This document shows, in pieces, positions 1-64,000 of a stretch of DNA of 64,000 nt (positions within the stretch are counted from its first letter, which is position 1; the number at the start of each line of letters is the position of its first letter). The position numbers and the translations under genes were made by a program. The stretch is from Tessaracoccus massiliensis (lineage in GTDB: Bacteria > Actinomycetota > Actinomycetes > Propionibacteriales > Propionibacteriaceae), in assembly GCF_000826065.2 (NCBI RefSeq), contig NZ_LN623543.1:846144-910143 (forward strand). Direction: 5' to 3'. The notes under the pieces were generated by a model. The model saw nothing but the letters and a program-made list of their open reading frames with translations, searched no databases and had not been told where the DNA came from.

Positions 1-870
1 GGTGGTGGGCGGGGAGACGATCAGAGCGCCGATCAGCAGCGTCACCGCCACGCTGAGGATGATGGCCCCGCCGCGGAAGTAGAACGCGCTGGGGCCCGCC
101 AGGAAGGGCAGCACCGCCACAGCGGTGATGATGCCGACGGCGGCGATCAGGCGGTGGTGCTTGAAGAAGAACTGCCGCACTCCTGCGTTGGTCATGGCGA
201 TGGCCAGGAGGGCACCCAGCAGCGGCTCGAAGGCCTTGGTGTCGGTACCCATGTAGGCGCGATCGGGCGCTGCCGGGTCGTAGAGCACCATCAGCAGGGT
301 GGCGGAGATCACGATCAGGACTGCGCACACGACCCCGATGATGGACACCACCCGCTTGCGGGCGCCAAACTTGGCGGCCAGGAAGGCGATGATGCCGATC
401 AGCACGGGCCAGAAGAAGTAGAACTGCTCCTCCACCGCCAGCGACCACATGTGCAGGAGCAGCGACGGCGTGCCGTCGGAGGCGAAGTAACTGTTGGCCC
501 CCATGAACCGCCAGTTGCCCAGGTACAGCACCGTCCAGAGGATGTCCCAACTGGCGGAAGCCTTCCGGAACAGCGGCATGACGAACGTGGCGTAGGCCAG
601 CACCGCCAGCAGCACGAGGGTCGCGGCCGGCAGGAGTCGGCGGAAGCGGCGCTGCCAGAACTTGCCGTACTGCGGCTTGCCGTGGCGCACCGTGTCGCGC
701 AGCAGACCCGCGGTGATCAGGTAGCCCGACAGCACGAAGAATACATCGACGCCCGCGAATCCCAGCCCCATGCCGGGCACGCTGAGGTGGAAGGCGATGA
801 CCAGGCCCACAGCGAAGGTCCGTAGACCGTCCAGGCTGGGCACATAGGCGATGTTCTCGGGCGGCTGCAC
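1..870 (-). CDS. Acyltransferase-3 family membrane protein (3' end outside window)
   Basis: The minus strand from a GTG at 870 reads open to the window edge, giving 290 residues without the C-terminus. An in-frame TAG lies four codons upstream of the GTG, and no other start fits. The protein begins with the family signature SLDGLRTFAV, followed by GVDVFFVLSGYLIT and, near residue 150, WSLAVEEQFYFFWPV. These are typical of OafA/YrhL-type O-acyltransferases, which move acyl groups onto cell-envelope sugars across the membrane. Several hydrophobic segments follow. The gene lies 17 bases downstream of the transglutaminase-like gene and two genes after a glycosyltransferase, so an envelope polysaccharide role is plausible. 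A C-terminal SGNH domain cannot be judged because the end is cut off. Confidence 0.88.
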   Translation of the reverse strand, partial: MQPPENIAYVPSLDGLRTFAVGLVIAFHLSVPGMGLGFAGVDVFFVLSGYLITAGLLRDTVRHGKPQYGKFWQRRFRRLLPAATLVLLAVLAYATFVMPLFRKASASWDILWTVLYLGNWRFMGANSYFASDGTPSLLLHMWSLAVEEQFYFFWPVLIGIIAFLAAKFGARKRVVSIIGVVCAVLIVISATLLMVLYDPAAPDRAYMGTDTKAFEPLLGALLAIAMTNAGVRQFFFKHHRLIAAVGIITAVAVLPFLAGPSAFYFRGGAIILSVAVTLLIGALIVSPPTT

Positions 871-887
871 CCCGGGAGTCTAACGCG

Positions 888-1526
888 TCAGCGCCCGGAT
901 TCCGGGGTCCGACCCCCTCGCGGCCCATACACCCAGGGCGACAGCTCGCGGCCCCGCAACCAGGCGCTCCAGACCTCGGCCACCACCAACGGCGCCATCC
1001 ACAGCGCCACGCCCCATCGCGTGATGCGGCGCATGGGCAGCTCCCGGGTGTACGGCACGAAACCGACGGCACCCACCCGGTTGCTCTCCGCCGAGGCGCA
1101 GGCGTCGAGTTCGTGCCCGTCGATGCTGACCTTGACCCAGGTGTGCCCCTTGAACCACCACGGGTGGGGGAACCCTTGCACTCTCGCCGCGTGCACCAGT
1201 CGCGCCTCGAAGCCCAACCGGCGCAGCAGGAGGAGCAGCATGGTGTTGTACTGGTGGGACCAGCCGCGATGCGACCGCAGTGCCGCCTCTGGTCCCTCCC
1301 ACAGGTGGAGGAGCGAGTGGAACGCGAACGCCCGCGCGACGGCGGCGCTGGCCTCGTCGGCGAGCGCGCGCCCCGTGGCTCCGGTGGCGAGGCACAGTTC
1401 GGCCAATTCTTCGATGGTCTCGGGTTGCGTCACCGCGGGCTTCCGAGGGGCCAGGGCGACCACGGGCAGCAGCGCGGCACCCAACACCAGCCACGGCGCC
1501 CACCCGAGCCTCGCGCGTCTCCTCAT
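888..1526 (-). CDS. Transglutaminase-like membrane protein
   Basis: A 212-residue protein with an N-terminal hydrophobic segment (residues 10-27) and a second one near 172-190. The middle resembles the transglutaminase-like fold: LLRRLGFEARLVHAARVQG, then GHTWVKVSIDGHELDAC, which places the usual His and Asp. At the position where the family carries the catalytic Cys this protein reads GWSHQYNTML, so the nucleophile looks missing. It overlaps the upstream glycosyltransferase by an ATGA and probably shares its transcript. The function is not recognised; a non-catalytic or altered envelope protein is possible. Confidence 0.6.
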   Translation of the reverse strand: MRRRARLGWAPWLVLGAALLPVVALAPRKPAVTQPETIEELAELCLATGATGRALADEASAAVARAFAFHSLLHLWEGPEAALRSHRGWSHQYNTMLLLLLRRLGFEARLVHAARVQGFPHPWWFKGHTWVKVSIDGHELDACASAESNRVGAVGFVPYTRELPMRRITRWGVALWMAPLVVAEVWSAWLRGRELSPWVYGPRGGRTPESGR

Positions 1527-2668
1527 GCCCGCTCCCCCTTCCGGCCTCGCGCGAAGCCCTTCAGCTTCCGGTACGGCACCTCATCGGCCAGCCGCTCGTG
1601 CAGCGCCAGCATCGCGTCGGTCGTGCGTTGCCAAGGGTACAGTTCGGCCCGCCTCCTGGCGGCCTGCCGTTGCTCCGGCCCGAGCCGCGACATCAGCCGC
1701 TCGGCCGCGTCTGCCAGGGACAGCGGGTTCGGATCCCCCTGCTCGCCCGCGGCGGCGTCGACGAGTTCGCTGGCGCCGCCCCTGTTCGACGTGATCACCG
1801 GCGTGCCGCACGCCAGTGCCTCCAACACCGCCAGGCCGAAGGTCTCCGCCGGGCACACCGAGAGCGAGATGTCGTGACCGGCGATCCGTCTGGCCACCTC
1901 CTGCCGCCCGTCCACGAAGCCGTGGAAGAACACGGGCGCATCGCCGGCTATCGCCTGGAGTTCCTCCTTGTCCGGACCGGTGCCGTACAGGTCGAGCCGC
2001 ACCCTGTGGCCGCGCCGGTGCAGTTCGACGACCGTGGCCACCGCCAACTGCGGGCTCTTCTCGTGCGAGAGTCGTCCTACGTAACAGAACTTGACCACCC
2101 CGTCGTCATCCGGCGTGGCGAGGCGGGGGTGGAAGGTCTCCAGGTCCACGCCGAGCGGCACCAACTCCAGGTTGGCCCCGGTGGATTCGAACTCCTCCTG
2201 CGCGAACCGGCTGGTGACCACCACGGCGTCGAACTGTTTCGAGAGCCGCCGGTTGAGGCCGCCGACGACGGCCTCCACGCCGAACTGGGAACGCACATAC
2301 ATGGCCAGCATGTCCGAGAGCCGCTCGTGGCTGAACAGCACTGATCCGACGCTGCGCTTGGCCGCCCATCTGCCCGCCGGGGAGAGCGTCCACTTGTCGG
2401 AGACCTCGATGGAGGTGGGCCGGAACCGGTCGAGCACGTCCAGTGCACGCCACGGCTGGAAGATCATCCGGTACTGCTCGGTCAGCTTGGGGGCCTTCAC
2501 CTGGACGATGATGCCCGCCTCCGTCTCCAGCACCTGGTCGCGTTCCCCTGGGCCGACGAAGATGCGGGTGTGACCCGCGTCGACATACCCCTTGCCCAGC
2601 GTCTCGATGACCACCTTCATCCCACCCGAGGTGGGCCCGACGAAGTTGGCCAGTTGGGCGATGCGCAT
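1523..2668 (-). CDS. GT4-family glycosyltransferase
   Basis: A 381-residue GT-B glycosyltransferase. The N-terminal half starts MRIAQLANFVGPTSGGMKVV, with the Gly-rich acceptor-side loop. The C-terminal half carries FCYVGRLSHEKSPQLA and, at 272-288, CPAETFGLAVLEALACG, the E-x7-E nucleotide-sugar binding motif (E275, E283). It probably transfers a sugar from a nucleotide donor to a cell-envelope lipid or polysaccharide at the cytoplasmic membrane; the donor cannot be read from sequence. Downstream genes overlap (ATGA) or follow closely, forming a small envelope cluster. It starts 42 bases after the ABC ATPase gene ends and may be read through from that operon. Confidence 0.88.
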   Translation of the reverse strand: MRIAQLANFVGPTSGGMKVVIETLGKGYVDAGHTRIFVGPGERDQVLETEAGIIVQVKAPKLTEQYRMIFQPWRALDVLDRFRPTSIEVSDKWTLSPAGRWAAKRSVGSVLFSHERLSDMLAMYVRSQFGVEAVVGGLNRRLSKQFDAVVVTSRFAQEEFESTGANLELVPLGVDLETFHPRLATPDDDGVVKFCYVGRLSHEKSPQLAVATVVELHRRGHRVRLDLYGTGPDKEELQAIAGDAPVFFHGFVDGRQEVARRIAGHDISLSVCPAETFGLAVLEALACGTPVITSNRGGASELVDAAAGEQGDPNPLSLADAAERLMSRLGPEQRQAARRRAELYPWQRTTDAMLALHERLADEVPYRKLKGFARGRKGERA

Positions 2669-2710
2669 GCGTCCACCGTAGTGGGTGCGCCTCGCCCCCG
2701 CCTGTCGGGC

Positions 2711-3502
2711 TCAGTCGAGCAGCGTGCGGTCCGCCAGTTGGGCGCCCTTGATCTTGGCGAACTCCTGCGTGAGTTGCTCCGCGGTGATGGTCTTCTTCGC
2801 CTCGTCGTCGACCTCGAGCACGATGCGTCCCTCGTGCATCATGATCAGCCGGTTGCCCAGTTCGATGGCCTGGTGCATGTTGTGCGTGACCATCAGGGTG
2901 GTGAGCTTCTGCCGTTGCACCACCTCGCCCGTGAGCCGGGTGATCAGTTCCGCGCGGGTGGGGTCAAGCGCCGCGGTGTGCTCGTCGAGCAGCAGGATGG
3001 CGGGCTGCGCGTAGGTGGCCATCAGCAGGCTCAGCGCCTGCCGCTGGCCGCCCGAGAGCATCCCGACGCGCATGTCCAGCCGGTCCTCCAGGCCGAGCTC
3101 GAGCGTGGCGAGCGCCTCCCGGTAGACCTCGCGTTTCGCGTTGGTCACCGCCATGCCCAGGCCGCGGGTCCTGCCGCGTTCGAAGGCGATGGCCAGGTTC
3201 TCCTCGATCGTCAGGTGCGGGGAGGTGCCGGCCATGGGGTCCTGGAACACGCGCGCAACCCAGGCGGCGCGCTTGTACTCGGGGGTGCGGCTGACGTCGC
3301 GGCCGTTGATGGTCACAGCGCCGCCGTCGAGCGGGTAGCGGCCCGAGATGACGTTGAGCATGGTGGACTTGCCGGCGCCGTTGGAGCCGATCACGGTGAC
3401 GAAGTCACCCTCGCGCAGCGTGAGGTCGATGGCGTCGAGCGCCACCCGCTCGTTGACGGTGCCGGGGAAGAACCGTTTGGTGACGGAGTTGAGTTCAAGC
3501 AT
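2711..3502 (-). CDS. ABC transporter ATP-binding protein of a PF04392-type importer
   Basis: A 263-residue ABC ATPase beginning MLELNSVTKRFFPGTV. It has Walker A GSNGAGKST, signature LSGGQRQALSL, Walker B ILLLDEHTAALD and the H-loop MVTHNMHQAIELG. The subgroup resembles COG1101 ATPases, which pair with COG4120 permeases and COG2984 receptors; some members (TrpXYZ type) import aromatic amino acids. The start overlaps the permease stop in a TGATG. It should energise the importer formed with the permease and the two lipoproteins upstream. The substrate is not known. Confidence 0.92.
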   Translation of the reverse strand: MLELNSVTKRFFPGTVNERVALDAIDLTLREGDFVTVIGSNGAGKSTMLNVISGRYPLDGGAVTINGRDVSRTPEYKRAAWVARVFQDPMAGTSPHLTIEENLAIAFERGRTRGLGMAVTNAKREVYREALATLELGLEDRLDMRVGMLSGGQRQALSLLMATYAQPAILLLDEHTAALDPTRAELITRLTGEVVQRQKLTTLMVTHNMHQAIELGNRLIMMHEGRIVLEVDDEAKKTITAEQLTQEFAKIKGAQLADRTLLD

Positions 3503-4404
3503 CAGACGACCCCTGCCTCTGCGGCCTGGCGGCGACGGCGCTGCCGACGTAGATTCTTGAGCGGTCCCCACTGCGGCAGCACCAGGGCCAGCACGACGAG
3601 CACGGCCGAGATGAGCTTCATGTCGTTGGGGCTGAAGCCGTTGTTGAGTGCCAGTTGGATCACCGCGCGGTAGATCACCGAGCCGAGTGCCGCGGCCAGG
3701 ACGGCCTGCCACACTGCGGTCATGCCGAAGATCGCCTGGCCGACGATCACCGAGGCCAGGCCCGCCACGATCAGGCCGATACCCATCGAGATGTCCGCGA
3801 AACCCTGGAACTGCGCCACCAGCGCGCCGCAGAGAGCCACCATTCCGTTGGAGATCATGAGGCCCACGATCTTGGTGGTGCCGGTGTTGATGCCCTGCGA
3901 GCGGGCCATCAACTCGTTGTCGCCGGTCGCCCGCAGCGCCACGCCGTAGCTGGTGCCGAGGAACCAGTAGACGATCAGGCAGGCGATGGCGACCACGACG
4001 GTGAAGGCGGCCACCGAGTACCAGGTGCCGGTGAGGCCCTCACTCCTGGCCCAGCTGAACAGGGTGTCGGTGCGCAGCAGCGGCACGTTGGCCTTGTTGC
4101 CCATGATGCGCAGGTTGATGGAGTACAGCGCGATCTGGGTGAGGATGCCCGCAAGCAGGGGGTTGATGTTGCCCCACACGTGGAGCAGGCCGGTGATGGC
4201 GCCGGCGAGCATGCCGGCCACCATCCCCGCGATCATCGCGAGCCAGATCGGCACCCCGTTCACGAGCAGGATGGCCGTGGTGGCGGCCCCCGTCGTGAAC
4301 GAGCCGTCCACCGTCAGGTCCGGGAAGTCCAGGACCCGGTAGGTGAGATACACGCCCAACGCCATGATGGCGTAGAGCAGACCGATCTCGAGCGCAATGA
4401 TCAT
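3502..4404 (-). CDS. ABC transporter permease (COG4120-like)
   Basis: A 300-residue membrane protein with about eight to ten hydrophobic segments, starting MIIALEIGLLYAIMALGVYL. It resembles LivH/RbsC-like permeases of the COG4120 group; the GVALRATGDNELMARSQGIN region is a typical cytoplasmic loop contacting the ATPase. It lies 8 bases after the receptor gene ending at 4413 and overlaps the ATPase gene by one base (TGATG). With both it forms a complete importer. The ligand is unknown; aromatic amino acids are a possibility from characterised relatives. Confidence 0.9.
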   Translation of the reverse strand: MIIALEIGLLYAIMALGVYLTYRVLDFPDLTVDGSFTTGAATTAILLVNGVPIWLAMIAGMVAGMLAGAITGLLHVWGNINPLLAGILTQIALYSINLRIMGNKANVPLLRTDTLFSWARSEGLTGTWYSVAAFTVVVAIACLIVYWFLGTSYGVALRATGDNELMARSQGINTGTTKIVGLMISNGMVALCGALVAQFQGFADISMGIGLIVAGLASVIVGQAIFGMTAVWQAVLAAALGSVIYRAVIQLALNNGFSPNDMKLISAVLVVLALVLPQWGPLKNLRRQRRRRQAAEAGVV

Positions 4405-4412
4405 CTAGATCC

Positions 4413-5378
4413 TCAGAACTCCTTGGTGGCGCGGTCGATGACAGCCTGCGGCAGCTCAATGCCCTGCGCCGTGGCCGCGGCCTCGTTGACGAACAGGTCG
4501 AACTCCTTCTGCGTCTCCACAGGGATCTCGGAGGCCGGGGTGCCGTCGAGCATCTTCAGCAGCACCGCCGCGGCGTCCCTGCCCTGCTGGGTGTAGTTGA
4601 CCGACAGGCCCGCGGAGGCGCCGCGCTCCATGGTCGACTCGTCGGAGGCGAAGACGGGCACCGACTTCTGCTCGGCCACCTGCACCAACGACTCGGCGGC
4701 CGAGACCACCGTGTTGTCCGTCGGCAGCAGGTAGGCGTCCACGTCGAGGGATTCGGCGGCCTGCTGCACCTCGGAGGAGTTGGTGACGGTGGCGGTCACG
4801 ATCTCGATGCCACGGGATTCTGCGGCCTTCTCGGCCTCGGTCACCTGCACCTCGGAGTTCACCTCGCCGGAGGAGTAGACGATGCCGACGGTGGCCACGT
4901 CCGGCGCGACCTCCTTGATGAGGTCGAGCTGCGCCTCCATGGGGTTCATGTCGGAGACCCCGGTCACGTTGCCATCGGGCGCGTCCCAGGACTGCGTGAG
5001 GCCGGCTGCGACGGGGTCGGTCACCGCCCCGAACACGATGGGCCGGTCGGTGATGGCGTTGGCCAGCGCCTGCGCAGTGGGGGTCGCGATGGCGAGGAAG
5101 CCGTCGTAATCGGAACTGGCGAAGGTGTTGGCGATGTTGGTGATGGTCGACTGGTCCCCCTGAGCGTTCTGGAAGTCGATCTCGAGCTGCTCGCCTTCCG
5201 CGTAGCCGGCCTCGGCCATGGCCTCCTTGAAGCCGTCGGCCACGGCGTCGAGCGCCGGGTGGGACACGATGGTGGCGATGCCGATCTTGTGGGACCCGTC
5301 ACCCTCGGCGGCGTCGCCGCCGCAGGCGGTCAGGGTGAGCGCGACGACGGCGCCGAGCGCAACCAGCTTGCGTAACAT
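4413..5378 (-). CDS. ABC transporter substrate-binding lipoprotein (PF04392 family), copy 1
   Basis: A 321-residue lipoprotein. The signal peptide is MLRKLVALGAVVALTLTAC, with C19 as the lipidation site. The mature part is a PF04392-type binding protein with SHPALDAVADGFKEAM near the N-terminus and the family block PIVFGAVTDPVAAGL in the middle. It should bind the substrate outside the membrane and deliver it to the permease 8 bases downstream. It is a clear paralogue of the gene just upstream, including the shared stretch TSEVQQAAESLDVDAY in near-identical form, so the pair arose by tandem duplication. Confidence 0.92.
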   Translation of the reverse strand: MLRKLVALGAVVALTLTACGGDAAEGDGSHKIGIATIVSHPALDAVADGFKEAMAEAGYAEGEQLEIDFQNAQGDQSTITNIANTFASSDYDGFLAIATPTAQALANAITDRPIVFGAVTDPVAAGLTQSWDAPDGNVTGVSDMNPMEAQLDLIKEVAPDVATVGIVYSSGEVNSEVQVTEAEKAAESRGIEIVTATVTNSSEVQQAAESLDVDAYLLPTDNTVVSAAESLVQVAEQKSVPVFASDESTMERGASAGLSVNYTQQGRDAAAVLLKMLDGTPASEIPVETQKEFDLFVNEAAATAQGIELPQAVIDRATKEF

Positions 5379-5454
5379 GTTTCTCCTTGCGCGAAGGGGT
5401 AGGTTCGGCTAAGCCTAGAGTTTCCGCGGCCCCTCCAGTGCCGCCGTCCACCAG

Positions 5455-6420
5455 TCAGTACGTGGTGGCTGCGCGATCGACGATCTCCTCAGGAATGGTC
5501 ACACCCATCCGCTCCGCGGCGGCCGGGTTGATCACGGTCTCCAGCGACTCCTGCAGCTGCACCGGCGTCTCAGACGCCTCGGCGCCTTCGAGGATGCTGA
5601 CGATCATCGTGGCCGTCTGCAGCCCCTGCGCCTTGTAGTCGGTCGACATCGCGGCCGCGGCGCCCCGCTCCACCGAATCCGGATCTGAGCTGACCAGCAG
5701 CGCCTGCTTCTGCTCGGCCACCTGGATCATGGATTCCATGGCTGCCACGACCGTGTTGTCCACGAGGGTGAAGTACGCGTCCACGTCCAGCGACTCGGCC
5801 GCCTGCTGCACCTCGGAGGTGTTCATGATGGTGGCCGTCTTGACCTCGACGCCCAGTTCCTTGCCCGCCTCGATCGCCTTCTCAGCCTGCACCTGCGCGT
5901 TGACCTCGGAGGCCGAGTACACGATGCCCACTGATTCGACGGACGGGTCGATCTCCAGGATGAGCTTCAACTGCTCGTCGGTGGGGAGTTGGTCACTGGT
6001 GCCGGTGACGTTGCCGCCCGGCATCTCCATCGAATCGACCAGGCCGGCGGCGACGGGATCGGTCACCGACGCAAACACGATGGGCTTGTCCTGCACCACC
6101 TGGGCCATGGCCTGCGCCGGCGGTGTGGCGATCGCCACGAAAAGATCGTGATCCGAGCCCGCGTAGGTGTTGGCGATGTTGGTGAGCGTGGCCTGATCAC
6201 CGGCGGGGTTCTGGAACTCCAGGGTGAGGTTGTCCCCCTCGACGTAGCCGGCCTCCGCCAGGCCCTCCTTCACACCCTCCCAGATGAGATCCAGGGAAGG
6301 GTGGGACACGATGGTCACGCCGCCGATCGACACGTTGTCGGGGGCGGCCTCCTCGCCACCACCGCAGCCGGCGAGCAGCAGCGAGGCCGCGGCGGCCCCG
6401 GCCAGTAGACGTCGAAGCAT
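5455..6420 (-). CDS. ABC transporter substrate-binding lipoprotein (PF04392 family), copy 2
   Basis: A 321-residue lipoprotein beginning MLRRLLAGAAAASLLLAGC, with C19 as the lipidation site. The ATG at 6420 was chosen over an upstream in-frame ATG because it is preceded by GAGGAGAG at good spacing and gives a proper signal peptide. The mature part matches the neighbouring receptor, with SHPSLDLIWEGVKEGL and PIVFASVTDPVAAGL. It is first in the importer operon (two receptors, permease, ATPase). Two receptors with one permease suggest a widened or divided ligand range. Confidence 0.9.
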   Translation of the reverse strand: MLRRLLAGAAAASLLLAGCGGGEEAAPDNVSIGGVTIVSHPSLDLIWEGVKEGLAEAGYVEGDNLTLEFQNPAGDQATLTNIANTYAGSDHDLFVAIATPPAQAMAQVVQDKPIVFASVTDPVAAGLVDSMEMPGGNVTGTSDQLPTDEQLKLILEIDPSVESVGIVYSASEVNAQVQAEKAIEAGKELGVEVKTATIMNTSEVQQAAESLDVDAYFTLVDNTVVAAMESMIQVAEQKQALLVSSDPDSVERGAAAAMSTDYKAQGLQTATMIVSILEGAEASETPVQLQESLETVINPAAAERMGVTIPEEIVDRAATTY

Positions 6421-6473
6421 GGTTGTCTCTCCTCTGTGTCGCCAGCAGAACTGGCGGAACTTAAGCGGTAACA

Positions 6474-6508
6474 AGAAAGAGGCCCCCTCAACGGGGGCCT
6501 CTTCCTCA
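6474..6508 (-). terminator. Intrinsic terminator after rplQ
   Basis: A perfect 11-bp stem (6477-6487 with 6493-6503) has a 5-base loop. On the minus strand it is followed by a T-rich TTTCTTGTT run. It sits just after the rplQ stop and should end the alpha-operon transcript before the ABC importer genes. Confidence 0.88.
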
Positions 6509-6513
6509 GTGGA

Positions 6514-7101
6514 TCACTTGGTCTGGTCGGTCTCCGCGGGAGCGACCGGCTCGTCAGCGGCTGCCTCCTCGGCGGCCGCGGTGGCCTCCTCGGCAGCGGC
6601 CTCTTCAGCCGGGATCTCCTCGACCGGAGCCTCGTCGACGACGGTCTCCTCCTCGACGACGGCCTCGTCAGCCTTCTCCTCGGCCTTGGCCGGCTTGGCC
6701 TCCGCCTTGGGCTCGGCCTTCTTCGACTTCGGCTTCGGGGAGACAGCCTCGGTCACCAGTTCGATCACGGCCATGGGGGCGTTGTCGCCCTTGCGGGGGC
6801 CGATCTTCGTGATGCGCGTGTAGCCACCGTCGCGACCCTCGAACGTGGGGGCGATCTCGGTGAACAGGCGGCCGACGACCTCGACGTCGGTGATCGACTG
6901 CAGGACCTGGCGACGGTTGTGCAGGTCGCCGCGCTTGGCCTTGCTGATCAGGCGCTCGGCCAGCGGCTGCAGGCGACGGGCGCGGGTCTCGGTCGTGGTG
7001 ATGCGGCCGTGCTCGAAGAGCTGCGTGGCCAGGTTGCGCAGGATGTGGCGCTGGTGCGTGGGGCTACCGCCCAGACGGTTACCCTTGGTGGGCTTAGGCA
7101 T
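6514..7101 (-). CDS. rplQ: 50S ribosomal protein L17 with acidic tail
   Basis: A 195-residue L17. Residues 1-118 are the usual L17 fold ([20 protein letters not shown] at the start, ending [11 protein letters not shown]). The remaining ~77 residues are an Ala/Glu/Lys low-complexity tail, first Lys-rich and then strongly acidic. Such tails occur in actinobacterial L17 and are probably disordered. It is the last gene of the alpha operon, 34 bases after rpoA, and is followed by a strong terminator. Confidence 0.97.
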
Positions 7102-7135
7102 TGGTCATTTCTCCAGTGTGAGTAGCGGTGGGCGG

Positions 7136-8158
7136 TCAGTACTGCTCGGTCTCGGCGAAGTCAGCGTCTTCGTCGTTGTCCTCGTCGTAACGCTCGATGG
7201 CCTGCATCGGGTCGAAGCCCGGGTGCGAGTCGCGCAGCGACAGGCCGAGGGTGGCGAGGGTGTCCTTGACTTCGTCGATGGACTTGCTGCCGAAATTGCG
7301 GATGTCGAGGAGGTCCTCTTCGCTGCGGGCCACGAGCTCACCCACGGTGTGGATGCCCTCGCGCTTGAGGCAGTTGTAGGAACGCACCGACAGTTCGAGA
7401 TCCTCGACGGGCAGGTTCAGCGACTCGGCGATCTGCTCGTCGACGGGCGACGGGCCGATCTCGATGCCCTCAGCCTCGGCGTTGAGCTCGCGGGCCAGGC
7501 CGAAGAGCTCGACCAGCGTGGTGCCGGCGGAGGCGACGGCGTCACGCGGCGTCATCGACGGCTTGGTCTCGACGTCGACGATCAGGCGGTCGAAGTCGGT
7601 GCGCTGGGCGACACGGGTGGCCTCAACCTTGTAGGTGACCTTCAGCACCGGCGAGTAGATCGAATCCACCGGGATGCGACCGATCTCGGCATCGGGATCC
7701 TTGTTCAGCGCGGCGCTGACGTAGCCGCGGCCGCGCTCCACGACGAGCTCCATCTCGAGCTTGCCGTTGTCGTTGAGCGTGGCGATGTGGAGCTCCGGGT
7801 TGTGGATCTCCACACCGGCAGGCGGCTGGATGTCGCCCGCGGTGACGGAGCCGGCACCGGCCTTACGCAGGTACATGACGACGGGCTCGTCCTCCTCAGA
7901 GGAGAGCACGAGGCCCTTGAGGTTGAGGATGATCTCGGTGACGTCCTCGACGACGCCCTCCACGGTGGAGAACTCGTGCTGGTTACCCTCGATCTTGATG
8001 CTGGTGACCGAGGCGCCCGGAATGGACGACAGCAGGGTGCGACGCAGCGAGTTGCCGAGCGTGTAGCCGAAGCCGGGCTCGAGCGGCTCGATGACGAACC
8101 GTGAACGGTGGTCCGAGACGACCTCTTCCGAGAGGACCGGACGCTGTGCGATGAGCAT
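7136..8158 (-). CDS. rpoA: RNA polymerase alpha subunit
   Basis: A 340-residue alpha subunit. The N-terminal assembly domain contains the family block [20 protein letters not shown] (about residues 21-40). The C-terminal domain carries [20 protein letters not shown], the helix-hairpin-helix region that contacts UP elements and activators, and the protein ends in an acidic tail. It dimerises to start assembly of the polymerase core. It lies in the alpha operon between rpsD and rplQ, preceded by a 122-base gap holding a strong hairpin. Confidence 0.98.
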
Positions 8159-8228
8159 GTGCTTTCCTTCCCGCGCCGACCGCTATATGAGGGCGCGATA
8201 AGTGCTGGGACCCGACCGTCGGGCCCAG

Positions 8229-8255
8229 CGCCCCGCCAGGAACCCTGGCGGGGCG
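8229..8255 (-). promoter_or_regulatory. Strong hairpin between rpsD and rpoA
   Basis: Bases 8229-8240 and 8244-8255 are perfect 12-bp complements with a 3-base loop. No T-run follows on the minus strand, so it is not a typical terminator. It may attenuate, process or stabilise the transcript between rpsD and rpoA. Confidence 0.5.
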
Positions 8256-8280
8256 AGGGTGGGGCCGAAGCCCCGACGGA

Positions 8281-8886
8281 TCACTTCGAGTAGAGCTCGA
8301 CGATCATCTGCTCCTGGACGTCGATCACGATCTGCTCGCGGACGGGGAGCTGGTGCACGAGGATGCGCATCCGGTTGGGACGGGCCTCGAGCCATGCGGG
8401 CACCGTGCGCTCGCCGTGGGTCTCACGGGCGATGACGAACGGGGTCATGTTCAGCGACTTCTCAGCCACGTCGATGATGTCCTTGGCGCGGACGCGGTAG
8501 GACGGGATGTTGACGCGCTGGCCGTTGACGAGGAAGTGGCCGTGCACGACGAGCTGACGGGCCTGGCGACGCGTGCTGGCGAAACCAGCGCGGTACACGA
8601 CGTTGTCGAGACGCGACTCGAGCAGTTGCAGCAGACGGTCACCGGTCTTGCCGGGGTGACGGTCAGCCTCTTCGTAGTAGCGGCGGAACTGCTTCTCAAG
8701 CACGCCGTAGGCGTAACGCGCCTTCTGCTTCTCACGCAGCTGCAGCGAGTACTCGGAATCCTTCGTACGACCGCGGCCGTGCTGACCCGGAGGGTACGGG
8801 CGACGCTCGAAGGCCTTGTCGTTGCCGACGAGGTCCGTCCCGAGGCGACGGGACTTCTTGGTGATGGGGCCTGTGTAACGAGCCAT
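8281..8886 (-). CDS. rpsD: 30S ribosomal protein S4
   Basis: A 201-residue S4, starting MARYTGPITKKSRRLG. The S4 RNA-binding domain lies near residues 90-155 (LDNVVYRAGFASTRRQARQL then HGHFLVNGQRVNIPSYRV). S4 nucleates 30S assembly on 16S rRNA and in many bacteria represses its own operon. There is no zinc-finger Cys set in the N-terminal part, so this is the zinc-free form. It lies between rpsK and rpoA. Confidence 0.98.
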   Translation of the reverse strand: MARYTGPITKKSRRLGTDLVGNDKAFERRPYPPGQHGRGRTKDSEYSLQLREKQKARYAYGVLEKQFRRYYEEADRHPGKTGDRLLQLLESRLDNVVYRAGFASTRRQARQLVVHGHFLVNGQRVNIPSYRVRAKDIIDVAEKSLNMTPFVIARETHGERTVPAWLEARPNRMRILVHQLPVREQIVIDVQEQMIVELYSK

Positions 8887-8918
8887 GATGTGTTAGTCCT
8901 TTTCTCTCTCGGGCCGGA

Positions 8919-9320
8919 TCAGACGCGACGGCGCTTGGGCGGGCGGCAGCCGTTGTGCGGCACCGGGGTCACGTCCGAAATGGCGCCGACCTCGAGGCCG
9001 ACGGCACCGAGCGAGCGGATGGCGGTCTCACGGCCGGAGCCGGGGCCCTTGACGAACACGTCGACGCGCTTCATGCCGTGCTCCATGGCGCGGCGACCAG
9101 CGGCCTCGGCGGCCATCTGAGCGGCGAACGGGGTCGACTTACGAGAGCCCTTGAAGCCGACAGTGCCGGCGGAGGCCCAGGAGATCACAGCGCCCGTGGG
9201 GTCCGTGATCGAGATGATGGTGTTGTTGAAGGTGCTCTTGATGTGCGCCTGGCCGGCGAGCACATTCTTCTTTTCCTTGCGGCGGCCCTTGGCGCCGGGC
9301 TTGCGGCTTGCAGTAGCCAT
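8919..9320 (-). CDS. rpsK: 30S ribosomal protein S11
   Basis: A 133-residue S11 of normal length with a basic N-terminus and the family core [20 protein letters not shown]. The C-terminus ends in the typical [13 protein letters not shown]. It is part of the 30S platform near the 3' end of 16S rRNA. It lies in the alpha operon 51 bases after rpsM and 32 bases before rpsD. Confidence 0.98.
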
Positions 9321-9371
9321 AAGTTCTTTCAGTCTCCTTGATGTCCTGAGAGGAGGCGAGCGACCCGGGGG

Positions 9372-9746
9372 TCAGCGTGCCTTCTTCTTGCCGGCGACGG
9401 CCTTCTTCTTGCCCTTGCGGGTACGGGCATTGGTGCGGGTGCGCTGACCACGAACCGGGAGGCCTGCACGGTGGCGGCGGCCCTGGTAGTTACCGATCTC
9501 CACCTTGCGGCGGATGTCGGCGGCGGTGCTACGACGGAGGTCACCCTCGATCTCGTAGTTGCCTTCGATGTGGTCGCGCAGCGCGACGAGCTGGTCGTCG
9601 GTGAGCTGGTGGACGCGGAGATCGCCGCTGACTCCAGTCGCGGCGAGGGTTTCGGCGGCGCGGGTACGGCCGACGCCGAAGATGTAGGTGAGTGCGACCT
9701 CAAGGCGCTTTTCGCGCGGCAGGTCGACACCAACGAGGCGTGCCAT
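9372..9746 (-). CDS. rpsM: 30S ribosomal protein S13
   Basis: A 124-residue S13 starting [20 protein letters not shown]. The ATG at 9746 was chosen over an upstream in-frame start because it matches the family N-terminus. It has the helix-two-turn-helix region and the basic C-terminal tail [20 protein letters not shown], which reaches toward tRNA at the P site. It follows rpmJ after a 189-base gap and precedes rpsK. Confidence 0.98.
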
Positions 9747-9935
9747 CAGGCGGTGTCCTTTCATAGGCGAAGGTGTGGGCGTGACGCATCCCCGCCGCCT
9801 ATGGCGCTGCATTCAGCACCGACGGGGCCTTGGCCTTCGTCCAAGGGTGGTCGATCCCCGGAGGGATCTAGCCATCACGTTGTTTCAGTTGTCAGGCGGA
9901 ACCGGGCAGTTGCCTTCGTCCGCGGTGCTCTGTGA
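9747..9935 (-). other. rpmJ-rpsM spacer with two hairpins
   Basis: This 189-base stretch separates rpmJ from rpsM, which are usually close. Two short inverted repeats are visible: CCTTGG...CCAAGG near 9827-9845, and GATCCC...GGGATC near 9852-9868. They may form a leader for rpsM. No open reading frame or clear promoter can be supported. Confidence 0.35.
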
Positions 9936-10049
9936 TCAGCCCTGGCGCTGCTTGTGGCGCGGGTTGTCGCAGATCACCATCACACGACCGTGCCGGCGAA
10001 TGACCTTGCACTTGTCGCAGATCTTCTTGACGCTCGGCTGAACCTTCAT
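9936..10049 (-). CDS. rpmJ: 50S ribosomal protein L36
   Basis: A 37-residue L36 beginning [14 protein letters not shown]. It is the zinc-ribbon form with ligands C11, C14, C27 and H32. The ATG at 10049 gives the exact family length. L36 normally sits directly after infA. Here a plus-strand thioesterase fragment lies between them, so rpmJ probably has its own promoter in 10050-10157. Confidence 0.97.
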
Positions 10050-10157
10050 TCGAGCAACCTTTTCAATCGGCGACTGGGAGCGCAGGGGCGCGCCCAATCT
10101 TGTGGTGGATGAGCGGAAGTTGACCGGCCACGGGCACGCAGGCGTGCGAGGGCGTAG

Positions 10158-10577
10158 TCGACCGAGGGTCAAGATTACGCGACGCGGTCGCGTAAGGCAA
10201 AACAGCGGCGCCGGCTGCTGCGGGCCGGCATGTGGCAGAAGATCTCCGAGCGGGGTTGGTACCCCGTGGTGGCGGGACAGACGATCACGTACCGCAAGTC
10301 GCTTCAGCCCTTCCAGAAGTTCGATCTGTACACCCGCCTCGTCGGCTACGACGGCCCCTGGGTCTATGTGGAGCAGACATTCTGCGTCGGCGAGACGGTC
10401 TATGCGCACGCCGTGGTGCGGGCACGCTTCCTCAAGCGCACAGGCGGCACCGTCGACGCGGCTGACGTGGCCGCGCTGTCGGGAGAGGACCACAACGGCG
10501 AGATCCCCCAGTGGATGAGGGACTGGACCGTCGCCACCAAGCCGGTGCGCGACTACCGTCCCGACAACGTCGTGTGA
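10158..10577 (+). pseudogene. 5'-truncated thioesterase family gene
   Basis: From an ATG at 10230 a 115-residue reading frame matches the C-terminal part of the 4HBT_2 (THEM6-like) acyl-CoA thioesterase family, for example [19 protein letters not shown] and [19 protein letters not shown]. The frame stays open back to 10158, where a TAG at 10155 closes it, adding RRRLLRAG-type residues that also fit the family. The N-terminal 45-50 residues, which in the family carry the hot-dog-fold active-site region, are absent. It therefore looks like a remnant rather than a working enzyme. It runs opposite to its ribosomal neighbours and splits infA from rpmJ. A divergent short form cannot be excluded. 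Confidence 0.62.
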
Positions 10578-10589
10578 GCCTGCGGGCAA

Positions 10590-10629
10590 CAAGAAAGGCG
10601 CCGCCGGTCCGGGAGGACCGGGCGACGCC
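10590..10629 (-). terminator. Intrinsic terminator after infA
   Basis: On the minus strand GGCGTCGCCCGGTCC pairs imperfectly with GGACCGGCGGCGCC around a TCCC loop, followed by TTTCTTGTTG. It lies 30 bases downstream of infA, making infA a single-gene transcript. The tail is almost identical to that of the rplQ terminator. Confidence 0.8.
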
Positions 10630-10659
10630 CGTGCGTGGCGCGGCACTGAGCCGCGGAAC

Positions 10660-10881
10660 TCACTTGTGTCGGTAGACGATGCGTCCGCGGGTCAGGTCGT
10701 ACGGGGACAACTCCACCACGACGCGGTCCGACGGCAGGATGCGGATGTAGTGCTGGCGCATCTTGCCGCTGATGGTGGTCAGAACCTTGTGGCCGTTGGC
10801 CAGTTCCACGCGGAACATCGCGTTGGGAAGTGCCTCGACCACGGTGCCCTCGAGTTCGAGTGCTCCTTCTTTCTTCGCCAT
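10660..10881 (-). CDS. infA: Translation initiation factor IF-1
   Basis: A 73-residue IF-1, starting [20 protein letters not shown]. It is a single OB-fold protein that binds the ribosomal A site with IF-2 and IF-3. The ATG at 10881 gives the family N-terminus and length. It stands alone here: a terminator and a thioesterase remnant separate it from rpmJ, and the YciI gene upstream runs the other way. Confidence 0.98.
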
Positions 10882-11011
10882 AAACTCTCTTCTGTTCGCC
10901 ACCGGGCGCTCTGAGCGCGCGCCGGATGATACATGCAATCGTCAAGTTTACGCCCACTTGACCCACACACCAAACGCCGGGGCCCAGTGGACCCGGCGTT
11001 AGGGTGGTGCC

Positions 11012-11299
11012 ATGGCCTATTTCGCAGTCCAGTACACCTACGCAGACGACACCGCCGCTCTCGACCGGGTCCGTCCGCAGCACCGCGCGTTCCTGAGCGT
11101 GCTCGCCGCTGGCCCCCTCGTGGCGAGCGGGCCGTACGTCGGGGCCGAGCGGCCCAGCGCCCTGCTGCTCCTCAAGGCGGAATCCGCCGCCGAGGTCATC
11201 GAGGCCCTCGACGCCGACCCGTTCTGGGAAGTCGGCCTCATCGCCGAGCGCCGCGTCGAGGAGTGGAACCCGCTCATCGGCATCTTCGCCGGCCCCTGA
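11012..11299 (+). CDS. YciI family protein
   Basis: A 95-residue protein of the YCII-related family (ferredoxin-like fold), starting MAYFAVQYTYADD. It contains HRAFLSVLAAGPLVASGPYV, with the conserved His of the family, followed by the FWEVGLIAERRVEEWNPLIG block at the C-terminus. Members act in aromatic compound breakdown or have no assigned reaction. It is divergent from infA and has no operon partner; repeat-rich DNA follows it. Confidence 0.85.
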   Translation: MAYFAVQYTYADDTAALDRVRPQHRAFLSVLAAGPLVASGPYVGAERPSALLLLKAESAAEVIEALDADPFWEVGLIAERRVEEWNPLIGIFAGP

Positions 11300-11970
11300 G
11301 CGTCCGCCTGCGAGCTTGCGAGCCAGCGGACGGCAAAGGGCCCCGCATCCGGTTCCTGAGCGTGCCCCGCGAGGAACGAGCCGGTCACGACGAAGGGCCC
11401 CGCAGCCGATCTGACACCTGATCCACATCCGGGTGTCCTCCGCCGAGACTGGGGGAAGAAGGACACGAGTGTTACCCATACGCATCGTCGGCGACAATCG
11501 GCTGCCACGTCCCGGCGTGGCCTCGAAACTCGCGTCCTTCATCCCCCACCTCGGCTTCAACGCCTCTGCTGGTCGGGGCTTACTGCCGACACCGTTGCTG
11601 ATGTTGTTGCCGGAGCCCTCGGCGTCGGGGTGCGTGCCGGACGGTCGCCGTTGCCGGGCAACTAGGGACCCGAGTACGGGTTGGTGCCGGAGAAGCACTT
11701 GCATCCCCCGACCCCGGCCACTCCTTCACCTCTCGCGCTGGTTGAGCCTGCGGTCACGGTCATGTCACGCTGCGGACGCCCTTCGTCGTGGCCCGGCTCC
11801 TTCGTCGCGGGGGGCATGCTCAGGGACCAGAGCAACCGCAGCCGAACTGACACCTGAACCACCGCGAGCTGGATCAAGTGAAGGGTTTGGTACCGACTAC
11901 GGTACGAAACCCTTCAGCTGGGACCGGAGCACGGCTCCAACCGCGGTAGCTCGAGTACCGAGCGGTGGTG
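11300..11970. repeat. Gene-free stretch with short repeats
   Basis: No gene is supported here. Three repeat types are visible. First, a 26-base direct repeat at 11401-11426 and 11837-11862 differs at two positions (core CTGACACCTGA). Second, an inverted pair of about 60 bases occurs at 11351-11405 and, on the other strand, 11770-11832, both reading CCTGAGC.TGCCCC then CACGACGAAGGGC. Third, 11605-11640 matches 51980-52017 (TTGCCGGAG...GGCGTCGGGGTGC). The segment CGCTGGTTGAGCCTGCG at 11735-11751 is also found near 51868 and, inverted, at 36485. These look like REP-like intergenic repeats. Confidence 0.65.
11879..11916. repeat. 16-bp inverted repeat before the Zn-peptidase 3' end
   Basis: Bases 11879-11894 and 11901-11916 are inverted repeats with one mismatch and a 6-base loop (TGAAGGGTTT...AAACCCTTCA). 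It lies about 65 bases beyond the Zn-peptidase stop and could end that minus-strand transcript, although no T-run follows. A REP-like element is the alternative. Confidence 0.55.
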
Positions 11971-11980
11971 ATGCCGACGT

Positions 11981-12892
11981 TCAGGCGACCTCGCTCGCCG
12001 GGACGACCCAGGTGTTGCAGTCGTTCATCGTGGTGGCGTAGAGACCCCGGAGTCCCCAGCGGAACAGCGACACGCGTGAGCCGTGGACGCCGTCGGCCTG
12101 CATCGTCTCCAGCCTCTGAACCCAGGCGTCGTACTCGGCCTCGCCGAACCGCAGCGCCGCGTTGCGGTAGGTCATGGCGGCGGACCAGCAGGTGGCCTGA
12201 AGCTCCGCACGCCGCTCCAGTTCCGCGGTGTGCGGCATCCGAAGCTTCGACTGCGTGATGCCGGAGAGGTGCTGCAGGTGGTGGCCGTACTCGTGGTTGA
12301 CCATCTCGTTGACAGAGAGGTCCCACAGGCGCGCCATGGCGTAGTGCCGGGCCCCGAAGTGCACGCTGCCCTCCCCTGCCGAGCAGTAGAACGCGGGCGC
12401 CTCGAGGTAGCCGCACGCGCTGTCATCTCCCGTACCTGCGAAGAAGTGGACCGGCGGCGCGGTGGTGGACCATCCGAGCCGCTGGAAGGTGGGCGCCCAG
12501 GCGCGGTGCACGCAGTACCACTGGTCCCGCACGGCGGCCTCCCACTGCGCCTCGGTGTCGGGAACTGACGGGGCGGCACATTCGTCCAGACTCGGTGGCG
12601 GCTGGGCGTAGAGCGCGCCGACCTGCGCGCCGTAGCGCTCAGAGGCGGGGTCCGGGAGCGGCAGCGGCGCCCAACTGCGCTCGGGCAGCCTCCACTCCCC
12701 CGGGCCGGCCTCCGGAGGCGGGGCGGCGACGGTCTCCACTGGCGGACTCGCTGGGTTATCCGCTCCGCCGGACATTGCGGTGAACCCGATCCCGGCGGCC
12801 AACGCCAGGGCACCGGCTGCCGTCATCACCGCCCACGGGAACCGGCGTTTCGCACGTCGCGGCCGCACCCGCGGGGAGGAGGCAACAGGCAC
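11981..12892 (-). CDS. Membrane-anchored neutral zinc metallopeptidase (PF04228-like)
   Basis: A 303-residue protein with a basic N-terminus, one transmembrane segment (about 19-40) and an extracytoplasmic domain. HEYGHH at 200-205 is the zinc-binding HExxH motif, and E225 or E228 in ELERRAELQATCW is the likely third ligand. This matches the YpfJ-type putative neutral zinc metallopeptidase family. Several Cys (104, 127, 160, 170) could form disulfides outside. The start is a GTG 16 bases after the DUF1707 gene, so the two are probably cotranscribed. Its substrate is unknown. Confidence 0.85.
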   Translation of the reverse strand: MPVASSPRVRPRRAKRRFPWAVMTAAGALALAAGIGFTAMSGGADNPASPPVETVAAPPPEAGPGEWRLPERSWAPLPLPDPASERYGAQVGALYAQPPPSLDECAAPSVPDTEAQWEAAVRDQWYCVHRAWAPTFQRLGWSTTAPPVHFFAGTGDDSACGYLEAPAFYCSAGEGSVHFGARHYAMARLWDLSVNEMVNHEYGHHLQHLSGITQSKLRMPHTAELERRAELQATCWSAAMTYRNAALRFGEAEYDAWVQRLETMQADGVHGSRVSLFRWGLRGLYATTMNDCNTWVVPASEVA

Positions 12893-12908
12893 GGCGAACT
12901 CCGCGACC

Positions 12909-13268
12909 TCAGAAGATGAGGATCAGCAGGATGGCCAGGGCCGCCAGCAGCGAGACGCCCACCGCCCCGACCATCACGGCCGCGGGGACCAGGCTGCGCG
13001 ACTGGGTGAGCTCCCCGGCTGGCGGGCCGCCCTGCTCCACGATCGCAGGCACGTTGGTGGCCGCCGCGGGCAACTTCTCCATGACGGGTACCAGATCCCC
13101 CAGCGTGCGCGCGTCGTAGACGATGTCCATGGCCGCGGCGTACTCGTCGTGGGTGAGCCGGCCGTCGGCGAACGCGTCGTTGAGGCGCTGCGTGATGGAG
13201 GCGCGCTCCGTCTCGTCCACGAGATCGGCTGAACGCTGGAGGTACTTCGAGCTGGGTGGCAGCGGCAT
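12909..13268 (-). CDS. DUF1707 domain membrane protein
   Basis: About 119 residues starting MPLPPSSKYLQRSADLVDE. Residues 8-60 are a DUF1707/SHOCT-like domain, with LNDAFADGRLTHDEYAAAMD as the typical block. The C-terminal 25 residues are a hydrophobic membrane anchor ending LLAALAILLILIF. Two other in-frame ATGs at 13277 and 13280 are possible starts; none has a strong ribosome-binding site. The function is unknown. The zinc-peptidase gene follows by 16 bases. Confidence 0.75.
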   Translation of the reverse strand: MPLPPSSKYLQRSADLVDETERASITQRLNDAFADGRLTHDEYAAAMDIVYDARTLGDLVPVMEKLPAAATNVPAIVEQGGPPAGELTQSRSLVPAAVMVGAVGVSLLAALAILLILIF

Positions 13269-13299
13269 GGAAACCATCATAGGCCGCAGCAAGGGCTGA

Positions 13300-14118
13300 T
13301 CAGTCGGACAGCGGGCCGAACAGATCCCCGAGCCGGGACGCGCCACCGTCGTGTTCGGTGAGCACCCAGATGCCCTTCTCCGTCAGAGCCACCGTGTTCT
13401 CCCAGTGGGAGCCGTTGGAACCGTCGCGGCTGACGACGGTCCATTCGTCGTCGAGTTCGAGGGTCTGATGGGTGCCCGTGGTGAGCATCGGTTCGATGGC
13501 CAACGCCATCCCGACGGCCAGCCTGGGCGTGGGGCGGCGGCGGTGCCAGTTCGGCACGTCCGGTTCCATGTGCATCTCGGAGCCGATGCCGTGCCCGGTG
13601 TATTCACGCAGCGTCCCGTAGCGAACGGGCAGCGACTTCACGTAGCCCTCGATCGCCTTGGAGACGTCGCCTACCCGGCCGCCGTCGCGCATGGCGCGCG
13701 CGCCGGCCCAGAACGCCTCCCGGGTCGCGTCGATGAGCGCCTCGTCCTGCGGCGAACCTTCGCCGACGATGACGGTGCGGGCAGCGTCGCCGTGCCAGCC
13801 CTCCAGGATCGCCCCGAAGTCGATGGAGACCACGTCGCCCTCCTCGAGGACGCGCTCGCCGGGGATGCCGTGGACCAGTTCGTTGTTGGTGGAGATGCAG
13901 GCCACGCCCGGGAACGGCGCCCCGTAGTCGGCCCCGTAACCGAGGAAGGAGGACTGCGCGCCATGCGCTGCCAACACCTCACGGCCGACGGCGTCGACCT
14001 GTCCGGTGGTGGCCCCGGGCCGGACCGCGGCGATCATGGCATCGAGGCCCTCAGCCACGACGAGCCCGGCGCGGCGCATCAGCCGCAGTTCGTCGGCGGA
14101 CTTGATCTCGATGCTCAC
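13300..14118 (-). CDS. map: Methionine aminopeptidase, type I
   Basis: A 272-residue aminopeptidase that removes the start Met from new proteins. Metal ligands are visible: two Asp in [18 protein letters not shown], His in [11 protein letters not shown], Glu in [10 protein letters not shown], and Glu in [15 protein letters not shown]. It lacks the N-terminal SH3-binding extension of longer actinobacterial copies. The start is a GTG that overlaps the adk stop (GTGA), giving the classic secY-adk-map order. Confidence 0.97.
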
Positions 14119-14698
14119 CGCTGCGGCTTGGCCTTGATGTGGTCGTCGAGCTGACCGAACATCCGCTGGCGCACCTCATCGACGGTCCCGGTGCCCTCGA
14201 TGTCGACGAGGAGGCCCTTGGACTCGTAGTGGAACAGCAGCGGCGCGGTCTGGCCGGCGTAGACCTCCATGCGGCGGCGGATGGTGTCCGCGTTGTCGTC
14301 CGCACGGCCTTCCTTCGCCGCGCGGGACAGGAGCCGCTCCACCAGCGCCTCAGGTTCGACGTGCAGCGAGACGACGGCGTCGAGCTGCGTGCCCTGATCT
14401 GCCAGGTAGCGATCTAGGAAGTACACCTGGTGCATGGTGCGCGGGAAGCCGTCCAGGAGGAAGCCCGGCTCGCAGTCAGGCTCCGCCAGCCGGTTGGCGA
14501 CGATCTCCTCAGTCACATCGTCGGGGACGTACTCCCCGGCGTCGATGATCTCCTTGACCTTGATCCCCAACGGCGTCTGGTTCTTGATGTTGAACCGGAA
14601 AATGTCGCCGGTTGAGATCGCAGGTACCCCGTAACGCTCGGCCAGCGCCGTCGCCTGCGTGCCTTTGCCGGCACCGGGGGCCCCCATGATCAGCAGCT

Positions 14699-14702
<4 letters not shown>
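14115..14702 (-). CDS. adk: Adenylate kinase (short-LID form)
   Basis: A 195-residue kinase that interconverts AMP, ADP and ATP. The P-loop [10 protein letters not shown] is at residues 7-16, the AMP-binding block [14 protein letters not shown] near 84-97, and the LID is the short version ([18 protein letters not shown]) without zinc Cys, as usual in actinobacteria. The GTG start at 14702 overlaps the secY stop (GTGA) and gives the family N-terminus [10 protein letters not shown]. The product is coupled to SecY translation. Confidence 0.97.
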
Positions 14703-16012
<1,310 letters not shown>

Positions 16013-16140
16013 CCGACCCTACTTTCCAGGTAGCAAGTACGTATCCGCCGTGCTTCGGAACACGGCAACCAGGGCAGCCTATCAAGGTGACCGTCCCGGC
16101 AGAAACTGACTCTCAGTGAGAGTGAGCGTGATGGTGACAA

Positions 16141-16173
16141 CGGGGTGGCCCCGGTGATACCGGAGCCACCCCG
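16141..16173 (-). terminator. Hairpin after secY leader/before rplO end
   Basis: CGGGGTGGC-CCGGT pairs with ACCGG-GCCACCCCG around a 3-base loop. On the minus strand it lies just past the rplO stop and is followed by a weak TTGTCACCATCA tail. It probably ends or attenuates the spc transcript before secY. Confidence 0.65.
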
Positions 16174-16195
16174 CGATCGTGTTGTGTCAGACCGA

Positions 16196-16636
16196 TCAGA
16201 GTTCGGTCACGGAGCCGCCGGCGCCCTCGAGCTTCTCCTTGGCGGAGTTCGAGAACGCGTGGGCCGACACCTTCAGGGCGACGGCAACGTCACCGTTGCC
16301 GAGCACCTTGACCAGCTTGCCTGCGCGCACCGCGCCGGCCGCGACCAGCTCGTCGACGCCCACTTCGCCGCCCTCAGGGAAGAGCTCGGCGAGGCGGCCG
16401 ACATTGACGACCTGGTACTCGACACGGAACGGGTTCTTGAAGCCCTTGAGCTTGGGGAGGCGCATGTGCAGAGGCATCTGGCCACCCTCGAAGTTCGCGG
16501 GCACATTCTTACGCGCGCCGGTTCCCTTGGTGCCGCGACCCGCGGTCTTACCCTTGGAGCCCTCACCACGGCCAACACGGGTCTTAGCCGTCTTGGCGCC
16601 GGGGGCGGGCTGCAGATGATGCAGTTTGAGCGCCAT
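16196..16636 (-). CDS. rplO: 50S ribosomal protein L15
   Basis: A 146-residue L15 starting [20 protein letters not shown]. The glycine- and lysine-rich N-terminal arm ([19 protein letters not shown]) reaches into 23S rRNA. An in-frame GTG two codons upstream overlaps the rpmD stop; the ATG was chosen because it matches the family start and follows GAGGTGAAG. It is the last gene of the spc ribosomal run. Confidence 0.97.
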
Positions 16637-16638
16637 CT

Positions 16639-16821
16639 TCACTTCACCTCTTCCACGGTGACCAGGTGGGCCACGGTACGGATCATGCCCATAACCTCGG
16701 GACGATCCTCCCGCACCACCGAAGCACCGATGCGCTTGAGTCCGAGCGTACGCAGCGTGTCGCGCTGGTACTGCTTACCGCCGGCCGAAGACTTGACCTG
16801 CGTGATCTTGAGCTCTGCCAT
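16639..16821 (-). CDS. rpmD: 50S ribosomal protein L30
   Basis: A 60-residue L30 with the family core [20 protein letters not shown]. It has the normal short length of bacterial L30. The start overlaps the rpsE stop by one base (TGATG), and the end is adjacent to the rplO start, as in the standard rpsE-rpmD-rplO order. Confidence 0.97.
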
Positions 16822-17432
16822 CAGGAAGCCACCTCCTCCTTGGTCTCGCGCGCAGCACGGAGGAGAGCCGCCGGGACGACATCCTCAACCGGCAGGCCGC
16901 GGCGCTTGGCCACGTCTTCCGGCTGCTCGAGCTGCTTGAGCGCGACCACGGTGGAGTGGACGACGTTAATGGCGTTCGGCGAGCCGAGCGACTTGGCGAG
17001 CACGTCGTGCACGCCGGCGCACTCGAGCACCGCGCGGACGGAGCCACCGGCGATGACACCGGTACCAGGCGAAGCGGGGCGCAGCAGCACGACGCCGCCG
17101 GCCTTCTCGCCCTGCACCGGGTGCGGGATGGTGCGCTGGATCAGCGGCACGCGGAAGAAGTTCTTCTTGGCCTCTTCAACGCCCTTGGCGATGGCGGCCG
17201 GAACCTCCTTCGCCTTGCCGTAACCGACACCGACCATGCCCTCGCCGTCGCCGACGACGACCAGTGCGGTGAAGCTGAAGCGACGACCGCCCTGGACGAC
17301 CTTGGCGACACGGTTGATCGCCACGACCTTCTCGAGGTACTTGTTCTCTTCCTTGGAAGCCTGCTGGCCACGACGATCGTCACGGCCACGACGCTCCCCG
17401 TGAGCGCCGCGGCGCTGCTGGGTTTCACTCAT
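16821..17432 (-). CDS. rpsE: 30S ribosomal protein S5
   Basis: A 203-residue S5. A charged N-terminal extension (to about residue 30) precedes the S5 RNA-binding domain ([20 protein letters not shown]) and the C-terminal domain with [19 protein letters not shown]. It works in decoding accuracy and mRNA helicase activity at the 30S entry. It lies between rplR and rpmD. Confidence 0.98.
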
Positions 17433-17455
17433 CGTGTTTCCCTATCCTTTCGTCG

Positions 17456-17839
17456 TTAGAAGCCGAGACCGGCCTCGCGGGCGGCATCGGCCAGAGCCGC
17501 GATCCGCCCGTGGTACTTGTTACCGGCGCGGTCGAACACGACGTTCTCAACGCCGGCGGCCTTGGCGCGCTCGGCGATGAGGGAGCCGACCTTGCGGGCC
17601 TTCTCGGACTTGTCCGCCTCGACGGCGCGCAGATCGGCTTCCATGGTGGAGGCCGAAGCGAGCGTCTTGCCGGCCCGGTCGTCGATCACCTGAACGAACA
17701 GGTGACGCGCGGAGCGGGTCACGACCATGCGGGGGCGCTCGGCCGAACCGCTGATCTTCTTACGGGCACGCAGCTGGCGACGGGCACGCGAAGCGCTCTT
17801 CGCGGCCAGCGTCTTGTTGGTCCTGATCGAAATAGCCAT
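17456..17839 (-). CDS. rplR: 50S ribosomal protein L18
   Basis: A 127-residue L18, which binds 5S rRNA. A basic N-terminus ([20 protein letters not shown]) is followed by the core [20 protein letters not shown] and ends [20 protein letters not shown]. Length and order (rplF-rplR-rpsE) are standard. Confidence 0.98.
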
Positions 17840-17842
17840 GGA

Positions 17843-18385
17843 CTACTTACCAGCCTTTCCAGCCTTGCGGCGGACGTGCTCGCCCGCGTAGCGGACGCCC
17901 TTGCCCTTGTAGGGCTCGGGCTTGCGGAGCTTGCGGATGTTGGCCGCAGTCTCCCCGACGACCTGCTTGTCGATACCCTTGATCGTGAGCTTCGTGGGGG
18001 TTTCGACCACGAACTCAATGCCTTCGGGGGCATCGATGATCACCGGGTGCGAGAAGCCGAGCGCGAACTCGAGCTGCTTGGGACCCTTGGAGATCACGCG
18101 GTAACCCACGCCGACGATCTCGAGCTTCTTCTCGTAGCCCTCGGTCACACCGATGATCATGTTGTTGACCAGGGTGCGGGTCAGGCCGTGGAGGGAGCGG
18201 GATTCGCGCTCGTCGTTGGGACGGGCGACCTCGAGCTGGCCCTCATCGTTCTTGTCAATCGTCAGCGGTTCGGCGACGGTCAGCGACAGTGAGCCCTTGG
18301 GCCCCTTGACGTCGACCTGGCGGCCGTCGAGCTTGACGTCGACACCGGACGGGATGGTGATGGGCATCCTGCCAATACGCGACAT
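17843..18385 (-). CDS. rplF: 50S ribosomal protein L6
   Basis: A 180-residue L6 with two L6 repeats. It starts [20 protein letters not shown] and its C-terminus carries the signature [20 protein letters not shown]. It binds 23S rRNA near the factor-binding site. It sits 3 bases before rplR and 27 bases after rpsH. Confidence 0.98.
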
Positions 18386-18412
18386 ATCAGTTTCTCCTCT
18401 TCCTTCGCCCGG

Positions 18413-18817
18413 TCACCAGACGTAGGCGAGAACTTCGCCGCCGATGGACTTGGCCTTGGCGTCGCGGTCGGTCAGCAGACCCTGCGACGTCGAGATGATG
18501 GCGATACCCAGGCCACCGAGGACCTTGGGCAGCTCCGTGGACTTCGCGTAGACGCGGAGGCCCGGCTTGCTCACGCGCTTGAGCCCCGCGATGGAGCGCT
18601 CACGGGAGTCGCCGTACTTCAGCGTCACCTTGAGAACCTTGCCCACCTGGCCGTCGACCTCGGTGAGTTCGTAATCTGTGATGTAACCGTTCTTCTTGAG
18701 GATCTCGGCGATACCCACCTTGATCTTCGACGACGGCATGGACGTGGAGTCCTGGTACGCCTGGTTGGCGTTACGCAGACGCGTCAGCATGTCTGCGATC
18801 GGATCAGTCATCGTCAT
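18413..18817 (-). CDS. rpsH: 30S ribosomal protein S8
   Basis: A 134-residue S8 with [20 protein letters not shown] near the start and the C-terminal block [20 protein letters not shown]. In many bacteria S8 represses the spc operon by binding mRNA near rplE. The first ATG was chosen because AGAGG lies 8 bases before it; a second in-frame ATG follows two codons later. Confidence 0.97.
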
Positions 18818-18890
18818 GACTATTGCCTCTTTCTCACACCGGTTTCCGGATTCCCGGACCTGGTGTTAGTTGTGTGGAGTGTGGGTCTCG

Positions 18891-19076
18891 TCACCAGGAC
18901 GACTTGGTCACGCCCGGGAGCTGGCCGGCGTGGGCCATCTCGCGCAGGCAGACACGGCACAGACCGAACTTGCGGTAGACCGACTTCGGCCGGCCGCACT
19001 TCTGGCAGCGGGTGTAGGCGCGGACCGCGAACTTGGGCTTGCGGGCCGCCTTGACCTTGAGTGCTGTCTTAGCCAT
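18891..19076 (-). CDS. rpsN: 30S ribosomal protein S14, zinc type
   Basis: A 61-residue S14 with the zinc ribbon C24/C27/C40/C43 (RCQKCG and GLCRVC). This is the zinc-containing (type Z) form normally kept in the spc operon. Organisms often carry a zinc-free copy elsewhere under Zur control; none is in this window. It lies between rplE and rpsH. Confidence 0.97.
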
Positions 19077-19085
19077 TTATCTCAC

Positions 19086-19715
19086 TCACTTCTTCTTCTT
19101 GGCGTAGAACGCAGGTCCGCGCTTGGCCTTCTGCTTCTTCGGGTCGTCCTTCGCCTTGAAGGGGAAGCCCAGGTGCTTGAGCAGCGAGCGGCCCTCTTCA
19201 TCGTTGGTGGCCGACGTCACAAACGTGATGTCCATGCCACGGACGCGGTCGATCTTGTCCTGGTCGATCTCGAGGAACATGACCTGCTCGGACAGACCGA
19301 AGGTGTAGTTGCCGTTGCCGTCGAACTGGTTGGCGTTGAGGCCACGGAAGTCACGGATACGGGGCAGAGCCAGGGTCAGCAGGCGGTCGGCGAACTCCCA
19401 CATGCGGTCACCGCGGAGGGTGACGTGGGCACCGATCGGCATGCCTTCACGCAGCTTGAACTGGGCGATCGACTTGCGGGCCTTGGTGACGGTGGGCTTC
19501 TGGCCGGTGATCAGAGTGAGGTCGCGCAGCGCGCCTTCGATGATCTTCGAGTCGCGGGCAGCCTCACCCACACCCATGTTCACCACGATCTTGACCAGAC
19601 CGGGGATCTGCATGACGTTGCCGTAGCCGAACTCCTCCTGGAGCGCGGGCACGATCTGCTCGCGGTACTTCGACTTCAGACGCGGCATGGTCTTGGTTTC
19701 AGCGGTGGCGGTCAT
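19086..19715 (-). CDS. rplE: 50S ribosomal protein L5
   Basis: A 209-residue L5, which binds 5S rRNA and contacts S13 across the subunit interface. The core motif [20 protein letters not shown] is near residue 34. The start overlaps the rplX stop by one base (TGATG). The Lys-rich C-terminus ends AFYAKKKK; the length is slightly longer than in E. coli, as usual in actinobacteria. Confidence 0.98.
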
Positions 19716-20086
19716 CAGATTTCCTCCCCCGTCTTGCGGGCGATGCGCACGGAGCGCTCGGCCTTGTACTCGGAACCATCGGGGCGACGCTTGGTGACCT
19801 CGACGCGCTTGTAACCCACACGCGTGACGACCTCCTCGCCGTCGACCTTCACCACGAGCGAGACGTTGCTCACGTGGATGGGGGCCTCGACGTTGATGAT
19901 GCCGCCTTCAACCTTGCGGCCGGTGGCGGTCTGGGACTCGCGACGGTGCTTCTTCACGAGGTTGACGCCCTGCACGGTGACGCGCTGGTTGGCCGGATCG
20001 ACGGCGATGACCTCAGAGGTGACGCCCTTGTCCTTGCCGGACAGGACGCGCACGCGGTCACCCTTCTTGACGTGGAGCGATGCCAT
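19715..20086 (-). CDS. rplX: 50S ribosomal protein L24
   Basis: A 123-residue L24 with the KOW motif at its start ([20 protein letters not shown]), followed by [19 protein letters not shown]. It is an early assembly protein of the 50S subunit. It begins one base from the rplN stop and overlaps rplE. Confidence 0.98.
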
Positions 20087-20087
20087 G

Positions 20088-20456
20088 TCAGATCACCTCC
20101 GGGGCGAGCGAGATGATGCGCATGAACCTCTTGTCACGCAGCTCACGGGCCACGGGGCCGAAGATGCGGGTGCCGCGGGGTTCCCCGTTGGCGTTGAGGA
20201 TGACAGCGGCGTTCTCATCGAACTTGATGTAGGAACCGTCGGGACGACGGCGTTCCTTCTTCGTGCGGACGACGACGGCCTTGACCACGTCGCCCTTCTT
20301 GACGTTGCCGCCAGGGATCGCGTCCTTGACGGTGGCGACGATCGTGTCGCCGAGGAATGCATAGCGACGTCCGGAACCGCCGAGCACACGGATGCAGAGG
20401 ATTTCCTTCGCACCAGTGTTGTCGGCGATCTTCAGCCGCGACTCCTGCTGGATCAT
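20088..20456 (-). CDS. rplN: 50S ribosomal protein L14
   Basis: A 122-residue L14 starting [19 protein letters not shown], with the signature around [19 protein letters not shown]. The ATG at 20456 follows AAGGAGAAG at good spacing and matches the family start. It is now the first gene of its transcript: its usual upstream partner rpsQ is more than 10 kb away, so a promoter must lie in 20457-20618 or transcription reads through from the upstream operon. Confidence 0.98.
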
Positions 20457-20579
20457 TACTTCTCCTTGCTCCACCGGTTCCCATGCATAAGGCCTTGTGA
20501 AACTAGAAACGAACCCCCTGGATTTTGCCAGGAGGCAACCTCCAGCTCGAGGGAGAGGAGGCCATGGCGAAGCCCGGGA

Positions 20580-20602
20580 AAGGTCCCCCCGAAGGGGCAC
20601 AG
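20580..20602 (-). terminator. Possible terminator between decarboxylase operon and rplN
   Basis: On the minus strand CCCC-TTCG-GGGG forms a short stem with a stable tetraloop followed by ACCTTTCCC. It lies about 20-40 bases after the stop at 20619. The stem is short, so partial read-through into rplN is likely. The remaining 20457-20579 shows a small hairpin (20525-20538) but no clear promoter boxes. Confidence 0.4.
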
Positions 20603-20618
20603 ACCCAAGGCAACCGGA

Positions 20619-21998
20619 TCAGTCTAGCGGGTGGCGCCCAGCGAGCGAAATCGCGGGGGCCGCGTCGATGGCGTCGAGGACGCGCTGCGGCCACACCACG
20701 TTCTTCGCCAGCGGAAGCTGATGCGAGGCGCTCTCCAGGATGTGCATCAGGTAGCCGCCGGTGTTGATCAACGCGAGCACGTCCCCGGGCGCCACAGCGC
20801 GTGGGAAGTGCATGCGGCGGCGCAGGATGATCTCATCCTCGATGCAGTAGGCGCCCACCAGGAAGCCGTCATAGGGCTCCCCTTCCGGCTGGGTGCGCAC
20901 CAACACCGGGTCGACGAGGAAGTCGTCGGAGGTGGAGCGGCACTGGGTGCGGTTCATCTCCACCCCGACCAGGGGCAGGCCGTCGCTGCGCTGTTTGACG
21001 AACGCGACGCGGGTCAGCGTGACGCCGCATCCGTCGACGAGGCTGCGGCCCGGCTCCAGATGCAGCGCCAGGCCCATCCCGCGCAGGAGTTCTGCGCAGG
21101 TGGCGCCGCCGTCGGGCCTCGCGGCGAGGAGTTCGCGCAGCCAGCCTCCCCGGGTGGGGCTCTGGTGGAAGGGGTAGACGTTGGTGAGCGGGTGGTCACG
21201 CCAGGTGAGGGATTCCCCGCCCGCATCCTCACGCATCGCGGCCCAGAAGTCCTGCCACTCGGCGCCGTCGTCGAGGTAGCTCATCGGCACCCCGCCACCC
21301 AGGTCGAGGAAGCTCAGCCCGTGCCCGCGCTCCCCCAGGGACCCGGCCAGGTTGGTGGCCTCCGCGATCGCGCGGGCCCGGTCCGCCACCGCGTAGCCGT
21401 GGAGGTGGACGTGCAGACCGGTGACAGCCACCCCGGGCACCGGCTCGGCCAGCGCCCGGAGCCAGACCTGGGCCAGCTCGCCGAAGCGGGTGGGCGGCAC
21501 GCCGCCGGCCGGATCCGGCGCCAGCCTCGGGGCCACCGGCGTGGGGCGCCCGTGATCCGAGAGCTCCGCGATGCGGTGCAGCTCCGCCACATGGTCGACG
21601 GAGATGGTCACGCCGGAGCCGACGGCCAGGCGCAGGAGGGCGTCATTCTTCACAGCGGCCGAGACGATGATCCGCTCTGGCGGCATCCCCAGGTCGAGCA
21701 CCTGGCTGAGCTCGGCGTAGCTGGCCACGTCGACGCCGTGCCCTCCGTCCCTGGCCGCGGCCACCAGCGCGTGGGCCTTGTTGGCCTTGCGCGCGTAGAA
21801 CACCCTCAGGTCCACGCCTGCCTCCCGACCCGCATCGACGAGCTCGGCGGCGTTGCGCACCAGCGCGGACGGCTCGATGACGTTGACGGGAGAACCGTGG
21901 GTCTCGAGCAGGCCGGTGACGGCCTGCGGATCGGACAGGAGTTCGTCCATCCAGGGCTCCCGTCGGCCTGTGAGGGGCGGCTGGCCGTGCACGGTCAT
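20619..21998 (-). CDS. PLP-dependent fold-III decarboxylase-like enzyme (Y4yA-like)
   Basis: A 459-residue enzyme of the ornithine/diaminopimelate decarboxylase fold. The PLP lysine lies in VFYARKANKAHALV (about residues 84-97), the phosphate-binding glycines in LDLGGGVPMSY, and LEPGRSLVDGCG and VGAYCIEDEI near the C-terminal half are the usual second-domain motifs. It is closest in look to Y4yA-type proteins that accompany cysteine-synthase-like genes. It is last in a four-gene operon and starts in an ATGA overlap with the FAD gene. SbnH-like decarboxylation of a citryl or diaminopropionate intermediate is one analogy, but no NIS synthetase is present, so the product is unknown. Confidence 0.8.
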   Translation of the reverse strand: MTVHGQPPLTGRREPWMDELLSDPQAVTGLLETHGSPVNVIEPSALVRNAAELVDAGREAGVDLRVFYARKANKAHALVAAARDGGHGVDVASYAELSQVLDLGMPPERIIVSAAVKNDALLRLAVGSGVTISVDHVAELHRIAELSDHGRPTPVAPRLAPDPAGGVPPTRFGELAQVWLRALAEPVPGVAVTGLHVHLHGYAVADRARAIAEATNLAGSLGERGHGLSFLDLGGGVPMSYLDDGAEWQDFWAAMREDAGGESLTWRDHPLTNVYPFHQSPTRGGWLRELLAARPDGGATCAELLRGMGLALHLEPGRSLVDGCGVTLTRVAFVKQRSDGLPLVGVEMNRTQCRSTSDDFLVDPVLVRTQPEGEPYDGFLVGAYCIEDEIILRRRMHFPRAVAPGDVLALINTGGYLMHILESASHQLPLAKNVVWPQRVLDAIDAAPAISLAGRHPLD

Positions 21999-23500
21999 GA
22001 GGTGCTGCCTTTCTCGGAGATACTGGCGATGCGCCGGGCCCAGCCGTCAACGGCCGGGTGGAGCGCGCGGTTGAGGGTGTCGTTGCCGATGACCACGTCC
22101 TCCGTGGCCCGGCCGATGCAGGCCAGCGCGCGGACGGCACGCCCCTCGGCATCGAGGCAGCTGGCGTCGTCGCCCACCGCGACGCCTCGTCGGCCCGGGG
22201 GTGAGTGCAGCACGCCGGCCTCCACGAGATCCGCGACGAGGGATCCCTCCACCACGCCGGGTGGGGCGAGCACGGCGTCGACGACGACGTCGGCCGCTCC
22301 GGGCAGCCCCTCGGGCACCGCGCCCGCGATGGAGGACTGCTGAAGGGACGCGGGATCGATGATGCCGGCGTCGATCAGCGCGAGGATCTTGGCGGCGTTG
22401 ACCGGAGGTGGGCCGAACGCGACGCGCTCCAGGCGGCCGGCCAGGTCGGCGAACGGCGCAAAGCCCTCCCCCGTGCCCTCGAACCGGCTGCGCAATGCGT
22501 CGTAGAGCCCCCGCCAGGCGTGGCCGAGGGCCCAGGCGGCGCCCGGGTCACCGTCGCCCAGCATCGCGACGAGCCTGGCGCGCAACAGAGCGGTGGGGTC
22601 GCCGTGGAGGGGCTCGAGCAGTTCTGCGATCTGGGCAGAATCCGCGCCGAGCCGGGCCGCCACCTCCGCGACGGCGCCCAGGCTCTCCTCCGCAGTGGCG
22701 GCGTCGAGCACGGCTTGCCTGCCCTCCTCCAGCACCGCCGCGGGAGCGTCCGCGGGCGCGGTGCCGGGCTGGGGCTTGGGGTCCATCCAGCGACCGGCCC
22801 TTGCGATCGGCCAGATCACCCGGGGCTCACGGCCGGACGGGTGGTAGACCAGCCGGCCGTCGCCGTCGAACCTGCCGCCGCGACCCTCGGTCAGCGCCAG
22901 CGCGGCATCGATGAACGTGAGCGCGGCTCCCCGGACCGCCACGGCGCTACCCGCAGGTATGCGCTCCTCGGTGAGCCAGACGTCGATGGGGAACACCGCA
23001 GGCACCACGGCGTCGCCGCTGAGCTTGCCGGGCCAGGTGAGCTCGTGCCCGGTGGCGAGGAGGACCTCGTCGAAGGGCTCGCCGTCGACCAGCCCCCCGC
23101 CCGCCAGTCCCGCGCGGAGACTGAAGACCCGCTGGGCGCGGTGCCTCACGGTGGCGCCACCGGGCGCGTGCTCCTGCAGCCAGCGCCAGAACCACGAGAG
23201 ATACTCCCCCACCAGTGCGCGGGGAGGGAAGGGATCGAGTGGTTCAGCCTCGCCGCGTGCCCGGCGCCAGGCGTCCAGCGCGGGCACCGTGTTCTCCCCC
23301 GGCCACGCCGCAGACACGATCGAGGAGGTGACGTTGAGGCGGAGGTGGCCCGGCTGGCCGGGATCGTAGGCCGCGCCCACCCCCGGTGGCTGGGGATCGA
23401 AGAGCACCACCTCGGCCTCTGCCTGCCCCGGCAGGTGCGCCCACAGTCGCTCGACGGCGAAGAGGCCCCGCGGTCCCGCACCGATGATGGCGACCCTCAT
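21995..23500 (-). CDS. FAD/NAD(P)-binding protein (NAD_binding_9-like)
   Basis: A 501-residue protein with an N-terminal dinucleotide-binding motif MRVAIIGAGPRGLFAVERL. NVTSSIVSAAWPGENTVPAL and DEVLLATGHE fit the PF13454 FAD-NAD(P)-binding family, and the C-terminal third is all-helical. The ATG at 23500 overlaps the upstream stop (ATGA) and gives a Rossmann start; an upstream in-frame ATG would only add a few residues. It presumably oxidises or hydroxylates an amino-acid intermediate made by its PLP-enzyme neighbours. The exact reaction is not recognised. Confidence 0.8.
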   Translation of the reverse strand: MRVAIIGAGPRGLFAVERLWAHLPGQAEAEVVLFDPQPPGVGAAYDPGQPGHLRLNVTSSIVSAAWPGENTVPALDAWRRARGEAEPLDPFPPRALVGEYLSWFWRWLQEHAPGGATVRHRAQRVFSLRAGLAGGGLVDGEPFDEVLLATGHELTWPGKLSGDAVVPAVFPIDVWLTEERIPAGSAVAVRGAALTFIDAALALTEGRGGRFDGDGRLVYHPSGREPRVIWPIARAGRWMDPKPQPGTAPADAPAAVLEEGRQAVLDAATAEESLGAVAEVAARLGADSAQIAELLEPLHGDPTALLRARLVAMLGDGDPGAAWALGHAWRGLYDALRSRFEGTGEGFAPFADLAGRLERVAFGPPPVNAAKILALIDAGIIDPASLQQSSIAGAVPEGLPGAADVVVDAVLAPPGVVEGSLVADLVEAGVLHSPPGRRGVAVGDDASCLDAEGRAVRALACIGRATEDVVIGNDTLNRALHPAVDGWARRIASISEKGSTS

Positions 23501-24504
23501 GCCCCACCGCCCGTCCACCCGGCGACGCCGCGTTCGAGTTGCTCCGGCGTGAACTCGAAGGTGCGGCAGACCCAGTCGTCGTCGTAGACCGTGTCGAGGT
23601 AGGGCATGCCGCCATCGTGCACCATCACCACGACGGTGCTGCCGGCGGGTAGCGACGCGTACTCCGACAGCGCCGCAGCCATGACCGCGCCGGTGGAGGC
23701 GCCGACGAGCAGCCCCTCTCTGCGGACGAGCGCACGGGCGGCGAGCACCGCGGTCAGGTCGTCGATGCGTGCCACGCGGGCGGGCTGGGCGTGGGCGGCC
23801 AGCGCAGGCACGAAGCCCGCACCGTAGCCGGACAGGATCCGCCTGCCCCTGGTGCCACCGAACAACACGCTGCCCTCGGCGTCGACGGCGACCACCTGGG
23901 TGCCGAGCCCCTCGTCGCGCACGAGGCGCAGGCAGCCGCCGATCGTGCCGGTGGTGCTGGTCGCGACGTACAGCCGCTCGGGCGCGCCGATGGCCTCGAC
24001 GATCTCGCGCATGGTCCCTTCGGCGTGGGCCGCGATGGCCGCGGTGTTGGAGTACTGGTCCAACGACATCGCCCCCGGCAGCTCATCGAGGAGGCGCCGG
24101 ACGAGGGCCAGGCGGGCGACGAGGAAGTCGCCGGTGTCCGGATCAGGCTCCGTGACGCGGTGCACGTGCGCGCCGTAGGCCTCGATGGCCGCGACGGTGC
24201 GGGTGTTGGCGCGCGGGTCCACCACGCAGTGGAACTCGAAACCGAGGAGCGCGCCCAGCCGGGCCATCGCCATGGCGAGGTTGCCGGAGCTGGACTCCAC
24301 CACCACCGAGCCCGGCGACAGCCGGCCGCGCTCCCAGGCGTCGCGTACCATGCCGAGCGCCGAGCGGTCCTTCGCGCTGCCCGTGGGATTCCGGGTTTCG
24401 AGCTTGGCCAGGACGCGCACGTCTGGCCGCGGGAAGAGCCTGGTGAGCGGCGCGAGCGGGGTGCCCCCGACGGCGTCGCTGAGGGCGGAGGGGAAGTCAC
24501 TCAC
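23497..24504 (-). CDS. Cysteine-synthase-like PLP enzyme (SbnA-like)
   Basis: A 335-residue fold-II PLP enzyme. The PLP lysine is in NPTGSAKDRSALGM; substrate loop ESSSGNLAMAMA replaces the TSGNTG of true cysteine synthases; ATSTTGTIGG binds phosphate. These changes and the long C-terminus match SbnA-like 2,3-diaminopropionate-type synthases better than CysK. The GTG start overlaps the ABC gene end by eight bases, and the stop overlaps the FAD gene. The expected reaction is beta-replacement on serine or O-phosphoserine; the nucleophile is unknown. Confidence 0.82.
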   Translation of the reverse strand: MSDFPSALSDAVGGTPLAPLTRLFPRPDVRVLAKLETRNPTGSAKDRSALGMVRDAWERGRLSPGSVVVESSSGNLAMAMARLGALLGFEFHCVVDPRANTRTVAAIEAYGAHVHRVTEPDPDTGDFLVARLALVRRLLDELPGAMSLDQYSNTAAIAAHAEGTMREIVEAIGAPERLYVATSTTGTIGGCLRLVRDEGLGTQVVAVDAEGSVLFGGTRGRRILSGYGAGFVPALAAHAQPARVARIDDLTAVLAARALVRREGLLVGASTGAVMAAALSEYASLPAGSTVVVMVHDGGMPYLDTVYDDDWVCRTFEFTPEQLERGVAGWTGGGA

Positions 24505-27500
24505 TGCGCAGCGCCTCCACTGGATCCTTCCGCGACGCGGACGATGCGGGGAGCAGCCCGGCCAGCGAGGTCAGCGCCATGCTGATGAGCACGAGGATCG
24601 CGGCCGCCTGCCACGGCAGGACAGCCACGTTCGGCACGTCGAAGCGGGCCTCGACGATGGCATTGGTGGGGATGGTCAGCAACGCGGTGATGGTGACGCC
24701 CAGCAGGCCGGCGACGAAGCCGACGATGAGGGTCTCGGCGTTGAACACGCGGCGGATGTCGCGCTTGCTGGCGCCGACGGCGCGGAGGATGCCGATCTCC
24801 TTCTTGCGCTCGAGCACCGAGATGTAGGTGATCACGCCGATCATGATCGAGGACACCACCAGGGAGATGGCCACGAAGGCGATCAGCACGTAGCTGATGG
24901 TGTTGATGATGTCGGTCACCGAGCTCATCAGGGACCCCACCAGATCCGTGTAGGCGATGACCTGCTCCTCCCTGCCGTCACCGCGCATCCGCTCGTTGTA
25001 GTCGTCGAGCAGCTGGGTCACCTGCGCCTTCGACTCGAAATCGATCGGGTAGATGTTGATCAACGCCGGCTCCTCCGGCGCCGCATAGCCGAGGGCCCGC
25101 AGGTTTCCCTCGTAGGTTGCGGCCCGGGTGGTGGCCATCGACATCAGCAGCTGGGTGAGCTCCTCCTGGGTCTTGTTCATCCTGAACCCGGCCATGAACG
25201 CGTCCTGGTCGATGCTGATCGCGTTGCGGAGATTCTCCGCCATGCCCGCCATGGAGTCCTCCAACGCGGTGCCCAACTGGGACGTGAGGGTGGCGGTGAG
25301 CTGCTGCCCGACGTCGGCCATGTAGACCTGCATCACGCGCTCCATGTAGGAGCCGAGCTCGGCCTGCAGCTCGCTGGCCAACTGCTGCTGCATGCCCTCG
25401 ATGTCGATGCTCTCCATGGCCGCGGCCATCGCGGTCTCCGCCATCTGGCGCTGCTGCTCTGCCAGGAAGAGTTGCACGTTGCCGGAGACGTCCTCGGGGT
25501 CGAGTCCGCGCTCGGCGGCCCAGAGGAGGTAGCGCTCCATCTGTTCCTCGACGGCGGCGGTGTCGATCCCCAGTTGCTCCGCCAGCGCCACGATGATGGC
25601 CTCACCCTCCTCAGAGCCGACGAACACCGGCAGCGTGTAGGCGATGTCCAGTGGGTCGATCTGGTTGGCCACGGCGAAAGCGGTGTAGGCCTCCACGAAG
25701 GTGGGGGCCGTGGCGAGGACCCGCTCCACGTCCAGCTCCGGCAGCTCCACCGTCGGGGCGTCCGCGGGCGGGATGAGATCGGCCAGGTCCGGGATGTCCG
25801 GCATCATGGCCGCCGGGCCGAAGCTGTCCGCCAGCCCGCTGAGATCGAGCGGGGGCATCCGCGACTGGTCGATGGTGATCGACGACATGTCGAGATCGAG
25901 ATCCAATCCGCTGAGGTCTGGCTGGAGCTGGGACTCGTCGACGACGAAGGCCTCCGCCACCGCCGCCTCGTCGATGGTGAACAGCGAGGTGAGGTCGAAC
26001 TCCTCGGGCTCGTCCTCCTCCGTGAAACCACGCCCGGTGAACACGTTGGTGGCGGGATCTGTCAGCTGCTCGCGCACGATGGGCTGCTGCGCGGCGGCCT
26101 CCATCAGGTGGTGCGTCAACTCGGGCGTGTAGTAGATGCCGGGGCCCAGCGTCGAGGTGCCGCTCTCGACGGGCCGGGCGATGCCCACGACCTTCAGCGG
26201 GATACCGTCATCAACCAGCCCTGCCACGTGACTGCTGTCGTCGCTGCGGTCGGTCCAGACGTCGAACTGCTCGTCGTGCACGTAGTAGTCCGTGGCTTCG
26301 ATCACCTTGAAGGTCACGCCCATGACCTCGTCGTAGGTGAAGTCGTGCGTCTCGGTGGGCGCCTCGATCTCCTCCTCGGCCATCATCTGGCGGATCATCT
26401 CGTCCAACTGGGCCGGATCCAGCAGGCCCATGGCATAGAGCGCCATGTCGCTGATCCCGCCCGCGGAGCTGAGCACCACCACCGTCTCGTCGTAGTTCGT
26501 GGGCCAGCGCCCGGCCACCACGTCGTACTGCTCCTGCACCAGTGAGAGGTCACCGACCAACTCGTCGAAGGCGCTGGTGCGCATCCCGGCGGACATCGCG
26601 CTGGAGCCGGCCGGCTGGAAGCCGAGCGCGGCCATCGCCGCGTCCGGGTTGACCTGCCGCGGCCCGGCGGAGGTGTCGCTGGAGTAGATGTGCGGCGTGA
26701 GGTCGTAGCCGTACTCGACGGCGTTGACCATCTGGTCGATGCCGCCACCGTTGTCATCCAAAAAGGTCTTGAGCGTGGCCAGGTCGTTGGTGCCCACGCT
26801 GGAGAACATCCGGTTCATCAGCGGCACCTCGCGCACAGTGCCCGCCTCCGCCTCCGCGGCCGTGTCGCTGTCCCCCATCCCCGAGTTGCCCAGCATGGCC
26901 GTGACGTCGAAGCTCTGGGACTGGATGGTGAGCGGGTACTGGGAGAGGGTGTCTTCCTCGATGCTCTTGATGTAGCCGTTGACGCCGTTGGCGAGCGCGA
27001 GGATCGCGGCGATGCCGATGATGCCGATGCTGCCCGCGAACGACGTCATCAGCGTGCGGCCCTTCTTCGTCATCAGGTTGTTGAACGACAACGCGATGGC
27101 GGTGAGGAAGCCCATGCTCGTGCGACGCGGCCGGTCCTCCTCCTCCAGGTCCGAGGCTGCGGGGTGGAAGGGGTGGGTGTCCTCGACGATGTGCCCGTCA
27201 CTGAGTTGCACGATGCGGGTGGCGTACTCCTCCGCCAACTCGGGGTTGTGGGTGACCATCACCACGAGGCGGTCACGGGCGATGCCGGTCAGCAGGCCCA
27301 TGATCTGCACGCTGGTGGCGGAATCGAGCGCGCCGGTGGGCTCGTCGGCCAGCAGGATCTCGGGATCGTTGATCAGGGCGCGCGCGATGGCCACGCGCTG
27401 CATCTGACCTCCGGAGAGCTGATTGGGACGCTTGTGGACGTGGTCGCCCAGACCAACCTCGTCGAGCGCGACCAGCGCCCGCCGGCGACGCTCGGCGCGC

Positions 27501-27841
27501 GAGACGCCGGCCAGGGTCAGCGCGAGCTCGACATTGGCCAGCACCGTCTGGTGCGGGATGAGGTTGTAGCTCTGGAAGACGAAACCGACGCGGTTGTTGC
27601 GGTAGGTGTCCCAGTCGCGGTCCCGGTACTGCCCGGTGGAGACCCCGTCGATGATGAGGTCGCCGGAATCGTACTGGTCCAGGCCACCGATGAGGTTGAG
27701 CATGGTGGTCTTCCCGGACCCCGAAGGGCCGAGGACGGCCACGAACTCATTGTCGCGGAAGGCGATCGACACGTCATCGAGGGCGACCTGCGTGAAGTCG
27801 CCCGTCGTGTACGACTTGCGCACGTTCCTGAGCTCGAGCAT
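24497..27841 (-). CDS. MacB-like ABC transporter, fused ATPase and permease
   Basis: A 1114-residue protein. Residues 1-225 are an ABC ATPase (Walker A GPSGSGKTT, signature LSGGQMQRVAIARAL, Walker B ILLADEPTGALD). A first transmembrane helix lies near 265-290, then about 600 residues predicted to be outside, rich in Glu/Asp and helical, then three transmembrane helices with the FtsX-type block VLERKKEIGILRAVGASKRD. This layout fits MacB/LolCDE-type mechanotransmission exporters, which act on extracytoplasmic substrates. The ATG at 27841 (with AAGGG before it) is preferred to an in-frame TTG at 27847. It heads the operon with three biosynthetic enzymes and may export or sense their product. 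Confidence 0.88.
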   Translation of the reverse strand: MLELRNVRKSYTTGDFTQVALDDVSIAFRDNEFVAVLGPSGSGKTTMLNLIGGLDQYDSGDLIIDGVSTGQYRDRDWDTYRNNRVGFVFQSYNLIPHQTVLANVELALTLAGVSRAERRRRALVALDEVGLGDHVHKRPNQLSGGQMQRVAIARALINDPEILLADEPTGALDSATSVQIMGLLTGIARDRLVVMVTHNPELAEEYATRIVQLSDGHIVEDTHPFHPAASDLEEEDRPRRTSMGFLTAIALSFNNLMTKKGRTLMTSFAGSIGIIGIAAILALANGVNGYIKSIEEDTLSQYPLTIQSQSFDVTAMLGNSGMGDSDTAAEAEAGTVREVPLMNRMFSSVGTNDLATLKTFLDDNGGGIDQMVNAVEYGYDLTPHIYSSDTSAGPRQVNPDAAMAALGFQPAGSSAMSAGMRTSAFDELVGDLSLVQEQYDVVAGRWPTNYDETVVVLSSAGGISDMALYAMGLLDPAQLDEMIRQMMAEEEIEAPTETHDFTYDEVMGVTFKVIEATDYYVHDEQFDVWTDRSDDSSHVAGLVDDGIPLKVVGIARPVESGTSTLGPGIYYTPELTHHLMEAAAQQPIVREQLTDPATNVFTGRGFTEEDEPEEFDLTSLFTIDEAAVAEAFVVDESQLQPDLSGLDLDLDMSSITIDQSRMPPLDLSGLADSFGPAAMMPDIPDLADLIPPADAPTVELPELDVERVLATAPTFVEAYTAFAVANQIDPLDIAYTLPVFVGSEEGEAIIVALAEQLGIDTAAVEEQMERYLLWAAERGLDPEDVSGNVQLFLAEQQRQMAETAMAAAMESIDIEGMQQQLASELQAELGSYMERVMQVYMADVGQQLTATLTSQLGTALEDSMAGMAENLRNAISIDQDAFMAGFRMNKTQEELTQLLMSMATTRAATYEGNLRALGYAAPEEPALINIYPIDFESKAQVTQLLDDYNERMRGDGREEQVIAYTDLVGSLMSSVTDIINTISYVLIAFVAISLVVSSIMIGVITYISVLERKKEIGILRAVGASKRDIRRVFNAETLIVGFVAGLLGVTITALLTIPTNAIVEARFDVPNVAVLPWQAAAILVLISMALTSLAGLLPASSASRKDPVEALRSE

Positions 27842-27847
27842 GCCCAA

Positions 27848-27997
27848 CCCTTCCGTGATCGGAGAAACACCGTCCGGCTACAAGTTTCCCACTCCCACCC
27901 AACTCGGGTTATCCACAGGGCAGTCAACTCGTGGTGACCGGGGCTTCGAACCGGCCAGAGTGATGGATGATCCCACATACCGATCCCTGGAGGAACC
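27848..27997. promoter_or_regulatory. Divergent promoter region
   Basis: These 150 bases separate the minus-strand ABC operon from the plus-strand secreted protein and must hold promoters for both. No convincing -35/-10 pair or operator can be picked out by eye. Confidence 0.4.
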
Positions 27998-29800
27998 ATG
28001 AGGTGGCGTCCCCTGCTCACCGCCCTGATCGCACTGCTGGCCCTGTCCCTGTTCACCACGCCGGCTTCCGCCCGCCCACAGGACGGGCACCTGGTGGGTT
28101 CCGGCCATATGGTGGCCCTCCCCCGCACCGGCACCAACTGGTACGGCGCCTACCACGTTGATCAGGCCACAGCGTACTGCGCGGATCTGATGGCCAGCGG
28201 CCCGGGCCAGGCAACCAGTTGGGTGCAGGCCCCGCCGGATTACGTGCTGCGCAAGCAGACCCGCGCCACGCACGGCGCCCACGGCGGAGGCCCTACCGCT
28301 GCCACCGAGCGGGAGTTGGCGGAGATCGCCTGGGTGCTGATGTCTTCGGGCAGTAGGCCTCCAGCCGATGTCGGAGCGGCCGTCGAGCACTTCGTGCGGC
28401 TGCGCACCATTGACGGTGCTGTCCAGCAGGCGCGCGAGGCGGAGCGGTGGGCGGCAGTCGTGCAGGCGCACCCGGCCGCCCTCACGCACTTCAACCGCTT
28501 CACTGAGGAAGCCAGGCTCTACGCGGGGCCGTACACGCTGGAGTTCAACTGGCAGGTCCGCCCCTCGCGCACCTCACCCACCGGGCACGTGATCGTCGCG
28601 GTGCGCAGCGCCGCGGGGGTGGCTGTGCCGCACCGGGCCTTCAGCGTGGCGGGCAGCGGCAGCCTCAAGGTCACACAGTCGCCCACGTCCTCAGGCGAGG
28701 GCGGCGGGGCCCACGTCCACCTGACACTCCCCACCCCTGACGAAACGACGGTGCGCGGCGCCCTCACCGTGGAGTTCCGTGGGCTACCAGGCCCCCGCCC
28801 CAAGTTGTTCATCCCACAACCGGCGACGGTGCAGCGGCTCCTCGCCGCGCCTGACCTGATCAAGCTGCGCGACACGGTCACGGTGGAGTTGAAGCCAGCC
28901 ATCTACCACCCGACGGTCACCACCCGCACGCGCGACGTCATCGCCGAGGCCGGCGGCCCAGCGGTGGACATCGTGACGCTCAGCGAGGGCCGGCCGGGTG
29001 CCGGGTTCACGGGCACCACCACCCTGTACGGCCCCTTCGCCAGCATGGCGGACCTGAGGGCCTCCACACCCGCCGAGGCGCCGAAGGTGGGCACCGCCAC
29101 CTTCAAGGGCACCTTCGATTCCAAGGGTAACGCCGAAGTCCGCAGCAGTTCCCTGGTCTTCCCGGAGCCGGGCTACTACACGTGGGTGGAGACGCTCGAC
29201 GAGCAACCCACGGTGATCCCGCCCGGGCCTCCTGCGTGGCCCCAGATCCCGGAGACCAGTGTGGTCCTCAAGCCCGAGATCACCACGGTTCTCACGGCTG
29301 ACGGCATTCCGGGGCAGGCAGAACTCGGGGCCGTCGTGGAAGACACCCTCACCCTCACCGGGGTTCCGCCCGGCCGGGAGGTGCCCGGCTCGGACAAGCC
29401 ACTGGCGGTGCTCGTCTCAGGCCGCATCGCGGGCCCCGTCCCACCCGGCGAGGACGGCTCCTGCGAGGCAGTTGACTGGGCCGGCGCCCACACCTTCGCC
29501 AGCTACACCGCCGAAAGCTGGACAGGCGAGAGCCTGGGCGCCCTGGCCCGGTCCACCCCGGTGGAGCCCGGCTGCTACTCGGCCGAGGCCACGGTAGAGA
29601 TCCGTCACGGGGGCACGCTGATCAGCTCCACCCACCACCCCTTGGGAATCGCGGAGCAAACCCTCCTGTTGACCGCTCCACCGGAGCCGACACCCGACGC
29701 CCACACCCACATCAGAGCCGATTCCAACGCCCCGTCCACGGCCGGGGCTCCCGTCCACCGGTTACTGACGAACTCAGTTCGTGGCAAGCTGGAGGCATGA
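27998..29800 (+). CDS. Secreted Ig-like multidomain protein
   Basis: A 600-residue exported protein with signal peptide MRWRPLLTALIALLALSLF and cleavage near ASA. The N-terminal region (30-190) contains NWYGAYHVDQATAYCADLMA and a helical part. Two later modules, near 290-420 and 430-560, read DTVTVELKP...GTTTLYGPF...GYYTWVETL and DTLTLTGVPPGREVPG, a repeat type common in actinobacterial surface proteins. There is no LPxTG motif and no C-terminal anchor, so it is probably released or held by partners. The start follows GGAGGAACC. The stop overlaps the next gene by ATGA. Confidence 0.8.
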   Translation: MRWRPLLTALIALLALSLFTTPASARPQDGHLVGSGHMVALPRTGTNWYGAYHVDQATAYCADLMASGPGQATSWVQAPPDYVLRKQTRATHGAHGGGPTAATERELAEIAWVLMSSGSRPPADVGAAVEHFVRLRTIDGAVQQAREAERWAAVVQAHPAALTHFNRFTEEARLYAGPYTLEFNWQVRPSRTSPTGHVIVAVRSAAGVAVPHRAFSVAGSGSLKVTQSPTSSGEGGGAHVHLTLPTPDETTVRGALTVEFRGLPGPRPKLFIPQPATVQRLLAAPDLIKLRDTVTVELKPAIYHPTVTTRTRDVIAEAGGPAVDIVTLSEGRPGAGFTGTTTLYGPFASMADLRASTPAEAPKVGTATFKGTFDSKGNAEVRSSSLVFPEPGYYTWVETLDEQPTVIPPGPPAWPQIPETSVVLKPEITTVLTADGIPGQAELGAVVEDTLTLTGVPPGREVPGSDKPLAVLVSGRIAGPVPPGEDGSCEAVDWAGAHTFASYTAESWTGESLGALARSTPVEPGCYSAEATVEIRHGGTLISSTHHPLGIAEQTLLLTAPPEPTPDAHTHIRADSNAPSTAGAPVHRLLTNSVRGKLEA

Positions 29801-30177
29801 ATTTCATCGGCAGGCTCATCGTCACCGCCCTGGCCACGGCTGTCGCCGTCTGGCTGGTGCCCGGCATCTCCCTGACCTCGTCGGATCTCGGCACCAAGGT
29901 GCTCACGCTCTTGGGCGTCGCACTGGTGTTCGGCGCCGTCAACAGCGTGGTCGCCCCACTCGTCAAGGGCCTCAGCGCCTGCCTGATCGCGCTGACCCTC
30001 GGCATCGCGCTCCTGGTCATCAACGCACTGATGTTGATGCTCACCTCCTGGTTGTCCGGTGTGCTCGGGTTGGGCTTCGAAGTGGACGGCTTCTGGCCGG
30101 CGCTCTGGGGGTCGATCGTGATCTCGATCGTCGGCGCCCTACTGGGTGGGCTGCTGGGCAGCAGCCGGAAGGACTGA
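29797..30177 (+). CDS. Small four-helix membrane protein (phage holin 4/PF04020-like)
   Basis: A 126-residue membrane protein with four hydrophobic segments, starting MNFIGRLIVTALATAVAVWL. It fits the PF04020 family of small membrane proteins, whose members are annotated as holin-like although most are chromosomal with unknown role. Conserved features are GAVNSVVAPLVKGLSACL and the final GGLLGSSRKD. It overlaps the secreted-protein gene (ATGA), so it shares its transcript. Confidence 0.82.
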   Translation: MNFIGRLIVTALATAVAVWLVPGISLTSSDLGTKVLTLLGVALVFGAVNSVVAPLVKGLSACLIALTLGIALLVINALMLMLTSWLSGVLGLGFEVDGFWPALWGSIVISIVGALLGGLLGSSRKD

Positions 30178-30202
30178 ACCTCCCGCCTGGCATGGTTGGC
30201 CC

Positions 30203-30826
30203 GTGAACTCCAGATATCTACCGGCCGCAGGGCTGGCCATCGTCAACTCCCTGGTCCAACTGGTGGGGGTTCTGGCGTTCGGCTGGCCCATCGGCAACAT
30301 CTTCCTGCTGCTCTGGGCCGAGAACGTGATCATCACGCTGGTCGCCATCGTCCGGATGGCCGGCGTCCGCGACGCGCCCGACGGCGGGGCCGCCACAAAG
30401 GCATCCACGTCGTTCAGTCTGCTGTTCTTCTGCCTCGTGCACGGCATCTTCAGCGGCGCCCTGGCCTCCATGACGGGCCTCGACCTGACGATGACGATGT
30501 TCTGGGCGCCCCTGATCCTGCTGGTCATCCGCTACGTCGTCGAGGTGGTGGGTTGGTACTCGCGCGGCGAGCGCCCCACCAGCATCTCCGAGGCCCACGG
30601 TTTCGCGATGCGCCGGGTCGTCATGCTCCACGTGGCGATCATCGCGTGCTGGACCGTCATGGTCCTGGGCCTCACCAGGAGGGACACACTGCCCGAATGG
30701 CTACCGTCGCTGCCGGTGCTGGCACTCACCGTCCTGCTGGTCATCAAGACGATCGCCGAAGTGTACTCCATGCGCCTGGGCCCCAACGCCCCCACCAACT
30801 GGAAGTTCCAGGCCCGCAGCCGCTGA
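30203..30826 (+). CDS. DUF6498-like membrane protein
   Basis: A 207-residue membrane protein with about six hydrophobic segments, from a GTG at 30203 (NSRYLPAAGLAIVNSLVQLV after the start). It contains IGNIFLLLWAENVIITLVAI and FFCLVHGIFSGAL, typical of the DUF6498 group. An in-frame ATG at 30146 lies inside the previous gene and gives an unlikely N-terminus. Its function is unknown. It follows the holin-like gene by 25 bases and is last before a bidirectional terminator. Confidence 0.7.
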   Translation: MNSRYLPAAGLAIVNSLVQLVGVLAFGWPIGNIFLLLWAENVIITLVAIVRMAGVRDAPDGGAATKASTSFSLLFFCLVHGIFSGALASMTGLDLTMTMFWAPLILLVIRYVVEVVGWYSRGERPTSISEAHGFAMRRVVMLHVAIIACWTVMVLGLTRRDTLPEWLPSLPVLALTVLLVIKTIAEVYSMRLGPNAPTNWKFQARSR

Positions 30827-30842
30827 CCTACCAGGGCATGCG

Positions 30843-30874
30843 AAGAGGCCCGCCCCCGAAGGGGCGGGCCTCTT
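30843..30874. terminator. Bidirectional terminator between DUF6498 gene and rpsQ
   Basis: A perfect 14-bp stem (30843-30856 with 30861-30874) has a 4-base CGAA loop and ends in CTCTT. It lies between converging genes, 16 bases beyond one and 17 beyond the other, and can stop transcripts from both sides. Confidence 0.85.
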
Positions 30875-30891
30875 GGCGTGTGTGAGGTGCC

Positions 30892-31188
30892 TTACTTGGC
30901 GCGCTCGACGATCTCGATGAGACGCCAGCGCTTCTGGGCCGACAGCGGGCGGGTCTCCATGACGCGCACGCGGTCGCCGATGCCGGCTTCGTTGTTCTCG
31001 TCGTGGGCCTTGACGCGGGTCGACTTGGTCATGATCTTGTTGTAGAGCGGGTGACGGACCCGGTCCTCGATCACGACGACGATGGTCTTGTCCATCTTGT
31101 CGGACGCAACGATGCCGGTGAGCACCTTGCGACGGCTACGCTCCTCGACCTCGGGGGTCTCGGTGGCGGGGGTGGTTGCTTCGCTCAT
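30892..31188 (-). CDS. rpsQ: 30S ribosomal protein S17
   Basis: A 98-residue S17 with an N-terminal extension of about 20 residues before the OB-fold core [20 protein letters not shown] and the block [23 protein letters not shown] at 31188 (GGAG 8 bases before) is preferred to an in-frame GTG two codons earlier that overlaps the rpmC stop. It ends the S10 run; rplN, its usual next gene, is at 20456. Confidence 0.97.
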
Positions 31189-31190
31189 GC

Positions 31191-31421
31191 TCACTTCTCC
31201 TCAGCGGGCTCGTCCACGATGCCGAGGTTACGCTCCTGCAGCACGGTGTAGATGCGGGCGATGTCCTTGCGGACGTTGCGCAGCCGGCTGCTCGACTCCA
31301 GCTGGCCGGTGGCCGCCTGGAATCGGAGACCGAACAGTTCCTCCTTGAGCTCAACAACCTTCGAGTTGAGCTGTTCACGCGACAGACCACGCAGGTCGTG
31401 TGCGGCGAGAGACTTACTCAT
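31191..31421 (-). CDS. rpmC: 50S ribosomal protein L29
   Basis: A 76-residue L29, a helical hairpin at the peptide exit of the 50S subunit where trigger factor and SRP dock. Core: [20 protein letters not shown] and [20 protein letters not shown]. It starts in a TAATG overlap with the rplP stop. Confidence 0.97.
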
Positions 31422-31840
31422 TACATGTCACCTGCTTCGCGCTTGATGAAGCGTGCCTTGAAGGGCAGCTTGTGGATGGCCAGGCGCATGGCCTCGCGGG
31501 CCACGGGCTCGTCGACACCGGACAGCTCGAAGATGACGCGACCGGGCTTGATGTTGGCGATCCACCACTCGGGGGAACCCTTGCCGGAACCCATGCGGGT
31601 TTCGGCCGGCTTCTTGGTCAGGGGGCGGTCCGGGTACACGTTGATCCAGACCTTACCGCCACGCTTCATGTGGCGGGTCATGGCGATACGAGCGGCTTCG
31701 ATCTGACGGTTGGTCAGGTAGGCCGGCTCGAGCGCCTGGATGCCGTAGTCACCGAAGGCGAGCTTGGTGCCGCCCTTGGCTGCACCGCTCCGCTTGGGGT
31801 GGTGCTGCTTACGGAACTTGACGCGACGAGGAATCAGCAT
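31421..31840 (-). CDS. rplP: 50S ribosomal protein L16
   Basis: A 139-residue L16, starting [20 protein letters not shown]. The core [20 protein letters not shown] and [20 protein letters not shown] lie in their usual places. It contacts the A-site tRNA elbow. Length and position between rpsC and rpmC are standard. Confidence 0.98.
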
Positions 31841-31842
31841 GC

Positions 31843-32652
31843 TCAGGCTCCTGCGTTCTCGGTTGCGGGCGCAGCCTCGGCCTGGGCTGCGTCGGCGCGA
31901 CGGCGTCCGCCGCGCTCGGGACGGTCACCGCGACCTTCGCCGCGGGCCGGGCGACGGCCCGGACGCTGCTGACGGCCTGCGGGGGCTGCCTGACGGGCGG
32001 CCTTCTGAGCGGCGCGCTCGGCACGGGTACCGGCGACGTCGCCCTTGTAGATCCACACCTTGACTCCGATGCGACCGAACTGGGTGCGGGCCTCGTAGAA
32101 GCCGTAGTCGATGTCGGCGCGGAGGGTGTGCAGCGGCACCTGGCCGTCGCGGTAACCCTCGGAGCGGGACATTTCAGCACCGCCGAGACGGCCGGAGCAC
32201 TTGATGCGGATACCCTTGGCGCCCGCACGCATGGCGGTCTGCTGGGCACGACGCATCGCGCGACGGAAGGCGACACGGGCGCCGAGCTGCTCGGCGACAC
32301 CCTGGGCCACGAGCTGGGCATCGATCTCGGGGTTCTTGACCTCGAGGATGTTCAGCTGGACCTGCTTGCCGGTGAGCTTCTCGAGCTCCGCACGCGTCTT
32401 CTCAGCCTCGGCGCCGTTACGGCCGATGACGATGCCCGGGCGGGCAGCGTGCAGGAAGATGGTCACGCGCTCGGAGCGACGCTCGATCTCGATCGACGAG
32501 ATGCCGGCGCGCTCGAGGGTCTTGGTCAGGTACTCGCGGATCTTGACGTCCTCGCCGACCAGTTCCGAGTACTGCTTGTCGCTGTACCAGCGGGACTTGT
32601 GGTCGGTGGTGATGCCGAGGCGGAAGCCATGCGGGTTGATCTTCTGGCCCAT
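31843..32652 (-). CDS. rpsC: 30S ribosomal protein S3 with basic tail
   Basis: A 269-residue S3. Residues 1-210 hold the KH domain ([20 protein letters not shown]) and the C-terminal S3 domain ([20 protein letters not shown]). The last ~55 residues are an Arg/Gly/Ala-rich low-complexity tail ending ATENAGA, as seen in several actinobacteria. It lies at the mRNA entry of the 30S subunit, between rplV and rplP. Confidence 0.98.
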
Positions 32653-32655
32653 GAC

Positions 32656-33048
32656 TCAGGCTCCCTTCGGTTCGACGACGACGGTGATGTGCGAGCCACG
32701 CTTCAGGATTCGGCTGGCCGAACCCTTGGCGCGGGGGCGGATGCGACGGAGGGTGACACCCTCGTCGACGAACGCCTTGGAGATGTACAGGTCATCGGAC
32801 CGCAGGGCCTCCGCCGACTCCGCGTTGGCCACGGCCGAAGCCACAACCTTGTAGACCGGCTCGGAAGCGGCCTGCGGGGCGAACTTGAGGGCGACCAGGG
32901 CGTCCTTGACGTCCATGCCGCGGACGAGGTCGACGACTCGGCGAACCTTCGTGGGGCTCATCCGGACGTGCCGTGCGACGGCGAACGAGCCAGGACGATC
33001 CCCGAGCAGGTTCTCGCGACGACGGCTGTTGCCGTTTTCGTTGCTCAT
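32656..33048 (-). CDS. rplV: 50S ribosomal protein L22
   Basis: A 130-residue L22 with the family core [20 protein letters not shown] and the C-terminal [20 protein letters not shown], whose loop lines the exit tunnel. The N-terminus has a short polar extension. It lies 27 bases after rpsS and 3 bases before rpsC. Confidence 0.98.
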
Positions 33049-33075
33049 TGTTGAATCAGTTCCTTATCTCGCGCC

Positions 33076-33357
33076 TCAGCGGCGACGGGCCTTCTTGTCG
33101 TCCTTCACGTGCCCCCGGAAGGTACGCGTGGGAGCGAACTCGCCCAGCTTGTGACCGATCATCGACTCGGTGACGAACACCGGGACGTGCTTGCGGCCGT
33201 CGTGCACCGCGATGGTGTGCCCGAGCATGTCGGGGACGATCATCGAACGGCGCGACCAGGTCTTGATGACGTTCTTGGTGCCCTTTTCGTTCTGGACGTC
33301 CACCTTCTTCTGCAGGTGGTCGTCAACGAAGGGGCCCTTCTTCAGGCTGCGTGGCAT
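33076..33357 (-). CDS. rpsS: 30S ribosomal protein S19
   Basis: A 93-residue S19 starting [20 protein letters not shown], with the head-domain block [20 protein letters not shown] near the C-terminus. It forms the S13-S19 pair in the 30S head. It has standard length and order after rplB. Confidence 0.98.
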
Positions 33358-33375
33358 ATTTCTTCAGGCTCCCTA

Positions 33376-34212
33376 TCAGCGCTTCTTACCGGTCTTGCGA
33401 CGGCGGACGATCAGGCGGTTGCTCGCCTTGTTCTTGTCGCGGGTGCGGCCCTCAGGCTTACCCCACGGCGACACGGGGTGACGACCACCGGAGGTGCGGC
33501 CTTCGCCACCACCGTGCGGGTGGTCGACCGGGTTCATGACGACACCGCGGACGGTCGGGCGGACGCCCTTCCAACGCTTGCGGCCGGCCTTACCCCAGTC
33601 GATGTTGGACTGTTCGGCGTTGCCGACCGAGCCGACGGTGGCGCGGCAGCGCACGTCGACCATGCGCATTTCACCCGAGGGCATACGCAGCGTGGCGTAC
33701 TTGCCTTCGCGGGCGACCAGCTGGATCGCCGAGCCGGCGGAGCGGCCGAGCTTGGCGCCGCCGCCGGGGCGCATCTCCACCGCGTGCACCGTGGTGCCGA
33801 CGGGGATCTGGCGCAGTTCCAGGTTGTTGCCCGGCTTGATGTCCGAACCCTCACCAGCGGACACGACGGTCCCCTGCTTCAGGCCGGCGGGCGCGATGAT
33901 GTAGCGCTTCTCGCCATCGGCGTAGTGCAGCAGCGCGATGCGGGCGGTGCGGTTGGGGTCGTACTCGATGTGAGCGACCTTGGCCGGCACGCCGTCCTTG
34001 TCGTAGCGCTTGAAGTCGATCAGACGGTAGGCCTGCTTGTGGCCACCACCGATGTGACGGGTGGTGATACGGCCGGTGTTGTTACGGCCACCGGTCTTCG
34101 GCTTCGACACGAGGAGCGACTTCTCCGGCGTGGAGCGCGTCAGCTCAACGAAATCGGACACGCTGGAGCCGCGACGGCCCGGCGTAGTCGGCTTGTATTT
34201 ACGGATACCCAT
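33376..34212 (-). CDS. rplB: 50S ribosomal protein L2
   Basis: A 278-residue L2, a primary 23S rRNA binder needed for subunit joining and peptidyl transfer. Signature [19 protein letters not shown] near residues 224-242 includes the conserved His. It starts [20 protein letters not shown]. It lies between rplW and rpsS. Confidence 0.98.
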
Positions 34213-34242
34213 GAGGTTTCAGTTCCTTCTCTAGCGACCCGG

Positions 34243-34554
34243 TCAGCCAACCGGCCCGGCGAAGATGTCGATGCTCTGGCCCTCAGCGACGGTGATGATC
34301 GCACGCTTGGTGTCGGCGAGCTTGCCGGTGCCGTAGCGGGTGCGACGACGCTTGCCCTGACGGTTGAGGGTGTTCACGGACACGACCTTGACACCGAAGA
34401 TGGCCTCGATGGCGATCTTGATCTCGGTCTTGTTCGCGTCAGGCGCGACGACGAAGGTGTACTTGCCGTCGTCGAGCAGGTTGTAGCTCTTCTCGCTGAC
34501 CACGGGACGCAGGATGACGTCGCGGTGATCGCGGATCTTCAGCGCTGCGCTCAC
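34243..34554 (-). CDS. rplW: 50S ribosomal protein L23
   Basis: A 103-residue L23 with [20 protein letters not shown] and the C-terminal loop [19 protein letters not shown]. It sits at the tunnel exit beside L29. The GTG start overlaps the rplD stop (GTGA), so its translation is coupled to rplD. Confidence 0.98.
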
Positions 34555-35225
34555 TTGTCCTTCTCCTCAGTCTTCTCGGCCTGGCCGGCCTCGGTCTTGG
34601 CGGCGACGAACGCCGCGAGGGCCGCGGAGGTGAACACGATCTTGTCGTTGGCCAGCACGTCGTACGTGTTGAGCTGATCGACGGAGATCACGTGCACCGA
34701 GGCGACGTTGCGCAGGCTCAGCCACGCCATGTCCTCGAAGCGGTCCAGAACCACAAGGGCCTTGCGGATGTCACCGGCCACCGTGGTGAGCGCCTGGAGG
34801 GCACCCTTGGTGGAGGGCTTGTCGCCGGCGACCAGTTCGGAGACGACGAAGACCTGGCCGTCATGGGCGCGGTCCGACAGGGCGCCACGGAGGGCGGCTG
34901 CGATCATCTTCTTGTTGGTGCGCTGGGCGTAGCTGCGCGGCGTGGGGCCGTGGACGATGCCACCGCCGGTCCAGATCGGTGAGCGACGCGAGCCGTGACG
35001 GGCACGACCGGTGCCCTTCTGACGCCACGGCTTGGCGCCACCGCCGCGGACCTCGCCGCGGGTCTTGGTGTCGTGCGTGCCCTGGCGGGCGGCCGCCAGC
35101 TGGGCCACGACAACCTGGTGGATCAGGGGGATGTTGGTGGTCGCGTCGAACAGCGCACCGGGCAGTTCGGCCTTGCCGGCCTTCTTGCCCTTGGCGTCGA
35201 TGACGTCAACGGTCAGATCGCTCAT
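34551..35225 (-). CDS. rplD: 50S ribosomal protein L4
   Basis: A 224-residue L4. The long arginine-rich loop ([20 protein letters not shown]) reaches into the exit tunnel. In enterobacteria L4 also represses the S10 operon; whether it does so here cannot be seen. It overlaps rplC (ATGA) and rplW (GTGA). Confidence 0.98.
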
Positions 35226-35878
35226 GCTGCGGCACCCTTCCTAGCTGCGCTGCGGACCACGACGAGGGACCCGTTGTTACCGGGGATGGCGCCGCGCACA
35301 AGCAGCAGGCCACGTTCCGCGTCGACGGCGTGAATCTTCAGGTTCTGGACGGTGACCTTGGCGTTGCCCATGCGGCCAGCCATCTTGAGGCCCTTGAACA
35401 CGCGGCCGGGGGTCGCGCAGCCACCGATGGAGCCGGGGGCGCGGTGCTTGCGGTGCACACCGTGCGAGGCCTTGAGGCCGGCGAAACCGTGGCGCTTCAT
35501 GACACCAGCGGTGCCCTTGCCCTTGGTGGTGCCGGTAACGTCGACGAACTCGCCGTCGGCGAAGAGCTCAGCGGTCAGTTCCTGGCCCAACTCGAACTCC
35601 GAGGCGTCCCCGGTGCGGATCTCGAGGAGGTGCTTGCGGGGCGTCACGTCAGCCTTGGCGAAGTGGCCAGCCGCAGGCTTGGTCACGTGCTTGGCCTTGA
35701 CGGCGCCGTAGCCGAGCTGCACGGCGTTGTAGCCGTCGATCTCGGGGGTGCGGACCTGGGTCACGACGCAGGGGCCGGCCTGGATCACGGTAACGGGGAC
35801 GACCTTGTTGTTCTCGTCCCAGAGCTGGGTCATGCCGAGCTTGGTGCCCAGGATGCCCTTCACGATTCGTTCACTCAT
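35222..35878 (-). CDS. rplC: 50S ribosomal protein L3
   Basis: A 218-residue L3 starting [23 protein letters not shown] at 35878 matches the family start; an in-frame GTG at 35893 that overlaps the rpsJ stop is the alternative. The central extension [20 protein letters not shown] approaches the peptidyl-transferase centre. It is the second gene of the S10 operon. Confidence 0.97.
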
Positions 35879-35889
35879 TTCAGCTGACC

Positions 35890-36201
35890 TCACGGAAGCT
35901 TGATCTCGATGTCGACGCCGGCAGGCAGGTCAAGACGCATCAGCGAATCGACTGTCTTAGGCGTGGGATCGAGAATGTCGATCAGACGCTTGTGCGTGCG
36001 CATTTCGAAATGCTCACGGCTGTCCTTGTACTTGTGGGGCGAACGGATCACGCAGTAAACGTTCTTCTCCGTCGGCAGCGGCACCGGGCCGGCCACCTTC
36101 GCACCCGTGCGAGTCACGGTGTCGACGATCTTGCGCGCCGAGCTGTCGATGACCTCATGGTCATACGCCCGCAGCCTGATGCGGATCTTTTGTCCAGCCA
36201 C
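35890..36201 (-). CDS. rpsJ: 30S ribosomal protein S10
   Basis: A 103-residue S10 (NusE), a 30S head protein that also joins the Nus antitermination complex. It starts from a GTG and reads [20 protein letters not shown], with the [20 protein letters not shown] block later. It is first in the S10 operon, preceded by a leader of up to 240 bases. Confidence 0.98.
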
Positions 36202-36484
36202 AGTCGTTCCTAACTTCTTGCCCTTGTGGAAATTTCAAGTTCCTACGGGGTAAAACCCTTAGTCACTCCGGATCACGCGGCCGGGAGTGTCGCGCAGTTC
36301 GCCACATTCCATCCGGCCCTCCAAGGAGGGGAACCTCGTGGATGTGTGGCTACCGAACCCTGGTGGATCCAGCCGCCCGACCCCGTGCAGAGCAGTTCTG
36401 CGCCATGCGGACACGGCACCGAACCCCTCGCGGAGCAACCGGACTATTCAAGCACATCGCCCCGGCTCTTCCAAATCGGGCTTT
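36202..36484 (-). promoter_or_regulatory. S10-operon leader and promoter region
   Basis: These 283 bases upstream of rpsJ are gene-free and must hold the S10-operon promoter. The minus strand shows GGGTTTTACCCC near 36250 and CCCCTCCTTGGAGGG near 36316-36331 as small inverted repeats, which could shape a leader RNA. I cannot pick reliable -35/-10 boxes. Confidence 0.4.
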
Positions 36485-39509
<3,025 letters not shown>

Positions 39510-39524
39510 TCAAGGAGCGGGCCA

Positions 39525-39645
39525 TCGGGTATTGTGGCATCCGCTCGGGTCCCCCGAGCCGGATGATGTGAGAGGAAGCCGGTGCGAATCCGGCGCTGTC
39601 CCGCAACCGTGAGGCCCCTGTGGCCAAGTCGGATACTCGCGAATC
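39525..39645 (+). ncRNA. Cobalamin riboswitch 1
   Basis: The B12-box region reads GAGGAAGCCGGTGCGAATCC then GGCGCTGTCCCGCAACCGTG at 39572-39611, the conserved core of cobalamin (AdoCbl-type) riboswitches, followed by the P6 side GGCCAAGTCGGATACTCGC to 39640. Downstream, 39683-39689 (GCCTCCC) is complementary to 39713-39719 (GGGAGGC), which contains the Shine-Dalgarno of the gene at 39725. Ligand binding should therefore shut off translation. It controls the surface-protein/ECF/MoxR operon. Confidence 0.93.
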
Positions 39646-39682
39646 TTCCGCAACACGAACACGTCGTGGATAGCGTTGATGT

Positions 39683-39719
39683 GCCTCCCCCGGTGCACCG
39701 TTGCGCCACGCAGGGAGGC
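39683..39719 (+). promoter_or_regulatory. Shine-Dalgarno sequestering helix of riboswitch 1
   Basis: GCCTCCC at 39683-39689 pairs with GGGAGGC at 39713-39719, hiding the ribosome-binding site six bases before the ATG at 39725. There is no T-run, so control should be at translation. Confidence 0.7.
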
Positions 39720-39724
39720 CCCGG

Positions 39725-40621
39725 ATGAGAGCCGCGCGGATCATTGCATGCGCCGCCTTGGCGTCCCTCCTGCCCTGCACCGCCCCGCTTCCCGCCCATG
39801 CCGAGTGGCGCGACGGCTTCTGCCGCCGGGGAGAGGGCCACACCGTGGTGGTCGATTGGAGCCTCCTTCCAGGTGCAGTAGGCGAGACGAGCCTGGTGCG
39901 CTGCATCCCCCTGGACGCAGACAACCCGAAGTTTCCAGAGTCTCCGGGCAACCCCCTGGCTGACCCGCTCGCGTCAGCAGGCATCTCTTGGTCTTCCCCA
40001 GGTGGTCTGATCACAATGATCAACGAGTTCGAAGCTGAGACAGGGTACTGGCACATCGCGGGGGGTGAAGTCACTGAAGCAGGGGGAAACTGGCTGGGAA
40101 TGGACGCCTATCTTCCCGTGGCGGAGATCGACAGTTTCAGTGGCTACACGCTCGCCCCTGAGTTCGGCAAACCGGTCCCAGTGCTCCCGCCGCAGTTCGC
40201 GCCGGACGAGCCAGGGGATTCGCCGTCCCCGGCCCCTGATCCCACTGACGGTCCAACCGGAGATCCCACGGGAGAACCGACCGGCGAGCCCACCGGAGAA
40301 CCCACAGGCGAACCGACCGGTGACCCAACCGGCGAGCCGAGCGGGGAGCCGACGGGCGTTCCCACCGTCTCCCCCACTGCAGACCCCACCGGCTCTCCGA
40401 GCGCCGCCCCTTCCGCTCAGCCAACGCCGAGCGCGAATCCGCAGCCGCCGCGATCCGGAGACGCCCTGGACGGCACCGCTCCCCTGGCCGCGCACCCGAC
40501 CGACACGGTGCGCGCCGTGTCCTACGGCATCGGCGGCGCGTCGGTGGTGTTCGTCGCCTGTGCCTCGGCCTGGGCCACCACTCGGCGGTCCCGTCACGAC
40601 AGGAGGCCCGCCGATGGTTGA
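39725..40621 (+). CDS. Membrane-anchored surface protein, first gene of B12-riboswitch operon
   Basis: A 298-residue protein. Signal peptide 1-26 (ending LPAHA), an extracellular domain 27-155, a Thr/Pro/Gly/Glu repeat linker 165-245 (PTGEPTGEP units), a transmembrane helix about 265-285 and a short Arg-rich tail, so it is anchored with the domain outside. The domain reads C33...HTVVVDWS...VRC60...PLASAGISW...INEFEAETGYWHIAGG, the same pattern of Cys and aromatic residues as in the proteins at 48436 and 51189. That resembles the DUF4430/transcobalamin beta-domain. ATG at 39725 follows GGGAGG. The next gene overlaps by eight bases. I infer a cobalamin-binding receptor; no homologue function is known to me. 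Confidence 0.75.
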   Translation: MRAARIIACAALASLLPCTAPLPAHAEWRDGFCRRGEGHTVVVDWSLLPGAVGETSLVRCIPLDADNPKFPESPGNPLADPLASAGISWSSPGGLITMINEFEAETGYWHIAGGEVTEAGGNWLGMDAYLPVAEIDSFSGYTLAPEFGKPVPVLPPQFAPDEPGDSPSPAPDPTDGPTGDPTGEPTGEPTGEPTGEPTGDPTGEPSGEPTGVPTVSPTADPTGSPSAAPSAQPTPSANPQPPRSGDALDGTAPLAAHPTDTVRAVSYGIGGASVVFVACASAWATTRRSRHDRRPADG

Positions 40622-41285
40622 GGGGCATCCCGTCGTGTGGTTGGGCATCGTGGGAGTGGTCACCGCCGTCGCGCTCGGCGTTCCAGACCCCCTGGCCAGC
40701 GCGGCGCTGACTGCGGCGCTGGCACTGAGCGGGCTGATCGCCCGAGGGCCGCGCGCTGCCAGCTTTGTGCTGGGCGCCGCTGCCGCGCTCGGCTGCGCGC
40801 TCGTGTGGCTCGGCTGGCTGTTCCTCGTCCCCACCGCCTCCGTCGCCACCTGGTTGACCGGCGCTCTGGCAGCGGCGAGCGTGTGCCTTGCGCTGGGTGT
40901 TGCCGGGCAGGCGGTTTGCGCACGCGAATGGCTGTCCCTGGCCACCCTCACCGGACCCTTCGCTCCCGCCCTGGGTTGGCTGTGCTGCGGCGGCGAGGCC
41001 GCGGCGGAACTGGCCGCACGCCGGCGGCAGGGCCGGCGGGCAGGGGGCCTCACCGGGTGGCTGACGACGACGCGGGATCTCGCCGAGGGGCTCCCCGGCG
41101 CCTCACCCGGGCGCCTGCTCGCGCTGCGCGGCCCCGATCTCGCGCAACTACTGGCGCTGGCGCTCCTCGCGGCTGCGGTGGTCCTGCGTCCGCAGTACGG
41201 GTCGCTGCCCCTCGTGGCGGCCGCGCTGACCCTGCCGCTCAGCCTCGCCGTCGCGATGCCGCGAAGGGAGGCGCGCAGTGCTTGA
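40614..41285 (+). CDS. ECF transporter T-component-like membrane protein
   Basis: A 223-residue membrane protein with four to six hydrophobic segments, starting MVEGHPVVWLGIVGVVTAVA. A polar helical loop (AAAELAARRRQGRRAGGLTG then WLTTTRDLAEGLPG) fits the cytoplasmic coupling helices of EcfT. Position beside an ABC-ATPase-like gene and an S-component-like gene supports a CbrT/EcfT role in cobalamin uptake. It overlaps both neighbours by eight bases and has AGGAGG before its ATG. Sequence alone is weakly conserved, so the assignment rests on context. Confidence 0.65.
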   Translation: MVEGHPVVWLGIVGVVTAVALGVPDPLASAALTAALALSGLIARGPRAASFVLGAAAALGCALVWLGWLFLVPTASVATWLTGALAAASVCLALGVAGQAVCAREWLSLATLTGPFAPALGWLCCGGEAAAELAARRRQGRRAGGLTGWLTTTRDLAEGLPGASPGRLLALRGPDLAQLLALALLAAAVVLRPQYGSLPLVAAALTLPLSLAVAMPRREARSA

Positions 41286-42591
41286 GTTCGCCTCGTTCAG
41301 CGCCTGGCTGCCTGGCGCCGGCGTCGTCCTCGACGACATCGAACTGAGCTGCCAACCCGGCGAGATCTGGGCCGTCGCCGGCCGCACCGGTGCGGGCGCG
41401 TCGATGCTCCTGCGCGCCGCTGCCGGCCAGCTCCCCCGCATCGCGCAGATCTCGGGGCGCAACCGGGCGACTCGCCGGGTACTGTTCCTCGGCCAGCTCC
41501 CTCCGATGAATGTGGCCGAGTACCTGCGCGGTTTCGTCGACGATGTGCGCGGCGCCGCCGACGACCTCGGGCTCACCTCCCACCTCCAGCACCGCATCGG
41601 CACCCTGCCGCCGGATCTGCGGGTCCCCCTCCATCTGGCCGCCCTCCGCCACGCCCCTGCTGCCGATCTGATCCTCCTCGACGCGCAGCTCACCGCGGCC
41701 ACGCCGCAGACCCGACGCGAGGTGGCGCTGGAAGCTCGCCGCCGGGCCGATGACGGCGCCGCGGTCCTCTGGGCCGACCATGACCTGGACACCTTGTGGG
41801 ATGCCGCCACGCACGTGGTGGAACTGGAGCGGGGCCGCGCGGTGCGCCGGGGGCCCGCCGACGAGTGGCAACCGCTCACGCTGCCACCACCCACGCCGCT
41901 GCTGCTCGAGCGTCTCCGCCCCCTCCCCACGGGGAACCGCGCCCGGCCCACTGCGGCACCGCCCGCCGCCACCAGCACGGTCATCGACCCCGCCGATGTG
42001 GGGCTGACCGGGCGTGGTCTCGAGGTGGGCGCGAACGAGTCGCTGGGGCTGCTCGACCTCTCCGGGCGGCCCGAGCCGCTCGCCCGGCGCATCACCGACC
42101 ATCTGGGCGGCGTGGTGCTGGGCTCACATCTGGCCCCGGAGGACACACCGCTCGCCGCCACCCGACGGTGGTGCCGCGAAGCGGGAGCGCCGCAGGGCGC
42201 CATCGACCTGACCGGGCTGCGGCCCCGTCGTCCCTTCGCCGAGCACAGCGACGGGGACGCGGCACGGCTCCGCGCCCGCCTGAGCGTGCCCGTCACCAGG
42301 CCGCTGTGGTACCCCCACCCCCAGGCCGGGCTCGACGCCCGTGACCGCCATGCCCTCGCCCACCAACTGGCCGGCGCCAACGCCGGGCCGCGGATCATCA
42401 CCACCCGCGACGTGGAGTTCCTCGTGCGGGCCTGCCGCCGCATCACCGTGGTCGACGACGGCCAGGTCATCGCCACCGGCTCGCCGCACGCCATCGCCCG
42501 CTATCTGCCCGAACTGCCGCTCGTGGCGCAGGCCACCGGTTCGAGCCGGTACCTGCGCCTCACGGACCTGCCGTTCGAGGAGGGCCCATGA
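41278..42591 (+). CDS. Degenerate tandem ABC-ATPase-like protein of ECF type
   Basis: A 437-residue protein with two ABC-like halves. In the first, Walker A at 35-42 reads GRTGAGAS: the lysine that binds ATP phosphate is Ala. Walker B at 130-136 reads DLILLDA, with Ala in place of the catalytic Glu, and the signature is LPPDL instead of LSGGQ. Q73 and the switch His H168 remain. The second half (240-437) has no Walker A lysine but keeps VRACRRITVVDDGQVIATGS, a typical ABC C-terminal strand. It overlaps the T gene by eight bases (GTG start) and the S gene by ATGA. It looks unable to hydrolyse ATP in the usual way and may be structural. Confidence 0.72.
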   Translation: MLEFASFSAWLPGAGVVLDDIELSCQPGEIWAVAGRTGAGASMLLRAAAGQLPRIAQISGRNRATRRVLFLGQLPPMNVAEYLRGFVDDVRGAADDLGLTSHLQHRIGTLPPDLRVPLHLAALRHAPAADLILLDAQLTAATPQTRREVALEARRRADDGAAVLWADHDLDTLWDAATHVVELERGRAVRRGPADEWQPLTLPPPTPLLLERLRPLPTGNRARPTAAPPAATSTVIDPADVGLTGRGLEVGANESLGLLDLSGRPEPLARRITDHLGGVVLGSHLAPEDTPLAATRRWCREAGAPQGAIDLTGLRPRRPFAEHSDGDAARLRARLSVPVTRPLWYPHPQAGLDARDRHALAHQLAGANAGPRIITTRDVEFLVRACRRITVVDDGQVIATGSPHAIARYLPELPLVAQATGSSRYLRLTDLPFEEGP

Positions 42592-43493
42592 AGATGAAGT
42601 GGCACCCCATGGCGCCGCTGAGCGGACCGGCCTCCCGCACCGTCCTCGGCCTGATCCTGATAGCGGGCTTCGGGTGGCTCACCTGGCCGATCTGGTCGTC
42701 GTTCACCGCGCCAGATCGCCAGAATCTCGCCGCGCTTCGTCCAGCACTCTTCAGCGCTCTGGCCGGCCTGGTCGTGCTGCTGGGCTGGGCCATCTGGCGG
42801 GATGCCGGGCACCAGATGCGCCAGTTGGCTACGATCGTCACGCTGGCGACGGTCGCGGCTGGGTTCCGGATGCTGGTGCAACCCGGCGCCTCGGGCATCG
42901 AGCCGGTGTTCGCCTTTCCGCTGCTGGCGGGCGTGGCGCTCGGCTCCCCGGCGGGCTTTCTCACCGGAGCGCTCGCCTGCCTCGGCTCGTCTGCGGCGAT
43001 GGGCCTGCTCGCCGACCCGCTCATCGGCCAATGCCTGGTCTGGGGTCTCTGGGGCGCCGCCGGCGGCCTGCTCCGCCCGCTGGGTGGAAGATCCGCCTGG
43101 GTGGGCGCGCTGGCAATGTCTCTGCCGCTCGGGGTCATCACGGGCCTGGCGCTGAACCTCATCGGCTGGAGCGGCGAGCGTACCGCTGAAGTGGGCGCCT
43201 TCCTGCCCGGCGTCGGCTGGTGGGAGGCCGCGCAGCGGCTGTGGGCCTACACGCGGGCCACCTCGATCACCTTCGACCTCGTCCGCACCGCTTCCACCGC
43301 CACCCTGATCGCTTTCATCGGGCTGCCCCTGATCCGGGCCCTGCGCACGGCAGTCGCTCCCGACATCCCAGCCCACCCCACCGAGGTGATCGCCCGCCCC
43401 CCGGAGATCACCCACGAATCCCTGCAGCGCCGCGAACGCAGCGCGCACCTGGCCACCTTGTGGCACCGTCCTGAAGGAGAATCCGATGCTTGA
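42588..43493 (+). CDS. ECF transporter S-component-like membrane protein
   Basis: A 301-residue protein starting MKMKWHPMAPLSGPASRTVL. About six to eight hydrophobic segments lie in 20-250; FRMLVQPGASGIEPVFAFPL and GSPAGFLTGALACLGSSAAM have the small-residue character of ECF S components. A cytoplasmic tail of about 50 residues follows. It is longer than a single S component (about 180-200), so a CbrV-like fused form is possible. Under the cobalamin riboswitch its substrate should be cobalamin or a precursor. It overlaps the ATPase-like gene (ATGA) and the MoxR gene by eight bases. Confidence 0.7.
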   Translation: MKMKWHPMAPLSGPASRTVLGLILIAGFGWLTWPIWSSFTAPDRQNLAALRPALFSALAGLVVLLGWAIWRDAGHQMRQLATIVTLATVAAGFRMLVQPGASGIEPVFAFPLLAGVALGSPAGFLTGALACLGSSAAMGLLADPLIGQCLVWGLWGAAGGLLRPLGGRSAWVGALAMSLPLGVITGLALNLIGWSGERTAEVGAFLPGVGWWEAAQRLWAYTRATSITFDLVRTASTATLIAFIGLPLIRALRTAVAPDIPAHPTEVIARPPEITHESLQRRERSAHLATLWHRPEGESDA

Positions 43494-44463
43494 CGCCACC
43501 GAACTCGAATGGGCCAGTGAGAAGCTCACGGCCATGAGCGACTACTTCGACGGCGTGGTCGTCGGGCAGGAGCGCCTGCGCCGCGCCCTCCTGGCGACTC
43601 TGCTGGGCAAAGGCCACATCCTCGTCGAATCCGTGCCGGGCCTGGCCAAGACGCTCGCCGCCGCCACCTTGGCACGTTCCGTCGACGCGAGCTTCGGCCG
43701 CGTGCAGTGCACCCCTGATCTCCTGCCCAGTGACATCGTCGGCACCGAGGTGTTCGACCCGGGATCGGCCACCTTCCACACCGAGCTCGGCCCTGTGCAC
43801 GCCAACTTCGTGCTGCTCGACGAGATCAACCGCTCCAGCGCCAAGACCCAGTCCGCCATGTTGGAGGCGATGCAGGAACGCCAGACCACCATCGGCGGTC
43901 AGAGCCACCCGCTGCCGGATCCCTTCGTGGTGATGGCCACCCAGAACCCCATCGAGGAGGAGGGCACCTACGTGCTGCCCCAGGCCCAGATGGACCGCTT
44001 CCTGCTCAAGGAGATCATCGACTACCCCTCCGCCGACGCCGAGTTCGAGGTGCTGGGCCGCATCGAGCGCGGCATCTTCGACCACCCCGCCCCCGCCGTC
44101 GCCACCGTTGACGACGTGGCGCGGCTGCGGCGCGCCACCGAGCAGGTCCACGTCGACGAATCGATCAAGCGCTACATCATCGAGCTGATCGGCGTCACCC
44201 GGCAACCAGCCGACTTCCTGGACAGCTCGCACGCCCGCTGGATCGAATACGGCGCCAGCCCTCGCGGCACCATTGCGTTTCTCCAGGTGGCCCGCGCCCA
44301 CGCGCTGCTGCAGGGGCGTGGACACGTGGTGCCAGACGACATCGTCACGATGCGCCACGCCATCTTGCGCCACCGGATCGTGTTGACCTTCGAGGCCCTC
44401 GCAGAGCAAATCCGCGTCGACGACCTGATCGACGCCGTCTTCGACGTGGTGCCGGTGCCCTGA
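43486..44463 (+). CDS. MoxR-family AAA+ ATPase
   Basis: A 325-residue MoxR ATPase. Walker A SVPGLAKT with K55 intact, Walker B FVLLDEINR (D112, E113), sensor 1 MATQNPIEEEGTYVLPQAQM, and the C-terminal lid. MoxR proteins form hexameric rings that work with VWA proteins to remodel targets. The ATG follows AAGGAG and lies inside the last codons of the S-component gene, so it is translated from the riboswitch-controlled operon. This is the only intact ATPase in the operon. Its relatives CobS and ChlI, with VWA partners, act in metal chelation. Confidence 0.92.
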   Translation: MLDATELEWASEKLTAMSDYFDGVVVGQERLRRALLATLLGKGHILVESVPGLAKTLAAATLARSVDASFGRVQCTPDLLPSDIVGTEVFDPGSATFHTELGPVHANFVLLDEINRSSAKTQSAMLEAMQERQTTIGGQSHPLPDPFVVMATQNPIEEEGTYVLPQAQMDRFLLKEIIDYPSADAEFEVLGRIERGIFDHPAPAVATVDDVARLRRATEQVHVDESIKRYIIELIGVTRQPADFLDSSHARWIEYGASPRGTIAFLQVARAHALLQGRGHVVPDDIVTMRHAILRHRIVLTFEALAEQIRVDDLIDAVFDVVPVP

Positions 44464-45335
44464 TGGCGCGCCTGCCCCGCATCCAGTCCCAGGTGGCCCT
44501 GGCGACCCGTTACCGGGTCTCCGGGTGGAGCGAGGGTGCCCACAGCTCCGTCCACGCGGGGCGGAGCCTGGAGTTCCACGACGTGCGTGAATACGTGCGC
44601 GGCGACGACGTGGCCGACATCGACTGGAAGGCCTCGGCCCGGCGCGGTTCGCTGCTCGTGAAGCGTCACGTCGCCGAGCGGCGCACCACGCTGCTCATCG
44701 CGGCAGCCACGGGCCGGTCAATGGCGGCGATGGCGTCGCCCACCGCTCGGAAATCTGACCTGCTGGTGGAGGCGGCAGCCACCCTCGCGGCACTGGCCTT
44801 GGGCCACGGCGACTACATCGGCACGCTGCACTGGAACGACGGGGCCACCGCCGGGGGGCGCCCGAGCACGCGGGCCGTTCAGGTGGAGCAGCTGCTCGCC
44901 GGGCTTGACGCCGCCTGCCGCCTGGATGCCGACGACGCCGATCTACCCAGGCTGTTGGACGCCACCGCCACAGCGCTTCGCCGGCGCAGCGTGGTGGCCG
45001 TCCTCTGCGGCGACGTGGAGATCGACGGCGAACTCGAGGCCCGCCTGCGCCGCCTCGTCGCCCAACACGAGGTGATGCTGGTGGCCGTGCCCGATCTGGA
45101 CCCCACCGCCGACGTGGGCACCGTGGTGGGGATCCACGACCGGCGCCGGCTGCCTCGCGAGCTGCTGCGGGACCGCCATCTCCGGGAGGCCTGGCGCGCC
45201 GACTGCGCCGAGCGCGCCGCGCGACGCAACGCGGCCCTTGCCCGGTTGTCGATCTCCAGCCTGCTGTTGAACCCTGAGCAGGACGTGGTGGGGCAGGTGC
45301 TCACGCTGGTGAGGGGGATGCGCCGTGCCGCTTGA
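44463..45335 (+). CDS. DUF58 domain protein
   Basis: A 290-residue soluble DUF58 protein. The signature GRSLEFHDVREYVRGDDVAD followed by IDWKASARRGSLLVKRHVAE is near residues 35-75; the rest is a degenerate VWA-like fold. DUF58 proteins are constant partners of MoxR. The start overlaps the MoxR stop (TGATG), and the stop overlaps the next gene by 11 bases. Confidence 0.9.
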   Translation: MARLPRIQSQVALATRYRVSGWSEGAHSSVHAGRSLEFHDVREYVRGDDVADIDWKASARRGSLLVKRHVAERRTTLLIAAATGRSMAAMASPTARKSDLLVEAAATLAALALGHGDYIGTLHWNDGATAGGRPSTRAVQVEQLLAGLDAACRLDADDADLPRLLDATATALRRRSVVAVLCGDVEIDGELEARLRRLVAQHEVMLVAVPDLDPTADVGTVVGIHDRRRLPRELLRDRHLREAWRADCAERAARRNAALARLSISSLLLNPEQDVVGQVLTLVRGMRRAA

Positions 45336-45780
45336 GTTGCTGTACCGGGAGGTCGACTACCCGGCCTGGTGGGCCTGGCTGGCCGCCGCACTCGCGGTGT
45401 GCGCTCTGGCGGTGCTCGCCGTCGGCATCTGGCGGTGGCGGGCGAGCCGCCCTGGCGAGGTGGCGCCTGATGATTCGCTCGAGCGCTGCCGCAGTGAGGC
45501 GCTCACCGGTATCGAGAAGGCCTCCGCCATGGCGGATCCGCGGCGGGCCTGCCAGGAGATCAGCCGGGTCACAAGGCGCTTCGTCGGGTTGGCCTCCGGC
45601 GGCGACGCCGACTACTCCTCCGCCGAGCAACTGCGGCGGGCAGCGCGGCTCGATCCGCGGTTGGCGGCGGTGGCCCGATTCGCCGGCGACACGCAGACGG
45701 CCTGCTTCGATCCTGCCTCCACCCCGGATGTGGACACCGTCGCGGCGCGGGCCAGGAGGGTGGTCGACACATGGCGCTGA
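45325..45780 (+). CDS. Small single-pass membrane protein of MoxR/VWA cluster (DUF4381-like)
   Basis: A 151-residue protein from a GTG, with LLYREVDYPAWWAWLAAALA leading into one transmembrane helix (about 14-37) and a cytoplasmic helical domain. Position between DUF58 and VWA genes and the aromatic PAWW before the helix fit DUF4381-type members of Bat/MoxR operons. It probably tethers the complex to the membrane. Confidence 0.65.
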   Translation: MPLELLYREVDYPAWWAWLAAALAVCALAVLAVGIWRWRASRPGEVAPDDSLERCRSEALTGIEKASAMADPRRACQEISRVTRRFVGLASGGDADYSSAEQLRRAARLDPRLAAVARFAGDTQTACFDPASTPDVDTVAARARRVVDTWR

Positions 45781-46733
45781 CCCATCCCCTCCTCGGCCTG
45801 GCCGCTCTCGCCGTGCTGGTGGTGGCCGCGGCGCTCGCGTGGCTCTGGCCCCGCCGGCCGGACCCGGTCACCGGAGCCCTGCCGTTCGCTGCCGCAGCGC
45901 GCCTGCGCGCCCTGCCCAGGTTCCAGGAGTTGGCCCGGCACCGGCGGCGCTGGCTCGTTACCGAGCTAGCCTGCCTCGCGGTGGCCGCCGTGGCCGTCTC
46001 CCTGCTGGTGGCGCGGCCGGTACTGCAGAACACCTCGCACGAGGAACGCGCCAACCGCGATGTGATGCTGTGCCTGGACGTGTCCGGCTCGATGCGCCCC
46101 GTCGTCCAGGGCGTGTTGGGCGCGTTCGAAGACCTCGCCCGCGAACTCGCGGGCGAGCGCATCGGCCTGGTGCTGTTCGACTCCGCCGCGGTCACCGTCT
46201 TCCCGCTGACCGACGACGCCGCCTACATCCGCGACGTACTGCAGGCCACCGCCGCCGAGCTGGAGGCACGCGACATTCCCGGCACCAGGCTGGGCGACGT
46301 GGGCAGCTCGCTCATCGGCGACGGCCTGGCCAGTTGCCTGCTGCGCTTCGATCGGGACGATCCGGCCCGGTCCCGCACCGTCGTCCTGGCCACGGACAAC
46401 CAGACCTCCGGCAAGTCCCTCTTCACCCTCGCGCAGGCGACCGACAAGGCGATCGCCGACGAGGTGCTCGTCTTCGGCATCGCGCCAGCCGACAACGCCC
46501 TGACCGCCACCGACGAGCTCTCTGCGCAGGCGCAGCGCACCGGCGGCCGGATCCTGCTGCTCGGCCCGCGCACGGATCTCGGCGCAGTCACGCAGGCGGT
46601 CGACGCGACCCAGCGCCGGGCGCTGGCGGGGCCGAGCCGCCCCGATGCCCGCGAACTCACCTGGCCGCCCGCCGCGCTCGCCGGGCTCGGTTTGGCGGGC
46701 GCCGCCTACGCCCGACGGAAGGGACGGTCATGA
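45771..46733 (+). CDS. VWA-domain membrane protein 1 (BatA-like)
   Basis: A 320-residue protein with two N-terminal transmembrane helices (about 8-26 and 62-82), a VWA domain (95-290) and a weak C-terminal helix. The metal-binding MIDAS motif DVSGSM (D103, S105, S107) is intact, with the later Asp in VLATDNQTSGK. It should bind a partner in a metal-dependent way under MoxR control. It overlaps the previous gene by ten bases and the next by ATGA. Confidence 0.87.
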   Translation: MALTHPLLGLAALAVLVVAAALAWLWPRRPDPVTGALPFAAAARLRALPRFQELARHRRRWLVTELACLAVAAVAVSLLVARPVLQNTSHEERANRDVMLCLDVSGSMRPVVQGVLGAFEDLARELAGERIGLVLFDSAAVTVFPLTDDAAYIRDVLQATAAELEARDIPGTRLGDVGSSLIGDGLASCLLRFDRDDPARSRTVVLATDNQTSGKSLFTLAQATDKAIADEVLVFGIAPADNALTATDELSAQAQRTGGRILLLGPRTDLGAVTQAVDATQRRALAGPSRPDARELTWPPAALAGLGLAGAAYARRKGRS

Positions 46734-47581
46734 TCTGGCTCAGACTCCTCACCGCTTTGCTGCTGGCCGCCTCCGTCGTCGCGCCGCGTCTGAGCGAACC
46801 GGACGCTCCGGCTCCGCCCACGGGGGCCGACGTACTGTTCCTCGTGGACCGCACCACCTCCATGGGCGCCCAGGACCACCAGGGCCAACGCCCCCGCATG
46901 GAGGGCGTGGCGGACGACATCGCGGCGATCGTCGAGGCGCTGCCCAACGCCCGCTACACCGTGGTGACAGCCGACAACGACGCCCGGATCGCCGCGCCGT
47001 GGACCACCGACACCACCGCCATCGTCACCCTGGGCCGCACGATGGGCTGGCGCGAAGAGGGCTTCGGCACCGGCTCCGACATCGCCGTCGGTGCCCCGCT
47101 CGCCGAAGAACTGCTGCGCGCCTCGGCCGCCGCCCGCCCGGACGTGACGCGGTACCTCTTCTACTTCGGCGACGGGGAACAGATCGCGCCCCACGAGCCG
47201 GCTTCCTTCGCCTCCCTAGTGGACGTCATCGACGGCGCCTGGGTACTCGGCTACGGCACGGCTGAGGGCGGGGTGATGGCGCTGCGCGTCGACTCCGACG
47301 AGCTGGTGACCCGCGACGGCACGGCGCAGTTGTCACGCCTCGACGAGGCGCGGCTGCAGACCATCGCCGAACAGCTCGGCGGCACCTACCTCCATCGCAC
47401 GGCGCCGGGCGGGCTCAGCCTGCCCACCACACCGCGGTCGACAGTGGGTGAGGCCTCCACCGAATCGTTGGGCCTCCCACTGGGCATGCTGCTGGCTGGC
47501 GCGGCAGCGCTGGCGCTCGCCATCGATGTGGTGCTGACCAGCCGTGCGGCCCGCCGGCTCCGGGCGGAGGTCTTGTCGTGA
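46730..47581 (+). CDS. VWA-domain membrane protein 2 (BatB-like)
   Basis: A 283-residue protein with an N-terminal hydrophobic helix (4-18), a VWA domain (32-240) and a C-terminal membrane helix (about 250-270). The MIDAS reads DRTTSM (D40, T42, S44), so Thr replaces the usual first Ser. FYFGDGEQI follows where the third MIDAS segment lies. It overlaps its neighbours by ATGA and GTGA, so the VWA proteins are made together. Confidence 0.82.
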   Translation: MIWLRLLTALLLAASVVAPRLSEPDAPAPPTGADVLFLVDRTTSMGAQDHQGQRPRMEGVADDIAAIVEALPNARYTVVTADNDARIAAPWTTDTTAIVTLGRTMGWREEGFGTGSDIAVGAPLAEELLRASAAARPDVTRYLFYFGDGEQIAPHEPASFASLVDVIDGAWVLGYGTAEGGVMALRVDSDELVTRDGTAQLSRLDEARLQTIAEQLGGTYLHRTAPGGLSLPTTPRSTVGEASTESLGLPLGMLLAGAAALALAIDVVLTSRAARRLRAEVLS

Positions 47582-48243
47582 CGCCGGGACGAGGACGATG
47601 GCTGGGCACCTCCGTGGCGGCGGCGCTCGTGTTGTTGCTCGCCGCCGCCGTGATGGCGGTCCCTCCGGCCTTCGTCGCCAGCGGCAACCGGGCGCTCCAG
47701 CACGGTGTGCCGCTGGCCGCCGAGGAACGCTACGACATCGCCTCGAACGTCCCCTCCGGCAGCGCCTGGATCCCCGTGTTCAACCGCGGAGTCGCCCGGT
47801 ACGACCAGGAGAAGTGGGACGCGGCAGCCGACGACTTCGAGGCCGCCATCGCGCAGACCCCCGTCGAGATGCACTGCCCCGTCTCCCTCAACTGGTCCGC
47901 GGCGTTGGAGGCCGGCGCCGACGCGCTTGCTGCCGAGGGTGATGAGAAGGGCGCCGCGCTGCGCTACCGGCAGGCCCTGAGCGTGCTGGGCTCCGCCGTC
48001 TGCCCGGAGGATCAACCGGGCGCGAACGGTTCGCAGGCCGACGACTGGAACGACGCACGGGAGCGCATCTCCGGCAAGGCGTCTGGCGGCACCCCTGACC
48101 AGGGGGATACCACCGAGGCACCCGAACCGCGAGCTGAGCAGGAGCTGGAGGAGCGTGCGGCCCAGGCGCAGCAGGAGCGCCAGAACGCCGAGCAGCAGCG
48201 CGATCCCCGGGAGGGCGGCGGCGACGGCACCCGCACGTGGTAG
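47578..48243 (+). CDS. TPR-like membrane protein (BatC-like), last gene of operon 1
   Basis: A 221-residue protein from a GTG. An N-terminal membrane helix (10-30) is followed by TPR-like repeats, for example FNRGVARYDQEKWDAAADDF and then ADALAAEGDEKGAALRYRQA. The C-terminus is a Glu/Gln-rich coiled stretch (about 180-215). In Bat operons such TPR proteins accompany VWA proteins. It is the tenth gene of the overlapping run and ends within the start of riboswitch 2. Confidence 0.75.
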   Translation: MTPGRGRWLGTSVAAALVLLLAAAVMAVPPAFVASGNRALQHGVPLAAEERYDIASNVPSGSAWIPVFNRGVARYDQEKWDAAADDFEAAIAQTPVEMHCPVSLNWSAALEAGADALAAEGDEKGAALRYRQALSVLGSAVCPEDQPGANGSQADDWNDARERISGKASGGTPDQGDTTEAPEPRAEQELEERAAQAQQERQNAEQQRDPREGGGDGTRTW

Positions 48244-48345
48244 GCTCCTGGCAGATTCGTCATCAGGGGAATGCGGTGCGAAACCGCAGCTGACCCGCAG
48301 CCGTGAGAGGCGCAGCCTCAAGCCGGAATGCCTGACCCGAATCGC
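48243..48345 (+). ncRNA. Cobalamin riboswitch 2
   Basis: CAGGGGAATGCGGTGCGAAA then CCGCAGCTGACCCGCAGCCG at 48265-48304 is the cobalamin riboswitch core, followed by AGCCGGAATGCCTGACCCG. It starts right at the stop of the previous gene, so it can act on read-through RNA or on its own promoter. Downstream, 48377-48386 can pair with 48427-48436 to hide the ribosome-binding site of the 917-residue protein. Confidence 0.92.
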
Positions 48346-48376
48346 CCTCAAATAACCGTCGAGGTCTACGGTCGGG

Positions 48377-48436
48377 CGCGACTCCCACGGGAGTCCTGCT
48401 TCTCCGACAGGACCCGTGTTGCGAAAGGGAGTCGCG
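48377..48436 (+). promoter_or_regulatory. Sequestor/anti-sequestor of riboswitch 2
   Basis: CGCGACTCCC (48377-48386) is a perfect 10-base complement of GGGAGTCGCG (48427-48436), which covers the Shine-Dalgarno and the first base of the GTG start. The same CTCC can instead pair with GGAG at 48390-48394, a mutually exclusive hairpin. This points to control of translation. Confidence 0.7.
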
Positions 48437-51189
48437 TGACTCTTAGACACAAAGTCCTAGCGGTGTTCACAGCCCTGTTGCTGGCTGTCCACACCCTCAC
48501 CCCACTCACCGCCAAGGCGGACTCGGCAAGTGAAAGCGTCGCCAGCGCGGCCGAGTGGATCGCCACCACCTGGGAGGAAAGCCCGGGTCAGTTCTTCGCC
48601 GCCGGCACCATCGCCGACGGCATCATCGCGCTCAGCGCCGCCGATTCGCATCCCGACACCGTCGAGAGCATGCTGTGGGCGCTTCACGAGGCCACGCCCG
48701 GCTACATCGGAACTCCCGATGACGGCGCCAATCCCGCCGGCCTGGCGAAGATCATCATGACGCTGGACATGGCCAACCAGAATCCGCGCACGTTCCTCGG
48801 GCCCGACCGGGATCTGGTCGAGGAGCTGAAGGGTTACGTCGCCGCCGACGGCGACAACATCAAGTCGTTCTGGGCGCCGTACCTGATCGCGATCGCGCTC
48901 GTGCGCGTCGGCGAGCCGGTGCCGGCCAACGTCATCGAGGCCATGACCGCCAACCAGCAAGGCGGTGCGTTCGGCTACTTCTCGAACGGCAAGTTCAATG
49001 CTGATCCTGATTACACCGCAGTGGGCATCTCCGCCATGTTGCTGGTCAGCACCAGCGAGCACGCCGACGCCACCACCCGCGAGGCGGCAACGGCCAGCAT
49101 TGCCGCTGCCGCCACCTGGGCGGCTGACCCCGCCAACCAGAAGACCGACGGGGACGGCAACTACTACTGGACCACCTACTCCCCCGCGAACTCCACCGGC
49201 ATGTTGGCCAGCGCGCTCGCTGAGGCCGGAGAGGACGTCAGTTCCCCCGTCGCCTTCCTCATCGATCAGCAGGACCTCACCGGCAACGGCGGTTGGGCCA
49301 GCTCCATCAACGGCACGTCCTCCAACGTGATGGCCACCACGCAGGCGATCATGGCGCCCGCCGGCAAGGGTTACGGCACCATCAAGAGCACCCAGCTCGC
49401 CCCCATCAACTTCGGTGGCGAGCCTGCCGGCATCGAGATCGAGCCCATCGAGAACGTGTCCATCGGCGCCGATCAGGAACTCACTCCCATCCAGGTCCGG
49501 GCGACCTCGGCGGTCACCATCGTCAGCTACTCCGCCGCCGGTCTACCTGACGGCGTAGCGATCGACAAGGCGACCGGCGTCATCTCCGGCAAGCCCACCA
49601 AGGCGGGCACGTTCGAGGTCACCGTCACCGTCACCAATGCCGACGACGTCACGGCCACTGTGACGTTCACCATCACCGTCGCGACGAACCGGGCCCCGGT
49701 CGTCAAGACGCCGCCAGACACCTGGGCCCCGGTCGGAGAACCGGTCTCCATCCAGGTGGAGGCCTCCGACCCTGAGAACACCACCCTCACCTACACCGCC
49801 ACCGGCCTGCCCACAGGCGTCACGATCGACGCAGCCAGCGGCCTCATCTCCGGTTCAAGCGACAAGGTTGCACGCGTCACCGTTCGCGTCACCGCCACCG
49901 ACGCCACCGGCAAGGCCACCAGCCGATCCTTCCTCCTGTCCGTGTGGGACAGCCACGCAGGCCCCTGCGAAGCCGACAGCGGCGTCACCGTGGTGATCGA
50001 CTACCAGAAGCTGGGTGGTGATCCCGAAGTCCGTTGCGCCCTCGGCGATCCGGTCAGCGGCGTCGACGCCGTGCGGAGTGCCGGCTTCACCCTGGAAGGG
50101 GTGCGCCAGTGGGGCGACGCCTTCGTCTGCCGCCTCAATGGCCGCCCCAGCGCAGACGAGACGATCCCTGTGGACGGCGATCCGGGATACCAGGAGTCCT
50201 GTGTGCGGACGCCTCCCGCCAAGGCCTACTGGTCCTACTGGCATTCTGACGACAGCGGCGCCTCCTGGGACTACTCGCAACTCGGTGCCGCCGGCTATGA
50301 CCCTGCCCCCGGCGAGTGGGAAGGCTGGTCGTTCTCGATGAACGCCACCGCCGACACCAACCCGACCCCGCGCACCGCACTGGCCCTGGCGCACGTGTCC
50401 GCGCCGAAGGTCGAACCGGTCGCAGATCTCACCGTCGACGAGGGTGACAGCGTCTCGGTCCAGGTCAAGGCCTCGGACCCGTGGGAAGACGACCTCACCT
50501 ACTCCGCAACGGGCCTGCCGGAGGGAGTCACGATCGACGAGAAGTCCGGGGTGATCTCCGGCAGCGTCGAGGAGGCGGGGAAACACGACGTCGTCGTGAC
50601 CGTGACGGACTCGGTGGGCAAGACCGCCACGGTGGAGTTCACCCTCACAGTCAGGGTTGAGGTGGTCACTCCGGAACCCTCGCCGGATCCGAAGCCCGAT
50701 CCCAAGCCGACACCTGATCCGAAGCCGACGCCTGACCCCAAGCCGGAGTTCACGCCCACCGCTCCGTACACGCTGCCGGGTCTGCACAAGAACCTCAACG
50801 GCCGCGACTGGCAGACCTCCTGCGAGCCGTACTCGCAGACGGAGCGCTGCCGCACCGAGATCTGGGCCACCGTCGTGGTGATGGAGAACGGGCAGTTCGC
50901 ACGGAAGAACGGATGGGCGTTCAACAACCTCACCTACTTGCCGCTGATGGAGCGCGCCGCATGGAAGGGCAACCCGATCGGCGACTACGGGGCCACCGCG
51001 CAGGGCCTGTTCACCTCCGCCGGCCGCCAGTGGCGCACCGAATGCGACACCGCCGCCACGGGCCGAGGCGCCTGCCGTTCGTACACCATGACGACGGTCT
51101 ATGCGGCCACCGCGAAGGCGGGGGGCGGCTACGCCTTCAGCCAGAGCAACCAGTGGGTGTTCAACAACATGGTGTTGTTCCCCAACTGA
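48436..51189 (+). CDS. Secreted transcobalamin-like protein: toroid, Ig-like and DUF4430-like domains
   Basis: A 917-residue exported protein from a GTG. Signal peptide 1-28. Residues 31-320 form an alpha/alpha toroid of the prenyltransferase/squalene-cyclase type (ADPDYTAVGISAMLLVS, FLIDQQDLTGNGGWASSING). Ig-like (He_PIG) domains lie at 335-416, 420-503 and 656-741. Residues 508-645 resemble DUF4430, with C511, C534, C565, C589 and YWSYWHSDDSGASWDYSQLG. A Pro/Lys/Asp linker (744-775) leads to a C-terminal domain (776-917) with four Cys and FNNLTYLP-type repeats, possibly wall-binding. Intrinsic factor and transcobalamin combine the same toroid and beta-domain to hold cobalamin. With the riboswitch upstream, extracellular cobalamin capture is a strong inference. 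Confidence 0.82.
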   Translation: MTLRHKVLAVFTALLLAVHTLTPLTAKADSASESVASAAEWIATTWEESPGQFFAAGTIADGIIALSAADSHPDTVESMLWALHEATPGYIGTPDDGANPAGLAKIIMTLDMANQNPRTFLGPDRDLVEELKGYVAADGDNIKSFWAPYLIAIALVRVGEPVPANVIEAMTANQQGGAFGYFSNGKFNADPDYTAVGISAMLLVSTSEHADATTREAATASIAAAATWAADPANQKTDGDGNYYWTTYSPANSTGMLASALAEAGEDVSSPVAFLIDQQDLTGNGGWASSINGTSSNVMATTQAIMAPAGKGYGTIKSTQLAPINFGGEPAGIEIEPIENVSIGADQELTPIQVRATSAVTIVSYSAAGLPDGVAIDKATGVISGKPTKAGTFEVTVTVTNADDVTATVTFTITVATNRAPVVKTPPDTWAPVGEPVSIQVEASDPENTTLTYTATGLPTGVTIDAASGLISGSSDKVARVTVRVTATDATGKATSRSFLLSVWDSHAGPCEADSGVTVVIDYQKLGGDPEVRCALGDPVSGVDAVRSAGFTLEGVRQWGDAFVCRLNGRPSADETIPVDGDPGYQESCVRTPPAKAYWSYWHSDDSGASWDYSQLGAAGYDPAPGEWEGWSFSMNATADTNPTPRTALALAHVSAPKVEPVADLTVDEGDSVSVQVKASDPWEDDLTYSATGLPEGVTIDEKSGVISGSVEEAGKHDVVVTVTDSVGKTATVEFTLTVRVEVVTPEPSPDPKPDPKPTPDPKPTPDPKPEFTPTAPYTLPGLHKNLNGRDWQTSCEPYSQTERCRTEIWATVVVMENGQFARKNGWAFNNLTYLPLMERAAWKGNPIGDYGATAQGLFTSAGRQWRTECDTAATGRGACRSYTMTTVYAATAKAGGGYAFSQSNQWVFNNMVLFPN

Positions 51190-51857
51190 TGAAGCCCGTC
51201 AGCTTGATCCTCGCGGCGGGCGCCCTCATGGTGCTCGCCGCGGGGCCCGCACACGCGGATGAGTCGGCGACCCCGCTCCAGCAGCCCGCGGCAGAGGGCA
51301 GCAATGCGGTGGGCGCCTGTCTGGAAGCCGGGCAGGTGTGGCTGTTCGTGATCGACGATCACCATCGGGTACTGAGCAACCAGTGCGTCGGCACCCCGTC
51401 CTCGGGCGAAGAGGCATTGCGCCTCGCCGGCGTGGCAGCAACGACGGGCCGGCAGGGTTACCTGTGCACGCTCGCCGGCTACCCGGAGGAATGTCCCGGC
51501 ACGTTCGACGGCGAGTACTGGAACTACCACCACGCGTCAGCCGGTAACGCCTGGCGGTACTCCAACGTCGGCGCCGATACCCACCGGCCGGTGCCAGGCT
51601 CGGTCGAGGGGTGGTGCTACAACGCCGAGGGTGAGTCGCGGTGCACTCCCCCGCCGCTGCGCGTGATCATCGACGGCGAACTTCGCCTGCCGCCCGGCGT
51701 CGCCGAGGCGGATCTCCTCGACCCGGCCCCCGTCGTGCGGGCTCCACTCCCCCCAGCCTTGCCAGTCCCATGGACCACGGTGGCCTCTGTGGGCGCGGTG
51801 CTGCTCGTCGCCGGCGGCGCCGTTGCCCTAGCCCGCAGACGCTCCACCCCGGAGTGA
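51189..51857 (+). CDS. Membrane-anchored DUF4430-like protein
   Basis: A 222-residue protein. Signal peptide 1-23 (ending AHA), a DUF4430-like domain 40-155, a Pro-rich spacer and a C-terminal helix 196-215 followed by RRR. The domain repeats the pattern of the previous protein: C44...VWLFVIDD...C66 VGTPSSGEEALRLAG...YLC93...C102...YWNYHHASAGNAWRYSNVGA...EGWC143. The start overlaps the 917-residue gene by one base (TGATG), so both are under riboswitch 2. It could hold the secreted partner at the membrane or pass cobalamin to the ECF transporter. Confidence 0.78.
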   Translation: MKPVSLILAAGALMVLAAGPAHADESATPLQQPAAEGSNAVGACLEAGQVWLFVIDDHHRVLSNQCVGTPSSGEEALRLAGVAATTGRQGYLCTLAGYPEECPGTFDGEYWNYHHASAGNAWRYSNVGADTHRPVPGSVEGWCYNAEGESRCTPPPLRVIIDGELRLPPGVAEADLLDPAPVVRAPLPPALPVPWTTVASVGAVLLVAGGAVALARRRSTPE

Positions 51858-52124
51858 CTCCTCCGCGCTGGTTGAGCCCGCGAGCTCTACGATCGGTGTC
51901 AAAGCCGCCAGACATGCGCAGCACCTGTTCCACAGCGGGTGCGTTCCGCCGAGCTGCTGTGTCTGTCTGGTTGAACTGACGCTGTTGCCGGAGCGTCCGG
52001 CGTCGGGGTGCTTTCCGCCCGGCCGCGGACGGGCAAAAGTGGCGCGGCGAATGATCACGACGACTGCGCGTCGCACGGCCGGCAGGTACGCTGGCGCCAC
52101 GCACTCTGATCAAGGGAGATCACC
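51858..52124. repeat. Intergenic stretch with two dispersed repeats
   Basis: The segment 51868-51907 is a degenerate copy of the 40-base REP-like element at 36485. Bases 51980-52017 match 11605-11640 (TTGCCGGAG...GGCGTCGGGGTGC). The last 90 bases should carry the promoter of the gene at 52125; GGGAGATCACC precedes its GTG. Confidence 0.6.
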
Positions 52125-53951
52125 GTGTCCGAGTTGGCCGAAGTCACCCAGTTCCTCGCCGCCCGCGAGCCGTGGTCGCTGCTCGCCCACGGCCAGATCG
52201 AATCGTTCGCCCGGCGCGCCGTCGGCCAGTACGTGCGCCGCGGCGACGTGGTGCTCGCCGCCGGCCAGGCGCCCCTGGCGATGTTCGTGGTGCGCTCCGG
52301 CGCCATCGAGATCATCGACGCCCACGGCACCCTCATCGACCACGACGAGCAGGGCGACTGCTTCGGCCAGTCCTCCATCCTCGAGGAACGCCCGTCGCGG
52401 TTCACGTTCACCGCGATCGAGGATTCGCTGCTGTGGTCCTTCTCGCCGGACGTGGTGCGCGAGCTGGTCTCCTTCCCAGAGGTGCGCCGCTTCTTCACCG
52501 AGGCGCGGCTGGGCGACGCCACCCGGCACGTGCCCGACGGCGGCCCGGTGCTGCAGGTGCCCGTCGCGGAGATGATCACGCGCTCCCCCATCACCATCGA
52601 CGTGGGACACACCGTGCGCGAGGCGGCCCAGAAGATGACGGAGGCGCGCATCAGCGCCATCATCGTGACCCACGACGACCGGGAACTCGCCGGGATCCTC
52701 ACCGACCGCGACCTGCGTCGGGTGGTGGCTGAAGGCATCAGCTTCGACGCCCCCCTGCCCGAGGTGATGAGCTCTGAGCCGTTCACCATCGGCTCAGATG
52801 CGCTGGCCCTCGACGTGCTGCTGTCCCTGGTGACGCACAAGATCCACCACCTGCCGGTCATGGAGGCCGGCAGGGTCATCGGCATGGTCACCTCCGGCGA
52901 CCTGATGCGCCTCGAGCGCTCCAGCCCCCTCTACATGGTGGGTGACCTGGCCCGCCAGCACGACATCGCCGGCCTCGCCAAGGTGATGGGCCGCGTGCCC
53001 CAACTGGTGGGGAGGCTGCTGCGCCAGGACGCCACCGCCGAAGACATCACCCGTATCGTCAGCCGCACCACCGAGGCGCTCTACCAGCGGATCGCAGAGA
53101 TGGGCGAGGAGAAGCTCGGCCCGCCGCCCGTGCCGTACGCCTGGACGGCGCTGGGCTCCCTGGCCCGGCAGGAGCAGGCGCTGGGCTCGGATCAGGACCA
53201 CGCGTTCATCCTCAGCGACGACGCGCAACCGGAGCACGAGGCCTACTTCGCGGAGCTTGCCGAATACCTCACTGCTGCCCTGGTGGAGTGCGGCTTCCCG
53301 CGCTGCAAGGGTGACGCGATGGCCACCAACCCGCAGTGGCGGATGACCTTGGACAACTGGCAGCGCACGTTCGGCAACTGGCTGGCCGCGCCCACCTCGG
53401 AAGCGGTGCTGAACTCGTCGATCTTCTTCGACATGCGCCCCATCCATGGCGACCACGCCCTGTTCACCGCTCTGCAGCAGCGGGTGTTGCGCGCCGCCCC
53501 CTCGTCGTCGCGGTTCCTCGGCCACCTGGCCAAGCACGCCAACGCCGCCGAGGTGCCCGTCGGCTTTCTGCGCGGCTTCGTGGTGGAGAAGCGCGGCGAG
53601 CACCGCGACCGGCTCGACATCAAGCTGGGAGGCATCAACCCCATCGTCGACGTGGCCCGCATCTACGCGCTGCGCTGGGGCCTGCCCCAGGTGGGCACGC
53701 GCGCCAGGCTGATCGCCGCCGCCGAACACGGGGCGGAGGTGGAGAACCTGCTCGATGCCCACGAGTTCCTCGGCTATGCGCGCCTGGAGCACCAGGGTCG
53801 CCTCGTGGAGGCGGGTCAGCCGCCCAACAACTACCTCAACCCGGAGGACTTCTCAGACTTCGAGCGCCGCTCCCTGCGCGAGGCGTTCGTGATCGTGGGC
53901 AAGGCCCAGTCCGCGCTCAACGTGGCGTTCCAGACCCAGTACATCTCATGA
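52125..53951 (+). CDS. cNMP-binding/CBS/DUF294 nucleotidyltransferase-like protein
   Basis: A 608-residue cytoplasmic protein. Residues 15-130 are a cyclic-nucleotide-binding (CAP-like) domain (VRRGDVVLAAGQAPLAMFVV). Two CBS domains follow (about 150-265). From 310 comes a DUF294 nucleotidyltransferase-like domain (WTALGSLARQEQALGSDQDH, the G-S and D-x-D motif), then its C-terminal partner domain to 608. Such proteins sense nucleotides and may modify a partner; substrates are unknown. The GTG start follows GGGAG. It overlaps the exonuclease gene (ATGA), a common pairing. Confidence 0.88.
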   Translation: MSELAEVTQFLAAREPWSLLAHGQIESFARRAVGQYVRRGDVVLAAGQAPLAMFVVRSGAIEIIDAHGTLIDHDEQGDCFGQSSILEERPSRFTFTAIEDSLLWSFSPDVVRELVSFPEVRRFFTEARLGDATRHVPDGGPVLQVPVAEMITRSPITIDVGHTVREAAQKMTEARISAIIVTHDDRELAGILTDRDLRRVVAEGISFDAPLPEVMSSEPFTIGSDALALDVLLSLVTHKIHHLPVMEAGRVIGMVTSGDLMRLERSSPLYMVGDLARQHDIAGLAKVMGRVPQLVGRLLRQDATAEDITRIVSRTTEALYQRIAEMGEEKLGPPPVPYAWTALGSLARQEQALGSDQDHAFILSDDAQPEHEAYFAELAEYLTAALVECGFPRCKGDAMATNPQWRMTLDNWQRTFGNWLAAPTSEAVLNSSIFFDMRPIHGDHALFTALQQRVLRAAPSSSRFLGHLAKHANAAEVPVGFLRGFVVEKRGEHRDRLDIKLGGINPIVDVARIYALRWGLPQVGTRARLIAAAEHGAEVENLLDAHEFLGYARLEHQGRLVEAGQPPNNYLNPEDFSDFERRSLREAFVIVGKAQSALNVAFQTQYIS

Positions 53952-54619
53952 GATGGCCCTTCTCCCGGGGGAACGCGGGCCTGGCGGACAAGGTGCCCGA
54001 CGGCGGGCTGCGGCGGTACCTGCTCGCCGAGCCGCCGTCGAAGGCCACGCCCATCGCCGAGGCGCCCCTGCTGGCTGTCGACTTCGAGACCACCGGCCTG
54101 GTTCCCGGCACCGACAGGGTCATCTTCGTGGGCATGGTCGACGTCCAGGGCCTGCGCATCCCGCTGGGCAGCGCCACCAACTTCCTAGTCAACCCGGGCG
54201 GCGGTGTGGGCCAGTCCGCGATCATCCACCAGTTGACCGACGACGAGGTCCTCGCCCACGGCGTCACCACGGAGGAGGCCCTGGACCGGACGTTCGACCG
54301 GCTCGCCGGGCGCGTCCTGTTGGCCCACCACGCGGCCATCGAGGTGGGCTTCCTCACCGCGGCTGTGAAACGCGTCTACGGCATCGGCATCACCATCCGT
54401 GCCGTCGACACCCTGGGACTCGGGCTGCGTGCGCTCGGCATGGATGAGGACCACCCCCGCGACGCCCTGAGGCTGTGGAAGCTGCGGGTGCGGGCCGGGC
54501 TGCCCAGCTACAAGGGCCATGACGCCGTCGTCGACGCCCTGGCCTGCGCGGAGCTGTACCTCGCCCTCGCCCAGGAACTCCACCTGAAGGATCTCGACGC
54601 CGCGCTGCGCCTGTCGTGA
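53948..54619 (+). CDS. DEDDh 3'-5' exonuclease (DnaQ/epsilon-like)
   Basis: A 223-residue exonuclease domain protein. ExoI motif LLAVDFETTG holds D45 and E47; the middle motif is in FDRLAGRVLLAHHAAIEVGF; ExoIII is in SYKGHDAVVDALA with the His and Asp of the DEDDh class. It has no polymerase or other domain, so it may act in nucleotide or DNA/RNA processing together with the CNBD/CBS protein it overlaps. A terminator follows directly. Confidence 0.88.
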   Translation: MRWPFSRGNAGLADKVPDGGLRRYLLAEPPSKATPIAEAPLLAVDFETTGLVPGTDRVIFVGMVDVQGLRIPLGSATNFLVNPGGGVGQSAIIHQLTDDEVLAHGVTTEEALDRTFDRLAGRVLLAHHAAIEVGFLTAAVKRVYGIGITIRAVDTLGLGLRALGMDEDHPRDALRLWKLRVRAGLPSYKGHDAVVDALACAELYLALAQELHLKDLDAALRLS

Positions 54620-54622
54620 GAC

Positions 54623-54664
54623 GCAGACGGCGCGCCGGAGCTTGGGCTCCGACGCGCCGTCTGC
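54623..54664 (+). terminator. Strong terminator after exonuclease gene
   Basis: Bases 54623-54641 and 54646-54664 form a 19-bp stem with one mismatch and a TTGG loop. It begins 3 bases after the stop codon. There is no long T-run, but the stem is very strong. Confidence 0.75.
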
Positions 54665-54784
54665 GCTATGGGTTGATCAGCCGATCAGTTGCCGGTCTTC
54701 GGCAGACCGGGATGCACGGGCGTCGTGGGGGGCAACGTTGCTGCCACCGGTGGACGAGGGGATCAGATCCGCCAGCGTGCCATC

Positions 54785-55066
54785 TCAATCGGTGGGGGCC
54801 ACGACGATCTCGCTACCCACCCAGTCTGCGGACGTGGCCACTGCGATGCGCTCGAACGCACCCGTCCCGGTGACGGTGAAGGGATCGCCGAGCGGAGCGG
54901 AGGACAGCAGCGGGCGCTCGGCTCCAGCGGACGGCGCGCGGCCAAGGTCGAAGGCCTCCGCGATGGCGGGGATCGAGTGGGCGAGGCCTGCGCTGCCCAC
55001 GGTGAGGGCCACGGCGCTGACGGCCGAGACGAGAAGTCTCGGATCCCGGCCGTCCGCGTCAAGCCG
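54785..55066 (-). pseudogene. Possible remnant of a small secreted protein gene
   Basis: On the minus strand a frame ending at 54785 reads RLLVSAVSAVALTVGSAGLA, like a signal peptide, then about 65 residues ending SADWVGSEIVVAPTD. No ATG and no ribosome-binding site is visible at its 5' side, and the frame further upstream runs into the helicase gene. It may be a decayed gene or a small protein from a GTG. The rest of 54665-55117 shows no other feature. Confidence 0.25.
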
Positions 55067-55117
55067 ACACGCTGGGGTTTTCCAAGGCGGGTTTCGAGGA
55101 TTAGAGTCGGCGGCCGT

Positions 55118-56869
55118 ATGTCGTCCTCGGCCCTTGACCACCTCTCCCCCGCATTCCCCCAGCGCGCGGCCTGGGGCACGGCGTCGTCGCTGCGCGCCTG
55201 GCAGCAGGAGGCACTCGACCAGTACGAGCGGGACCAGCCCAAGGATTTCCTCTGCGTGGCCACCCCCGGCGCGGGCAAGACCACCTTCGCGCTGCGGGTG
55301 GCGCTGACTCTGCTGCAGAACCGGACCATCCGCCGCATCGTGGTGGTCACCCCCACCGAGCACCTCAAGGTCCAGTGGGCCGACGCCGCAGCCCGGGTGG
55401 GCATCCAGCTGGATCCGGGCCTGGGCGGCTCGTCACGCAGGGGCCGCTCCCGGGAGTTCCACGGCTCTGCGGTCACCTACGCCGGCGTCGCCGCGCGCTC
55501 CTACGTCTACGAGGCGCTGTGCCATTCGAAGGAGACGCTCGTCATCTTCGACGAGATCCACCACGCGGGTGATTCGAAGAGCTGGGGTGAGGCCATCGAG
55601 TATGCCTTCGGCCCAGCTGAGCGCCGCCTCTCGCTGACGGGTACCCCCTTCCGCTCCGACGACAACCCCATCCCGTTCGTCGCCTACGACGAGCTGGCCC
55701 CCGGCGTGAAGCAGTCACGCGCCGATTACACCTACGGCTACGCCGAGGCCCTGGCCGATTCCGTCGTCCGGCCGGTGATCTTCATGAACTACGGCGGCCC
55801 CATGCGGTGGCGCACGAAATCCGGCGACGAGCTCGAGCTCGACCTGGGGGTGCCCACCACCAAGGACCTCACCGCGCACGCCTGGCGCACCGCGCTCTCA
55901 CCCACGGGCGAATGGATCTCTGCAGTGCTGCGCGCCGCGGACAAGCGTCTCAGCGAGGTGCGCCGCCACGTGCCCGACGCGGGCGGCCTCGTGATCGCAA
56001 CCGACCAGACCGCGGCCCGCGCCTACGCCCGGGTGCTCACGGAGATCACCGGCACCAAGCCCACGGTCGTGCTGTCCGACGACACGAAGGCCAGCGGCAA
56101 GATCGACGAGTTCTCCGCGTCCGAGGACCGCTGGATGGTGGCCGTGCGCATGGTCTCCGAGGGGGTCGACGTGCCGCGGCTCGCCGTCGGCGTCTACGCC
56201 ACCGCCACCTCCACGCCGCTGTTCTTCGCGCAGGCCGTGGGCCGTTTCGTGCGCTCCCGCCGCCGCGGCGAGGTGGCCACGGTCTTCCTCCCGACGGTGC
56301 CGGTCCTGCTGGCGCACGCCTCTACGCTCGAGAAGCAGCGCGACCACGTGCTGGGCAAGCCGAAGACCGACGAGACGGACATCTGGGCCGAGACCGACGC
56401 GCTCATGGAGGCGGCCAACCGGTCCGAATCCGCCTCCGACGACCTGCTCGGCTCGTTCGAGGCGCTCGACTCCAAGGCCACGTTCGATCACGTGCTGTTC
56501 GACTCGCAGGCCTTCGGCATGCATGCCGAGCCCAGCAGCCAGGACGAGGAGGAGTACCTCGGCCTCCCCGGCCTCCTCGACGCGCAGCAGGTCAGCGTCC
56601 TCCTGGCTGACCGGCAGCGGCGCCAGATGCGCCGCCGCGAGCGACAGGACCGGAAGGCCGAGCCGGAGGTGGCCCTGCACCGGGCCATGGCGTCGAAGCG
56701 CAAGGAGCTGAACTCCCTGGTCAGCCAGTACGCCCGCCTCAAGGGCGTGCCGCACAGCCACGTGCACGCCGACCTGCGCCGCGAGTGCGGCGGCCCCACG
56801 CTGGCGAAGGCCACCCAGGCCGAGGTGGAGGAACGGGTGCGCTCCATCCGTGCCTGGCTGCGCGGCTGA
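55118..56869 (+). CDS. DEAD/DEAH-box helicase
   Basis: A 583-residue superfamily-2 helicase. Q-like RAWQQEALDQYE, Walker A VATPGAGKTT (about 47-56), DEIHH (motif II), SLTGTPFRSD (motif III) and QAVGRFVRSRR (motif VI) are all present. The C-terminal third is helical and charged. It belongs to the single-gene DEAD/DEAH helicases widespread in actinobacteria, whose role is unproven. ATG at 55118 is the first plausible start; the frame is open further upstream but looks non-coding. Confidence 0.9.
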   Translation: MSSSALDHLSPAFPQRAAWGTASSLRAWQQEALDQYERDQPKDFLCVATPGAGKTTFALRVALTLLQNRTIRRIVVVTPTEHLKVQWADAAARVGIQLDPGLGGSSRRGRSREFHGSAVTYAGVAARSYVYEALCHSKETLVIFDEIHHAGDSKSWGEAIEYAFGPAERRLSLTGTPFRSDDNPIPFVAYDELAPGVKQSRADYTYGYAEALADSVVRPVIFMNYGGPMRWRTKSGDELELDLGVPTTKDLTAHAWRTALSPTGEWISAVLRAADKRLSEVRRHVPDAGGLVIATDQTAARAYARVLTEITGTKPTVVLSDDTKASGKIDEFSASEDRWMVAVRMVSEGVDVPRLAVGVYATATSTPLFFAQAVGRFVRSRRRGEVATVFLPTVPVLLAHASTLEKQRDHVLGKPKTDETDIWAETDALMEAANRSESASDDLLGSFEALDSKATFDHVLFDSQAFGMHAEPSSQDEEEYLGLPGLLDAQQVSVLLADRQRRQMRRRERQDRKAEPEVALHRAMASKRKELNSLVSQYARLKGVPHSHVHADLRRECGGPTLAKATQAEVEERVRSIRAWLRG

Positions 56870-56879
56870 GCTCTTCGCC

Positions 56880-57871
56880 ATGTCCTGGCCCGCCGTCCCG
56901 CTGCGCTCGACGTTGGGCGATTAGGCGGAGCAGACCATCGCCGCCGGCGGCCCCGGCGATCTGGGCCGGCCCACCACCGCACTGTTCAGCAACGGCCGGA
57001 TCCGCCGCGACGGGCGGGTGCGGGTCATCTACATCGACATGGCGCACGAGAAGGCCGAGCCGCCGTCAGACGTGCTGCTGAGGGCGGACCTGACCGTCAG
57101 CGAGGCGGTCCTTGCATTGGCGTACGTCCGGCCGAACCGGGCGGGCGTACCGTCCAAGGTCAAGGGCCTCCGAGGCAAGGCCGTCTCGCCCCGCACGATC
57201 GCCATCCAGAGCGGTTTCGCCGCACTTGTCGCCCTGCTGGGGATTGTGCTGAAGGAGCCGGGGATCCTCGCCTTGGCGATCCCGGTGTGGCTGCTCACCT
57301 TCTGGGCGGTCATCGGCGGCAAGACGTACAGCACCTACAGCTCACCCCGCGTCATCGACGACGGGGCGGACGTGCTGGCCTCCGGCGTCTACGCCCGGCT
57401 CCCTGTCGACACCAGCGCCGCAGATCCTGGCGCGCTGCCGCCCCGCAGCCGCGTCGATCTGGTCAAGAAACGCTACGGCAGGCTCCACTAGGATGTCGTC
57501 TACCGGATCGAGAACTCCGCCCTCTTCGATGGTGCGGTGCCTCAGACGCAGCGCTTCGAACTGGCGTTGCCGGCATGGGACGAGGCGGCACCTGACGCCG
57601 CCCAGTTGGCCACGGAGGCCGAGGCCTCCTTCGACGAGGCACGCCGCCACGCGGAACGGCTGGGCCTCGAACACCTGCCGGAGACCGCCCGCGACACCGG
57701 CCGCAGGGCCGCGCGCGCGGCCCCCTGCACGCGGACAATGCCGGGGAACGGGAGGCCGCCCGCACGCGGGTGGCCGAGCTGCTGGGCTCGCTGGCGCTCT
57801 ACTACCTGCCGCCCGTCGACCCGTCCGCGCCGCAACTCCTCGGCGAACGCAAACAGATCGAGCCGCGATGA
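56880..57871 (+). pseudogene. Tandem paralogue 1, broken
   Basis: The first of seven tandem paralogues. From ATG 56880 the frame stops at TAG 56922, reopens through two membrane helices (FAALVALLGIVLKEPGILAL and the next), and stops again at TAG 57489, exactly before DVVYRIENSALFD, the family's most conserved block. A frameshift near 57715-57725 then moves the rest (EREAARTRVAELLGSLALYY) into another frame, ending at TGA 57869-57871. Two nonsense codons and one frameshift make it a pseudogene, though a 157-residue product from 57018 is possible. It overlaps paralogue 2 (ATGA). Confidence 0.8.
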
Positions 57872-58728
57872 TCCCTTGGGCGCCCATCTCCCCCGACACC
57901 CCCGTCGGCTCACTCATCGACATGAGCTGCTTCGCAGACTCGGAATCCGGACGCGCCATGATGCTGCAGGTCCGAACCCCCACCATCCATCCGGGCACAG
58001 CCTTGGATCCGCTCCGCAATCTGGCAGCCCAGGTGACGGTGCACGCCTACCGTTCCTTCGCCTGGCCGCGGCCCAACACGAAGCGGCATCCCGAGTACCT
58101 GCCGATCTCCGGCGCCTGCATCGCGGCCGGCCTGGTCCCCCGGCGGATCGTGTTCGTGCCGGACGCGGTATGGAAGATCACCGGGAAGCCCTACGTGTTG
58201 GGCACTTCAGGGAGGGTCCTGTTCCGCGATCTGGTGCAGCACGGCCCGCCCGCCTCTGTCCGCCTCCAGGGTGCCCTGGCCATGGCCGACCAGGTCAAGA
58301 CCACCTATGGGCGCATGCTGGCAGACGTCGCCTACCGCATCGAACAGTCTGCGCTGTTCGACTCGGCGGTACCCACCACCCGCTCCTTCGACAATGCGCT
58401 GGCGGTGTGGAACGACCTCGACCAAGAGGCCGCGAGCGAGAATGACGTGGTGCGGCTCGCCGGCACCCTCAGACTGGCCTTCGAGACGGCCCGCGCCCAC
58501 GCGGAGACCATGGGGCTCGATCACCTACCCGCCACGGCCCGCGCCGACGCCCGCCGCGCCGCCGGTGCCGCGAGGCTCGCCGTCGGCGCCGAGACGGACG
58601 CGGAGCGCGCCGCCGCCCAGGAGCAGGTGGTGCGGATCCTGCGCTCTCTTGCGCTGTACTACCTGCCGGGCCCGGATCAAGTGCCCCTGCAACTCACGGG
58701 CGGCTTACCCACAACGGGCTGGAACTAA
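57868..58728 (+). CDS. Tandem paralogue 2, unknown function
   Basis: A 286-residue soluble protein starting MIPWAPISPDTPVGSLIDMS. The N-terminal ~135 residues are a variable domain. The C-terminal ~145 residues are the conserved family domain: KTTYGRMLADVAYRIEQSAL, then LRLAFETARAHAETMGLDHL and ILRSLALYYLPGP. It is helical, with no known catalytic motif I can see. It overlaps the broken first copy by ATGA and ends just before the hydroquinone-reductase-like gene. Not recognised beyond this family. Confidence 0.78.
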   Translation: MIPWAPISPDTPVGSLIDMSCFADSESGRAMMLQVRTPTIHPGTALDPLRNLAAQVTVHAYRSFAWPRPNTKRHPEYLPISGACIAAGLVPRRIVFVPDAVWKITGKPYVLGTSGRVLFRDLVQHGPPASVRLQGALAMADQVKTTYGRMLADVAYRIEQSALFDSAVPTTRSFDNALAVWNDLDQEAASENDVVRLAGTLRLAFETARAHAETMGLDHLPATARADARRAAGAARLAVGAETDAERAAAQEQVVRILRSLALYYLPGPDQVPLQLTGGLPTTGWN

Positions 58729-58743
58729 GTTGAACTCTCAACT
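58728..58743 (+). promoter_or_regulatory. Palindromic operator candidate before the GHR gene
   Basis: AGTTGA-ACTC-TCAACT is a perfect 6-4-6 palindrome 11 bases before the ATG at 58755 and overlapping the previous stop. Such sites suit MarR- or HxlR-type redox repressors, which often control quinone-detoxifying genes. No regulator gene is adjacent. Confidence 0.4.
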
Positions 58744-58754
58744 ACAGTAGTGGC

Positions 58755-59711
58755 ATGAGCGAACGAGAAGAGCACGGTAAGGGCGGCGTCTACTCCGCCA
58801 AGGGCAAAGAATACAACCGCGACACCCGCTACATCGAGACGCGGATCGTCGCCGAGCCCCGCGAGGGCACCGACGACTACCGGGTCGAGCCCAACCGCTA
58901 CCGGCTCATCGCCGCCTACGCCTGCCCCTGGGCCAACCGCGCCATCATCGTGCGCGACCTGCTGGGCCTTCAGGACGTCATCTCCATGGGCAACCCCGGC
59001 CCCACCCACGACGCCGATTCCTGGACCTTCGACCTCGACCCCGATGGCGTCGACCCGGTGCTGGGCATCGCCAAGCTCAAGGAGGCCTACGAGAAGCGCG
59101 TCCCGGGCTACTCACGCGGCATCACCGTGCCCGCCATGGTCGACGAGACCACCGGCGAGGTGGTCACCAACAACTTCCCTCAGATCACCGAGGATCTCTA
59201 CTTCGAGTGGTCCGAGCACCACAAGGAGGGCGCCCCCAACCTCTGGCCTGAGGAACTCCGCGGGGAGATGGAGGAGGTCATGCAGCGCATCTACACCGAG
59301 GTCAACAACGGCGTCTACCGCTGAGGCTTCGCCGGTTCCCAGGAGGCCTACGACGCGGCCTACGACCGGCTCTGGACCGCGCTCGATTGGCTCGAGGAGC
59401 GCCTGGCCACCCGCCGCTACCTGATGGGCGACCAGATCACCGAGGCCGACGTGCGGCTGTTCACCACCCTGGTGCGCTTCGACGCCGTCTACCACGGACA
59501 CTTCAAGTGCAACCGTAACAAGCTCACCGAGATGCCCAACCTGTGGGGCTACGCGCGTGACCTGTACCAGACGCCCGGCTTCGGCAACAACGTCGACTTC
59601 GAGCAGATCAAGCAGCACTACTACGTGGTCCACACGGATCTCAACCCGCTCAGCATCGTGCCGAAGGGCCCGGACCCGAGCGGCTGGGACACCCCACACG
59701 GCCGCGGCTGA
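58755..59711 (+). CDS. Glutathionyl-hydroquinone reductase-like protein with in-frame TGA
   Basis: Read through one TGA at 59322-59324 this gives a 318-residue GST-type protein of the YqjG/ECM4 family. The catalytic Cys is in AYACPWANRA (about residue 57), and LMGDQITEADVRLFTTLVRF is the C-terminal GST signature. The TGA lies in NNGVYR-*-GFAGSQEAYD. I recall that some relatives have Cys here (YRCGFA), others Ala, so TGA could be selenocysteine, or a plain nonsense mutation. A 6-bp stem (59325-59330 with 59343-59348) with GGTT in its loop directly follows the TGA. In mycothiol-using actinobacteria the thiol partner may be mycothiol. Nonsense mutation is the simpler reading. Confidence 0.7.
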
Positions 59712-59717
59712 CGCAGA

Positions 59718-59747
59718 CGGGTACAGGGCTGAGCCCGGTGCCCGTTT
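59718..59747 (+). terminator. Terminator after the GHR-like gene
   Basis: CGGGTAC.GGGC pairs with GCCC.GGTGCCCG around a 3-base loop (one U-G pair and a mismatch), followed by TTTAAGC. It separates the GHR-like gene from paralogue 3. Confidence 0.6.
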
Positions 59748-59759
59748 AAGCTAACCGAC

Positions 59760-60674
59760 ATGGCTGCTATCGCCCCGTGGACGCTGATCTCCCCTGAGGC
59801 ACCCCTCCGCGTGGTGGCAGCTCAGACGTTGCTCGTCTCTCCGGTGCAGCCGCGCAGCGACGAGGTGCGGGTGATGGTGGTGGAACTGCTGGATTCCGTC
59901 GGGAACAGCGCCTCGATCCGGCACGCCATTCTCGGCTCCACCGAGCCGCCCCGCAGCGAGACGGTGCCCGCCTGGCGCCGGATCAACGAGTTCTGCGCGG
60001 AGTTCTTCGGGCAGCGGATCGACCATGTGCTGGCCGTGCCGCCGGTGGAGTGGTCGGGGCGCGGCGGGCTCTTCGGGCCGCGCACCGCCACCGCCATCCA
60101 GTACGAGGATGATCCCTCGGCCACGTTCGACCCGCAGCAACTGATCGGCCGGATCGCCGCCCTCCCCGCGCCGGAGGGCGCCCCGGCCCGGGAGCCGGCG
60201 GGCGCGGTCTCGGAGGCGGCCCAGGCCCGCGTCGATGCGGTGAAGGAGACCTTCGGCGAGCTGTCCGCCGATGTGGTCTACCGCATCGAGAACTCCGCCC
60301 TGTTCGACACCTCCGTCGAGCTCACCAGGCAGTTCCATCTGCTCCTCCTGCGGTGGGAAGACGACGCGGCCCGGCTCAACGCGGCCGAGCTGGACCGCCT
60401 CGCCCTGGAGATCACGCTCGCCTTCGACACCGCCCGCGGCCACGCCGAGACGGTGGGGCTGGCCCACCTGCCCACCACGGCGAGGGCCACGGCCGGGCGC
60501 GCCATCAAGGCCGCCCAGCTGGCCCGCGCCGCCGCAACGGAGGGCGAACGCGAAGCCGCCATGGCGCAGGTGGTGCGGCTGCTCGAGTCTATCGCCGTGT
60601 ACTACCTCCCCGCCGCGGGCGACGTGCCTCGCATGATCGGCGGCGCCGCGCCGCAGTTGGGCAGGCCGGCGTGA
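59760..60674 (+). CDS. Tandem paralogue 3, unknown function
   Basis: A 304-residue protein starting MAAIAPWTLISPEAPLRVVA. Variable N-terminal domain to about residue 150; a linker rich in Ala/Pro; then the conserved domain VKETFGELSADVVYRIENSA, LAFDTARGHAETVGLAHLPT and RLLESIAVYYLPAAGDVPRM. No signal peptide or clear membrane helix. It starts a new run of overlapping genes and overlaps paralogue 4 by GTGA. Function unknown. Confidence 0.8.
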   Translation: MAAIAPWTLISPEAPLRVVAAQTLLVSPVQPRSDEVRVMVVELLDSVGNSASIRHAILGSTEPPRSETVPAWRRINEFCAEFFGQRIDHVLAVPPVEWSGRGGLFGPRTATAIQYEDDPSATFDPQQLIGRIAALPAPEGAPAREPAGAVSEAAQARVDAVKETFGELSADVVYRIENSALFDTSVELTRQFHLLLLRWEDDAARLNAAELDRLALEITLAFDTARGHAETVGLAHLPTTARATAGRAIKAAQLARAAATEGEREAAMAQVVRLLESIAVYYLPAAGDVPRMIGGAAPQLGRPA

Positions 60675-61582
60675 GCGAGGCCATCACCCCCGTCAGCCGG
60701 CTGGGCCTCCTCGTGGGCCAGCCCGTCGTCGTGTCCTCGGCCTTCCTCGAGGGGAAGATCACCCCCTACGCCGTTTCCTGCGCGGCGAGCAACACCGTCG
60801 GCATGGTGGAGGTCAGCTACTCCGCCGTCCGTGGCTACGCATACCCGACGGTGCATCAGGTCTCCTCGGCGCGGACGCTGGAATCGTTCGCCCGCGAGCA
60901 CTGCGGCATCGAGATCATCGGTCGCATCACCATGATCTCCTCCGTGGAGTGGCCGCGGCGCGACGCCGGTGCGCAGACGCAGGTGACGCTCGGCCTGCCG
61001 GAGGGCATGGTCTTCGACGACGTCTACCCGGGCATCCGCGAATACAACGTCGTCTCCCAGGCCGCGGAGCCCTACGTAACCTACATACTGGGCCACATCG
61101 ACGCCCCGGTGGGCCCGGAGATGGCCCGGGCCCGCGTCGAGTCCATCAAGGACCACTACGGGCAGCTGCTCTCGGACGTGGTCTACCGGATCGAGAACTC
61201 GGCGCTGTTCGACAACGCCATCGCCGAAACCAAGGAGTTCCAGCTGCTTCTCCTGCACTGGGAGGACGGCGTGGGCCGGCTCGCGCCGGGCGAGCTCGAC
61301 GCCCTGTCTCGCGAACTGCAGCTCGCGTTCGACGCGGCCCGCCAGCACGCCGAGGCTCTGGGCCTGAAGCACCTGCCGTGGACCGCGCGCCGCACCGCCC
61401 GCCAGGCCGTCAAGGCCGCACATCTGGCGGCCAGTGCCACCACCGACGGGGAGCGGGAGGCCGCGCGCGCCAAGGTTGCCCACCTGCTGGGTTCCCTTGC
61501 CCTGTACTACCTGCCCACGCCGGACCAGTCGACCAGGATGCTGGGCGCCCAGACCGCCCAGCTGGATGGTGGCGCTGTCTAG
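60671..61582 (+). CDS. Tandem paralogue 4, unknown function
   Basis: A 303-residue protein from a GTG (SEAITPVSRLGLLVGQPVVV after the start). The N-terminal domain differs from its neighbours. The C-terminal part repeats the family domain: IKDHYGQLLSDVVYRIENSA, LQLAFDAARQHAEALGLKHL and LGSLALYYLPTPDQSTRMLG. The GTG overlaps the previous stop. Nine bases separate it from paralogue 5. Confidence 0.8.
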   Translation: MSEAITPVSRLGLLVGQPVVVSSAFLEGKITPYAVSCAASNTVGMVEVSYSAVRGYAYPTVHQVSSARTLESFAREHCGIEIIGRITMISSVEWPRRDAGAQTQVTLGLPEGMVFDDVYPGIREYNVVSQAAEPYVTYILGHIDAPVGPEMARARVESIKDHYGQLLSDVVYRIENSALFDNAIAETKEFQLLLLHWEDGVGRLAPGELDALSRELQLAFDAARQHAEALGLKHLPWTARRTARQAVKAAHLAASATTDGEREAARAKVAHLLGSLALYYLPTPDQSTRMLGAQTAQLDGGAV

Positions 61583-61591
61583 ACTGTGGCA

Positions 61592-62515
61592 ATGCCCAAC
61601 CCCGTTGCGCCATGGACGTTGCTGGCCACCGATGCCCCGGTGGGTCAACTGATGTGGCTGACGGTGGCCATCTCGAGCCGCCCGGAGCGCGGGCCGCATC
61701 AGGTCACCATCCTGGAGGTCGACAAGGTCACGGGTGTCGCGGGGCTCCTCGCCCCCGCCTCACGGGTCAGCGTGAAGACCGCAGGACTGGGCGCCACGGA
61801 CAGGCCACGCACGATGATCGTGCCGGATTGGCTCAGGCTCGACGATCTGGTGGCCGAGCGGCTCGACGGCGGAGAGATCGAGCATGTGTTGGTGGTGCCC
61901 GGCGTACGGTGGCCCGTCGACCGGGTGTTCGGCCAGGACGAGCCCACCGCCGTGACCCATGGGCCACGCTCTTCAGAGGTCTACGACGAGCGCCAGATCC
62001 TGGCCCGCCTCGATGCGCAGCCCAAGGCCAGGTCCAGGAAGGACGGCCACTCCCCCTCCGGCGCCCGCGCCCGCGTCGACAGGGTGAAGGAGAGGCTCGG
62101 GGCGATGACCACCGATGTGATCTACCGCATCGAGAACTCGGCGCTGTTCGACACCTCCGTCCCGCTGACCCGGCAGTTCAACCTGCTGATGATGCGCTGG
62201 GACGACGAGCAGGCCAGGTTGGGCGCAGCCGCGCTGGACAGGCTGTCCATGGAGGTCGAGTTGGCCTTCACCACCGCGCGTGATCACGCGGAAACCGTGG
62301 GCCTGTCCCACCTGCCCGCCACCGCCCAGCCGGATGCGCGGCGTGCCCTCAAGGCCGCCGAACTGGCCAACCGCGCCACCAGCGAGGGTGAGCGGGAGGC
62401 GGCGCTGCTGCAGGTGACGCGGTTGCTGGAGTCGATCGCACTGTTCTATCTCCCGGCCCCGGCCGACGTGCCGCGCATGATCGGCGGCTCCGCTCCCCAG
62501 TTGGGATCGGGATGA
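61592..62515 (+). CDS. Tandem paralogue 5, unknown function
   Basis: A 307-residue protein starting MPNPVAPWTLLATDAPVGQL, closest to paralogue 3 at its N-terminus (APWTL). An in-frame GTG two codons upstream is a possible start. The family domain reads VKERLGAMTTDVIYRIENSA, LAFTTARDHAETVGLSHLPA and LLESIALFYLPAPADVPRMI. It overlaps paralogue 6 by ATGA. The end VPRMIGGSAPQLG is nearly the same as that of paralogue 3, a sign of recent duplication or gene conversion. Confidence 0.8.
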   Translation: MPNPVAPWTLLATDAPVGQLMWLTVAISSRPERGPHQVTILEVDKVTGVAGLLAPASRVSVKTAGLGATDRPRTMIVPDWLRLDDLVAERLDGGEIEHVLVVPGVRWPVDRVFGQDEPTAVTHGPRSSEVYDERQILARLDAQPKARSRKDGHSPSGARARVDRVKERLGAMTTDVIYRIENSALFDTSVPLTRQFNLLMMRWDDEQARLGAAALDRLSMEVELAFTTARDHAETVGLSHLPATAQPDARRALKAAELANRATSEGEREAALLQVTRLLESIALFYLPAPADVPRMIGGSAPQLGSG

Positions 62516-63585
62516 GCGAGGATCCCCTCCTGCTCAGGGGCTCCGACACCCCTCGCCACATCTGGCTCCCCGGCCGCACCGACCTGCGCCTCGGTGACGC
62601 CGTGGGGCGCACCATCGTGGTTGCGGCGGGTGAGCGGGAACCTGAGGGTGACGTGCACGTGCTTGAGATCGAGGCGGCCGGGTACAAGGACGTCAGGGTG
62701 CGCTCCGGGCCGTTGGGGGTCTCGACGGGGTCGAAGGTCAGGTCGGCACCGGCGTCTCGACGGCTCGACGACTTCATGACCGAGCACGAAGATCTGACCA
62801 TCACCCGCGCGATGCTCACCCCGCAGGCACGGTGGCCGACGTTCATTCCCGACCGGCGGACAACCCACTGGGGTGCTCTCCTCGCCGGCGTGGGCGCTGC
62901 CCTGTCGTTCGCCTTCTATCTCGGGAAGGCCGGTGTCATTCTCGCCGTGGTGAGCGTGGTCATCAGCCTCATCATTCCCGGCCGCAGACAACTGGGCATC
63001 CGCATCCACCGGGAGGGCAACAAGAAGCCCTACAGCCGCGGCCACGTCATCGATCGCCTGATGGAGATCCCTGCCACTGCACCCCGGCGGAGCCTGGTGG
63101 TGGGCGCAGTGGCGGCCCCCGCAGACAGGGCTCTCGCCATCGAGCGGATCACCCAGGTGAAGGAGCGCTACGGCGAACTGCTGACCGACGTGGTCTACCG
63201 CATCGAGAACTCCGCCCTGTTCGACCCCGCCGTCGAGCCCACCCGCGAGTTCACCCTCGCCCTGGCCACCTGGGACGACCAGCACACCACCCTCTCCCCC
63301 GACGAGGCGGCCGCCCTCTCCCGCGAAGTACGCCTCGCCTTAGGCACCGCCCGCGCCCACGCCGAAGCCCTCGGCCTGAACCACCTCCCCGAGACCGCGC
63401 GAGCCGACGCGGACCGCGCCGCCAAGACAGCAAGAATCGCCATGGACGCCACCACCGACGGAGAACGCGCCGCCGCCATCGAACAGACCAACCGCATCCT
63501 CACCACCCTCGCCCTCTACTACCTCCCAGATCCCGCCGAGACCGCCAAGGCACTGGGCGGCCGCCCCCCGGAGGTGGAGCGATGA
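62512..63585 (+). CDS. Tandem paralogue 6 with membrane segments, unknown function
   Basis: A 357-residue protein starting MSEDPLLLRGSDTPRHIWLP. After a variable domain it has a hydrophobic hairpin (about 122-162: WGALLAGVGAALSFAFYLG and VILAVVSVVISLII), as in paralogue 1. The family domain follows: VKERYGELLTDVVYRIENSA, VRLALGTARAHAEALGLNHL and LTTLALYYLPDPAETAKALG. Membrane-bound and soluble members therefore sit in one array. It overlaps paralogue 7 by ATGA. Confidence 0.8.
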   Translation: MSEDPLLLRGSDTPRHIWLPGRTDLRLGDAVGRTIVVAAGEREPEGDVHVLEIEAAGYKDVRVRSGPLGVSTGSKVRSAPASRRLDDFMTEHEDLTITRAMLTPQARWPTFIPDRRTTHWGALLAGVGAALSFAFYLGKAGVILAVVSVVISLIIPGRRQLGIRIHREGNKKPYSRGHVIDRLMEIPATAPRRSLVVGAVAAPADRALAIERITQVKERYGELLTDVVYRIENSALFDPAVEPTREFTLALATWDDQHTTLSPDEAAALSREVRLALGTARAHAEALGLNHLPETARADADRAAKTARIAMDATTDGERAAAIEQTNRILTTLALYYLPDPAETAKALGGRPPEVER

Positions 63586-64000
63586 TCCGCCGCGACGGCA
63601 TCAAACTACGAGACCCGATCGGCAGCCTGGCACACCCCACCTACGTGGTCGCGGGGCGGAACTGGACCCGCGATGAGGAGACGGCCGTCGTCGGAGTGCG
63701 TTGGAGGCTCGCCGGGTGGGCGGTGGTGTCCGCCTCCTATCCGGGCACCTACTCGACGCGGTGGCGCCTGGTGCCCGCGTCACGCTCCTTCGAGCGGGTC
63801 GCCTCCGAGGCGCTCGGCGAACGGGTCGAGTACGCCTCCAGCGCGCATCGCGTGGCGTGGGGCCGGGGGTCGAAGCACAAGGTGCTGCGCTGGCTGTCCT
63901 GGCTGATGGTGGCGATCATCCTGATCACCCTCTCCGTCTCCTACCCCCACACGATCCTCTTTCACCTGTGGGTGCCCAGCCTGGTGATCTTCTCGCTGCT
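63582..64000 (+). CDS. Tandem paralogue 7, N-terminal part (cut by window end)
   Basis: Open from ATG 63582 to the window edge (139 residues). It starts MIRRDGIKLRDPIGSLAHPT, has a variable domain (WRLVPASRSFERVASEALGE), and then a hydrophobic hairpin (WLSWLMVAIILITLSVSY and the next), matching the layout of paralogue 6. The conserved C-terminal domain would lie beyond the window, so membership is inferred from position, overlap and membrane layout. Confidence 0.65.
   Translation, partial: MIRRDGIKLRDPIGSLAHPTYVVAGRNWTRDEETAVVGVRWRLAGWAVVSASYPGTYSTRWRLVPASRSFERVASEALGERVEYASSAHRVAWGRGSKHKVLRWLSWLMVAIILITLSVSYPHTILFHLWVPSLVIFSL

Follow-up and report, generated by a model that had tools for sequence, protein, structure and literature searches.

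Gene content and cobalamin leaders

The window, a stretch of 64,000 nucleotides from Tessaracoccus massiliensis, carries ten genes (a to j) at 39725-48243 on the forward strand, downstream of a cobalamin riboswitch (Table 1), with overlaps of 1 to 11 bases at all gene junctions. The first-pass annotation had described ten overlapping genes behind such a riboswitch, and both the junctions and the RF00174 match bear this out. Genes e to j encode MoxR, DUF58, two VWA membrane proteins and a TPR protein in the order of Bat operons, the TPR match being weak. A second riboswitch and the surface gene k, neither of which the first-pass annotation had included, belong to the same arrangement as the a-j operon, and both RF00174 leaders of the window reach at least the gathering score. 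Riboswitches of this family turn genes on when cobalamin is scarce. The hairpin ahead of gene a is possibly the expression platform of the first riboswitch; the entire operon leader folds no better than its shuffles (z -0.54).

Table 1. Features of the locus and their positions in the window
Feature	Position	Strand	Basis
Cobalamin riboswitch aptamer RF00174, operon leader	39529..39658	+	40.6 bits, E 8.2e-07 (gathering 31.5)
Hairpin pairing GCCTCCC with RBS-like GGGAGGC next to the gene a ATG	39683..39719	+	Predicted; MFE and centroid structures
Gene a, surface protein, secreted and anchored by a TM helix, PT-rich stalk	39725..40621	+	N-terminal domain akin to the SCO2322-like one in k
Gene b, EcfT-derived membrane protein lacking the RGY motif	40614..41285	+	hhalign and motif comparison
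Gene c, double ABC ATPase (A component), both catalytic sites lost	41278..42591	+	Motifs in alignment
Gene d, ECF S-component homologue with additional C-terminal tail	42588..43493	+	hhalign and tail motif
Gene e, MoxR AAA+ ATPase, intact active-site motifs	43486..44463	+	AAA_3/MoxR E 2.2e-58, 196.2 bits
Gene f, DUF58 protein	44463..45335	+	DUF58 E 9e-25
Gene g, DUF4381 protein, single N-terminal TM helix	45325..45780	+	E 3.7e-06, 27.7 bits (cut-off 27.2)
Gene h, BatA-type VWA membrane protein with DxSxS	45771..46733	+	VWA E 7.6e-11; weak BatA N-terminus
Gene i, BatB-type VWA membrane protein	46730..47581	+	VWA E 5.9e-10
Gene j, TPR protein, BatC-like	47578..48243	+	Weak TPR match
Gene k leader, the second cobalamin riboswitch (core match)	48267..48332	+	38.8 bits, E 2.6e-06
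Gene k, secreted multidomain surface protein	48436..51189	+	Domain matches

In this genome gene a is a shortened fusion, which looks like a joining of two genes, a1 and a2, of the relatives. Gene k combines an N-terminal domain (approximately residues 40-321) common to the k-type proteins of relatives, He_PIG Ig domains, an SCO2322-like domain (approximately residues 500-670) and a C-terminal domain (776-915) that is also found in other surface proteins of the same genome. The SCO2322-like domain is common to a, k and an ECF operon on contig C13 of this genome; its likeness to NCBIfam SCO2322 lies below the curated cut-off (k scores 32.9 of 85 bits). The DUF4430 surface protein named by the first-pass annotation was not recovered: Pfam scans of a (E up to 1), k (E up to 0.01) and their domains contained no DUF4430 match, and neither Pfam nor PDB gave a DUF4430 or transcobalamin-type match for either protein.

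Conservation and descent of the coupling

Genes c-d-e-f-h-i occur in the same order and on one strand in 16 of the 18 relatives fetched, which represent three genera; in the remaining two, contig ends interrupt the locus. The same six genes are also present in Nocardioides, and d and e overlap in 16 of the 18 relatives. Because this order is kept in relatives, the pairing within a-j reflects more than chance, and the reported joining of ECF-type T/A/S genes to a MoxR/DUF58/VWA/TPR set proves to be no accident of one genome. Cobalamin-clan leaders precede 19 of the 24 coupled heads (relatives plus window), 11 at or over the gathering score and 8 below it; four Cutibacterium loci have their leader some distance off, approximately 1.1 kb before the first a-type frame. 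The remaining five headed loci (L043, L049, L051, L155 and L157) gave no convincing cobalamin leader on the operon strand. Of the co-occurrence that had been envisaged behind cobalamin riboswitches, the T/A/S-MoxR/VWA coupling is kept; no DUF4430 match was found for a or k.

Coupled S proteins from Tessaracoccus, Cutibacterium, Acidipropionibacterium and Nocardioides form a single clade (support 100/100) in a tree with 41 stand-alone rows, two of which repeat one place and three of which, with fewer than 600 bases after S, are only provisionally stand-alone. BatA is encoded by 25 of 197 Propionibacteriaceae genomes, 20 of them coupled. It is found in all 19 family genomes with a strong coupled S (on another contig in G180) versus 6 of 178 others, a co-occurrence of Fisher p 1.3e-21 over the 197 genomes when kinship is ignored. 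Among the family BatA loci inspected, c and d are retained next to MoxR or before it in 21, which come from 20 genomes because one carries two copies.

The history of MoxR may be more complex. A MoxR tree that retained 37 of 65 stand-alone rows requires two changes of the coupled label (one-change trees, 0/200 bootstraps), so repeated joining or later loss of the b-c-d trio is possible. The search for a wider origin of the coupled S covered 345 class genomes and 346 phylum genomes, and the two strongest class-level matches were genomes of the window's family already counted as coupled. No MoxR profile match was present in the 23 weaker class loci (L164-L186) or in three of the four phylum loci (L227-L229) inspected, and every ABC frame in these weaker loci has a KS Walker A where the site is shown. 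Inspection of weaker matches also took in those of the 82 family S matches that have loci (L024-L034) and, at order level, the eight matches apart from two (G212 and G229).

Elsewhere the Bat block usually stands alone, as in most other Actinomycetota loci inspected. An S match was absent from 67 actinobacterial Bat loci: 57 extend 1.5 kb or more upstream of the MoxR frame and could be judged, 8 extend less far and 2 lack a MoxR frame. Stand-alone blocks also occur in at least two Propionibacteriaceae genomes (G182 and G056). The first-pass annotation had held that its reading would be refuted if related genomes carried the MoxR/VWA block apart from the transporter; such independence is real in the 57 judgeable loci and in these two genomes, but not in the 20 of 25 BatA-bearing Propionibacteriaceae that are coupled. 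That two unrelated units are mere neighbours and share no function would agree with the independence of the block in other judgeable actinobacterial loci, but is very unlikely given the conserved order and overlaps, the one clade of coupled S proteins and the strong co-occurrence.

Active sites of the two blocks

Neither b nor d by itself has an above-chance Pfam match, and both were linked to ECF T and S components by profile comparison (hhalign of families). The b family aligns with stand-alone T proteins over its N-terminal half only (probability 97.9, E 4.7e-13). The RGY/F motif is present in 7/7 stand-alone T proteins, whereas no counterpart of this EcfT motif was found in 13 coupled ones; b of the window is also shorter by approximately 110 residues that many relatives have. 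The d family is homologous to S components (probability 99.6, E 8.1e-25 against stand-alone S proteins, one of which is a PF12822 member at 45.7 bits), and single d members match PF12822 and PF07155 weakly in 3 and 5 of 18 cases (best E 0.0016). A motif in the additional S tail is found in 18 of 23 coupled and 0 of 41 stand-alone proteins; it should be noted that the S tail and T motif patterns were drawn up after the sequences had been viewed.

The substrate of d is not readable from its sequence, no PDB relative was found for the d or b profiles, and our literature search found no paper on the substrate of the SCO2321-SCO2324 genes. The ligand might then be cobalt, a cobalamin precursor or a lipid, with the system merely within the cobalamin regulon. 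Only one of seven stand-alone ECF loci scanned has a cobalamin riboswitch at the gathering score (L163), so the cobalamin link of the stand-alone modules is weak. Such a different ligand is quite unlikely, considering the cobalamin-clan leaders at 19 of 24 coupled heads and the surface domain common to the C13 ECF operon and to k, itself preceded by a cobalamin riboswitch.

The A component c matches ABC_tran at only 24.4 bits (cut-off 25), and its motifs differ sharply from those of stand-alone proteins. In NBD1, the Walker A lysine is absent from all 24 coupled proteins (0/23 readable, window included; L053 is gapped there) and present in 11 of 38 stand-alone ones, the remaining 27 being cut off, gapped or broken up at that place. 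The NBD1 signature (0/24 coupled versus 36/38 stand-alone), the NBD1 catalytic glutamate (0/24 versus 37/38), the NBD2 Walker A lysine (0/24, with L221 gapped in NBD2, versus 37/38) and the NBD2 catalytic glutamate (2/24 versus 38/38) follow the same pattern. Stand-alone ECF ATPases, including the intact paralog on contig C13, which lies beside a sub-threshold cobalamin riboswitch, keep the Walker A lysine, signature and catalytic glutamate wherever these are readable. All ABC counts refer to loci with an ABC frame (L048 and L026 have none). The c frame is short in locus L053.

Judged by these motifs, c is a pseudo-ATPase, unable to work as an ABC ATPase. Residual nucleotide binding is conceivable, since the coupled proteins retain the NBD1 H-loop (23/24), the NBD1 Walker B aspartate (23/24) and the NBD2 S..G pattern (17/24). 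The first-pass label of a cobalamin ECF transporter therefore stands as T/A/S homology and loses its ordinary sense with an A component that is dead by its motifs. Both c and d are under purifying selection in relatives, with dN/dS values for c of 0.19-0.28 in 8/8 close pairs that we selected. These values, together with the long open frames of relatives, rule out c as a decaying pseudogene.

A conserved but dead ATPase would also suit a signalling scaffold, in which S binds a ligand and c relays the signal to MoxR and DUF58. The conserved S tail is compatible with such a sensor, and the S-component fold has been linked to receptors as well as transporters (PMC11109136, 2024). We regard it as improbable, because family scans recognised no output domain or regulator gene in the operon, and because the riboswitch already supplies regulation.

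The downstream block presents the opposite picture. Walker A, Walker B, sensor 1 and the arginine finger of MoxR are intact in 19/19 rows, and the sensor 2 region is intact in 18, one row being cut. The first motif of the VWA metal site reads D-x-S-x-S in BatA (18/18) and D-x-T-x-S in BatB (18/18). Likeness of MoxR/VWA pairs to CobS/CobT and ChlI/ChlD had raised the possibility of a cobaltochelatase-like or metal-insertion role, and MoxR does match BchD-ChlD (31.6 bits) and Cob-chelat-sub (27.9 bits). These scores fall far under the cut-offs of 499.55 and 779.45, AAA_3 is a far better match at 196.2 bits, and family scans recognised no chelatase large subunit in the operon; the kinship first proposed is thus weak and the role extremely unlikely.

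To our knowledge, Bat/MoxR operons are widespread and have no agreed function. Crude hydropathy and charge counts place the VWA domains of BatA and BatB probably outside the cell, where they could serve in the maturation or display of a1, a2 and k. The trio would then be only a membrane platform or anchor, and the products would be cobalamin-repressed surface structures, such as adhesins or corrinoid catchers, instead of a transporter. The second copy in genome G069 (L225) has a riboswitch, a1-like and a2-like genes and MoxR-Bat and lacks b, c and d, which means that the Bat block is able to accompany surface proteins alone. In C. acnes, some cobalamin riboswitches precede adhesin fragments and thrombospondin-type-3 repeat proteins (PMC9600381). 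We nonetheless consider a display machine unlikely, if less so than a sensor, in view of the presence of c and d at 21 of the family BatA loci inspected, the purifying selection on both genes, and the finding of no a- or k-type match in the flanks of other families' stand-alone Bat loci.

A candidate cobalamin-shortage system and its known counterparts

We tentatively favour the reading that the a-j operon and k form one cobalamin-shortage system at the cell surface, in which MoxR-Bat would do ATP-driven work for an ECF-derived corrinoid receptor. When cobalamin is scarce, the riboswitch would turn the operon on, and the surface proteins a and k might catch a corrinoid or a carrier of corrinoid. 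The b-c-d trio, kin to the C13 ECF module, would persist as a receptor or channel in the membrane, scaffolded by c. MoxR, aided by membrane-bound DUF58 and DUF4381 and by VWA domains that probably lie outside, would be in contact with the trio and spend ATP on remodelling, either resetting the S protein or opening the surface receptor, so that ligand would be passed inward. A MoxR/VWA motor would in this way have taken the place of the ABC motor or put it in a subordinate role. The strict form of this idea, a motor swap in which an ECF vitamin transporter with a dead ABC ATPase has its uptake or receptor opening powered by MoxR AAA+ and VWA proteins, is rather doubtful. Two precedents bear on these steps: ATP in the ECF motor can lead to expulsion of the S component (PMC10368641), and the MoxR/VWA pair NorQ/NorD acts on a membrane protein by remodelling it (PMC9976466). 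Against this reading stand the trio-less second copy of G069, the two label changes in the MoxR tree and the five heads that gave no convincing cobalamin leader. The copy in this genome may be less effective, given the shortened fusion in a and the approximately 110 residues missing from b.

If MoxR does drive an ECF-derived module, this would be an energy route for membrane transport that is not described in the literature searched. Likewise, no description of this operon type was found in the open-licence literature searched, in agreement with the first-pass annotation, to which no described system of such composition was known. Annotation by gene neighbourhood would label the operon a cobalamin ECF transporter despite its sequence-dead ATPase. 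The operon and its descent tie a Bat operon to a named client (the trio and the surface proteins) and a named signal (cobalamin), which makes Bat function testable.

The operon resembles ECF-CbrT, whose uptake of vitamin B12 is ATP dependent (PMC5997447), in its link to cobalamin and in grouping homologues of T, A and S, but here A lacks its catalytic residues, T lacks RGY, the S protein carries an additional tail and the MoxR-Bat genes come next. The stand-alone ECF operon on C13, whose surface proteins resemble SCO2321 and SCO2322 (each under its curated cut-off), is alike in its homologous S, the N-terminal half of T, its SCO2322-like domain, its presence in the same genome and the sub-threshold riboswitch nearby; it differs in its intact ABC motifs and the absence of a MoxR-Bat block. 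Genes e to j match the content and order of Bat/MoxR-DUF58-VWA-TPR operons (PMC3557215), which stand alone in the other families inspected and here lie behind T/A/S genes and a cobalamin riboswitch; in that paper, loss of the bat genes from L. biflexa produced no phenotype in growth or oxidative stress. NorQ/NorD shares the combination of a MoxR AAA+ protein with a VWA partner and has a membrane protein as its client, and the VWA domain of NorD is thought to bind cytoplasmic-side residues of NorB (PMC9976466), whereas in the present operon these domains probably face outward, with the ECF-derived trio or the surface proteins as the presumed client. The retention of the transporter-MoxR pairing in relatives suggests a membrane system that may have changed its motor.

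Architecture of the operon and kinship of its transporter-derived genes

The operon lies on contig C17 of the 3.2-Mb T. massiliensis genome (G000), and its ten genes, a to j, overlap at every junction behind a cobalamin riboswitch, as the first-pass annotation had proposed. A scan of the operon interior covering part of the promoter types found no promoter-like site and no plus-strand terminator-like site. The MoxR/DUF58/VWA/VWA/TPR set recognized in the same annotation agrees with Pfam and NCBIfam assignments for genes e to j (the Bat block), which add a DUF4381 protein and detect the TPR protein weakly. The operon copy is the sole BatA match in the genome. Three more MoxR genes lie elsewhere, and a divergent glycoside hydrolase gene precedes the first riboswitch. 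Several relatives also carry a riboswitch and a k-type surface gene after the operon, like window positions 48267-51189.

Genes b, c and d encode the putative T, A and S components (the trio). Gene c falls just short of the ABC_tran cut-off; a profile built from its relatives matched ABC domains of solved structures. Neither b nor d has a Pfam match as a single protein. In profile comparisons, the d family aligned with stand-alone S proteins of related genomes over 247 columns (probability 99.6, E 8.1e-25), and the b family aligned with stand-alone T proteins over 139 N-terminal columns (probability 97.9, E 4.7e-13). A stand-alone ECF operon on contig C13, with intact ABC motifs, is a natural control within the same genome. 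It too has surface proteins, SCO2321/SCO2322-like under the curated cut-offs, and an upstream cobalamin riboswitch match of 26 bits, under the 31.5-bit cut-off.

Features of the window and of the same genome, with their locations
Feature	Location	Strand	Remarks
Cobalamin riboswitch	window 39529-39658	+	ahead of the ten overlapping genes
Second cobalamin riboswitch	window 48267-48332	+	leader of gene k
Glycoside hydrolase family 2, beta-galactosidase type	window 36519-39506	-	divergent, upstream of first riboswitch
Stand-alone ECF operon (L035)	C13:165500-183500		CbiQ 44.4 bits; intact double ABC protein; S-component PF12822 45.7 bits
Sub-threshold cobalamin riboswitch match (L036)	C3:112000-124000		30 bits; near surface proteins with k domains
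Further MoxR genes	C16:220666; C17:740598; C17:511876

Catalytic motifs of the two ATPases and interfaces of T and S

The A proteins of 24 coupled loci (the window and 23 others), in which S adjoins MoxR, were aligned with 38 stand-alone A proteins; coupled L048 (one of 25 loci, with no such frame on its contig) and stand-alone L026 (one of 39, frame missing) were omitted. In the first ATPase half (NBD1), the Walker A lysine is found in 0/24 coupled versus 11/38 stand-alone proteins, the remaining 27 stand-alone rows being cut off, gapped or broken up; since L053 is gapped across the whole of NBD1, the coupled count is 0/23 readable rows. The NBD1 signature (0/24 versus 36/38) and catalytic glutamate (0/24 versus 37/38) show the same division. 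In NBD2, where coupled L221 is gapped in the motifs, the Walker A lysine (0/24 versus 37/38), the glutamate (2/24 versus 38/38) and the H-loop histidine (2/24 versus 38/38) are likewise largely confined to stand-alone proteins. Coupled proteins keep the NBD1 H-loop and Walker B aspartate (23/24) and an S..G pattern in the NBD2 signature (17/24). Gene c is not decaying, because its dN/dS is 0.19-0.28 in eight pairs. MoxR has intact Walker A, Walker B, sensor 1 and arginine finger in all 19 rows and a dN/dS of 0.06-0.15.

The RGY/F motif is present in all seven stand-alone T proteins examined. In 13 coupled T proteins no counterpart was found: of four matches to a broader pattern, three lie nearer the N-terminus and one in another sequence context. 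The C-terminal tail of coupled S carries an RR..S..L..W pattern, drawn up after the rows were seen, in 18/23 proteins versus 0/41 stand-alone ones, and in 16 of 18 relatives the S reading frame overlaps that of MoxR. The annotation of the trio as a probable cobalamin ECF transporter is supported for the kinship of T and S, but not for function in the ordinary sense, as the catalytic motifs of A are gone and the coupled system fell outside the working ECF transporters in the membership test.

Distribution, leaders and descent of the coupling

Searches with the window S matched 101 of 197 Propionibacteriaceae genomes at E 1e-3, with 19 strong matches (window included) in three genera. MoxR adjoins S in all 18 other strong loci, those of G180 and G194 being cut by contig ends, and the weaker matches (82 in the family) appear stand-alone in the loci examined (L024-L034). 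BatA occurs in 25/197 genomes, including all 19 with strong S (in G180, on a contig other than that of S). Of the remaining six, coupling is seen in G053, whose S is divergent and whose A is dead, bearing GVSGSGAT; G182 and G056 have stand-alone Bat blocks with >6 kb of upstream sequence; G136 has no S within ~470 bases upstream; G067 (L223) has a truncated MoxR gene beside a transposase-like frame; and in G001 the contig stops ~110 bases ahead of MoxR. In G035 the coupled locus occurs twice, the second copy being L157. In the order, 27/245 genomes match at 1e-15, with three coupled cases outside the family, of Nocardioides kind (G317, G328, G329; the G328 sequence is identical to that of Nocardioides sp. 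zg-DK7169); N. alcanivorans (L085) is a fourth. The class (60/345 genomes at 1e-10) and phylum (5/346 at 1e-15, window included) yielded no additional coupled locus among the matches examined. In a BatA pattern scan of named genomes, among the matches listed (80 loci), an S match lies beside MoxR in 12 and is absent in 67; in 57 of these 67, MoxR is preceded by 1.5 kb or more of sequence. The remaining locus, L057, is cut within MoxR.

Cobalamin riboswitches lower expression when cobalamin is present. The operon head is visible in 24/25 coupled loci, and 19 of these heads have a cobalamin-clan match on the operon strand ahead of the operon or its leading surface-gene run, 11 at or over gathering (window, L038, L039, L040, L041, L044, L046, L047, L054, L156, L221) and eight below (L037, by RF01482, L042, L045, L050, L052, L053, L064, L085). 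In L050, L052, L053 and L054 a common transcript is only putative, because the leader lies ~1.1 kb before the first a-type frame. Five heads (L043, L049, L051, L155, L157) have no convincing leader on the operon strand; the a1-like gene of L155 and that of L156 are divergent, each with its own riboswitch. Neither of the two stand-alone Bat loci scanned (L219, L222) had a cobalamin riboswitch at the gathering score, against 1/7 of the stand-alone ECF loci scanned. A hairpin containing GGGAGG is predicted ahead of the gene a ATG and could, tentatively, serve as a switch for that gene; the whole leader folds like shuffled sequences. Riboswitch matches per genome at E 0.01 number 12-19 in G035, G069, G094, G104, G111 and G118 (genus g14, Cutibacterium), nine in G013 (genus g14) and four in the window genome.

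The relatives examined have two surface genes, a1 (SCO2322-like domain, stalk and transmembrane segment) and a2, versus one in the window. Gene a probably arose by fusion through deletion, because its start resembles a1 and its C-terminus a2 (25/42 identical). The a1 domain is related to that of k (probability 96.9), which is 43% identical to the C13 operon domain. A second locus in G069 (L225, contig C15) has a riboswitch, a1-like and a2-like genes and MoxR-Bat without T/A/S, which favours a direct tie of the surface proteins to Bat and argues against the trio being strictly required.

In the S tree, 24 coupled rows fall on one side of a single branch, opposite 41 stand-alone rows (100/100, one change). 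In the MoxR tree, which includes 37 of 65 stand-alone rows and has several long branches, the coupled label needs two changes, with stand-alone Enemella and three Nocardioides nested within coupled rows; none of 200 bootstrap trees needed only one. The ECF side thus looks like a single origin; on the Bat side, joining may have happened repeatedly, or the trio may have been lost.

Proposed mechanism and comparison with known systems

From a crude hydropathy and charge count, the VWA domains are predicted to lie outside the cell, and an inside position is predicted for MoxR, DUF58 and most of DUF4381. In the proposed model, the surface proteins would catch a ligand, the trio would hold it or hand it on without using ATP, and MoxR-Bat would perform the ATP-driven step, through putative contacts. 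No description of a cobalamin riboswitch combined with MoxR in actinobacteria, or of an energy-coupling factor combined with MoxR and cobalamin, was found among the titles and abstracts listed from open-licence PMC papers. Cobalamin riboswitches of C. acnes have been mapped near 'ABC transport' and adhesin-like genes (PMC9600381); its main text has no mention of MoxR, von Willebrand, ECF or 'ABC transporter'. The model draws on two known mechanisms: in ECF transporters, the site where S docks is destroyed once ATP is in the motor (PMC10368641), and in NorQ/NorD, activating a membrane protein depends on ATP hydrolysis by the MoxR ATPase and on the MIDAS of the VWA protein (PMC9976466). The system belongs with the MoxR/VWA systems, with a putative client that would be unusual, and would resemble NorQ/NorD in having a MoxR ATPase act with a VWA protein on a membrane protein.
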